A stretch of DNA of 37,313 nucleotides from Dictyobacter arantiisoli (GTDB lineage: Bacteria; Chloroflexota; Ktedonobacteria; Ktedonobacterales; Ktedonobacteraceae): assembly GCF_008326305.1 (NCBI RefSeq), contig NZ_BIXY01000072.1, positions 1-37,313 of the forward strand. The letters are read 5' to 3'. How positions within the stretch are numbered: position 1 is the first letter of the stretch; the number at the start of each line of letters is the position of its first letter. Position numbers and translations under genes: made by a program. The notes under the pieces were generated by a model that was given only the letters and a program-made list of their open reading frames with translations, did no database searches and was not told where the DNA came from. Of this stretch, positions 1-37,313 are shown one piece after another.

Positions 1-123
1 GTCTGCTGATCCGCTGGGAGAAGCGCCCGCGTTCCTATCAGACCTTGTTGTGCTTGGCTTGTGCGCTCATTTGCTTTCAACAATGTGATCGCGTTTCCTC
101 CTTGTAGGTTTTCGGATAAGTTC
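1..123 (+). mobile_element. Right end of an IS5-like insertion sequence (left copy)
   Basis: Bases 1-125 are identical to the reverse complement of 37189-37313. Identity stops abruptly at 125 on the left and 37189 on the right. The shared block ends outward in TTTTCGGATAAGTTC followed by TA, and the other copy shows the same terminus next to TA. This fits an IS whose end is GAACTTATCCGAAAAC and which duplicates a TA target, as IS427-type members of the IS5 family do. The block contains the last codons of a transposase. Only the inner end is in the window; the rest of the element lies outside. Confidence 0.75.
3..107 (+). CDS. IS5-family transposase, C-terminal fragment (partial)
   Basis: Reading from base 3, 34 codons run to a TAG at 105-107. 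The peptide contains IRWEKRPRSY and LACALICF. This matches the C-terminal signature of IS5/IS427-type DDE transposases, typically RWEKxxxxYxxxLxLACALI. The gene enters from outside the window, so the catalytic DDE domain is not visible. The stop lies 16 bp inside the element's end, as is normal for compact IS elements. An identical copy sits on the opposite strand at the far end. Family assignment rests on this short tail only. Confidence 0.65.
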   Translation: MLIRWEKRPRSYQTLLCLACALICFQQCDRVSSL

Positions 124-885
124 TATGTGGGAGTAATGAAAGGAGTAATGCTTGGCATTGCTCCTGGCGTCTCTTTTATTGATTTAACGCATGAGATTGC
201 CCCACAAAATATTTATGCTGGCTCGCTGGCCCTGGCTGAGAGCTATCGTTATTTTCCAGCTGGTACCGTATTCCTCTGTGTGGTTGATCCCGGTGTGGGG
301 AGTGCTCGTGCTCCCATTGCCATACATGCTGGTAACTGGTATTTCGTGGCTCCTGACAATGGTCTTTTGCATACGATTATTGAGCAGCAGCCAGTGCATG
401 CGGTTGTACGCCTATCCAATCCTAACTATCATTTGAGTGCTGTCAGTTCCACCTTTCAGGGGCGAGACATCTTCGCGCCTGTGGCGGCGCATCTTGCCGC
501 AGGAGTTCCGGTGCAAGAGCTAGGGGAGGCATTGGATGTGGCCCGCTTACAGCAACTGGACATTGTGCAGCCGCTGGTAAAGCAGGATCGGATCGAGGCG
601 GAGATTGTGCATGTTGATCACTTTGGCAATCTGATTACCAATATTTCTCTCAGCTTGATTCCTGATTTCTTTACCCGTCCCGGTGTGCGACTCATGTTGC
701 CAGCTCAGCAGGAGATGATCACGCAACGGCGCCGCTTTTTTGCCGAGCAACCCGACGATCCGACCCCATTTCTCTTGATTGATAGCTCAGGTGCCGTTGG
801 TATCGCGGTATGTAACGGTTCAGCGGCTGATTTCTTAGGAGTGGGAAGTGGTGAATCTGTCACATTACTCTGGAATGAGGCGTAA
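61..885 (+). CDS. SAM hydroxide adenosyltransferase (DUF62), N-terminus replaced by an IS end
   Basis: The body of the protein matches the SAM hydrolase / SAM-dependent halogenase-like family (DUF62), whose usual members convert S-adenosylmethionine to adenosine and methionine. YVGVMKGVML, CVVDPGVGSAR (D76 and R83, equivalents of two members of the catalytic Asp-Arg-His triad) and TFQGRDIFAP are all present; the position before GRD, often His, is Gln133 here. Family members normally begin with about 12 residues containing TDFG directly before YVGVMKG. Those residues are absent: the codons up to base 125 belong to the IS end, and the junction falls inside the Tyr codon 124-126. The GTG at 61 lies inside the IS and has no clear ribosome site. 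Later starts are ATG 136 and ATG 148. I regard it as a disrupted, probably inactive gene, although the remainder is open to the stop. Confidence 0.8.
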   Translation: MRSFAFNNVIAFPPCRFSDKFYVGVMKGVMLGIAPGVSFIDLTHEIAPQNIYAGSLALAESYRYFPAGTVFLCVVDPGVGSARAPIAIHAGNWYFVAPDNGLLHTIIEQQPVHAVVRLSNPNYHLSAVSSTFQGRDIFAPVAAHLAAGVPVQELGEALDVARLQQLDIVQPLVKQDRIEAEIVHVDHFGNLITNISLSLIPDFFTRPGVRLMLPAQQEMITQRRRFFAEQPDDPTPFLLIDSSGAVGIAVCNGSAADFLGVGSGESVTLLWNEA

Positions 886-899
886 TATGTAAAGGTTTT

Positions 900-944
900 C
901 AATACGAGATAAAAATGGGCTCGGCCTATTTTTATCTCGCATTG
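900..944. terminator. Long hairpin downstream of the SAM hydrolase gene
   Basis: Arms 900-919 and 925-944 pair over 20 bp with two imperfect positions, around a 5-base loop. The stem contains an A-run on the left and a T-run on the right, so it could stop transcription from either side. No long T-tract follows on either strand. Confidence 0.55.
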
Positions 945-1019
945 AAACAAACTTTCCTTAGAGTTTGGGAGAAGTGTTCCGAATTTGTCTATTTCCACTT
1001 CTAAATAGTCCTGGAAGAA

Positions 1020-1048
1020 TTGTTAGCTTGAGAGAAATATGCTATAAT
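1020..1048 (+). promoter_or_regulatory. Sigma-70-type promoter upstream of the prkA operon
   Basis: TTGTTA at 1020-1025, a 17 bp spacer and a perfect TATAAT at 1043-1048. This is the best housekeeping-type promoter in the window. A transcript starting near 1055 would have a leader of about 520 bases before prkA unless it serves a separate small transcript. Confidence 0.6.
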
Positions 1049-1576
1049 GAGCTTATACTCTATAAGACAATGGGGACTCACAGCAGTGGTAATGTGTGAG
1101 GACGGGGAATGTTCATTTAGTCGTAGCATTGTTCATCTCTTGCTGATACATGGAGTGAGAAAGGACCGCTTGAAACGACGCAACAGCAGCATCGCTATGA
1201 TGCGCTTCTCAAGCTTATCCCATTGTATGCAACCTACGGGTTTGATAAAGAGTATCATCAACTTACATCTAAATATTATCCTCAGAAAAGTAGAAAGGGC
1301 TGGTTTTCTCGCTGTGTATGTCGAGCAAGATCCGGTCCTTTTGGTCTAATGGTCCCAACACACAGTATGTTGGCTCGTATAGGGGAGTAGTAGACATGCA
1401 GAAGATACTCTTAATCTAAGAACCTTGTAATCCTCTTCATCTTTCCCGATCACGTAATGCGTAGTCTGGTTCGTACACTGTAGCAACATTCAATGTGTAG
1501 TGTAGGAAGCGCGACCCAGGAAGGGCAATGACCCCAATCTTCATACACTGCTAGTTATATACAGAGAGGATGAACT

Positions 1577-3472
1577 ATGGATCTGGTAAAGCGGTTAGAA
1601 GAATACCGGGACCGTGAGCGTGAGCTCATGTGGGAAGGAATATTCGCGGAGTACTTCGAGATTGCCAGTAAAAAGCCAGCGGTAGCTCGACTTTCTCATG
1701 AACGCATCTATCAAATGATCATGGACGCGGGGGTAGAGACAGCCCATACTGGTGAAACACACTACAAGTTTTTTCAAGATGAGATTTTTGGTATTGAAAA
1801 GCCCTTGCAGCAAATTGTGGATTATTTCCACTCGGCCGCACAGCGTCTGGAAGTACGTAAGCGCATCCTCTTATTAATGGGACCGGTTGGCGGTGGTAAG
1901 TCAACGATTGTCCACCTGATTAAACGTGGTCTGGAAGCCTACAGTCGTGTTCCAGAGGGAGCAATCTACGCAATTAAAGATTGTCCAATGCATGAAGAGC
2001 CTCTTCATTTGATTCCATACGAGCTACGTGGCGACGTAGAAAAAGAATTTGGCCTCTACATAGAAGGCGACCTGTGCCCCCATTGTCGTTACATGGTTGA
2101 CACCCAGTATCGTGGGCGTATTGAAGAAGTGCCGGTGAAGCGCATCAGCTTCAGCGAAAAATATCGTGTTGGAGTGGGCACATTCACCCCATCGGATCCC
2201 AAGAGTCAGGATATCAGCGAGCTGGTTGGTGGTATTGACCTCTCCACGATTGGAGAGGTTGGTGTTGAAAGCGATCCACGCGCCTATCGTTTCGATGGTG
2301 AGCTCAATATCGCTAATCGTGGCGTGATGGAATTTGTAGAAATGCTCAAAACTGATGAGAAGTTTCTCTACGTTTTGCTAACCCTGAGCCAGGAGCAGAA
2401 TATCAAGACCGGGCGCTTCAGCATGATCTATGCTGACGAAGTGGTTGTGAGCCATACCAATGAGCATGAATATCAGTCATTTGTGGGAAATAAGAAGTCG
2501 GAAGCGTTGCAAGATCGTATCATTCTGGCCAAGGTTCCCTATAATCTGCGTGTCTCGGATGAGGTGAAAATCTACGAGAAACTGCTCAAGCAGAGCGCCT
2601 TGCAGAATGTCCATATTGCTCCCTACACCTTGCGTATCGCCAGCATCTTTGCGCTGCTAACGCGTCTGGAACCCTCCAAGAAAGCCGGTATGAGTTTGAT
2701 GAAAAAACTCAAACTCTATGATGGCGAAGATATGGAAGATTTTAAGCAGAAGGATGTACGTGAGTTGCAGGAAGAGGCTGTCCGTGAGGGTATGGATGGT
2801 ATCTCTCCACGCTATGTCATTAATCGTTTGTCGAACGCTCTCATCAAAAACAATGTGACGTACATTAGCCCCATCGATGCTCTACGTGCTTTGCGAGATG
2901 GCCTGGATCAGCATACTAGTATCACGCGCGAGGAGCGCGAGCGCTATCTCAATTTCATCAATGATGCACGTAAAGAATACGATGAAATCGCCAAGAAAGA
3001 AGTCCAGCGTGCGTTTGTCTACTCCTACGAGGAGTCGGCTCACACGATGCTGAATAATTACCTCGATAATGTAGAGGCTTACTGTAATAAGACCAAGTTG
3101 CGCGATCCAATTACCGATGAGGAGTTGGAGCCCGATGAGCATCTAATGCGCTCAATTGAGGAGCAGATTGGTGTGTCGGAGAATGCCAAGCGTTCGTTCC
3201 GTGAAGAGATTCTGATTCGTATCTCCTCACTGGCTCGCAAAGGCCTGAGTTTCGATTATACCAGCCATGAGCGCCTCAAAGAAGCGATTGAGAAGAAGTT
3301 GTTTGCCGACTTGCGCGATGTAGTGAAGATTACGACCTCGACGCGTACCCCGGATAAAGAGCAGTTGCGCAAGATCAATGAAGTGGTTGAGCGCCTGGTG
3401 GCTGAGCAGGGCTACACCTATGAGAGCGCCAATGAACTGCTCCGCTATACAGGGAGCCTCTTAAACCGGTAA
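1577..3472 (+). CDS. prkA: PrkA family serine protein kinase / AAA+ protein
   Basis: This 631-residue protein has the length of Bacillus PrkA. It has an N-terminal AAA+ PrkA domain with Walker A GPVGGGKST at 102-110, a conserved LCPHC cysteine pair, and the C-terminal PrkA domain. Family members (YeaG in Escherichia coli, PrkA in Bacillus) have been described as serine kinases, and Bacillus PrkA also as an ATP-dependent protease acting in sporulation, so the biochemical role is debated. AGAGAGGA six bases before ATG 1577 is a good ribosome site. It is the first gene of a three-gene run with a yhbH homologue and a spoVR homologue, the conserved stress/sporulation cluster. In a spore-forming relative a role in differentiation is a reasonable inference. 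Confidence 0.95.
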   Translation: MDLVKRLEEYRDRERELMWEGIFAEYFEIASKKPAVARLSHERIYQMIMDAGVETAHTGETHYKFFQDEIFGIEKPLQQIVDYFHSAAQRLEVRKRILLLMGPVGGGKSTIVHLIKRGLEAYSRVPEGAIYAIKDCPMHEEPLHLIPYELRGDVEKEFGLYIEGDLCPHCRYMVDTQYRGRIEEVPVKRISFSEKYRVGVGTFTPSDPKSQDISELVGGIDLSTIGEVGVESDPRAYRFDGELNIANRGVMEFVEMLKTDEKFLYVLLTLSQEQNIKTGRFSMIYADEVVVSHTNEHEYQSFVGNKKSEALQDRIILAKVPYNLRVSDEVKIYEKLLKQSALQNVHIAPYTLRIASIFALLTRLEPSKKAGMSLMKKLKLYDGEDMEDFKQKDVRELQEEAVREGMDGISPRYVINRLSNALIKNNVTYISPIDALRALRDGLDQHTSITREERERYLNFINDARKEYDEIAKKEVQRAFVYSYEESAHTMLNNYLDNVEAYCNKTKLRDPITDEELEPDEHLMRSIEEQIGVSENAKRSFREEILIRISSLARKGLSFDYTSHERLKEAIEKKLFADLRDVVKITTSTRTPDKEQLRKINEVVERLVAEQGYTYESANELLRYTGSLLNR

Positions 3473-3586
3473 AATCAGGATGATCCGTGTCGAAAGTGTG
3501 CGGTCCCGTTGGATATTCAAGGGTGAATTTCTGACGGCGCAGCCACTTTCTTCACTATTGCCTCATGCGAGGAAGGAGCATCATCT

Positions 3587-4729
3587 ATGTCTGTCTCCCA
3601 ACATGATTGGTCATTGCATCGCAAAGGTCAGGTTGATCAGGAGCGCCACAAGGAGAAGATCCGCGAGGCGGTCAAGAAGAATCTGGGGGAGATTGTAAGC
3701 GAGGAGAATATCATTCTTTCCGATGGGAAGAAGACGGTACGTATCCCTATTCGCTCCCTGGAAGAGTATCGTTTCCGCTATGATTTTGGGCGTCAGCAGC
3801 ATGCCGGTCAGGGGACCGGGAAGAGTAAAGTTGGCGATGTCGTAGCCCAGGAACCACGACAGGGCAAGGGCAAAAAAGGGGAGGCCGGTAAGGACGCTGG
3901 TTACGACTATTATGAGGCTGAAGTCTCGATGGAAGAACTGGCCGCCTTGATTTTTGAGGATCTGAGCCTGCCGAATCTTGAACAGAAGCGGCAGCAGGAG
4001 ATGCAGACCGAGGCTGTCCGCTTTACCGATGTGCGCAAAAAAGGAGCCATGGCGAATCTGGATAAGAAGCGCACCATCATGGAGAATATCAAGCGGAACG
4101 CCGCCAAAGGCGATGCATCATTTAAAGATATCCGCTCCGATGATCTGCGCTTCAAAGTCTGGGAACCAACGATTAAATATCAATCCAACGCAGTTGTGAT
4201 TGCCATGATGGACGTGTCTGGATCAATGGGCGAGTTTGAGAAGTATATTGCGCGCAGCTTTTACTTCTGGATGGTACGTTTCTTGCGTACCAAATATAAC
4301 AATGTAAAGATTGTCTTCATCAGTCATCACACCGAGGCTAAAGAGGTCACAGAAGAAGAGTTCTTCCACAAAGGCGAGAGCGGCGGCACCCAGGTTTCCT
4401 CGGCCTATGAGTTGGCGTTACAGATCATCAAAGAGCGTTTTGATCCCAACGATTGGAACATCTATCCTTTCCATTTCTCTGATGGGGATAATCTCCCCTG
4501 GGATAATGATCGTTGTGTGCAACTGGTCAATAAGCTGATGGAGCAGTGTAACATCTTTGGCTATGGCGAGATTCGTGAGGGACATTATCGCTCACCCAGT
4601 ACGCTGATGTCGGCGTATAACAAGATCAATGACAAGAAGTTCATCCCTGTTACCATTTCCGATAAAAAAGAGGTCTATCCCGCGCTGCGTAAGTTCTTTG
4701 CCCAGCGTGATCCTGTGCCAGTCAGGTAG
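3587..4729 (+). CDS. yhbH: YeaH/YhbH family protein (DUF444, von Willebrand A-like)
   Basis: The 380-residue product starts with SQHDWSLHRKGQ, the usual N-terminus of the YeaH/YhbH family. A basic, glycine-rich low-complexity linker follows (about 70-105). A von Willebrand A-like fold comes next, with the metal-ion site DVSGSMG at 209-215 and GGTQVSSAY at 266-274. VWA/MIDAS domains usually mediate protein-protein contacts, often with AAA+ partners, so pairing with PrkA is plausible. GGAAGGAG lies upstream of ATG 3587. The gap to prkA is 114 bases and to the next gene 17 bases, which supports one operon. In Bacillus yhbH is needed for efficient sporulation; in E. coli yeaG-yeaH are stationary-phase genes. 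The exact molecular function is unknown. Confidence 0.93.
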   Translation: MSVSQHDWSLHRKGQVDQERHKEKIREAVKKNLGEIVSEENIILSDGKKTVRIPIRSLEEYRFRYDFGRQQHAGQGTGKSKVGDVVAQEPRQGKGKKGEAGKDAGYDYYEAEVSMEELAALIFEDLSLPNLEQKRQQEMQTEAVRFTDVRKKGAMANLDKKRTIMENIKRNAAKGDASFKDIRSDDLRFKVWEPTIKYQSNAVVIAMMDVSGSMGEFEKYIARSFYFWMVRFLRTKYNNVKIVFISHHTEAKEVTEEEFFHKGESGGTQVSSAYELALQIIKERFDPNDWNIYPFHFSDGDNLPWDNDRCVQLVNKLMEQCNIFGYGEIREGHYRSPSTLMSAYNKINDKKFIPVTISDKKEVYPALRKFFAQRDPVPVR

Positions 4730-4746
4730 AGTCAGGAGTTTCTTAC

Positions 4747-6195
4747 ATGATTGATCATGTTGCTACCAGTGACATTGAAAACCTGCGCGATGGTATAGAT
4801 GCAGCCTGGGAAGAGGCGCGCCGTTTCGGCCTGGACCCATTCCCGACCCATTTTGAACTCGTTCCCGCTTCTATTATGTATGAGTTTGCCTCCTATAGTC
4901 TGCCTGGACGTTTTAGCCATTGGACGCATGGCAAAGCGTTCTATCGACAAAAGATGCAGTATGACCTGGGCCTGAGCAAAATCTATGAGATGGTGGTCAA
5001 CACTAATCCCAGTTATGCTTTCCTGATGGACATGAATAGTCTGTTGCAAAATACTTTTGTGGCAGCACATGTCTTTGGTCATACCGATTTCTTCAAGAAC
5101 AACGCGTACTTTCAGCATACGTCCCGGCGTATGATTGATAAGGCCAGCATTCATGCCGAACGTATTGCTAAATATGAGTTCGATCATGGTAAGGATGAGG
5201 TCGAACGCTTCCTGGATGCGGTCCTCTCGATTCAGGAGCATATCGACTACAATCTTTTGCTGCAAAATGAAAATACCCCAGAAAGTGAAAATGCTGTCAC
5301 CACCGCCAGCACGGCTTATGATGACTTATGGGATTTCGATGATAAGGCGAAAAAAGCTGAGGAGGAGCGCGAGAAGCGTCCTGGCAAGCCTGTGAAGTTT
5401 CCTGAGAAACCCGAAAAAGATCTCTTGCTCTTCCTGATTCGCCATGCGCCGAGCCTTGAGCCATGGCAGCGGGATGTGATTGAGATTGTACGCAATGAGA
5501 TGCTCTACTTCATTCCTCAGATGCAAACGAAGGTTATGAATGAGGGATGGGCCTCAATCTGGCACTCGCGTATCATGCGTGAACTGGGTAATAAAGAGGT
5601 CATCTCAGACTCTGATACAGTCGAGTTTGCACAACTCCATTCGGGCGTGCTCACCCCATCCCGTACCTCGTTGAATCCTTACTATATCGGATATAAGATT
5701 TTTGAGGATATTGAGCGGCGCTGGGATAATCCCACTCGTGAAGAGCAGGATCGCCTGGGCCGCAAACCAGGTATGGGACGGCAGAAGATCTTTGAAGTGC
5801 GGGAACTCGATAATGATGTTTCGTTCCTGCGTAACTATCTGACCGAGGATCTGGTCAAAGATCTGGATCTCTACCTCTATAAAAAAGAGGGCGATGACTG
5901 GGTGATTGCTGAGAAAAACTGGCAGAAGGTGCGCGATTCTATTGTGTCCAGCATGACAAACTTCGGCCATCCCTATCTGGTCGTGGATAATGGGGACTAT
6001 CATGGCAATCGCGAGCTTTACCTGATGCATCTCTTTGAGGGGCAGGAACTCGATCTGGGCTATGCTGAAAAGACCTTGCAACATGTCTATATCCTCTGGG
6101 GGCGTCCCGTCCATTTAGAGACCGTGTTTGAGGGCAAGCACATCCTCATGACCTATGATGGAGAGCGCAATAGCAAGAGCTCACTAGAAAAATAA
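4747..6195 (+). CDS. spoVR: SpoVR family protein
   Basis: The 482-residue product lies in the size range of SpoVR/YcgB (about 470-510). Family landmarks include FGLDPFPTHFELV near the start, SYSLPGRFSHWTHGK, FVAAHVFGHTDFFKNN with conserved histidines, EGWASIWHSRIM, and HSGVLTPSRTSLNPYYIGYK. Bacillus SpoVR is required for proper spore cortex formation; the E. coli homologue YcgB is of unclear function. CAGGAG precedes ATG 4747, which sits 17 bases after yhbH. The prkA-yhbH-spoVR grouping recurs widely and suggests that the three proteins act together. The charged region around residues 195-220 (KKAEEEREKRPGK) is probably a flexible linker. The ORF is intact. Confidence 0.95.
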   Translation: MIDHVATSDIENLRDGIDAAWEEARRFGLDPFPTHFELVPASIMYEFASYSLPGRFSHWTHGKAFYRQKMQYDLGLSKIYEMVVNTNPSYAFLMDMNSLLQNTFVAAHVFGHTDFFKNNAYFQHTSRRMIDKASIHAERIAKYEFDHGKDEVERFLDAVLSIQEHIDYNLLLQNENTPESENAVTTASTAYDDLWDFDDKAKKAEEEREKRPGKPVKFPEKPEKDLLLFLIRHAPSLEPWQRDVIEIVRNEMLYFIPQMQTKVMNEGWASIWHSRIMRELGNKEVISDSDTVEFAQLHSGVLTPSRTSLNPYYIGYKIFEDIERRWDNPTREEQDRLGRKPGMGRQKIFEVRELDNDVSFLRNYLTEDLVKDLDLYLYKKEGDDWVIAEKNWQKVRDSIVSSMTNFGHPYLVVDNGDYHGNRELYLMHLFEGQELDLGYAEKTLQHVYILWGRPVHLETVFEGKHILMTYDGERNSKSSLEK

Positions 6196-6220
6196 GCCCG
6201 CTTACTGGTGATCCTGATTG

Positions 6221-6270
6221 ATAGCATATCCGAAGCCTCAAATGAGAGATTTTGGGTATGCTATTTTCTC
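6221..6270 (+). terminator. Probable terminator after spoVR
   Basis: ATAGCATATCC at 6221-6231 pairs with GGGTATGCTAT at 6254-6264 (one G-U) and is followed by TTTCTC. It ends the prkA operon and separates it from the promoter before prmC. Confidence 0.5.
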
Positions 6271-6297
6271 TGCTCATTCCTGCCACCGGCATAGTGA

Positions 6298-6303
6298 TAT
6301 AAT
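6298..6303 (+). promoter_or_regulatory. Candidate -10 box upstream of prmC
   Basis: A perfect TATAAT at 6298-6303 lies 68 bases before the prmC start. No good -35 hexamer is visible at the expected distance (CATTCC at 6275-6280), so this is a moderate-confidence call. Confidence 0.35.
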
Positions 6304-6370
6304 CAGAGTCGTACTTCATGGTAGTGGAATGGCAAAGGGTGTCAGTGTACTAGTTGGGTAGGATAGAAAA

Positions 6371-7237
6371 ATGACAGTGTTTCAGGAGGCTCTGAGGCAG
6401 GGAACGCAGATGTTGACTCAGGCTGATATTCCCGGTGCTCGCCTGGATGCGCAGCTCTTATTAGGCTCTGTTGTAGGGATGGATCGAGCTCGCCTGTTGG
6501 CTTATCTGGATCAGGAATTGACTCCTGTGCAGGAGCAAGATTATTTTGCGTTACTACAGCGCCGTTGCTCTCATGAGCCGATAGCGTATATCCTGGGGCA
6601 GCGCGAGTTTTATGGGCGGGATTTCTCTGTGGATTCACGCGTACTCATTCCACGTCCAGAGACGGAACTATTAGTGGAAGTGGCCTTGACTGAGATACGG
6701 GCGCGCCTGGCGCGGGATCAGGTGCCTGTTGTGGCTGATATTGGCACGGGTAGTGGTGCCATTCCAATTACGCTCTGCCTGGAAGAGGCTGGCCTCCCCT
6801 CGATCTATGCCTGTGATGTTTCTGCTGATGCGTTGAGCATGACCAGGCGCAACTGTGAGCGTCATCATGTAACCGAGCGTGTGCGTTTATTAAAGGGCGA
6901 TTTGCTTTCCCCTCTGCCAGAACCGGTGGATGTGTTGCTGGCAAATTTGCCGTACGTCGGGTTGGATGAAATGCATGCGATGAGTCAGGATGTGCTGGCC
7001 TATGAACCACATCTGGCTTTGTTCAGTGGCCCACATGGGCTAGATCTCTTGTATAGGCTATGCAAAGAGGTGTATCTATCTGGTACGCTAAGAGTTGGAG
7101 GCACAATGTTACTGGAGATCGGTTATCAGCAGTGTGAGCCGTTGACCCATCTACTGCATGAGCTCTGGCCTCAGGCTACCGTGACCTGCCGGAAAGATTA
7201 TGCCGGTTGGGATCGCTTGATTCAGCTTTCGCTTTAG
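6371..7237 (+). CDS. prmC: Peptide chain release factor N5-glutamine methyltransferase
   Basis: The 288-residue product has the PrmC/HemK layout: an N-terminal helical domain that recognises the release factor (about 1-75), then a class I SAM methyltransferase domain. EPIAYILGQREFYG and VLIPRPETELL are typical of the family. The SAM-binding motif is ADIGTGSGAI at 122-131. The catalytic NPPY motif appears as NLPY at 192-195. The enzyme methylates the GGQ glutamine of RF1/RF2 and so helps translation termination. In many bacteria prmC follows prfA; here it does not, and stands alone behind a TATAAT-containing region. The ribosome site is GTAGGAT. The Leu for Pro change lies next to, not on, the Asn and Tyr that hold the substrate amide. 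Confidence 0.9.
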   Translation: MTVFQEALRQGTQMLTQADIPGARLDAQLLLGSVVGMDRARLLAYLDQELTPVQEQDYFALLQRRCSHEPIAYILGQREFYGRDFSVDSRVLIPRPETELLVEVALTEIRARLARDQVPVVADIGTGSGAIPITLCLEEAGLPSIYACDVSADALSMTRRNCERHHVTERVRLLKGDLLSPLPEPVDVLLANLPYVGLDEMHAMSQDVLAYEPHLALFSGPHGLDLLYRLCKEVYLSGTLRVGGTMLLEIGYQQCEPLTHLLHELWPQATVTCRKDYAGWDRLIQLSL

Positions 7238-7443
7238 CCACTGATGACGCTATTTCACAATTGCAGTGTTGATAATTACGTTGTCAATAGCGTTTATGCT
7301 TATGAAATATGTTTGATAAAACAGGTTGCTACGAAGCTGGCGACTTTCGTAATATCCTGTTGATGATATGGGCGGCTCCAGTATATGGATTGTCATACAT
7401 ATGCTGTGCCGACTGAAACTCACCACTCTGGGGGGACTTGTTC

Positions 7444-8814
7444 ATGGTACTGGCGCGTCTATTTCCCAGCCAGCCGCTCTTCTTTCTCTTCTCTACCCAT
7501 ATGTTCAATCAGGACCACCCCACGGTGAACCTGATGTTATTGGTGGCGGGCAGCGTCTGTGCATTCTTAGCTTCCTATGTGTTGTTATATGGCGTAGCTT
7601 TCGTGAGTCGCAAATACCATTTGATCCGACAAGCGGAGCCCGGTCGTACGCAGGATAAGGTTCCTCGTCTGGGTGGGGTGGCTATCTTTCTGGCCTTTGT
7701 GATCTCTTCCTTGATTTTTTATATCAATAATGGAGATTTACAAGCCAAAGAGAAAACGGTGTACTGGCTGTTTCTGGCTGCCGCAACCCTGATTGTGGCC
7801 GTGCATGCCTATGATGATGTACGACCCCTCAAACCATTACCCAAATTATTGGCGCAGACCATCGCTGTGATTATTATCATGGGTCCTTTCTTGAATGGGC
7901 AATTCAACGGGGTTCTCTTATTTGGTTTCAGTAATCCTTTTCAATCCTTCTCTTCCGGCTTCGTTCCGCATGGCACCATCGTCAATATCTTTATCCATAG
8001 TACCGCTATCCGCTGGCTGGCTATTCCGGCCGTGCTGTTTACATGGTTCTGGATGGTGGGGATGATGAATACAGTCAATTTGATCGATGGATTGGATGGT
8101 CTGGCGACCGGGGTGGTGGCAATTACGGCCATTTTTATCGCTAGTACCAGCTGGCTGCTCAATCAATATACGATAGCCGTCCTGGCCGGGATTTTTGCTG
8201 GAGCGGTCCTGGGATTTTTGCCTCATAACTGGAATCCAGCTCGTATGTTTATGGGGGATAGCGGTTCGCAGTTTCTGGGCCTGGCATTGGCTGTACTATC
8301 GATTATGGGGGGCGCAAAGATTGCCCTGGCCTTGATGGTGTTGGGTGTGCCGATTATGGATGTTGCGATTGTTATCATTAATCGCCTGCGTCGTGGACAA
8401 CATCCTCTCCACTATGATCGAACGCATCTTCACTATCGTCTGCAATCGACCGGCTTAAGTGCCCGGCAGATCTGTTATATCTTCTACGGCTTGACTATTC
8501 TCTTTGGCTGTCTGGCTATGAGTTTTGGACACTTCTTCAAGCTGATTGGTATCGCCCTGGTGATGGTGACAATGGCCGCTTTAATTACCTGGATCGACGC
8601 ACGCCAGCGCCGCCGGGGTCTGCCTATCAAGCTGGATAAGTCCGATGTGGGTGTAGCCGGAATTGCTGCTGAGCAGAATGAGCAATTCACAGAGACAGCA
8701 AAGACCGAGATCACCACTGAAACTACATTGCCTGACAAAAGTGTTTCTGCCCCTGATATCAGTAAAGAGATTGTTCATTCTACCCCCACTTCAGGCCAAC
8801 AATCCTCCTCGTGA
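7444..8814 (+). CDS. WecA/TagO-type polyprenyl-phosphate N-acetylhexosamine-1-phosphate transferase
   Basis: A polytopic membrane protein of 456 residues from the polyprenyl-phosphate sugar-phosphate transferase superfamily (MraY/WecA/TagO). The superfamily transfers a sugar-1-phosphate from a UDP-sugar to undecaprenyl phosphate and so starts a cell-envelope polymer. Visible motifs are PRLGGVAI at 74-81, DDVRPLKPLPK at 124-134, NTVNLIDGLDGLATG at 209-223, FMGDSGS at 269-275 and DRTHLHYRL, a variant of the DRxHxHHRL loop typical of WecA/TagO rather than MraY. About ten hydrophobic segments are present. The C-terminal 65 residues are hydrophilic and Thr/Ser-rich, longer than usual. I prefer ATG 7444 because GGGGGGA lies seven bases upstream; TTG 7438 is possible. 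Which polymer it primes cannot be told from here. Confidence 0.88.
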   Translation: MVLARLFPSQPLFFLFSTHMFNQDHPTVNLMLLVAGSVCAFLASYVLLYGVAFVSRKYHLIRQAEPGRTQDKVPRLGGVAIFLAFVISSLIFYINNGDLQAKEKTVYWLFLAAATLIVAVHAYDDVRPLKPLPKLLAQTIAVIIIMGPFLNGQFNGVLLFGFSNPFQSFSSGFVPHGTIVNIFIHSTAIRWLAIPAVLFTWFWMVGMMNTVNLIDGLDGLATGVVAITAIFIASTSWLLNQYTIAVLAGIFAGAVLGFLPHNWNPARMFMGDSGSQFLGLALAVLSIMGGAKIALALMVLGVPIMDVAIVIINRLRRGQHPLHYDRTHLHYRLQSTGLSARQICYIFYGLTILFGCLAMSFGHFFKLIGIALVMVTMAALITWIDARQRRRGLPIKLDKSDVGVAGIAAEQNEQFTETAKTEITTETTLPDKSVSAPDISKEIVHSTPTSGQQSSS

Positions 8815-8872
8815 TTCAGATATATGTACTATTGCTTTTAACAATTATACATATACAAAACTATCATGACTG

Positions 8873-8945
8873 GCATATTATATAGGGGGAAGGACGCATT
8901 TTTGAGGATTTGTAAAAAATGCGTCCTTCCCCCTATATAATATGC
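8873..8945. terminator. Perfect 31 bp hairpin
   Basis: Arm 8873-8903 is the exact reverse complement of 8915-8945, with an 11-base loop (8904-8914). The stem reads GCATATTATATAGGGGGAAG and onward. It follows the sugar-phosphate transferase gene and could act as a terminator, but no T-tract follows on either strand, so another role (RNA processing, palindromic element) is possible. Confidence 0.55.
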
Positions 8946-9033
8946 AGCATATAGCTCAGTTAAATTTTTTATTAAAACAGATTGTTGTGCTAATGCTACA
9001 AAAAGTGAAATATAAAATGTCTATTTATCCTAT

Positions 9034-9039
9034 TATAAT
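9034..9039 (+). promoter_or_regulatory. Candidate -10 box for the pseudokinase gene
   Basis: TATAAT in an AT-rich context, 138 bases before ATG 9177. I see no convincing -35 hexamer at 16-18 bp. Confidence 0.3.
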
Positions 9040-9176
9040 AGACAAGCAACCTTCTATATAGGTATGCTTTTAGTATGTCTGAGGAAGATCTGTAAACGTT
9101 GCAGATTGCGTTCCCATCGCTTTTTGTCTGGATCGTTATTTCTTATCTATCAGAATCGGTGCAGAGGAGTAAGCCT

Positions 9177-11879
9177 ATGCGTTGTCCTCGTTGCGGATTC
9201 AACGTTGCATCCTTGAGTAGTCAATGTCCACAATGTGGATACATTTACAATGTTTCTAGTTCTATGAAATCAATGCAACCTATCGCATCGACGAGATTAT
9301 CAAATGCTCCCGAGGTGGTTGAATGGTCGTTAATGCGAGGGGATACCCTGCGTGCTGGTCGTTATCGCTTGCTTGAAGAAGTGACATTGCCAAGAAATCA
9401 GCAATGGCAAGGTAGTGCCTGGTTGGCATTGGATAGCCAGGGAACGCGAAGCCGCGTTTTGCTCCATAAATTGGATTTTCTCATACGTATTCCTGACAAA
9501 GCGCCAAGGATGATTGAAGCTATGAGGAATCGTATGACTCCTTTATCCAGGCATTCCAGCGCTACAGTACTGCTGGATATCTTTCAAGAAAAAGAGATTT
9601 ACTACGTTGTTCAGCCATATCCTGCTGGCATCAGTCTCGCGCTTTTGATGCAAGAGCAAGGCGGAGCTCTGCCGGAAAAGGATGTCGCGGAGTATGGGCG
9701 AGAGTTGTGCGGCTTCCTGACCGCCCTGGCGCGCCAGCAACAGCCAATTGTGCATGGAGCAATTAGTGTTGATACGATCGTTATTTCTCCTGATCATCAT
9801 GCTTCACTAGAGTTCCTATCCCTTTTCCCACCCTTAAAAAATTCTCAGAGCGAGAGCGCCATATCCAGTTATGCTGCACCTGAACAGACGCGAGGAGGGG
9901 ATATACAGCCCTCTTCCGATCTTTATGCGTTAGCTGCTACTATGCACCATGCCGTGACTGGATTTGACCCTCGTGAACGTATGGTCTTCTTCTATCCACC
10001 CGCTCGTCGTCTGAATCCTCTGGTAAGTGTGGGGATGGAGACTATTCTGGCTCGTCAGTTGCGCTTTTCTATTTCCCAACGCTACGCACGTCCAGAGGAT
10101 ATGCAAACGGATCTGGATGCATTGATCGTTTCCTATCCTTCAGAAGAAATGATTGCGGCATCAAAGTCGGCTTCTCTAATGCAGAGTACTGGCGCTTTGC
10201 AAGTTCTTCCGCAGAAAAGCAAGCGAAACACGATCCTGGCTATCAGTGCCGTCAGTATTGTACTGGTCATTCTGCTGATCTTTTTGATCCCTTTCCTATC
10301 TAACCGCATGGTTACCATGCAGAGCGCGGATGCCACTGCGACCAGTGTTGCTCAGGCCAGTTTTTACCATAATGCCTTAGATAAGCAACTGGTAACAGAG
10401 CTGCAGAGCTATCAGCAAAAGGGTATTGGCCTCAGTGATGGTCGTCTGGTCTTTGATACATATACAGGACGTGTGGATGTATCCTTGAAAAAACAGGCGG
10501 CTACCGCACTCCAGTCAGGAAATATGAGTGCGGCCGTCGATTTTCTCAATCAAGCTGTCAACTCTGATCCTATTGATGGTGAGGCGCAGATTTACAATGA
10601 AGATTTGCATATTCTTCAGCACAATTCTCCTTATGTTACATTAGCTCTGGGTTTACCGGTGGCTAACAGCTCGCTCTATCTCGGTAATGTACGTGAGCAA
10701 TTGGAAGCAGTCTATCTGGCGCAGCATGAAGCCAACACCAATAATCTATTGCCAGGCGGGCTCAAGTTGCGCATCATCATTGCGAATTCTGGCTCAAGCA
10801 ATAGCAATGTGGCGACGGTTGCGCAATTTATCGCGAATCGTGTCTCCAATGCTGGAAATCTGGATCATTTGATTGGGGTCATTGGTTGGTATAATAGTAC
10901 CCAGACAGTAGATGCACGCGATATTATCAGTAGTGTTCATTTGCCAATTATTGCTCCTACCGCCTCCAGCGTAAAATTGAGCGGTTCCAGCCCATATTTT
11001 TTTCGCATCAGTCCCGCCGATGATCGGCAGGGTGATGTATTAGGTTCGCTACTGATTAATAATCTGAAGGCAAAGCACATTCTTGTCTTCAGAGATCCAA
11101 CCGACTCCTATAGTGTCTCATTATCCAACGCCTTTGCCAAACGCGTGCAGGCGCTGGGTGGTTCTATGGTGCAACAAATCTTTAGCGAGAATCAGACGAC
11201 CGTGGCGCAGTATCAACAGATCATTACCGATAATGCGAATAGTTCCACTCCGGCGGATGCTGTTTTCATGGCTGGTTTTAATGTGGATGGGGTGCGTCTG
11301 GCGCATGCTGCAGGCGAAGCAGCGCGTGCTATGCCCGATAGTGCATCCTTGCACAATCTCAAGGTTGTAGGTGGTGATGATTTTTATTCTGTCTTGTTGT
11401 TGGGGCAGGGTGGTAGCGCGGACGCATCATTGGCATTGAATTATCCTCAAGATATGCGTCGGCTCATTTTTACGACCTTTGCAGATGCGGGAGAGTGGCA
11501 ACAATTCAATATTCCACAATCTCATTGGCCGCAACTCTTCCAGGATTGGAAGTCGATCTATCAAGGCTCTGCCACAGGAACGAATGCTGCGACCCCGACT
11601 TATAAGGGCTTGATGATCTATGATGCCGTTGGTGTGGCTATCCATGGCGCGTCCTTAGTGCATGATGGCACCATTACCGGCGATCGATTGCAGTCCTCCC
11701 TGCTCAAGCTAGGGACCGGGAGTGTTGCCGCCTACCAGGGCATTAGTGGACAGATTCGTTTTGATGCCAGCACGCATAATCCCGTTGATAAAGCGCTGGT
11801 AATCTTAACGGTGGGGACGGATGCCAATAATACCAATAAGATTGTCATCCAACAAGTGCTGGGCACATTCCGTGTGTAG
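9177..11879 (+). CDS. Zinc ribbon - pseudokinase - transmembrane - solute-binding receptor-like protein
   Basis: A 900-residue fusion. Residues 1-22 form a zinc ribbon (C3, C6, C17, C20). Residues 60-320 resemble a Ser/Thr kinase fold: the late-lobe signature AAPEQTRGG with PSSDLYALAATMHHAVTG is clear. However, the glycine loop is absent, the catalytic HRD loop is HGAISVDT (193-200) with no Asp base, and no DFG follows, so it should not phosphorylate by the classical mechanism. Residues 351-375 are one transmembrane helix. Residues 441-475 look like one TPR-type repeat. Residues 484-895 resemble branched-chain amino-acid ABC binding proteins (Peripla_BP_6: IGVIGWYNSTQT, PIIAPTASS, YFFRISPADDRQG). 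Predicted topology puts the pseudokinase inside and the binding domain outside. I chose ATG 9177 because GAGGAG lies seven bases upstream; the frame extends further upstream, but a start there would put 26 unconvincing residues before the zinc ribbon. No ABC permease gene is adjacent, so sensing rather than import is my inference. Confidence 0.85.
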   Translation: MRCPRCGFNVASLSSQCPQCGYIYNVSSSMKSMQPIASTRLSNAPEVVEWSLMRGDTLRAGRYRLLEEVTLPRNQQWQGSAWLALDSQGTRSRVLLHKLDFLIRIPDKAPRMIEAMRNRMTPLSRHSSATVLLDIFQEKEIYYVVQPYPAGISLALLMQEQGGALPEKDVAEYGRELCGFLTALARQQQPIVHGAISVDTIVISPDHHASLEFLSLFPPLKNSQSESAISSYAAPEQTRGGDIQPSSDLYALAATMHHAVTGFDPRERMVFFYPPARRLNPLVSVGMETILARQLRFSISQRYARPEDMQTDLDALIVSYPSEEMIAASKSASLMQSTGALQVLPQKSKRNTILAISAVSIVLVILLIFLIPFLSNRMVTMQSADATATSVAQASFYHNALDKQLVTELQSYQQKGIGLSDGRLVFDTYTGRVDVSLKKQAATALQSGNMSAAVDFLNQAVNSDPIDGEAQIYNEDLHILQHNSPYVTLALGLPVANSSLYLGNVREQLEAVYLAQHEANTNNLLPGGLKLRIIIANSGSSNSNVATVAQFIANRVSNAGNLDHLIGVIGWYNSTQTVDARDIISSVHLPIIAPTASSVKLSGSSPYFFRISPADDRQGDVLGSLLINNLKAKHILVFRDPTDSYSVSLSNAFAKRVQALGGSMVQQIFSENQTTVAQYQQIITDNANSSTPADAVFMAGFNVDGVRLAHAAGEAARAMPDSASLHNLKVVGGDDFYSVLLLGQGGSADASLALNYPQDMRRLIFTTFADAGEWQQFNIPQSHWPQLFQDWKSIYQGSATGTNAATPTYKGLMIYDAVGVAIHGASLVHDGTITGDRLQSSLLKLGTGSVAAYQGISGQIRFDASTHNPVDKALVILTVGTDANNTNKIVIQQVLGTFRV

Positions 11880-11917
11880 CCTTTCATGAGTTTTCGTACC
11901 AATGGTGCTCAAACCAA

Positions 11918-11976
11918 TTTTTAGTGTGTATTGCTGTAAATATGCATAGCATATTTACAGCAATACACACTAAAAA
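11918..11976. terminator. Perfect 28 bp hairpin between convergent genes
   Basis: Arm 11918-11945 is the exact reverse complement of 11949-11976, with a 3-base loop. The outer five pairs are T on the left and A on the right. It lies between the converging pseudokinase gene and uvrA and probably serves as a two-way transcription barrier, although the T-run precedes rather than follows the stem on the + strand. Confidence 0.6.
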
Positions 11977-12042
11977 GGGCGCAGGCACCTGCCAGCGAGT
12001 AGTGATATCCCTCCGCTATCGAGCATCAGGTGTTTTGTTCTG

Positions 12043-15000
12043 TTAGTTCGGAACCGCCGAGAGGACCTGTTTGGACTTATGCTCGCTCTCTTCACGCAGC
12101 ATCCGTTGCAGGAAATGCCCCGTGTAAGAGATTGGATTGTCCGCAACCTCTTCTGGCGTGCCTTCGGCGATAATCCGACCGCCGCCATCGCCTCCTTCTG
12201 GTCCTAAATCGATCAACCAGTCCGCGCTCTTGATGACATCAAGATTATGCTCGATAACGACAATCGTATTGCCATTATCGACCAGGCGTTGTAATACGCT
12301 CAGCAGGCGATCCACATCCGCAAAGTGCAGGCCAGTAGTTGGCTCATCCAGGATATACATCGTGCGACCAGTGGCGCGTCGTGACAGTTCTGTCGCCAGT
12401 TTGACGCGTTGTGCTTCACCACCTGAGAGAGTAGTAGCTGGCTGCCCCAGACGCATATAGCCTAATCCGACATCGTACAATGTCTTCATCTTATTCTGGA
12501 TTGAGGGTACATTCGAGAAGAAGTCCAGGCTCTCCTCTACCGTCATATTCAACACATCCGCAATTGTTTTGCCCTTGTAATGAATCTCCAGAGCCTCACG
12601 GTTATAGCGTTTGCCCTGACAGATTTCACAGGGAACATAGACATCCGGCAAGAAGTTCATCTCGATCTTGACGATGCCCTCACCCTTACAGGCCTCGCAT
12701 CTACCACCTTTGACATTAAACGAGAAGCGGCCAGCCTGATAGCCTCGAATACGCGCTTCGGGCACCTGGGCGAACAACTCGCGGATAGCTGTAAAGGCAT
12801 TGGTATAGGTAGCGGGATTAGAGCGTGGAGTACGTCCAATCGGTGACTGATCAATGTCGATGACTTTATCCAGGTTCTCAAGCCCCTCAATGCTATCATG
12901 TTTGCCGGGTTTGTCGTGGGCGCGGAAGAAATGCTGTGACAGCTTCCGATACAGGATATCGGTGATCAGGGTACTCTTGCCCGAGCCTGAGACGCCAGTG
13001 ATGGCGACAAATTTGCCCAGAGGAATCTCTGCATCGATATTCTTTAAGTTATTTTCTTGTGCGCCCTTGATGGTCAGGAATTGTCCATTGCCTGGACGGC
13101 GCTTTTCTGGGACCTCAACGCTGCGCCGGTGGGCCAGATAGTCGCCGGTCATAGAGTTAGTATTGGCAACAAGTTCTGCATAAGTACCGGCGGCCACAAC
13201 GTGTCCACCATGCTCACCAGCACCGGGACCAATATCGATAATATAATCGGCGGCCCTCATGGTATCTTCATCGTGCTCTACCACGATCAGCGTATTGCCT
13301 AAATTGCGTAGGCGCTCAAGCGTATGGATCAGGCGTTCATTATCGCGTTGATGCAGTCCAATGCTGGGCTCATCCAGGATATAGAGTACACCCATCAGGC
13401 CAGAACCGATCTGAGTTGCCAGGCGGATACGCTGAGCCTCACCACCAGAAAGACTGGCGGCGGCACGGTCCAGCGTCAGATAATCGAGTCCAACATCAAG
13501 TAGGAACTGGATGCGGGCGCGAATCTCTTTGAGTACCTGACGAGCAATAAAGCGTTCCCGTGCGGTCAGTGCTGTCGTCAGGAGCGGCCCTTCCTCTGGA
13601 ATCGGAGTCAGGGGATCACCAAGCAGTGAACCATTGCCATTCACCTTTTTGCTTTTACTTTTCGCTACCACATGTGTAATGGGTGGTACGACCGTGCCTG
13701 AGCCTTCCTCAAGCTCATGGAAGAACTTCTGAGCCCGTGAAATGGGCAGTCTGGTGACCTGCACGATATTCCGTCCACCGATGGTCACCGCCAGTGCTTC
13801 GGGCTTTAAACGGGCCCCATGACAATCTGGACAGATGCGAGCCGACATATAGCTCTCAATATCCTCACGTACTCCCTCGCTCTCCGTCTGCTGATAGCGG
13901 CGCTTCAGGTTCGGGATAATCCCTTCAAAGTGGGTGCTATACGTGCGTGTATTGCCGTGCTGCGGTGTATAACGAATGCTCAAAGGCTCTTCAATTCCAT
14001 AGAGCAGTATTTTTTTGACCTCTGGACTCAGCGTCTTCCAGGGAAGATTGAGATCAAAATTGTACTGTTTGGCAAGCGCCTCCAGGGTTGCGGTATGCCA
14101 CTGGCTCCCATTGATCACCTTATTCCAGGGGGCTATTGCTCCCTGCAAGAGACTCAAATCCGCATTGGTAACGATCAGTTCGGGATCAATTTCTAATTGT
14201 GTGCCGAGGCCAGTGCAGGTCGGACACGCACCATGAGGACTATTGAAGCTGAAGGTACGCGGCGCGATTTCTGGCAGACTGATATTACAATAGACACAGG
14301 CAGCCGTCTCCGAAAAGAGGATTTCTTCTCCATCGATGATCGAGACCAGCACGATTCCATTGCCCAGTTTCAAGGTTGTTTCCAATGAATCTGAGACGCG
14401 TTGTCGGAAAGCCTGATCCACATCTTCATGAAGCATCTCAGGAATAGCGGGTTCTTTCACGCCATCATCGCTGGTATGTGCTTCCTCGGCTGCATTCACC
14501 TCATAGAGGGCGGGAGCCTCGGCAACCAGCCTGAGCGGCGCGCTACCATCATTATGTCCTGGCTCCTCAAGCGTCTGATGCTTCTGTTTGCGAATGACCA
14601 GGCGATCAACCACGACCTCAATCGTATGTTTCTTTTGTTTGTCGAGGTCGATCTCATCACTTAAATCGCGGATTTTGCCATCGACACGTACGCGCACATA
14701 GCCTGAGCGGCGCATATCCTCAAAGATATTTTTATATTCGCCCTTACGACCCTGTACCAGTGGGGCTAATAGCATCAGGCGTGAACCTTCTGGCAGACTG
14801 AGGACCGCATCCACAATCTGTTGTAAAGTCTGCTGACTTACTTCGCGCCCACAATTAGGACAATGCTGATGTCCGGTACGTGCATAGAGCAAACGCAGGT
14901 AGTCATAAATTTCAGTGACGGTTCCTACTGTTGAACGAGGATTATGTGTGGCCCCCTTTTGATCAATGGAGATAGCGGGAGAAAGGCCCTCGATGTGTTC

Positions 15001-15225
15001 TACATCGGGCTTATCCATTTTATCGAGAAACTGTCGTGCATATGCTGAGAGGGATTCAACATAGCGGCGCTGGCCTTCTGCGAAGATAGTGTCAAACGCC
15101 AGGCTACTCTTGCCTGAACCGGAAAGGCCGGTGATCACCACGAGCTTATCTCGTGGGATGGTCACGTCGATATTTTTAAGGTTGTGCTCACGGGCACCAC
15201 GGACCACGATTTTATCTTGGGGCAT
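12043..15225 (-). CDS. uvrA: Excinuclease ABC subunit A
   Basis: UvrA, the ATP-dependent damage-recognition subunit of nucleotide excision repair, which loads UvrB. Two ABC ATPase modules are present: Walker [10 protein letters not shown] at 33-41 and GVSGSGKST in the second half, and two LSGGEAQR signatures (592-599 and later). Zinc-type cysteines appear at CPNC 122-125, CVYC 310-313 and CPTC 334-337, ICPDCHG near 464-470, and CEAC/CEIC in the second half. At 1060 residues it is about 100 longer than typical UvrA (about 940-960). The extra length lies mainly at about 213-272 and 508-552, both low-complexity and hydrophilic. It stands alone and converges with the upstream receptor gene. The region 5' of it carries a housekeeping promoter and an SOS-box-like sequence. 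Confidence 0.97.
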
Positions 15226-15257
15226 ACTCTCAATCCACCCGTACTAACTGCTAATTT

Positions 15258-15287
15258 TGTATAAATACAAAGGAAATACAAAGACAA
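15258..15287 (-). promoter_or_regulatory. Candidate uvrA promoter
   Basis: On the - strand TTGTCT (15287-15282), an 18 bp spacer and TATACA (15263-15258), about 33 bases before the uvrA start. Confidence 0.4.
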
Positions 15288-15365
15288 ACGCTGTCTCGAG
15301 CCACCAACTGGTCGCCAGGGTCTTGTTTTTTTGTTTGTGGGTATGGCTGGTATTGGGACGCGGTA

Positions 15366-15379
15366 CAAACAAACGTTCC
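15366..15379. promoter_or_regulatory. SOS-box-like (LexA) site upstream of uvrA
   Basis: CAAACAAACGTTCC agrees at 13 of 14 positions with the Bacillus-type LexA operator CGAACRNRYGTTYC. The related GAACN4GTTC form has been reported for LexA of Gram-positive bacteria and of Chloroflexi. uvrA is a classic SOS gene. The site is about 80 bp upstream of the promoter at 15258-15287; a weaker alternative - strand promoter (TTGACG, 18 bp, TAGGGT) lies directly upstream of it. Confidence 0.4.
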
Positions 15380-15505
15380 ATATACCCTACTACACTTGTT
15401 CTTATGACGTCAAGAGGTCATAGGTCAGATCATCAAGAGGTAGCCTGCTATTGCTCTCAGACGTAGCGATGGTTTGTGGAAAATGCCATATCTATATGCA
15501 TGTTA

Positions 15506-15535
15506 TTGACGTATGATCCTTATCTGCGGCACAAT
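15506..15535 (+). promoter_or_regulatory. Candidate promoter for the signal peptidase pair
   Basis: TTGACG at 15506-15511, an 18 bp spacer and CACAAT at 15530-15535. It reads toward the signal peptidase genes with a leader of about 230 bases. Confidence 0.35.
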
Positions 15536-15775
15536 CAGGGTAAGAAGTAGCGGCGCAAAATACGAGGGTGGATGGATTGCTGCAGTTTCTTTGTAACAGG
15601 AAGAGTTTGGGTCCGTATACATATACAGACATCGAATCTCAGTGGAAATTGGTAGTAGGAAGGTTCATCGGATAGATATAATGGAAAGGGATGGCCCGTG
15701 AGTCCTGTGCATCCTGGAGTTTCCTCTGGGTTTTCCTTTACATGATAGTGTTGAATGTATGCCGCGGTGACATAG

Positions 15776-16495
15776 GTGAATGGTTTGAAAGAAGAAAAAC
15801 GGAACGACAAGCAATATCGCCTCATCCGAGAGATTATCGAGACGATTATTTTGACTATCTTGATGTTTGTAGTGATCAATCTGGCGATTCAGAACTACGA
15901 CGTGGATGGTCCCAGTATGGAACCAAGTTTACATAATCAAGAGCGGATTGTGGTTGATAAAGTATCATACCATTTTCGCAGCCCCTCACGTGGTGATGTG
16001 ATTGTATTTGTCGCCCCACCAGATCCTGCGCTCGATTATGTCAAACGGATCATTGCGCTACCTGGCGATACCTTAACGATCAAAGGCACAACAGTTATCG
16101 TTGACAATGCGGTACTCAAAGAAACGTATGTGGCAGATGGGTATCAGGGGAATCCCTACCAACCGATCATCAATCAACGGGTACCGGCCAACGACTATTT
16201 TGTGATGGGTGATGATCGCAAGAACAGTTCAGATTCACGCGATTGGGGATTTGTCCCACGGCAAAATATCATTGGCCGTGCCACGCTAGTCTATTGGCCG
16301 TTAGGACTGTCCAATAGCGGGTTCTTGCCTGATGTTTCTTCGGTATTCGCAGATGTACACACAAAAGCGACAAAAGCGAACATCTCAGCGGCCCCTGTGC
16401 CATTGAAAGGTAGTACTTTTGACACAGATGGCATGGTATTGTTCGCTATGCCCGGGTTTTTCCTGGTATGCTCAAGGTGTCGTAAGCAGAGTTGA
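15776..16495 (+). CDS. lepB: Type I signal peptidase (first of a tandem pair)
   Basis: Signal peptidase I removes signal peptides from exported proteins at the outer face of the membrane. One N-terminal transmembrane helix (about 22-40) is followed by the catalytic Ser in DGPSMEPSLH (S47) and the general-base Lys in YVKRIIALPGD (K90). Box E is MGDDRKNSSDSRDWG, close to the usual GDNRxxSxDSRxWG. The catalytic domain ends near VYWPLG; a tail of about 45 residues with a hydrophobic stretch (MVLFAMPGFFLVC) follows. A stop lies directly before GTG 15776. TTG 15785, with AGGTG at 15774-15778, is an alternative start that would shorten the protein by three residues. It is paralogous to the next gene, 72 bases downstream, which suggests a local duplication. 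Confidence 0.9.
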   Translation: MNGLKEEKRNDKQYRLIREIIETIILTILMFVVINLAIQNYDVDGPSMEPSLHNQERIVVDKVSYHFRSPSRGDVIVFVAPPDPALDYVKRIIALPGDTLTIKGTTVIVDNAVLKETYVADGYQGNPYQPIINQRVPANDYFVMGDDRKNSSDSRDWGFVPRQNIIGRATLVYWPLGLSNSGFLPDVSSVFADVHTKATKANISAAPVPLKGSTFDTDGMVLFAMPGFFLVCSRCRKQS

Positions 16496-16567
16496 CACAC
16501 GTTGCTACTCAATGAGTGTTTTGTGAGTGTGGTTTTTAGCTGCCAGGACTAACATCAATGGGCCTGG

Positions 16568-17413
16568 TTGAACACGGTGGTTCGCCTTGACCGTGAGTTC
16601 AAAGGAAAATCGTTGGATTTAGAATTTGATTTTGAAAAGCGATATCGTCTTGTTCGTGAAATTATAGAGACACTGGTTCTGACGGTTTTGATGTTTCTCG
16701 TGATCCGTCTTGCAGTCCAAAATTTTAACATTGATGGCATGAGCATGGAGCCCAGTTTACATAATCAGGAACTGGTGATTGTAGACAAATGGTCCTATAT
16801 TTTTCATACGCCAGCGCGAGGGGATGTCATCGTCTTTGTTGCGCCACCCAATCCTGCACAGGACTATATCAAGCGTGTGATTGGTTTGCCGGGAGATGTG
16901 ATTACGATCCAGAATACGCAGGTGATGGTGAATGGTAAAATGCTCTCTGAGGCGTATGTAGATCCCATGCGTCAGGGAAATCCTTATCAGCCAATCACCA
17001 ATATGCGTATTCCCCAGGGGGCCTACTTTGTGCTTGGTGATAATCGCGGTGGCAGCTCGGATTCGCGTGACTGGGGGTGCGTGCCCAATCAGAACATTAT
17101 TGGACGGGCAGCTGTCGTCTACTGGCCATTAGGGAAGGATAACAATGGTTTTCTGCCAGGCGTTTCCTCTACCTATACTGGGATCGCAAAAACTCCCACC
17201 ATCCCCAGTACCAGTGTCTGTATGATCCGCCATACCCAACCTGCTACCGCCGGGAGTGGGGCTGGAACGGCGTCTGCAGTGCCTACTGATAATCATTCCA
17301 GTGCGCTCAGCACAGCATCTATGCTGCTCCTGCCCTGTGCCGCCGTGGGATGTAGCCGTCGGAAACGTCGCTCAAAACCAGCATCTAACATGATAAAGAA
17401 ACAGACAGAATAA
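16568..17413 (+). CDS. lepB: Type I signal peptidase (second of a tandem pair)
   Basis: The 281-residue paralogue of the preceding gene has the same arrangement: a short cytoplasmic N-terminus, a transmembrane helix (about 34-51), catalytic Ser in DGMSMEPSLH (S59), Lys in YIKRVIGLPGD (K102) and the GDNRGGSSDSRDWG motif. The core of the two proteins is clearly related, from the RLVREIIET / RLIREIIET helix onward. Their C-terminal tails differ: here a Ser/Thr/Ala-rich stretch, a short hydrophobic piece and a basic end (SRRKRRSKPAS). TTG 16568 is the first start in frame; GTG 16577 is also possible, and neither has a strong ribosome site. Two tandem signal peptidases suggest different substrate sets or dosage, which the sequence alone cannot show. 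Confidence 0.9.
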   Translation: MNTVVRLDREFKGKSLDLEFDFEKRYRLVREIIETLVLTVLMFLVIRLAVQNFNIDGMSMEPSLHNQELVIVDKWSYIFHTPARGDVIVFVAPPNPAQDYIKRVIGLPGDVITIQNTQVMVNGKMLSEAYVDPMRQGNPYQPITNMRIPQGAYFVLGDNRGGSSDSRDWGCVPNQNIIGRAAVVYWPLGKDNNGFLPGVSSTYTGIAKTPTIPSTSVCMIRHTQPATAGSGAGTASAVPTDNHSSALSTASMLLLPCAAVGCSRRKRRSKPASNMIKKQTE

Positions 17414-17432
17414 TCCTGGTATCCCATAAGAA

Positions 17433-17488
17433 CTGGCAACAAAAAGAGAGGGGCTCCAATAAGCGAGCCCCTCTCTTTTTGTCGCCAG
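17433..17488. terminator. Bidirectional terminator between convergent genes
   Basis: Arms 17433-17455 and 17466-17488 form a 23-position stem with one mismatch. The inner part is ACAAAAAGAGAGGGGCT paired with AGCCCCTCTCTTTTTGT, giving a U-run on either transcript. It separates the signal peptidase pair from the - strand gene ending at 17496. Confidence 0.8.
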
Positions 17489-17495
17489 CTCAGGA

Positions 17496-18524
17496 TCATC
17501 CCAGGGTGAGACTCAATTGCTGGTTTTTGAGTTGCACACCACGAATGGTTTTGCCCAGTTTGTTCTGGGCATCACTAAAATGCTTATTAAGCAAGGTTGT
17601 CATCTCATCCGGCGACATAATCAGACCCAGCACTCCTTCGACATTGACATTCTTTGCCACAAGGCGCTCATTGCTGTTCAGTGCGGGCGTAATGTCAATC
17701 GCGCTGGCATAGCCATAGAGGGTGAATGAGAGTCGAATCCTCTGGCTGGTAATAGTGGTATCTGGATTTTGTACGGGATTCGAGGGTGCCAGGTTCCCGA
17801 CGATCAGGTTGTTGATCGTATTTTCGCTAATCGGTACCGTCGCGCCAGCTGGTAACAGGTCGATGAGTTGGGTTGGTAACTGATTAACCACGGAACCCAG
17901 TGCTCGATCTAATTGTGTTTCGGCCATGTTATGGGCGTATGGGCGGATGATAAAGATCCAGGCTCCGCCAAGAATGAGCAGTAATATTATAAGTACTGAG
18001 AGGCAGCCTATGAAACAGCCACCTCTACTCCGTTTGCGGCGTCCTGAGTTTGTCCGATCTGATGCTGCATTGATAACGGCTGGAAGCATTTGGGACCCTT
18101 TCGTCGTTCTATTTAACTTATAATAGAGTAACGGCTCAGACTGCTGCAATGGTGACAGCATTCCTGCATGATATGGTTCTACATCCTCTATTCCTTCCAC
18201 GAGCTCTGGATGGGCGATTGTTTCCAGAGGTACAGGCTGTGTTGGCAACAACTCCGGCGTAATCTGCGCCGAGTCGGTCTCCGCTATCTGCTCTGTTCGT
18301 GGAGAAAGTACACTGGCATAGGTATGGAGAGGATTGATCTCTGTAAGCGTGGCTGACTGGTCAGCAAGAGGCGAATGTAGTGATAGGGTTGATTCATCTG
18401 CTGAAGCGGTCAGTGCTGGCTCTGGCTGCTCCTGTACTTCTACTGGCATCCTCACAGATGTGCCACAGTGTGCACAAAAGCGTGCCTGTGGAGTGAGAGA
18501 AGCATGGCAATACTTACAATTCAT
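17496..18524 (-). CDS. Zinc-ribbon single-pass membrane protein of unknown function
   Basis: A 342-residue protein. An N-terminal zinc ribbon has C3, C6, C17 and C20 (NCKYC ... FCAHC). A long hydrophilic, Pro/Ser/Glu-rich cytoplasmic linker (about 25-160) follows, then a basic stop (GRRKRSRGG) before one transmembrane helix at 170-193. An outside domain of about 145 residues ends the protein. That domain (ISENTINNLI ... SQRIRLSFTLYGYASAIDI ... VNVEGVLGL) has the alternating beta pattern of lipid-binding-like DUF2993/LmeA proteins, but I cannot confirm the family. The zinc-ribbon plus single helix plan recalls the 900-residue receptor at 9177-11879. A promoter lies at 18583-18611. Confidence 0.8.
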   Translation of the reverse strand: MNCKYCHASLTPQARFCAHCGTSVRMPVEVQEQPEPALTASADESTLSLHSPLADQSATLTEINPLHTYASVLSPRTEQIAETDSAQITPELLPTQPVPLETIAHPELVEGIEDVEPYHAGMLSPLQQSEPLLYYKLNRTTKGSQMLPAVINAASDRTNSGRRKRSRGGCFIGCLSVLIILLLILGGAWIFIIRPYAHNMAETQLDRALGSVVNQLPTQLIDLLPAGATVPISENTINNLIVGNLAPSNPVQNPDTTITSQRIRLSFTLYGYASAIDITPALNSNERLVAKNVNVEGVLGLIMSPDEMTTLLNKHFSDAQNKLGKTIRGVQLKNQQLSLTLG

Positions 18525-18582
18525 GGATCAAACATCGCTCCATCATTCGTTTTTTTCTACCAATGCTATTCTTTTCATATTT

Positions 18583-18611
18583 ATTATATGCCCATTTGTT
18601 AACATTGTCTA
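18583..18611 (-). promoter_or_regulatory. Promoter for the zinc-ribbon membrane protein gene
   Basis: On the - strand TAGACA (18611-18606), a 17 bp spacer and a perfect TATAAT (18588-18583), 58 bases before the start codon. Confidence 0.5.
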
Positions 18612-18726
18612 TGGATAACTAGATTGATAGATAAAAGATTCATTGAATACAATAGAAAATTTCTCTATTGCTATAAAGTATACTATGTCACTATGCGCTG
18701 GTTACTATTGCTCTGAATTATGCGTG

Positions 18727-19206
18727 TTACCATTCCCGTTTGAGAATTTCGTCCATAGTAGTGATGATTTGCGCTTTGCGGGCTGGATCTTGTTCCAGCG
18801 CCTGTTTGACCTCCTGGATCAATTGAGCCTCTTGTTCCGCTGGTACGTCATAACCATACATCTGATGGATAGCGGTAGCGGCAGTGCGGCGTAGCTTCTC
18901 GTCATCGCTTAATTGTGGCGGTGGTACACGCTTGGCGCTACGCTGGTCAACGACTCCCGGAGGGCTGGCGCCTTTCAATGGGGTCAGCCCATTGGCGGCG
19001 AATGGGATATCACTCTCGATCAAATGGGCGGAATAGGTGGTTGCGCGCTCGATATGGACGACGGCTGTCTGGGCTGTTGGATCTAATGAGACAATCCTTC
19101 CTTCCAGGTAGATCACTTCGGGTGCACCCCAGAAGACATGTTCTCCCACGTGCAAAATCATGGTTATTGCTACTCCAATCTGTGTTGCTCGTTGTACATG
19201 CGCCAT
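18727..19206 (-). CDS. Conserved-looking hypothetical protein
   Basis: A 159-residue protein I do not recognise. The N-terminal half (about 1-75) is rich in predicted beta strands (IGVAITMILHVGEHVFWG, YLEGRIVSLD, TAVVHIERAT). A Pro-rich spacer follows (about 78-97). The C-terminal part is helical and charged (QEAQLIQEVKQALEQDP, TMDEILKREW). There is no signal peptide or transmembrane segment. I chose the start at 19206 because GGAGAGGACAA lies directly before ATG on the - strand; a 15-residue upstream extension has no ribosome site. It is read in the same direction as the zinc-ribbon gene but is separated from it by 202 bases that contain that gene's promoter, so it is probably a separate unit. 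Confidence 0.75.
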   Translation of the reverse strand: MAHVQRATQIGVAITMILHVGEHVFWGAPEVIYLEGRIVSLDPTAQTAVVHIERATTYSAHLIESDIPFAANGLTPLKGASPPGVVDQRSAKRVPPPQLSDDEKLRRTAATAIHQMYGYDVPAEQEAQLIQEVKQALEQDPARKAQIITTMDEILKREW

Positions 19207-19747
19207 TTGTCCTCTCCTAAGGTATACGCAGTAGCGTAAAGATAGTTCCATCTACCTGCAAGGATGGCTTGCCGCTAAATATTTTTTTGTATTTGAAGGG
19301 TATGGGCTTTTGTTGGTTGGGAAAATTGAAGCCTACGAGCAAGATTTTTTGGTGGAAAAACCAGCATTCTGGGTGCTCAGGGACGCATGGAATATTGGGT
19401 GGATTGTGTGCTATACTGTGTTAGTTGGGGTTTATGCCAGACCCAGTGGGCTACGATTCTCTATCCCGATGTGTCGCTCTTTTATGAAGCCAGTGTACTG
19501 AGCACTGTATCCGGGCCCTGTATTAAGCGTTGCCTCCATACAGCCCATATAATCTTCTCTCTGACTTATTTACTCATTTTTTTATCATTGCCTTCACGAA
19601 AAGTTGAATGGCAATTCTCCATGTAGCGAGCACTGTTGACCGCATCTGACATGTTGTGTGGCGTGTCGAGATGCTTTTTGATAATTGTGTAGATGAGATG
19701 CGCCTTGCGCTGGCGCTGAGATGTGTAAAGGACTCAAAACTAAGACT
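19207..19747. other. 541 bp divergent intergenic region before mutS2
   Basis: It must contain the promoters of the - strand gene starting at 19206 and of mutS2. A TATAAT at 19548-19553 and a TATACT at 19412-19417 read toward mutS2, but neither has a good -35. Short open frames here have no ribosome site and no protein-like composition. Confidence 0.45.
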
Positions 19748-22189
19748 ATGCACGAGAAAAGTATACAAACGCTCGAGTATCCCAAGATATTAGAGAAGGT
19801 GGCCCGTGAGGCATCGTTCTCTGTCAGTAAGGATTTAGTGCTGGCGCTCAAGCCTACCTCTGATATCGATGAAGCCAGAAAAAGATTGGCCTATACTTCG
19901 GAAGCTTCAGCCCTGATTGACCTGAACTCTGATATTAGCGTGCAAGGTGCCCATGAGATTCGCCCTCTCTTAACTCGTGCTGCTCGCGATGGTGTCCTGA
20001 TACCGACAGATCTGGTACAGGTTCTTTCCACAACACGCAGTGCCATCCATGTGGCGCGTGCATTGGAGAAGCTGAATTCGGACACCTTTCCCCTGCTCTA
20101 TGTCCTGGGGGCGGATATCCCACAGCGCCCACAGATTGCACGCCGTATTGAAGAGACCGTGAATGAGGATGGCGAGATTCTGGATACCGCCAGCCCGACT
20201 CTGCGTAAGGTACGCTTTGATATTCAGAGCGCGAACCAGCGTTTGCAGGAGCGTTTGCGTACCCTTGTGCGCGAGTTCGGTCCCGCGCTCCAGGAAGCGA
20301 TTATTACGACGCGCAACGATCGCTTCGTTGTACCTGTGAGGTCCGATGCGCGTGGGCAGGTACGCGGTATTGTCCATGATCAGTCATCCAGTGGTGCGAC
20401 GCTCTTTGTGGAACCTATCGTCATCGTGGAGATGAATAATCGCCTGCGTGAGTTGCAGGTAGAGGAGCGCCAGGAGATCGAACGCATCCTGCGGGTGCTT
20501 TCAGCGGAGATCGGCAAAGAAGCGGAGTCACTGACCGTAGCCGTGGAATTGCTGGCCGAGTTTGATTTTCACCTCGCCAAAGCGCGCTATGGCCGGATGA
20601 CTCGTAGTTCAGTTCCCAGACTCAACGAGCAAGGTATCATTAATCTGCGGAATGCACGTCATCCCTTACTCACTGGCAAGGTGGTTCCGACAAATTTCCA
20701 TATTGGTCGCGATTTCAGCATGGTCATCATCACCGGACCAAATACCGGTGGTAAAACGGTGGCGCTGAAGACCGTTGGATTGCTGACTCTGATGGCGCAG
20801 GCCGGTTTACATATTCTCGCCGATTATGATTCCGAAATCTCCATCTTCCAGAATGTCTTTGCGGACATCGGGGATGAGCAGAGCATCGAGCAGAATCTCA
20901 GTACCTTTTCATCCCATCTCAGTCGCATCATTGAGATTTTGAAGACAATTGAAGAGGGCCGTAAGCGAAATCGACCCGATTTGCGGGGAAAATTGGGCGA
21001 GGAGATTGTACAGAGGCAGACCAGGCCGACCAATGTGCTGGTCCTCTTTGACGAATTGGGCGCGGGTACTGATCCCAGTGAAGGATCAGCGCTAGCACGT
21101 GGTATCCTGACGTTCTTGCTGGATCGCCATGTGACAACGGTGGCGACAACCCATTATACCGAGCTTAAAGCCTTTGCACATGAGCAGAAGGATGTCGTGA
21201 ACGCCTCGGTTGAGTTTGATGTTGAGACGCTCTCCCCGACCTATAAGCTCAGCATCGGTCTACCAGGCCGTAGTAACGCCCTGGCGATTGCGCAGCGGTT
21301 AGGGTTAGACCAACGCATCATCAGGGGTGCCAGGCGCTTCCTGGGCAGCGCTGGCGTACGTATGGAGAATCTGTTAGAGGATCTCCAGAGCGAACGCAAA
21401 GTGGCCGAGGATGAGCGTTTCAATGCGAATATGGAGCGTGTCGAGGCTGAATATCAGCGCAAGCAGTTAGAGACCGAGCGCCATGATCTTGAGCAGGAGC
21501 GGATTCGGATCTTAAACGAGGCTCGTGCCCAGGCGCGCCGTGAACTGGATACTGTCCTGATCGAGCTTGCTAAAGTACGTACCGAGGTCCAGCGTGGTCA
21601 TGTGTCACGTGAACAACTCTCCAACGTACGCCAGCGGGCGCGGGATCTGGAGGAGAAGGTGGTTCCTGTCCCTGAGCCACGCCGCAAACATGTCGTAGAG
21701 CCATCAGACAAGCTTGATGGACCCTTGCAGATTGGGGATACGGTGCGCGTGCTGAGTTTTGGACAAAATGCCGATCTGGTTGGCTTATCCGCTGATCGTA
21801 GTGAGGCTGAGGTGCAGATGGGGGCCTTGCGGCTGCGCGTGAATGTTGACAATATTGAGCGTATCAGCAAGCGCAAGGCCAGTTCTGATGAGAAACAGTA
21901 TGTGCGAGCACAGATCACAACTGATATCGAGGAACGCCCACCGGTTGATTTACAACTGGATATCCGTGGCTGGCGCGTCGAAGATGCGTTAGAGGAACTG
22001 GATACCTATTTGAATGATGCTGTCCTTCATGGTATGGGTTCCGTGCGTATCGTGCATGGCAAAGGGACCGGAGCCTTGCGCCAGGCGGTTCGTGAAACCC
22101 TGACACGTCATCCGCTGGCGAAATCATTCGTCACCGCTCCACCCCAGGAAGGCGGCGATGGCGCAACCATCGTCAAACTGCTGGCTTAA
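19748..22189 (+). CDS. mutS2: Endonuclease MutS2
   Basis: An 813-residue MutS2. The start matches the family's usual N-terminus (MHEKSIQTLEYPKIL). The core and clamp segments (LDTASPTLRKVR, RFVVPVRSDARGQVRGIVHDQSSSGATLFVEP) are followed by the ATPase with Walker A GPNTGGKT at 330-337, Walker B VLFDELGAGTDPSEG and TTHYTELKAFA. A coiled-coil arm comes next, then a C-terminal Smr nuclease domain with LDIRGWRVEDAL and the HGKGTGALR motif. MutS2 limits recombination and, in Bacillus, also acts on collided ribosomes. ATG 19721, nine codons upstream, is also possible. No mutS/mutL genes are present in the window. A hairpin terminator follows. Confidence 0.96.
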   Translation: MHEKSIQTLEYPKILEKVAREASFSVSKDLVLALKPTSDIDEARKRLAYTSEASALIDLNSDISVQGAHEIRPLLTRAARDGVLIPTDLVQVLSTTRSAIHVARALEKLNSDTFPLLYVLGADIPQRPQIARRIEETVNEDGEILDTASPTLRKVRFDIQSANQRLQERLRTLVREFGPALQEAIITTRNDRFVVPVRSDARGQVRGIVHDQSSSGATLFVEPIVIVEMNNRLRELQVEERQEIERILRVLSAEIGKEAESLTVAVELLAEFDFHLAKARYGRMTRSSVPRLNEQGIINLRNARHPLLTGKVVPTNFHIGRDFSMVIITGPNTGGKTVALKTVGLLTLMAQAGLHILADYDSEISIFQNVFADIGDEQSIEQNLSTFSSHLSRIIEILKTIEEGRKRNRPDLRGKLGEEIVQRQTRPTNVLVLFDELGAGTDPSEGSALARGILTFLLDRHVTTVATTHYTELKAFAHEQKDVVNASVEFDVETLSPTYKLSIGLPGRSNALAIAQRLGLDQRIIRGARRFLGSAGVRMENLLEDLQSERKVAEDERFNANMERVEAEYQRKQLETERHDLEQERIRILNEARAQARRELDTVLIELAKVRTEVQRGHVSREQLSNVRQRARDLEEKVVPVPEPRRKHVVEPSDKLDGPLQIGDTVRVLSFGQNADLVGLSADRSEAEVQMGALRLRVNVDNIERISKRKASSDEKQYVRAQITTDIEERPPVDLQLDIRGWRVEDALEELDTYLNDAVLHGMGSVRIVHGKGTGALRQAVRETLTRHPLAKSFVTAPPQEGGDGATIVKLLA

Positions 22190-22218
22190 GCATAACAGTA
22201 TCGTCCATAGAGAATCAA

Positions 22219-22263
22219 ACAAAAGCGCTTCCCTTCATTGATATAGGGAAGCTCTTTTGTTTT
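22219..22263 (+). terminator. Rho-independent terminator after mutS2
   Basis: ACAAAAGCGCTTCCCT at 22219-22234 pairs with AGGGAAGCTCTTTTGT at 22245-22260 with one mismatch, followed by TTT. This is a canonical A-rich/U-rich hairpin 30 bases after the mutS2 stop. Confidence 0.75.
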
Positions 22264-22482
22264 GCCTTCTTTTTTTATTGGATGGGTTATGAAGATACCA
22301 GCAGTACTTTTACTCGTTTTTTGGGAGAAAAACCGTCGGGCCATGGTCATATGGTACTGTCTACAATCCCATTATTTGACCGTGTGGGCTTATTTAGCTA
22401 AGCTCTCTATGAGTGTGTAACAAGTTGCCTGGTTTCATTGCCATGACGCACTGAATAAATCGAAGGTGGTTAGCGTAGAGAT

Positions 22483-23568
22483 ATGTCTCAATTTCGACCG
22501 TTGCGAGCAGTAAATAATCATTCAACAGGAGATCGTCGAGCTTCTACTCCTGTGGTAATTTCTGCGACCGCTACACATGTCACGCACACCGTACAAGAAG
22601 AACCAGAAACAGCCCCATTGCCGGTTGCCTCGCGGATGACCCGGGGGATATCTGAGACGAGTGGGAATTCGTTGCATGCAAATGCCAGTGCCACTCCCTG
22701 GCCGTCAACCGTGTCGCAGCCTGGTATGATGCCGGCTCATCAACGATATTTACCCGCTCCCGTGAGCAGTGCAGGGACGCAGACATGGATATCTCATCAA
22801 CGCTCGCTATCCATCTCGCTTCCTTTACACAATCTTTCTGAGTCGGCTGAGCCGGGGCGTGCGCTGGTCGTGCGTTCAGAGCGCTCTCAGCTGGTGATTG
22901 CGGGAACAAGAAAACATGTGCGCGACACAGACGCGATAGAATTTCGTGAGAAGCATTTACATGCCCATGTACGGCATGGACTCATACTATTGGCAACCAT
23001 GGGTGTGTTCCTGTTGATGATGTTCACCCTGACGCCAATCGATCAACAGAATGAATCGGGATTATTGGGCCTTTTTCAGGTACAGAAAGTGCCAACCAAT
23101 ACTTTGACTGTCTATCCACAGTATGCTGGCTCAGGATCGACCGGTTCTGTAGCGGGCATCAATGATCCTACTCCCGGGACGAGGGATTACTATGTCGGGT
23201 TGGCCCGTACTGATGCCTTGAAATATGGGATTAGCCCGGATCTTTATGTGCGGCAAATTCAGCAAGAGAGTCACTTTGATCCTAACGCTGTTTCGAGCGT
23301 TGGCGCGATTGGTATCGCCCAGTTTATGCCAGCCACAGCCGCAGGCATGAACTTTGATCCATCTGATCCTGTGGCGGCGCTGGATGGTGGGGCCAGGTTC
23401 ATGAGCAGTCTCAATAATGAATTTTATGGGGATTACTCAAAGGCGTTGGCCGCTTATAACGCTGGTCCGGGCGCTGTACAGAATGCAGTCAACAATTGTG
23501 GCTCTGCCTGGTTATCATGTGTGGACCCGCAGGCGCAGGCCTATGTCTATATCATCGAAGGATGGTAG
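22483..23568 (+). CDS. Membrane-anchored lytic transglycosylase (SLT domain)
   Basis: A 361-residue protein with a single transmembrane helix at about 165-183. Before it lies a long, disordered, Ser/Thr/Pro-rich cytoplasmic region (1-160). After it comes an outside linker and an SLT/GH23 domain (about 235-361). The catalytic Glu is E262 in QQESHFDPNAVSSVGAIGIAQFMPATA's first segment, and ALAAYNAGPGAV (321-332) is the usual second motif. The domain cleaves peptidoglycan glycan strands with formation of 1,6-anhydro ends. It ends soon after YVYIIEG, so there is no additional binding domain. The large cytoplasmic tail is unusual for the family and could allow control from inside the cell. A 25 bp hairpin follows. 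Confidence 0.88.
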   Translation: MSQFRPLRAVNNHSTGDRRASTPVVISATATHVTHTVQEEPETAPLPVASRMTRGISETSGNSLHANASATPWPSTVSQPGMMPAHQRYLPAPVSSAGTQTWISHQRSLSISLPLHNLSESAEPGRALVVRSERSQLVIAGTRKHVRDTDAIEFREKHLHAHVRHGLILLATMGVFLLMMFTLTPIDQQNESGLLGLFQVQKVPTNTLTVYPQYAGSGSTGSVAGINDPTPGTRDYYVGLARTDALKYGISPDLYVRQIQQESHFDPNAVSSVGAIGIAQFMPATAAGMNFDPSDPVAALDGGARFMSSLNNEFYGDYSKALAAYNAGPGAVQNAVNNCGSAWLSCVDPQAQAYVYIIEGW

Positions 23569-23610
23569 CTGGTAGAAAAAGAGCATCACCCGCTGTCCTC
23601 TACTTTGTTC

Positions 23611-23668
23611 ACAGAAACACGAAGGGCTCCTGATCCAATGAGTGATCAGGAGCCCTTCGTGTTTCTGT
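23611..23668. terminator. Perfect 25 bp hairpin between convergent genes
   Basis: Arm 23611-23635 is the exact reverse complement of 23644-23668, with an 8-base loop. It lies between the lytic transglycosylase gene and the - strand gene ending at 23670. It is probably a two-way terminator, although no T-tract follows. Confidence 0.65.
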
Positions 23669-23669
23669 G

Positions 23670-23945
23670 TCAATCATCACTGACCAGACCTTGCTCATAG
23701 AGCCATTTTACAAAATGCATCCGATAATCTTCTGTGACGCGTTGGCGCATTTCCTCATTTTCATAGAGATGTTCGCGTAGATGGAGCAGCGCCACTGCCT
23801 CATCCCATTGAAAGCCGCTATCTAACAGATAATCCAGCATCAGTTGTTCGTTGCCTGTACCAGGAGTATAGTGTTTGGCCTCGGTTTTCCTCGTAATATG
23901 TTTGGGCTGCTCAGAAAATCTTTCAAATGGTTGCATATTTCTCAT
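23670..23945 (-). CDS. Small hypothetical protein
   Basis: A 91-residue soluble protein I do not recognise. The N-terminal third is polar (QPFERFSEQPKHITRKTEAK). The remainder is helical and acidic (LMLDYLLDSGFQWDEAVALL, REHLYENEEMRQRVTEDYRM, FVKWLYEQGLVSDD). I chose ATG 23945 because GAGGAG lies five bases upstream on the - strand; an extension of 19 residues has no such site. It is read toward the lytic transglycosylase gene and divergent from the sigma factor gene. The sequence contains no cysteine pairs, signal peptide or recognisable DNA-binding motif. Confidence 0.65.
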   Translation of the reverse strand: MRNMQPFERFSEQPKHITRKTEAKHYTPGTGNEQLMLDYLLDSGFQWDEAVALLHLREHLYENEEMRQRVTEDYRMHFVKWLYEQGLVSDD

Positions 23946-24082
23946 CCCTACTCCTCTATGTCTGCTGTTAATGAATGTGCTTGCGCTATGATAGCTATCC
24001 ACTCCCTCCTCACATCTGACGATCAGTCGTGTGGCGACATACCTTCTTCTATCGGCGTGCTTTATGCTCCCCTATACCTATC

Positions 24083-24112
24083 TTGACTGAGGACTCTTGC
24101 ATACCCTATCAA
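24083..24112 (+). promoter_or_regulatory. Candidate promoter for the sigma factor gene
   Basis: TTGACT at 24083-24088, an 18 bp spacer and TATCAA at 24107-24112, about 105 bases before the chosen start. Confidence 0.35.
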
Positions 24113-24216
24113 GGGACCTGTGCCAATATTAAGAACGCTTGCTTGGAAGCTACACTCTACACAACAGTGAGCGGGGGATGTGTGGAAATGGCTGTCTATG
24201 CAAGAAGGGATGTCGT

Positions 24217-25176
24217 ATGGGTACAGATGCACCAGTGGAAGTTGAACAACTCTGGGCCAGATATGTAGAGCATAAAACGTCTAAACTGCGCAATGAATTA
24301 ATCACACTCTATGCGCCTCTCGTGCGATTTGTAGTTGGACGACTGGGTATACCGCCAACCGGATTATTGGATGCTGAAGATCTTGTCAGCTATGGTATGA
24401 TTGGCCTAATTAATGCAATTGATCGCTTCGACCCTATGCGTGGTGTACGCTTTGAGGCTTTTGCCTCCGTACGTATTCGGGGCGCGGTGATTGATCAACT
24501 GCGATCACTTAACTGGCTACCACGATCAGCAATCTCGCGTTTACGCCAGGTTGAAGGTGCATTGGCGGTATTAGAGCAGCGCCTGGGACGACCGGCGAAG
24601 GAGGGAGAGGTTGCGGAGGAGATAGGGGTGTCGACAGAACGTTATCGTCAGATGCTACTAGAGATGAATGCTACGGTGCTCTCTCTCGATGCTCCACTTG
24701 GCTCTCTCCTTCAGGATGATGAGGTAACCTCCCTGTCCGAATTACTTGAGGATCAAAGCTCTCCCGGTCCCGTTGAGCAGGCGGAACAGCAGGAATTGAC
24801 AGATGTTTTAGGAAACGCTATTGATCATCTACCTGAGCGTGAAAAGTTATTGCTTGCCCTCTATTACCAGGAAGAGCTCACGATGAAGGAGATCAGCAAA
24901 GTCCTGAGCGTTTCAGAGTCACGTGTCTGTCAATTACATATTCAAGCTATTATGCGTTTAAGAAGTACTTTACATGCCTATCGTCTCGATGATATCCCGC
25001 CGACCAAAGTTGTGAGTGTGGGAGGAGAAGGCAAAAAAAGGATCACTGGCGGAAAGAGTAATAGTGCACGCAAGGTCAATGCCAGTCCGGCGGCTCGATC
25101 CTATGTTTCTTCGGAAACAGGAAAATCCAATGCACTTTCAGGAAATGGGTCGCGTGGTCGGCGAAAAATTTCCTGA
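24217..25176 (+). CDS. RNA polymerase sigma factor, FliA/WhiG (sigma-28) type
   Basis: A 319-residue sigma-70 family protein. Region 2 (about 27-98) includes DAEDLVSYGMIGLINAIDRFDP and VRIRGAVIDQLRSLNWLPRS, the hallmark of the FliA/WhiG/SigD group. Region 3 lies at about 105-165. Region 4 (about 204-253) has LPEREKLLLALYYQEELTMKE's leading part and the helix-turn-helix ISKVLSVSESRVCQL. A basic, Ser/Gly-rich tail of about 60 residues is an extra feature. Such factors control flagellar genes in motile bacteria and, as WhiG, spore formation in Streptomyces aerial hyphae. ATG 24217 has AAGGGA six bases upstream and fits the family start; the open frame extends 26 codons further upstream with unconvincing sequence. 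A probable FlgM-like anti-sigma gene and csrA follow. Confidence 0.92.
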   Translation: MGTDAPVEVEQLWARYVEHKTSKLRNELITLYAPLVRFVVGRLGIPPTGLLDAEDLVSYGMIGLINAIDRFDPMRGVRFEAFASVRIRGAVIDQLRSLNWLPRSAISRLRQVEGALAVLEQRLGRPAKEGEVAEEIGVSTERYRQMLLEMNATVLSLDAPLGSLLQDDEVTSLSELLEDQSSPGPVEQAEQQELTDVLGNAIDHLPEREKLLLALYYQEELTMKEISKVLSVSESRVCQLHIQAIMRLRSTLHAYRLDDIPPTKVVSVGGEGKKRITGGKSNSARKVNASPAARSYVSSETGKSNALSGNGSRGRRKIS

Positions 25177-25289
25177 CGTCTCTCTACACTTGCTTTGACG
25201 ATACCCTATCGAAGACGGATAGGGAACCGATATATGGTGTATGATGATGGAGGGAGAATTGATGAGCGGGGAACGATGGAACATCTGGC

Positions 25290-25295
25290 TATAAT
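25290..25295 (+). promoter_or_regulatory. Candidate -10 box before the FlgM-like gene
   Basis: A perfect TATAAT 33 bases before ATG 25328. No good -35 is visible; TTGATG at 25259 is too far away. Confidence 0.3.
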
Positions 25296-25327
25296 GCAAC
25301 GTGTTTTCTTATAGGGGAGTCGTTTCC

Positions 25328-25636
25328 ATGAAAGTAGGTAGTGTGAACTCATATCTGTACCTGGTCGGTGCGCAGCAGAGGAGATGTACCAAAAAACCAA
25401 GCGGGAGGACGATGCCGTCGTTGTCGTGGGTTGATCGGGTGGCTCGCGCGGCATGTCTGGTCCTGCTCAAAGGGACGAGACGTGGTAATGAGCCTGGGCC
25501 GATACTGGCATACCCTGCGCAACTTGACAAATTGCGCGCACGTATCCAGGTCGGTTCATATGGTGTTGATAGCATTACCCTGGCGAGGTGTATACTAGTA
25601 AATGAAACTCATTTTTTATCCATACACCAGGAGTGA
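25328..25636 (+). CDS. Probable FlgM-like anti-sigma-28 factor
   Basis: A 102-residue protein. Its C-terminal part, LDKLRARIQVGSYGVDSITLA (split here as LDKLRARIQVG and SYGVDSITLA, about 66-86), matches the FlgM pattern: a helix, I..G.Y.VD, then helix A..(I/M)L. The start MKVGSVNSYLY and the basic middle followed by DRVARAA also recall the layout of Gram-positive FlgM proteins. FlgM binds sigma-28 and holds it inactive. GGGGAG lies eight bases before ATG 25328, and a TATAAT is 33 bases upstream. It sits between a sigma-28-type gene and csrA, the expected position for such a regulator. The N-terminal half is weakly conserved in this family, so the call rests on the short C-terminal motif and on context. 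I am moderately sure. Confidence 0.5.
   Translation: MKVGSVNSYLYLVGAQQRRCTKKPSGRTMPSLSWVDRVARAACLVLLKGTRRGNEPGPILAYPAQLDKLRARIQVGSYGVDSITLARCILVNETHFLSIHQE
25566..25596 (+). promoter_or_regulatory. Candidate csrA promoter
   Basis: TTGATA at 25566-25571, a 19 bp spacer and TATACT at 25591-25596, inside the end of the FlgM-like gene. It would give csrA its own transcript with a leader of about 220 bases. Confidence 0.35.
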
Positions 25637-25820
25637 TTGTATTAATTAGCCAGGTTCGCTCTACCCACAGTGTTATCCCTTTGCGTCTTGTACGAGCGGC
25701 ATGTCGACCCGCATTCGCTACTCGATCTTCTTATGCGGTCACGCTGAAAGAGGCGCCCTTGCTAATGTTAGTCGCGGCGCAGGGACGCTTAGGCTATGCT
25801 TCTTATGAAGGGAGCTTTAC

Positions 25821-26036
25821 ATGCTTGTTTTGCGACGAAAAGTTGGTGAAAGTATTGTTCTTGCCGGGGTTATCAACGTTTCAGTGTTGGCTGTCGAAGG
25901 CGAGCGCGTAAAAATCGGAATTAGCGCGCCTCCGGATGTGACTATTGTGCGTGAAGAACTTCTCCGCAACAATGATGCAGATCCAACTCAAAATCCGAAT
26001 ACACCAATACCTCCAGCACAGCCACAGCCTCGGTAG
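25821..26036 (+). CDS. csrA: Carbon storage regulator CsrA
   Basis: A 71-residue CsrA/RsmA. It opens with MLVLRRKVGESIVLAG, followed by VEGERVKIGISAPPDV and IVREEL, the signature of this RNA-binding dimer. CsrA binds GGA motifs in mRNA leaders and controls translation and stability; in Gram-positive bacteria it is often antagonised by FliW and controls flagellin. The C-terminal extension from residue 50 (Asn/Pro/Gln-rich, PIPPAQPQPR) is typical in position but has no recognisable fold. AAGGGAG precedes the ATG at a normal distance. No fliW gene is visible nearby. It follows the sigma factor and FlgM-like genes in the same direction. Confidence 0.95.
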   Translation: MLVLRRKVGESIVLAGVINVSVLAVEGERVKIGISAPPDVTIVREELLRNNDADPTQNPNTPIPPAQPQPR

Positions 26037-26160
26037 TTTTGATCTGGTGTTTGCCGTTTCCGGGTCAATACTGAGCTGTGCGCGGCTGGTATAGCTATTG
26101 AGATTGTAGCCCTGGGCATTGTCTTGTCTCATCGTTTCTTTTTAGAGCGAAGCTACCATG

Positions 26161-26198
26161 TGTTCGTATCCCCAATTATTGAGGATACGAACATTTTT
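26161..26198 (+). terminator. Rho-independent terminator after csrA
   Basis: TGTTCGTATCC at 26161-26171 pairs perfectly with GGATACGAACA at 26183-26193 and is followed by TTTTT. It also lies just beyond the end of the convergent inositol-phosphate synthase gene. Confidence 0.75.
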
Positions 26199-26207
26199 GT
26201 GTGCCAA

Positions 26208-27326
26208 TTATTCGTTGATGACTTTGGCAGTCTCTGAAGCGGGGATGGCGTTTTCTGTGATGAATGTCTCGACCAGTTTGCGTGCGATATCATCGTGATA
26301 CTGCACAGGCGGGGATTTCATGAGATAAGAACTGGGGCCTTCCAGCGTGCCACTGATACCGCGATCCAGAGCGATTTTCGCCAGACGAACAGCATCAATT
26401 ACAACGCCAGCCGAGTTGGGAGAATCCCAGACCTCAAGCTTCAGCTCAACATTTAACGGCACATCACCGAAGGTGCGGCCTTCCAGACGAATGTATGCCC
26501 ATTTGCGGTCCTTTAACCAGGCTACATAGTCGGAGGGACCAATGTGGACGTTGTCCGCGCCAATCTCGTAATCGAGCTGACTGGTGACGGCGTTGGTCTT
26601 ACTGATCTTCTTCGACTCCAGGCGGTCGCGCTCCAACATGTTGTAGAAGTCGGTATTGCCACCAACGTTCAATTGCATGGTGCGCTCCAATTTGACGCCG
26701 CGCTCACGGAAGAGACGTGTCAGGACACGATGAACAATTGTCGCGCCCACCTGACTCTTGATGTCATCACCGATAATAGGCAGGCCAGCTTGTTTGAAGC
26801 GCTCTTGCCAGTACTGCTCACGAGCAATAAAGACAGGAACACAGTTGACCAGAGCCACACCAGCTTTCAGGATCTGTTCAACATACCATTTGGTAGCGGT
26901 TTCTGAACCGACTGGTAGATAATTGATCACGACATCTGTTTTGGTCTCTTTGAGGATCTTGACGATATCGTCTGTTTGACCGGGAGCTTTAGTAATGATC
27001 TGTGAAAGATACTTGCCGAGTCCGTCGTGGGTCATTCCTCGGTATACTTTTACGCCCAGATGGGGGACATCTGCGAAGCGATAGGTATTGTTGGGTTCAG
27101 CGTAGATGGCTTCACTCAGGTCTTTGCCGACCTTGTTTTTATCTATATCAAAAGCAGCAGTAAATTCAATATTGCTAATATGATAGCCACCCAGATCAAC
27201 ATGCATTAAACCAGGAATGAAATCTTCTGAATTCGCATTCTGATAATAATGGACTCCCTGTACGAGTGAACTGGCGCAGTTACCTACACCAATAATCGCG
27301 ACTCGCACTTTCTTATTACTTGCCAT
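26208..27326 (-). CDS. ino1: Inositol-3-phosphate synthase
   Basis: A 372-residue NAD-dependent synthase that converts glucose 6-phosphate to inositol 3-phosphate, the first step toward inositol lipids and other inositol compounds. The N-terminal NAD-binding motif is [14 protein letters not shown] (11-24). [30 protein letters not shown] and the helix with [14 protein letters not shown] are conserved in the short bacterial/archaeal Ino1 type, about 360 residues against more than 500 in yeast. GAGGAG precedes the - strand ATG. It is monocistronic, with csrA converging on its 3' side and a long gene-free stretch on its 5' side. In actinobacteria the same enzyme supplies phosphatidylinositol and mycothiol; the use here is not visible in the window. 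Confidence 0.95.
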
Positions 27327-28383
27327 TATTGTTTCTTACTCCTCTAAAAATGGTTTTTGTAATAGTGTCATGTGTTGCATCTGCAACGACTCAGGCTGGA
27401 ACATATGTTTGTCCCAGCGTATCTTGAATCTCGAACACAACAGAGTAACTGTACTATATCTCTATCTTCTATCGGCATATATATAGTACGTCTTTCAAAC
27501 AGGGATTTTCTCTATCTGCTCCAGCGCTGCAGGCAATTGAGCCTGAACACTATCCTGTTGTGCTTCACCTGTACTGACACCGCTGATTTGTATCCCTGGC
27601 GGTTCGTAAAAAAGCTCATTCTTTGTTTTTGACATGAAGATTGAGCCTTCTCTGACGAACGTCGATTAGGAACAATGCTGTGTATAACTATACCCCCAAC
27701 AAGGGGCTAAATGCCAGTGGAAGCGCCTGTTTTGAAAAAGTAGTGCATTGTATTTAAGAGCTAAAAAGGCATAAGGGATGCTAGAAGCGGTTTTTTCTGG
27801 CGTTGAGGGCCCTCTCTTTTGCTGTTTTATGCCATCAAGGAATGATATACATTCCTTCTTTTATAGAATGTAGAGATAATTTGTGGTGTATAAAGGAATA
27901 GTGTGGTACAGGGCTGATTTTTATATGCAGAATACCTATACAGGATGTGACTGAGGTTGCTATTTTGCACGCTAAATATGGGCACCGACACAAAATGTGG
28001 TATTCAAATGAAACCAATGTTACAATAGAATTGTCACTATACGACAAAAAGGCCCATTGGAAATGGGTTGTTTGTAAACATCACCTGGATGCGGCTGGCC
28101 TTACGAAGGGAATTCACATGGCAACTGATAGCTGATCCTGGTACTATGATGGGGCGTCATTTGTGATGATCGTTGTTTTGAGTGAATAGGCGAGCTTTTA
28201 GAGATGGACGGTTGGGTTTCATTCTACACTGTCGTGGATGACTTTTCTGCTGGATATCCCCTGTACTGCACTGCACTGTATTCCTCACCAGCGATCATTA
28301 AGCCACAGCAATCTTAGGTCTATCTGCTGAGCGGAGAGGATGATACTTCTGGCTGGTAGATGGCGAATGGAGATGTATTTATC
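27327..28383. other. 1057 bp gene-free stretch between ino1 and cysC
   Basis: Short open frames here lack ribosome sites and read like noise. Small structures seen are GTTGC/GCAAC at 27374-27387, CCCC/GGGG around 27694-27706 and CCCATT/AATGGG at 28053-28067. None is strong enough to name a riboswitch. It must hold the promoters of ino1 (- strand) and cysC (+ strand), which I could not place. Confidence 0.5.
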
Positions 28384-28929
28384 ATGGCAAACGCTGGTTT
28401 TACTATCTGGTTTACTGGTCTCTCCGGTGCTGGCAAGAGCACCCTCTCTGAGGCGCTTGAGCTGCGCCTGCGTGCCCGTGGCCGCAATGTTGAGATTCTT
28501 GACGGCGATAAGGTTCGCACTCACCTGAGTAAGGGCCTGGGTTTTAGTAAAGAGGATCGAGATACCAACATTAAGCGCATTGCGTTTGTAGCTGGTCTGC
28601 TGACACGCAATGGGGTGGTCTGTATTTCGGCAGCAATTGCTCCTTATCGCGATGCTCGAGCCTGGGCGCGTGAAGAGATTGGCAATTTTGTAGAGATTTA
28701 TGTGAAATGTCCGCTTGAGGTCTGCCGTCAGAGGGATGTCAAAGGACTCTACAAGCTGGTTGATGAGGGTAAGGTCAAAAATTTCACGGGCGTTGATGAT
28801 CCCTATGAAGAGCCGCTCAATCCCGAACTGGTCGTAGAGACCGATAAAGAGACGATTGAGGAGAGCGTGGATCGTATCTTCGCGAAGTTGGAAGAGCTTG
28901 GCTATCTGGAACCGGTTCCCGTTGCCTAG
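28384..28929 (+). CDS. cysC: Adenylyl-sulfate kinase
   Basis: A 181-residue APS kinase that phosphorylates adenylyl sulfate to PAPS in sulfate activation. The P-loop is GLSGAGKST at 12-20. [25 protein letters not shown]'s core elements (DGD, the [11 protein letters not shown] segment) and the lid [11 protein letters not shown] are present. The position of the phosphorylated serine of the E. coli enzyme (ISP) is Ala here (IAPYR, A86), a variant also seen elsewhere; the phosphoenzyme is not essential for catalysis in all homologues. ATG 28384 gives the usual family start; ATG 28360 would add eight residues. The sat gene follows after 38 bases and supplies the substrate, so the two form an operon. 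No sulfite or PAPS reductase genes are present nearby. Confidence 0.95.
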
Positions 28930-28967
28930 TTTGTCGTATTGCAGAGAGAAAAGGGTAGTTACAACGT

Positions 28968-30140
28968 ATGTCAAATGATTTAATTGCTCCTCATGGTGGA
29001 GAACTGATCATTAATCTGGTCGGTGATGCTGAGCGTGCGGCTTTACTTGAGCGCGCCCACAGTTTACCACGTATTACGGTTGGTTCACGACAACTGGCTG
29101 ATCTTGAGATGTTTGCTATTGGTGCCTATAGTCCACTGCGAGGTTTTCTGACACGTCAGGATTATCTGAGTGTGGTCAATACCATGCATCTTAGCAATGG
29201 CCTGCCCTGGTCGATTCCTATTACGCTGGCAATCTCATCCGAGCAGGCGGCGCAGGTGTCAGAGGGTTCAGATGTCGCACTGGTGAATGATGAAGATGAG
29301 ATTCAGGCTATCTTAACCGTCCAGGAGAAGTATGGTTATGATAAGGCCCTTGAGGCCCGTCAGGTCTATCGAACCGAGGATGAGGCCCATCCCGGTGTGC
29401 AGGTGCTCTATCAACAGGGTGACGTGCTGTTAGGTGGACCCGTACGCGTGCTGGCTTTACAGCCACAGGTCTTTGCCGCTGAGCGCTATACGCCCACTCA
29501 GTCACGTGCACTCTTCACTGAGCGCGGTTGGAAGCGTATCGTCGCCTTCCAGACGCGCAATCCCGTCCATCGTGCCCATGAATACATCCAGAAATGCGCG
29601 CTTGAAACCGTCGATGGACTCTATCTCCATCCTCTGGTCGGCAATACCAAGGGCGATGATATTCCTGCCGATGTGCGTATGCGCTGTTATCACGTCTTGC
29701 TGAAGAACTATTATCCACAGAACCGTGTGATCCTGGGCGTACTCCCGGCGGCGATGCGCTATGCCGGTCCCCGTGAGGCCATTTTCCATGCCCTGATGCG
29801 TAAGAATTATGGCTGTTCACACTTTATTGTGGGACGTGATCATGCCGGTGTAGGTAATTATTATGGCACCTATGATGCGCAACACATCTTCTCCGAGTTT
29901 GATGCTGCCAGCCTGGGTATTACCCCGATGTTCTTTGATCACACCTTCTTCTGCAAAATCTGTGATGGCATGGCCTCCCAGAAGACGTGCCCACATGGCA
30001 ATGAAAATCATATCATGTTAAGCGGAACGAAAGTCCGGCAGATGTTGCAGGCAGGTGAGATGCCACCCCGTGAATTCTCCCGTCCTGAGGTTGCGCAGGT
30101 ACTCATCGAAGCCATGCGCCAGCCCATCACGCAGGCATAA
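28968..30140 (+). CDS. sat: Sulfate adenylyltransferase (ATP sulfurylase)
   Basis: A 390-residue single-chain ATP sulfurylase, which makes adenylyl sulfate from ATP and sulfate. It has an N-terminal PUA-like domain and a catalytic domain with [12 protein letters not shown] at 195-206 (HxxH) and GRDHAGVG at 289-296. C329, C332 and C341 with a nearby His (FCKIC ... TCPHG) correspond to the zinc site described for the Thermus enzyme. It is the homo-oligomeric Sat form, not the CysD/CysN type, and its length fits (about 380-400). It follows cysC by 38 bases. The ribosome site is weak (AAAAGGG at some distance), so translation may depend partly on cysC. A hairpin terminator follows. Confidence 0.97.
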
Positions 30141-30173
30141 GCTAAGCACCAACTTGTCCCCACATCATCAAAC

Positions 30174-30236
30174 AGAGAAGGCCCGATCCTTGCGGTCGGG
30201 CTCTCTGCATTGCAAGGCTCTCGTGGCCTTCTCTCT
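30174..30236. terminator. Branched terminator between sat and the epimerase gene
   Basis: AGAGAAGGCC at 30174-30183 pairs with GGCCTTCTCT at 30225-30234. Inside it, GCCCGATC and GGTCGGGC (30181-30201) form a second hairpin. On the + strand CTCTTT follows. It separates two convergent genes. Confidence 0.65.
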
Positions 30237-31160
30237 TTAATGGCGGAAGAAGTCGATGGTGGCTTTGACGCCGTCTTCGAAACTGACTTCAGGCTTCCAA
30301 TTGAGGAGGCGTTCGGCTTTGCTGGAGTCGAAGAAGGCTTGATAGATGTCGCCTGGTCGCCTGGGGGCGTGGGTGATAGGCGCTTCAAAGCCGATTATTT
30401 GTGCCAGCGTTTTGTAGATCTCATTGACTGAGACAGCCCGTCCGGTGCCGATACAAAAGATCTCGTTGTCTCCACGTTTGAGCGCCTGCACATTGGCACG
30501 CGCAACATCACCGACATAAACATAATCTTTACGTTGCTCGCCGTCCCAGTCGATGCGTACGCTTTCATGAGCCAGGAAGCGTTTGGCGAAGATAGAAATG
30601 ACGCCAGCCTCTCCATTAGGATCTTGCCGTGGCCCATAAATATTGCCATAGCGCAGGATGGTGAAGTTGAGTCCCTGCGAGGTGTGCCAGTAGCGCAGAT
30701 AGAATTCCGCAACCATCTTGGTGATGCCGTAAGGCGATTCTGGACGCTGAGACGTGTCCTCGTCGAGTGGTAGACGCATGGGGGTGCCGTAGGTGGCTCC
30801 AGATGAGGCGAAGATGATTTTTTTTGCGTTGACGCGTTTCGCCTGTGTCAGGATGTTAAGCAGGCCGAGGACGTTGACCTGGGCATCGAGTTTGGGTTGT
30901 TTGGTTGAGATGGCAACGCTATGCTGGGCAGCATGATGATTAACAATTTCGGGCTGAAATTCATCAAAAATACGGCTTATGGCAGTTTCGTCGGTGATAT
31001 CAGCCTGATAGAAACGCACCTTGCTGTTGAGGTTCGCTTCTTTGCCACCGCCCTCGGTCCAGAGGCTGTCTACACTGGCAACCTCATGCCCCTGTTCCAG
31101 ATAGTGATCCGCAATATGTGAACCGATGAAGCCCGCTCCACCAGTGATAAGTATGCGCAT
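30237..31160 (-). CDS. NAD-dependent epimerase/dehydratase (GalE-like)
   Basis: A 307-residue extended short-chain dehydrogenase. It has the Rossmann motif GGAGFIG at 7-13, catalytic SS at 119-120 (FASSGATYG), YxxxK as Y144 and K148 (SPYGITK), and RYGNIYGPRQDP, which places it with the UDP-sugar 4-epimerases and related enzymes. The C-terminal substrate segment includes HAPRRPGDI, typical of UDP-glucose 4-epimerase-like proteins. The substrate cannot be fixed from sequence. It probably supplies a sugar nucleotide for envelope glycans. It converges with sat. Upstream on its strand are two signalling-type genes separated by about 110 bases or more, so a shared transcript is uncertain. Confidence 0.92.
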   Translation of the reverse strand: MRILITGGAGFIGSHIADHYLEQGHEVASVDSLWTEGGGKEANLNSKVRFYQADITDETAISRIFDEFQPEIVNHHAAQHSVAISTKQPKLDAQVNVLGLLNILTQAKRVNAKKIIFASSGATYGTPMRLPLDEDTSQRPESPYGITKMVAEFYLRYWHTSQGLNFTILRYGNIYGPRQDPNGEAGVISIFAKRFLAHESVRIDWDGEQRKDYVYVGDVARANVQALKRGDNEIFCIGTGRAVSVNEIYKTLAQIIGFEAPITHAPRRPGDIYQAFFDSSKAERLLNWKPEVSFEDGVKATIDFFRH

Positions 31161-31272
31161 AAATAGGGCCTTTCTCTCGCAATCTATTCAGAACCCCGGA
31201 TCTTATTCCGCCAATGGATAGTTTGCCAGTTGTTCTGTTCTTTTTCCATTATAGCAACTGGTGGCCTTCCCA

Positions 31273-32076
31273 TCAAATAAACTGTTCTAGTGCTGTTTGT
31301 AACTCTTGTGATGGAACGAGGATCGGGAAGATACACAGGCCGGTCTCCTGACGCAAACGCGTCAAAATCTGGTCATCCTGTGGATCAGAGATTGCCACTG
31401 TTAAGGTATTGCGTTCTTTGCCCAGGGGATAGCAATGGAGTTCTTGCGCGAGTGCCGGGCGGACAATATGCAGTAATCTGGTGGGCAAGGGGCGAGGCAG
31501 GTTAGCGAGATAGGGAATACCTAGTTGACGAGCGCGCTGCGAGAGATCCTCTTTTTTATGCTCAGACTGAGTTGGTGCATGACTCGGTTTGGGATTGCGT
31601 ACTTCAAAGAGCAGACGCACTTCCTGAGCTTTAGCGATGCAGGCAGTGAGATCCTGATGAGGGGTGGAACTGTCACTATAGCCAATCGTCATCAGTGTGG
31701 GACGGACGATATGGTCTTCTTCGGCGTGATGGACCTGCCAGAGCAACGCATCCCATAAGCGTTCCTGCACCAGAACAGCACCCTGACGATTGGCACCTGG
31801 CAAGAGCACAGAGAGCGTTGTACCTGTGAGCAGGATGGTATCGGTCTTTCTAATCAGACTGCTAAGCTGATCCCGATAGTATCTGAGGCTGTCCTGGATA
31901 GCTGTTTGAATATGATATGCGGAGTCGAAGTGCAGTTGGATGACGAGCAAAGCAAGCTGATCTATTGCCGCTGGAACAAACGCGCGTAAGCGAGTCGCGA
32001 TATCCTGTCTCATGGAAGCATCAGTATTTGCATGCATAGATGCTATGGCAGGAAGTACTGTATCCTTCTTGCACAT
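31273..32076 (-). CDS. Degenerate GGDEF-like domain fused to an MshEN/GspE-N-like domain
   Basis: A 267-residue soluble protein. Residues about 37-158 follow the GGDEF diguanylate cyclase fold pattern (LALLVIQLHFDSA, SSLIRKTDTILLTG, SVLLPGANRQGA, VQERLWDALL), but the GGDEF loop itself is replaced by TGTTL, so cyclase activity is unlikely. After a charged linker (about 160-182), residues about 183-267 resemble the T2SSE_N/MshEN domain (RLLHIVRPALAQELHCYPLG, LTVAISDPQDDQILTRL), a fold that binds c-di-GMP in some GspE/MshE proteins. There is no ATPase domain. AAGGAG precedes ATG 32076 by ten bases. Both assignments come from pattern recognition rather than strict motifs. A receptor or adaptor role in nucleotide signalling is an inference. 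Confidence 0.6.
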   Translation of the reverse strand: MCKKDTVLPAIASMHANTDASMRQDIATRLRAFVPAAIDQLALLVIQLHFDSAYHIQTAIQDSLRYYRDQLSSLIRKTDTILLTGTTLSVLLPGANRQGAVLVQERLWDALLWQVHHAEEDHIVRPTLMTIGYSDSSTPHQDLTACIAKAQEVRLLFEVRNPKPSHAPTQSEHKKEDLSQRARQLGIPYLANLPRPLPTRLLHIVRPALAQELHCYPLGKERNTLTVAISDPQDDQILTRLRQETGLCIFPILVPSQELQTALEQFI

Positions 32077-32215
32077 GGGTGATTGACTCCTTGTTAGTGG
32101 TACACATATATTGGTTGGTTGATGTATTGTTACTAAGCATACTGTGGAAGCACCTGCGAACGGGCATGATTGCGGTTATGGTTTTGTTAAGACACTGTGC
32201 TTATGGTTAAGATCA

Positions 32216-33169
32216 TTACAGTGCCTCATCCTGTTCGTAGCATTGGATCAAGACACGAATCGCCTCCTTCAGTGTATCGATATGGGCGAGCAGAAGATCA
32301 ATATGCTGCATCAGATTGAGCAGATGTAAAACTACCGTTTCATCATCCCCGCGTGCGACATTGTGAAATTCAGGCAAAATAATAATGAAGAGTTTTTGGA
32401 GTCTCTCGACAAGCAGATGAAACATTGTATCTATCTGTTGTAAAGTAGGCTGGAGCGCCGGTTGTGATCCAAAGATTAAGGTGAATTCTAGTCGCTGCTC
32501 ATTCTGTTCTTGCCAGTACTGTAAGCGTGACGTTAACAGACGAAGCGCCTGCATCCACTGGTAATACGTACTATCTGGAATATGAGATGCTTCGATGGCG
32601 GCTAGCACATCGGTTCGTTCCTCATCTTCACCTTCTTGTTGCAGGCGGCGCTTAATACGAGCCGCCCCATAGATACTACAGCTTCTATCGAGGCTTTCAA
32701 TGCTGGTGAGGATTGTGCTCTGTAACAATTGACCCAGTGGTGTCAGCCGTTCAAGCCTGATCTCGCTATCTTGTAAAAGCATTTTCAGATTAAAGTAGAG
32801 CAGTGAAGCGCTTTGATCACTGTGCTCCTCGACCATCTGTGTCGCACAGAGGGTTAATTCTGGGAGCAGGATACTATAGAGGATTTCGGCATTCTCAAAA
32901 ATCTGGCGCAGGCAGATTGCCAGCAAGGTGGTATCCGCTGGCGTAATCCGGCCTGTCAGGCAGCGCTGGACACGTTCCAGCACAATATCCAGGCTGGAGG
33001 TCATATCGGCTTCCTGATGCGCATTTAGCGCGGCTGATAAGACACTTTTCCCCATATGGCTACGGAGAGGTGGTTCCGCGGGTGCGTGAGCTGGCGAAAA
33101 TGGAGTTGGTCGTTCAGGTATGTTGTGAGCGCTATGCAAGGTGATCTTGCGTGTATGTTGATCTTTCAT
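32216..33169 (-). CDS. Helical hypothetical protein
   Basis: A 317-residue protein I do not recognise. The first 50 residues are Pro/His-rich and probably disordered. The remainder is almost entirely amphipathic helix with leucine-rich heptads (SLDIVLERVQRCL, LLAICLRQIFENAEILYSIL, LLNLMQHIDLLLAHI, LKEAIRVLIQC). There is no signal peptide, transmembrane segment or known motif. AGAGGAAG lies four bases before ATG 33169. It lies upstream of, and in the same direction as, the degenerate GGDEF/MshEN gene, with a 139-base gap, and diverges from secA. A scaffold or partner for its neighbour is possible but not supported beyond position. Confidence 0.75.
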   Translation of the reverse strand: MKDQHTRKITLHSAHNIPERPTPFSPAHAPAEPPLRSHMGKSVLSAALNAHQEADMTSSLDIVLERVQRCLTGRITPADTTLLAICLRQIFENAEILYSILLPELTLCATQMVEEHSDQSASLLYFNLKMLLQDSEIRLERLTPLGQLLQSTILTSIESLDRSCSIYGAARIKRRLQQEGEDEERTDVLAAIEASHIPDSTYYQWMQALRLLTSRLQYWQEQNEQRLEFTLIFGSQPALQPTLQQIDTMFHLLVERLQKLFIIILPEFHNVARGDDETVVLHLLNLMQHIDLLLAHIDTLKEAIRVLIQCYEQDEAL

Positions 33170-33581
33170 TTATCTTCCTCTCAACATCATCTGCTACTCC
33201 TCTCTTTATTGTACTTTGCATCCCTATCGACAATGGTATTTATTGCTTTTTCCTCTTTTTTGTACTAACATATAGTCATATAAGTAATTCTTGTGTGAAG
33301 ATCATCGAAGAGAGGGAAGTTGGGTCCATTTTTAATGGATGGGAAGATAGGGCATCCTTTTTTTGTTCTCATTAAGAGAGAAGAAAAGTATGCTCACCGT
33401 CTGTCCGGGCAGCCCCTCACTTTTCCCCTTCAGGATTCTGCAACACAAAGAATTCGCTTACGTAGTATGAGAGAATGGTATAATAGGGTGAGCATATCTA
33501 TTTGGTGACACAGAGAAGATCTGAATCGATCAAAAAGAAAAATAACGCTGTCCATGCTGGTCTGTAGGAGAACACGCGCGT
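33170..33581. other. 412 bp divergent intergenic region before secA
   Basis: It holds the extended -10 promoter for secA (33476-33484). A small hairpin followed by a seven-base T-run (GGATG 33337-33341, CATCC 33353-33357, T 33358-33364) looks like a weak + strand terminator upstream of that promoter. No gene is visible. Confidence 0.5.
33476..33484 (+). promoter_or_regulatory. Extended -10 promoter for secA
   Basis: TGGTATAAT: a TG one base upstream of a perfect TATAAT at 33479-33484, 98 bases before the secA start. The -35 is weak, which is common with extended -10 promoters. Confidence 0.5.
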
Positions 33582-36500
33582 ATGCAACTGCTAGGTAAAA
33601 TCCTGGGCGATCCCAATAAGAAAGAATTAAAAACGATACAACCCCTTGTCGATAAAATTGAGCAATTTGAGCCAGAAATGCAGAAGTTGAGTGATGAGGA
33701 ATTGATGGCTAAAACAGCCACATTCCGTGCTGAGCTTGCTCTTTATCTGAAAGGTGGACTGGTGCTGGAGGATGAGCTCGTTCGCATATTCCGCGAGGTC
33801 GTGCCAGAGGTTGAGCCGCTGCTTAAAGAGTGTACCGATGAGCAGTTGCACATGGCGATGAGCGGGCCACGCCAGAAGATTGATCGCAACGAGCCAGAAG
33901 AGAATCTGAAAGATTATTTGCAGGATACGTTATCCATATGTTTTGAAGAGACCTACAAAGAGCTCTCTCCTCTGTTGGACCTCCTTCGCGTCACACAGGC
34001 ATTGAATCTGGCGCAGCAGCGCGAGCAATGGCCCTACGATGCGAGTGATCCGAAACAGGCCGCGCTGACCCTGCTGAAAGAGGTTGAGCCAACCTTAAAA
34101 GAGATCGCGGAAGAGGATGTGTCCGAGGCTTTTGATGAGATGTGGCTGCGCTTCGAGTCGTTACGCGCCGGGATCACTGATCCCGAGCAGGAGCCCCAGC
34201 TTTTAGCACAACAGTTTGGCACTTTCTTCCATAAGCTACAGCCTGAAATTGTGGCTTTGAAGGCAGACGAAATAGATAAGCTCTTACCTCCGGTTGTGAA
34301 ACGCTATTACAAGCAAGGAAAGACCCTGGAAGATCTGCTCCCTGAGGCGTTTGCTGTGGTTCAGGAGGCCAGCTGGCGGCGTATTAAGATGCGTCATTAT
34401 ACTGTACAGCTCATTGGTGGTATTGTCTTGCATCAGGGAAAGATCGCTGAGATGCGTACCGGTGAAGGTAAGACGCTGGTGGCGACCCTGCCTGTATATC
34501 TGAATGCTTTGACCGGTAAAGGTGTGCATGTGGTGACGGTCAACGATTATCTGGCTCGCCGTGACGCGGAGTGGATGGGACAGATTTATACCTTCCTGGG
34601 TCTGACGGTGGGCGTGATTGTCCATAATGTGGATGCTCAATCATTTGAGCGCCGGGCAGCCTATAGCGCCGATGTCACCTATGGCACGAACAATGAGTTC
34701 GGATTTGATTATCTACGCGATAACATGGTGACCTCCCTGGATCAAATGGTGCAGCGTGAGCTTAACTTTGCGATTGTCGACGAGGTTGATAATATCTTGA
34801 TCGACGAAGCCCGTACCCCGCTAATTATCTCCGGTCAGGGCCAGGAATCCACCGAGTTGTATGCGCAGTTCGCGCGCTGGGCCACTAAACTGGATGGCGA
34901 GACCGATTATTCGGTGGAAGAGAAGACGCGTGCCGTCTTGCTGACCGCGTCAGGCATCGAAAAGATTGAAAAGCTGGCGGGCGTTGATAATATCTATGAC
35001 GAGGAAAATCTAGATCTCACGCGCTATATGGAGAATGCCATCAAGGCTCAGGTGATCTTCAAGCGTGATAAAGATTATATCGTGAAAGATGGCGAAGTGG
35101 TGATTGTGGATGAGTTCACGGGCCGCCAGATGCAGGGTCGCCGCTATAGCGAAGGCTTGCACCAGGCGATTGAAGCCAAAGAAGGAGTTAAGGTCCAGCG
35201 TGAGAATCATACCCTGGCGACCATTACCTTCCAGAATTTCTTCCGCCTGTACAATAAATTAGCCGGTATGACCGGTACCGCTCTAACCGAGGCTGAGGAG
35301 TTCGCCAAGATTTATGTGTTAGATGTCGTGGTGATCCCAACCAATAAGCCCACTCAGCGCCAGGATTTCCCTGATCTGATCTATCGTACACAGCAAGCGA
35401 AATACAATGCGGTTGTAGAAGAGATCAAAGAGCACTATGAGGAGCGCCAGCCGGTGCTAGTAGGTACCACCTCGGTTGAGGCATCCGAGATGCTCTCACA
35501 ATTGCTGGAACTACAAGGTATCCCGCATAATGTGTTGAACGCCAAGCACCACGAGCTAGAGGCACAGATTGTCGCGCAGGCAGGTGGTAGTGGCTCCGTG
35601 ACTATTGCCACTAACATGGCTGGTCGTGGTACCGACATCTTGCTGGGAGGCAATCCCGTTGGCTACTTTGACAGTATCCTGCACAAGCATGCCGAGAAGG
35701 TTGAGTACATCCGGGCGATGCCCTCGCGTACCGATGAAGAGCGACGGGAGAAAGAGGAAGTCATCCAGGAGTACATCACCAATATGACCGAGGCTGAGAA
35801 GGATGAACTGCTCCAGTCCAAGGTCAAAGAGTGCGATGAGGATCACGAGTTGGTCGTAAAGCTTGGTGGCTTGCATATCATTGGTACCGAGCGTCACGAG
35901 TCCCGCCGTATTGATAATCAGTTGCGTGGACGTGCCGGGCGTCAGGGTGATCCTGGCTCCTCGCGTTTCTTCCTCGCCCTTGACGATGAACTGATGCGTC
36001 GTTTTGCCGCTGATCGCGTCGCCGGTATCATGGAACGTGTGGGCATGGATGAGGAAACTCCCTTAGAGAGTAAGTTTGTCTCACGCTTTATCGAGAGCGC
36101 GCAGACGCGTGTTGAAGGCTATAACTTCGATATCCGTAAAAATGTGGTTGAATATGATGATGTCATCGCCAAGCAGCGTGATGTCATCTATGAGGACCGC
36201 CGTCGCGTGCTTGAGCATGGTAATATGCATGAACGTATCCTTACCATGATCACCAACGAAATTGGATCGATTGTCGATAGAGCCTTCCCGACCGCTGTGC
36301 TGACAGAAGAAGAAGAGCTTGATAACCTCTTTAGAATCCTGGAAGTCTGGGTCGACATTCCTGATGAGCTGTTGCCAGAAAACATCCATGCTGTACGCCG
36401 CGACCAGATGAAGAAGGACCTGACCGAACTCGTGCTCAATCACTATGAACAGCGCAGTGAGGAACTCAGGAAGCAAGTACGCGCACAGGGCGTGGACAAC

Positions 36501-37058
36501 TTTGATCCGATTCGCGAATTTGAGCGCACCAACCTCTTGCAGGTGGTGGACCGCATGTGGATGGATCATATTGATGCCCTCGATATCATGCGTGCAGGTA
36601 TCGGTTTCCGCTCGGTGGGACAGCGTGATCCACTGGTCGAGTTTAAAAACGAAGCCTACAAGATGTTTGATGAGCTGAAAGCAGCCATCCAGCACTATAC
36701 CGTTGACTCACTGCTCAAGATGCTGCGGAACGATGTCCAGATTACCCTGGAGCGTCCAGAGCCACAGCGGAAAGCCCTGACCAATGTCCACACCAATGAC
36801 GCAGAATTGGTGAAAGCCAGCGGCCAGGCCAAGAGTGATGAAGAGGTTGCGGTACCCCGCACTCCTGCTAAGGGAGGCAAAAAAGGTGCCCGTTCGGTTG
36901 GCGGTAACAGTAGCAATCTGCTTATACAGGCTGGAAGTGTTCCCAAAATGCCAGCCAGTGCTGGAGCTACCACTGGTCTTGCCTTTGCCAAAGTCGGACG
37001 TAACGATCCCTGCCCCTGTGGGAGTGGCAAGAAATACAAAAAGTGCCACGGTATCTAG
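33582..37058 (+). CDS. secA: Preprotein translocase ATPase SecA, with a ~190-residue N-terminal insertion
   Basis: SecA drives preproteins through SecYEG using ATP. Landmarks are Walker A MRTGEGKT at 291-298, [70 protein letters not shown], and the C-terminal zinc tail [18 protein letters not shown]. At 1158 residues it is far longer than usual (about 800-950). In E. coli the same P-loop lies near residue 102-109; here about 190 extra, mostly helical and acidic residues lie between KTATFRAEL (about 44-52) and [15 protein letters not shown] (246-260). Residues 51-74 resemble 238-261, hinting that the insertion arose with a partial duplication. GGAG lies 11 bases before ATG 33582. The rest of the frame is intact. 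Confidence 0.97.
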
Positions 37059-37096
37059 TCCATACGTTCACATGTGACTTGTGGATATACTACCTT

Positions 37097-37140
37097 CATT
37101 GCACGGACCTGCGCAGCGCAGCGCTTCGTGCCGTGCAATG
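37097..37140. terminator. Hairpin after secA
   Basis: CATTGCACGG at 37097-37106 pairs perfectly with CCGTGCAATG at 37131-37140, with a GC-rich interior that can fold further. It lies 39 bases after the secA stop. No T-tract follows, so the terminator call is moderate. Confidence 0.5.
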
Positions 37141-37190
37141 CCTACATCTTCCATCATCTCTCGATCGCAGGGAAATGGATACAGGGCTTA

Positions 37191-37313
37191 GAACTTATCC
37201 GAAAACCTACAAGGAGGAAACGCGATCACATTGTTGAAAGCAAATGAGCGCACAAGCCAAGCACAACAAGGTCTGATAGGAACGCGGGCGCTTCTCCCAG
37301 CGGATCAGCAGAC
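37191..37313 (-). mobile_element. Right end of an IS5-like insertion sequence (right copy)
   Basis: It is the exact reverse complement of the first 123 bases of the window, and TA at 37189-37190 extends the match to 125. The IS end GAACTTATCCGAAAAC faces into the window, as it does at the left end, so the two copies are inverted relative to each other. Confidence 0.75.
37207..37311 (-). CDS. IS5-family transposase, C-terminal fragment (partial, right copy)
   Basis: Identical to the fragment at 3-107 but on the - strand: 34 codons ending in TAG, with IRWEKRPRSY and LACALICF. The gene enters from beyond the right end of the window. Confidence 0.65.
   Translation of the reverse strand: MLIRWEKRPRSYQTLLCLACALICFQQCDRVSSL

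Follow-up and report, generated by a model that had tools for sequence, protein, structure and literature searches.

Control of a bacterial Ser/Thr kinase by a periplasmic binding protein is known from mycobacteria and corynebacteria, in which GlnH controls the kinase PknG through GlnX (PMC6069109, PMC9769921, PMC8546545), a precedent for signalling from a binding protein to a kinase. A precedent for a bacterial pseudokinase as docking platform is provided by M. tuberculosis MviN: its membrane-linked pseudokinase is unable to bind ATP, serves as a substrate of PknB and recruits FhaA (PMC12599244). For most bacterial Ser/Thr kinases the stimulus is not known, and pseudokinases of bacteria have hardly been studied; the receptor family described here unites these two questions in one polypeptide. 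The protein under study is encoded in a window of 37,313 nucleotides, the whole stretch of DNA analysed from the soil bacterium Dictyobacter arantiisoli, and consists of a zinc ribbon followed by a kinase fold, one membrane helix, a helical linker and a Peripla_BP_6/ANF-receptor ectodomain. Literature searches for this architecture found nothing. Proteins automatically annotated as 'bifunctional serine/threonine-protein kinase/ABC transporter substrate-binding protein' exist and offer no more than a lead.

The likeness to PknG-GlnX-GlnH, in which a periplasmic amino-acid-binding protein exerts trans-membrane control of a Ser/Thr kinase, is one of architecture and co-occurrence. That system comprises three proteins with an active soluble kinase, whereas the window receptor is one polypeptide devoid of catalytic residues, with a binding domain of the Peripla_BP_6/ANF type in place of GlnH. 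With the PASTA receptor kinases PknB, StkP and PrkC, which provide the closest solved folds, it shares a cytoplasmic Hanks-type fold, one membrane helix and an extracytoplasmic sensor; in contrast to these kinases, which retain catalytic motifs and PASTA ectodomains, all motifs are lost and a binding-protein ectodomain is present with no PASTA domain. MviN (ActPs3) and ActPs2 have similarly lost all three catalytic motifs, the kinase fold being followed in many members by a membrane segment, and the β3 Lys is replaced by Arg in ActPs2 as in several orthologs of the window protein (PMC12599244). However, the 250-aa activation-loop insert typical of ActPs2 is absent from the window protein, and ActPs2 and ActPs3 are actinobacterial with other attached domains, neither a binding-protein ectodomain nor a Chloroflexota member being described in a text search of PMC12599244. 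In the kinase tree, drawn without ActPs sequences, the window clade falls together with kinases from the order to which it belongs. The ectodomain has the same fold as LivJ/LivK and the ligand domains of mGluR/CaSR, but the former are importer subunits and the latter GPCR ectodomains, neither being joined to a kinase fold. The type I periplasmic-binding fold is also shared with the Peripla_BP_6/HAAT solute-binding proteins, but no adjoining permease or ATPase genes were recognised in the window.

Domain layout and loss of catalytic motifs

The receptor gene (P0001; 9177..11879, + strand, as are all domain coordinates below) encodes 900 aa in a single unbroken frame from ATG 9177 to a stop at 11879. 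A GAGGAG sequence lies ∼8 nt ahead of the ATG, and this start is backed both by the GAGGAG and by orthologs sharing the N-terminal MRCPxC. Perfect, terminator-like inverted repeats are observed on both sides, one of 31 nt (8873..8945) separating the receptor gene from an upstream MraY/WecA-like glycosyltransferase gene and one of 28 nt (11918..11976) situated 3' of the gene before a convergent uvrA, both neighbours being named from sequence. Thus, the receptor gene probably forms its own transcription unit. Both repeats are unusually long for terminators. No conserved neighbourhood was found around the orthologs, no neighbour being common with the window, and no operon linking the receptor gene to a kinase was seen in the ortholog neighbourhoods. 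The reading made previously from the sequence only had named a frameshift joining two separate genes as a possible source of error and a search for the full architecture in other genomes as a check. A frameshift or gene-fusion artefact was ruled out by the single intact frame and by recovery of the same fusion, with 39-51% identity, from many further genomes, indicating that the fusion is real and conserved.

The N-terminal zinc ribbon (residues 1-22, 9177..9242) has the pattern CxxC-x10-CxxC, with Cys3/6/17/20 invariant in 11 orthologs, and also occurs in the active sister kinases; Pfam zinc-ribbon matches are below cutoff, and it is this invariance that bears out the original assignment. The pseudokinase domain (residues 55-322, 9339..10142) is followed by a single transmembrane helix at about residues 353-376 (10233..10304), as previously proposed, with a hydropathy maximum of 3.3 at residue 353 and a basic inner flank (KSKR) preceding it. 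Between this helix and the ectodomain lies a putatively extracytoplasmic linker, about residues 378-482 (10308..10622), helical in the model and kept in orthologs, in which the GIGLSDGRLVFD motif is found (conserved pattern GIGxSDGRxVFD). The sequence-only reading had described this region as a TPR-like piece, an assignment which was dropped as Pfam gives no TPR match at 378-482. The ectodomain, of the type I periplasmic-binding/ANF_receptor class, occupies residues 486-898 (10632..11870).

A kinase-like fold had been predicted for residues 60-320, with a structural model as its test, and a bilobal kinase fold was detected by profile, AlphaFold and Foldseek analysis. By itself the window protein gives a sub-threshold match to Pfam Pkinase (E 5e-5), while a profile of the orthologs matches S. 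aureus PrkC/PknB (4eqm) with E 1.7e-16 over residues 55-329. An AlphaFold model of the kinase-only residues 50-326 has a pLDDT of 87 and pTM of 0.87, its top Foldseek matches being M. tuberculosis PknB, S. aureus PknB/PrkC and PknA, with TM of about 0.7-0.77.

Motif loss was read against two active sister receptors of the window's own genome. Where the glycine loop is expected, alignments reveal an LP-x-NQxxQG insert (residues 71-79, 9387..9413), LPRNQQWQG in the window protein, modelled as a short helix (73-78) between β1 and β2. The β3 lysine position is occupied by His97 (9465..9467), by Arg or Tyr in orthologs and mostly by Gln in the sister families f3 and f4. At the αC glutamate position stands Arg119 (9531..9533), invariant in 11 orthologs, as is the catalytic-loop remnant HGAIS (residues 193-197, 9753..9767), in which the HRD Asp is replaced by Ala195; the Mg-binding Asn position is Thr200. 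In the alignments, the DFG position reads F213-L-S215 (9813..9821). The APE motif (YAAPEQ, 232-237) and the αF SDLY motif are retained, and an RRLNP motif is conserved in orthologs together with Arg119 and HGAIS. Of the glycine loop, β3 Lys, HRD Asp and DFG Asp, 0/4 are present in the window protein and its orthologs. The alignments thereby confirm a predicted pseudokinase lacking any catalytic element, extending across the entire ortholog clade the absence of glycine loop, HRD Asp and DFG originally noticed in the single protein. The window protein also retains R62, the PknB-like Arg of 'GRYR', together with an acidic residue at position 134; their PknB counterparts serve back-to-back dimers, and this retention would fit a dimerising platform.

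Distribution of the ectodomain

ANF_receptor passes Pfam thresholds in the window protein (E 4e-12; 4.3e-12 for residues 486-898) and Peripla_BP_6 does so in one ortholog (L043), with PDB sequence matches to 3td9 and 4n0q. The ectodomain model resembles LivJ/LivK with a TM-target of 0.80-0.84 in Foldseek, the closest folds being LivJ, LivK and the GABA-binding Atu2422, followed by mGluR ectodomains. The Peripla_BP_6-like domain recognised initially is therefore borne out by both Pfam and the LivJ/LivK-like model. In a LivJ-type alignment, S574, S597 and D734 of the window protein occupy putative head-group positions, corresponding to LivJ S79, T102 and E226, which bind the amino-acid head group. 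The LivJ-aligned Ser/Thr and acidic positions are changed in the Thermogemmatispora orthologs, so that amino-acid binding is plausible only in the window protein and the orthologs nearest to it, and different clades may have different ligands.

The same ectodomain is observed on other outputs. In the window's genome (L098:3353-6095, G000:C73), an ECF sigma gene overlaps a gene encoding a zf-HC2/membrane/Peripla_BP_6 protein, likely a sigma/anti-sigma pair with a binding-protein ectodomain. An HTH_3 and NB-ARC (STAND) protein in another genome of the family (L024:1498-4641, G036) bears a window-type ectodomain, which nests within the window's own clade in the ectodomain tree, instead of the ribbon and pseudokinase, and a TPR protein elsewhere in the window's family also carries it. 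On the Nostoc plasmid pNLP1 (L093), the C-terminal part of a caspase-family-annotated protein of ∼3,050 aa matches the ectodomain. Since the ectodomain sits on sigma-regulator, STAND, TPR and kinase outputs, its distribution argues for sensing rather than transport, the domain appearing to be a general sensor cassette and not a transporter part.

Ancestry, selection and coexistence with active receptors

Relatives are found in 47/47 genomes of the class. Window-type pseudokinase receptors were verified in two sister families, f3 and f4 (7 genomes), and in the window's own family, f1 (12 genomes), where 11 genomes besides the window's share the inactive version; named carriers are Ktedonobacter, Ktedonosporobacter, Thermogemmatispora and strain brp13. 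In the kinase-domain tree, which is unrooted and has long branches as a caveat, all pseudokinases fall to one side of a 100/98 branch, and an identical split between pseudokinases and active receptors is observed in the ectodomain tree (100/99). When further kinases and Eremiobacterota kinases were added, pseudokinases and active receptors of the same architecture shared one side of a 98/96 branch. Moreover, an intact ribbon-kinase-binding-domain protein (L096) is encoded in a genome from outside the class. The 98/96 branch and this intact fused kinase suggest that fusion came first and loss later, the simplest reading of the trees being one early fusion, with catalysis lost in one lineage before three families parted.

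The dN/dS of the pseudokinase domain is 0.05-0.10 among Thermogemmatispora orthologs, equal to the ectodomain level, and 0.31 in one close Ktedonobacter pair with few changes. The invariant HGAIS, Arg119 and Cys4 ribbon, together with the dN/dS of 0.05-0.10, indicate that the dead kinase domain is maintained under strong purifying selection. The window protein is not a singleton. Its place in a receptor family that also has active sisters, as a long-established inactive branch kept by selection, is new. In Thermogemmatispora, a tail-anchored ribbon-pseudokinase with no ectodomain is also encoded (L052). A search for kinase and binding-domain fusions on plasmids of other phyla gave no record covering 80% of either query, the matches being separate kinases, binding proteins, a Streptomyces-family NTPase/TM-binding-protein gene pair and the Nostoc caspase-annotated protein. 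Chromosomes outside Chloroflexota were scanned with conserved pseudokinase-clade patterns only, so that fusions of this kind may exist there.

Inactive and active receptors occur together. An intact sister receptor is present in at least 11/12 of the f1 genomes carrying the full-length pseudokinase, the array in the 12th (G040) meeting a contig end. Active sisters L002 and L003, both from the window's genome, and L096 have a domain order identical to that of the window protein and share its ancestry, but in these receptors GxGGMG, the β3 Lys, HRDIKPANI and DFG are intact. Thermogemmatispora (L103-L107) carries three tandem ribbon-kinase-TM-binding-domain genes in which the loss of catalytic motifs is graded: one copy is intact; a damaged copy has HCD or HRD and GFG, GFS or DFS, with the β3 Lys changed to Thr in one genome; and a DFG-less copy keeps the Lys, with HGD ... 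NLL. The full triplet is observed in 4/5 genomes, L105 showing two genes before the contig end. As these arrays hold intact, damaged and DFG-less copies, catalysis appears to have been lost more than once in the receptor family, and the genomes concerned nearly always encode an intact copy too.

Other kinase-pseudokinase combinations were also encountered. One protein of the window's genome (L009:1519-3492, G000:C73) has a kinase domain that looks complete (HQD, DFG), together with a zinc ribbon and another kinase-like domain in which both HRD and DFG are missing (RHYAISPADI, LTGFQ); kinase and pseudokinase are paired in cis, in a JAK-like layout. In Eremiobacterota, a membrane kinase gene in which HRD is replaced by FREL and the β3 Lys by Arg (L057:6598-9912) neighbours an intact membrane kinase (L058:7944-11238), forming another pseudokinase/kinase gene pair.

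Receptor model and alternative readings

The one-protein receptor originally proposed, with ligand outside and a pseudokinase platform inside, is supported by the fold, the motif loss and the conserved fusion, from which we infer receptor function. We favour, with somewhat better than even confidence, a ligand-gated pseudokinase receptor that serves as allosteric partner or scaffold, probably for an active kinase from its own receptor family. The bilobed ectodomain would close on a small molecule, which may be an amino acid or amide, with closure relayed via the helical linker and membrane helix to the pseudokinase on the presumed cytoplasmic side. The pseudokinase, predicted to be incapable of phosphorylation, would serve as a dimerisation and docking platform, its likeliest client being one of the active Ser/Thr kinases of that family, built likewise from zinc ribbon, kinase, membrane helix and binding domain, which it might turn on, keep off or present with a substrate. 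An ectodomain of the binding-protein type can be screened for ligands. In addition, live and dead receptors with the same architecture occur as natural pairs, and some arrays seem to be losing catalysis, so that what dead kinases do in bacterial signalling can be tested.

In animals, HER3 works with HER2. A tentative, and on balance doubtful, generalisation is that in Ktedonobacterales dead receptors form mixed, HER3/HER2-like dimers with active receptors of like architecture and so gate them, the window protein being an ancient, fixed dead partner and the Thermogemmatispora arrays the same division of labour arising again.

A partner receptor kinase would not be needed if the protein were a stand-alone scaffold of the MviN type, in which ligand alters the recruitment of FHA or other effectors by the pseudokinase, perhaps after its phosphorylation by an unrelated kinase. 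We regard this as the main competitor, although an unlikely one. It has the precedent of M. tuberculosis MviN (PMC12599244), and families f3 and f4 have the pseudokinase receptor while no intact-looking kinase with this ectodomain was seen among their best matches, which suggests that the receptor may not depend on an active partner of like architecture. However, in the window's own family the pseudokinase nearly always coexists with intact sister receptors, intact and degraded copies stand side by side in related arrays, and no FHA gene was recognised near the receptor gene.

Considerably less probable than either the partnered receptor or the stand-alone scaffold is a re-purposed enzyme with a different mode of nucleotide binding, catalysing some other transfer as do SelO (AMPylation) and SidJ (glutamylation). 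New activities have arisen in kinase folds that lack canonical motifs (PMC12599244), and the conserved Arg119, HGAIS and RRLNP could make a new site. The glycine loop, β3 Lys, catalytic Asp, Mg-binding Asn and DFG are, however, all missing together, whereas, according to a table in PMC12599244, SelO and SidJ retain several of the residues that bind nucleotide and metal.

We give slightly less weight still to a membrane-anchored solute-binding protein feeding an ABC importer with the kinase-like part as a mere anchor, a reading suggested by the ectodomain being nearest to the importer components LivJ/LivK in both sequence and fold. The sequence-only reading had judged transport unlikely without a neighbouring permease, and no permease or ATPase gene was recognised among the ORFs of the window, nor any permease gene around the orthologs, whose neighbourhoods are not conserved. 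A transporter component was rejected on these grounds; furthermore, the same cassette occurs on sigma-regulator, STAND and kinase proteins and the pseudokinase is under purifying selection. Decay towards gene loss, at which the longer branches of the pseudokinases relative to their active sisters and the lack of a full-length copy from some genomes of the family might hint, is extremely improbable, pseudogene decay being ruled out by wide conservation and dN/dS (0.05-0.10 in Thermogemmatispora), with frames open in every full-length copy and the inactive lineage common to three families.

Several other genes of the window were observed in passing. PrkA kinase, YhbH and SpoVR-like genes, named from sequence, are consecutive at 1577-6195 (+), a sporulation-associated set. 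Two tandem signal peptidase I-like genes are situated at 15776-16495 and 16568-17413 (+), each with a C-terminal tail beyond the catalytic part. The product of 31273-32076 (-) carries an MshEN domain at its C-terminus (Pfam E 1e-12), while its unrecognised N-terminal region may be a degenerate GGDEF.

Follow-up and report, generated by a model that had tools for sequence, protein, structure and literature searches.

The bacterial family to which the window genome belongs has probably lost its flagella yet keeps together a FliA-type sigma factor (sigma-28), an FlgM-type inhibitor and CsrA, three proteins that normally run flagella. Because the flagella are gone while the gene cluster and its conserved control DNA persist, what was once a motility switch probably serves another purpose in these organisms. 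We favour, with some reserve, the reading that the cluster is the regulatory centre of a flagellar system that has since disappeared, retained and rewired to work as a stand-alone transcription switch. The window, that is, the whole stretch of 37,313 nucleotides analysed here, corresponds to contig 72 in a draft genome (G000) of 7.2 Mb that is 97% complete. The genome is Dictyobacter-like (Ktedonobacteria) and belongs to a filamentous soil bacterium with non-motile, spore-forming relatives. The genome sample comprised 47 genomes of the class, in which f1 denotes the window's own family and f2 to f4 are other families of the same order.

Flagellar genes in the window genome and its relatives

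Profile searches of the 97%-complete draft found no FlhA, flagellin or FliW (PF02623). This genome-wide result bears out an earlier note made from the letters of the window, which had seen no flagellar structural gene and no fliW, and had taken a non-motile, spore-forming filamentous host as its premise. That premise fits as well: Dictyobacter, whose species supply the sequences nearest to the window sigma-28 in our tree, is described as non-motile and mycelial, forming spores or sporangia (PMC12453558), and Ktedonobacter racemifer is non-motile and spore-forming (PMC3236041). The parts of the Ktedonobacteria literature that we consulted describe non-motile members only.

Within the same order as the window genome, f3 (G002-G007) is a flagellate family. 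Each of its six genomes has flagellin and FliW, which none of the others among the 47 has; full-length FlhA was found in four of the six, and two f3 genomes have FlgM close to proteins reading as FlgK and FlgL. Short FlhA matches, each covering about 70-110 of 657 positions, also exceeded the Pfam cut-off in two f1 genomes (G020, contig C7, and G046, contig C908); one more short match, in the f1 genome G024, stayed below it.

In the phylogenetic tree, the sigma-28 sequences of f1 and f3 form a single clade (support 100/99) beside other Chloroflexota sequences, and flhA lies about 1 kb from sigma-28 in the three f3 genomes that have both genes on one contig. Because the sigma factors of the flagellate family and of the window's family share one clade, we consider from these sequence comparisons that the flagella probably disappeared while their regulatory genes stayed.

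A conserved cluster and the csrA leader

The sigma-28 gene (24217..25176, plus strand; ATG at 24217, stop at 25176) encodes a 319-aa protein of the FliA/WhiG family that scores 246 bits against TIGR02479 (FliA_WhiG; cut-off 189.6), 219 bits against the FliA subfamily model NF005413 (cut-off 201) and 261 bits against the WhiG equivalog NF004935, whose cut-off is 343. Past region 4 the protein carries a basic, low-complexity C-terminal extension (24976-25176). The gene that we call FlgM-A (25328..25636, plus strand; ATG at 25328, stop at 25636; 102 aa) stands between sigma-28 and csrA (25821..26036, plus strand; 71 aa), the product of which reaches 67.9 bits against PF02599 (cut-off 27) and has the residues L4 and R44 that are highlighted in a figure of a CsrA review. 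The cluster described in the earlier note is thus real: sigma-28 and CsrA exceed curated cut-offs, and the 102-aa protein can be placed as FlgM-type through its relatives.

Sigma-28 is followed by csrA on the same strand within about 2 kb in 23 of the 23 f1 genomes with sigma-28. FlgM-A lies between them in genera g1, g3, g5, g7, g8 (three of four genomes), g9, g10 and g12; g4 and g11 lack it there, and all that resembles it in g2 is a short C-terminal reading frame. An FlgM-type gene, recognised by score or by cluster position, is present in about 20 of the 23 non-flagellate class genomes with sigma-28, and FlgM exceeded the cut-off in none of the 17 non-flagellate class genomes lacking sigma-28 (the one exception, the fragmented g11 draft G041, is left out of this count).

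An ECF-type promoter-like element, TACCC-N17-CGTC (25662..25687, plus strand), is located 133 nt before csrA and recurs, with one-base variants allowed and the N17 spacing kept, in 19 of 22 distinct csrA leaders. It is followed by a conserved 98-nt leader (25726..25823, plus strand; model R1) that runs as far as the csrA ATG. In each of 25 f1 genomes, R1 finds a single stretch that ends at csrA, and it finds none in other families; one genome has a further weak match elsewhere. Two candidate CsrA sites can be recognised in the leader: CAGGGAC (25780..25786, plus strand), whose AGGGA lies inside the conserved leader and resembles the SELEX consensus RUACARGGAUGU (PMC7652899), and AAGGGAG (25808..25814, plus strand), which is also the Shine-Dalgarno sequence and is kept as GGGAG or a close form across leaders. 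The g6 leader has lost the GGA of the first site. The leader had no match in Rfam; covariation in its pairing did not go beyond that of shuffles, and its folding was not clearly better than that of shuffled sequence. As for the protein, an ENxxA stretch after the CsrA core, present in the fliW-adjacent CsrA of f3, is missing from the f1 CsrAs compared; it also occurs in the CsrA of one f2 genome without FliW.

Is CsrA part of the switch or a mere neighbour? With a promoter and leader of its own, it could well act independently of sigma-28 and FlgM-A, and we give this explanation somewhat less than even weight. It is favoured by the separate promoter-like element and the long leader, by g6, in which csrA retains its leader and sigma-28 was not found, and by f4, whose genomes lack sigma-28 and mostly keep csrA. 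Against it stands the adjacency kept throughout the sigma-28-bearing f1 genomes, whereas csrA and sigma-28 are on different contigs in f3.

Control DNA upstream of sigma-28 and FlgM-A

The -10-like element of the putative sigma-28 promoter, CTACACT (24150..24156, plus strand), lies 60 bp before the ATG and is preceded by two GGAC boxes. Box 1 (GGACTCTTGCA; 24091..24101, plus strand) matches the pattern in 8 of 11 sigma-28-bearing genera, lying 21-23 bp before box 2 (GGGACCTGTGCCAAT; 24113..24127, plus strand), and the distance from box 2 to the -10 is constant or nearly so across genera. TACACT is present in 10 of the 11 genera; the full pattern of GGAC boxes plus TACACT is found in eight (in g3 and g7 TACACT is in place but the boxes are degenerate, and g11 has neither), a count that is no independent test because the pattern was written after the sequences had been viewed. 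A frequent form of box 2 in the family is GGGAC-N4-GTCAAT, and GGGAC-N4-GTC may recall DosR-type boxes. Within the genus, GGGACYTNNGTCAAT has five matches, three at the sigma gene and two elsewhere; because it matches little beyond the sigma gene, these boxes do not point to a wider regulon of their putative activator. Control of sigma-28 mRNA by CsrA through the conserved GGAC motifs was considered and rejected, since the motifs are upstream of the -10.

Divergent from sigma-28 there is a 110-aa reading frame (23670-24002, minus strand) with no Pfam or NCBIfam match, and alignment of the upstream DNA suggests related frames in four Dictyobacter relatives. A long inverted repeat (23605-23679; CACAGAAACACGAAGGGCTCCTGATC...), probably a transcription terminator, separates this frame from a transglycosylase gene. 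Rfam miRNA-like matches at 23603-23679 sit on the repeat and were taken as chance.

FlgM-A is preceded by a sigma-28-like promoter, TATC-N15-ACCGATAT (25207..25233, plus strand), and relatives have one in the same place: TATTGA..TCCGATAC in Dictyobacter, TATTGA..GCCGATAC in Tengunoibacter and TACTGA..GCCGATAC in G020. The TATTGA..CCGATAC element was seen before FlgM-A in some genera only (g1, g3 and g10); in g8 and g12 it is weaker. Classical sigma-28 promoters before the flagellin genes of f3 were weak candidates at most, and two f3 flagellin upstream regions have TCAA..GACGATAC in common.

Search for a regulon and possible outputs

Three motif searches did not define a sigma-28 regulon. In the genus, TAAA-N14/16-GCCGATAW gave 26 matches against 24 for a reversed-pattern control, and TATTGA-N12/15-NCCGATA gave 29 against 25. 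Across the family, the excess of TAYTGA-N11/15-NCCGATAC came mainly from one repeated sequence in one genome; when this genome was left out, 56 matches stood against 47 in the control. The idea, put forward in the earlier note, that the circuit has been redirected to development drew no clear backing from the motif searches, which did not clearly exceed their controls. Because these searches gave no regulon, sigma-28 could in principle serve any output.

Development is the most natural output given the sporulating, non-motile host, and a developmental role for the circuit is plausible. A more detailed proposal, which we hold tentatively and put a little short of an even chance, is that spore or sporangium development in a Chloroflexota family is timed by a sigma-28/FlgM switch that works without flagella, is released otherwise than by flagellar export, is turned on through an activator-dependent promoter that is conserved, and arose independently of WhiG-RsiG; a csrA that regulates itself would stand next to it. 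We think it rather unlikely that the circuit instead controls a non-developmental output such as type IV pili, surface proteins or c-di-GMP enzymes. The Rubrobacter RsiG-WhiG switch, inferred to control type IV pili (PMC8325347), offers a precedent; however, nothing seen here suggests pili, and the genus is mycelial and spore-forming (PMC12453558).

The FlgM-type protein and selection on the cluster

On its own, the 102-aa protein has no Pfam match, and so does not reach the 25-bit cut-off of PF04316 (FlgM); against TIGR03824 it scores 13 bits (E 0.12). Its FlgM identity, which the earlier note had proposed to check by HMM search, therefore fails for the window protein alone and is supported through its family. 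PF04316 was matched by 9 of 12 aligned FlgM-A relatives (E up to 1, best 1e-10). It would be surprising if the 102-aa protein owed its C-terminal likeness to chance and were some unrelated small protein with no anti-sigma function: such an explanation would account for the lack of a significant match by the window protein itself, but its positional counterparts in other genera exceed the Pfam cut-off (G020, 41.5 bits; G027, 32.8; G030, 31.1; G043, 25.7), and the FlgM-A family profile retrieved from the PDB nothing but a FlgM (9wsf_B, E 0.0013). In the family alignment the C-terminus is conserved, and many members have NETHF after it; the middle is variable, and the N-terminus is short and conserved in part. 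AlphaFold2 predicts two C-terminal helices (62-75 and 82-97) with moderate confidence and the rest with low confidence. The window genome carries a second FlgM-type gene on contig 14 (G000:C14:56220-56306; L001, L187; 103 aa, 27.7 bits). In several relatives the second copy comes after a gene that, judged by eye, reads like a MurJ-type flippase; g11, too, has this second copy.

In Dictyobacter and Tengunoibacter, pN/pS, calculated from uncorrected proportions, was 0.14-0.24 for sigma-28, 0.09-0.24 for csrA and 0.42-0.85 for the fast-evolving FlgM-A; by this measure purifying selection on sigma-28 and csrA is strong. The descent of sigma-28 in one clade with flagellar sigma-28, and its retention under selection, support part of the interpretation in the earlier note. 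That the genes have no present function and are decaying remnants of the lost flagellar system is most improbable: FlgM-A is variable, being missing from the interval in g4 and g11 and reduced in g2, and sigma-28 was not found in some lineages, but the purifying selection on sigma-28 and csrA and the conservation of the sigma promoter region and the csrA leader across genera argue against it.

A proposed circuit

In the stand-alone switch that we favour, sigma-28 would be made from its own activator-dependent promoter, with tandem GGAC boxes before the TACACT -10. FlgM-A is predicted to hold sigma-28 by means of its C-terminal helices. FlgM-A itself would be transcribed from a sigma-28-type promoter and would therefore close a negative feedback loop. 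How might FlgM be released from sigma-28 without export? Because no flagellar export apparatus exists, FlgM-A would need another route of removal, which could be proteolysis, a partner protein or dilution; the question is testable. CsrA would be expressed from the separate ECF-type promoter and may act as a repressor of its own translation, forming a bridge between the GGA site of the leader and that of the Shine-Dalgarno. The likely output, and the least certain step, would be a surface or developmental programme, for instance sporangium or spore formation.

The regulatory DNA and the second FlgM-type gene add to what the earlier note contained. New here are the promoter-like array before sigma-28, the sigma-28-like promoter before the FlgM-type gene, and the TACCC-N17-CGTC element and conserved leader of csrA. 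Judged by titles and the openings of abstracts, the few papers found that join Ktedonobacteria with sigma factors, WhiG or CsrA, or Chloroflexi with FlgM, hold no account of such a circuit. With the flagellate family of the same order as a reference, the cluster would show a motility control circuit outliving the flagellum, and it offers an entry into the development of actinomycete-like Chloroflexota.

Comparison with known systems

The FliA-FlgM circuit of Salmonella, Bacillus and f3 has in common with the present one a FliA-family sigma factor, an FlgM-type protein with C-terminal helices (predicted here) and, in several genera here, a sigma-28-like promoter before flgM. It differs in that the window genome, without FlhA, flagellin and FliW, has no flagellar export of FlgM, and in that sigma, FlgM and CsrA here form a single cluster whose control DNA is different.

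WhiG-RsiG of Streptomyces and Rubrobacter likewise puts a FliA-family sigma factor to non-flagellar use, and the Streptomyces host is also mycelial and sporulating. The described partner of WhiG is RsiG (PMC8325347), whereas the one found here is FlgM-type, and the sigma factor scores below the WhiG equivalog cut-off; the parallel with WhiG drawn in the earlier note holds as an analogy and does not extend to that score or to the partner found here.

CsrA-FliW-flagellin homeostasis in B. subtilis and Campylobacter also depends on a protein of the CsrA family, and the residues L4 and R44 are shared, but FliW and flagellin are absent here, the C-terminus lacks ENxxA and the leader is family-specific. 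Finally, E. coli CsrA represses its own translation (PMC7652899), and the proposed inhibition through GGA motifs in the leader and at the Shine-Dalgarno resembles that autoregulation, although the leader sequence is particular to this family and the CsrA sites are candidates recognised by motif.
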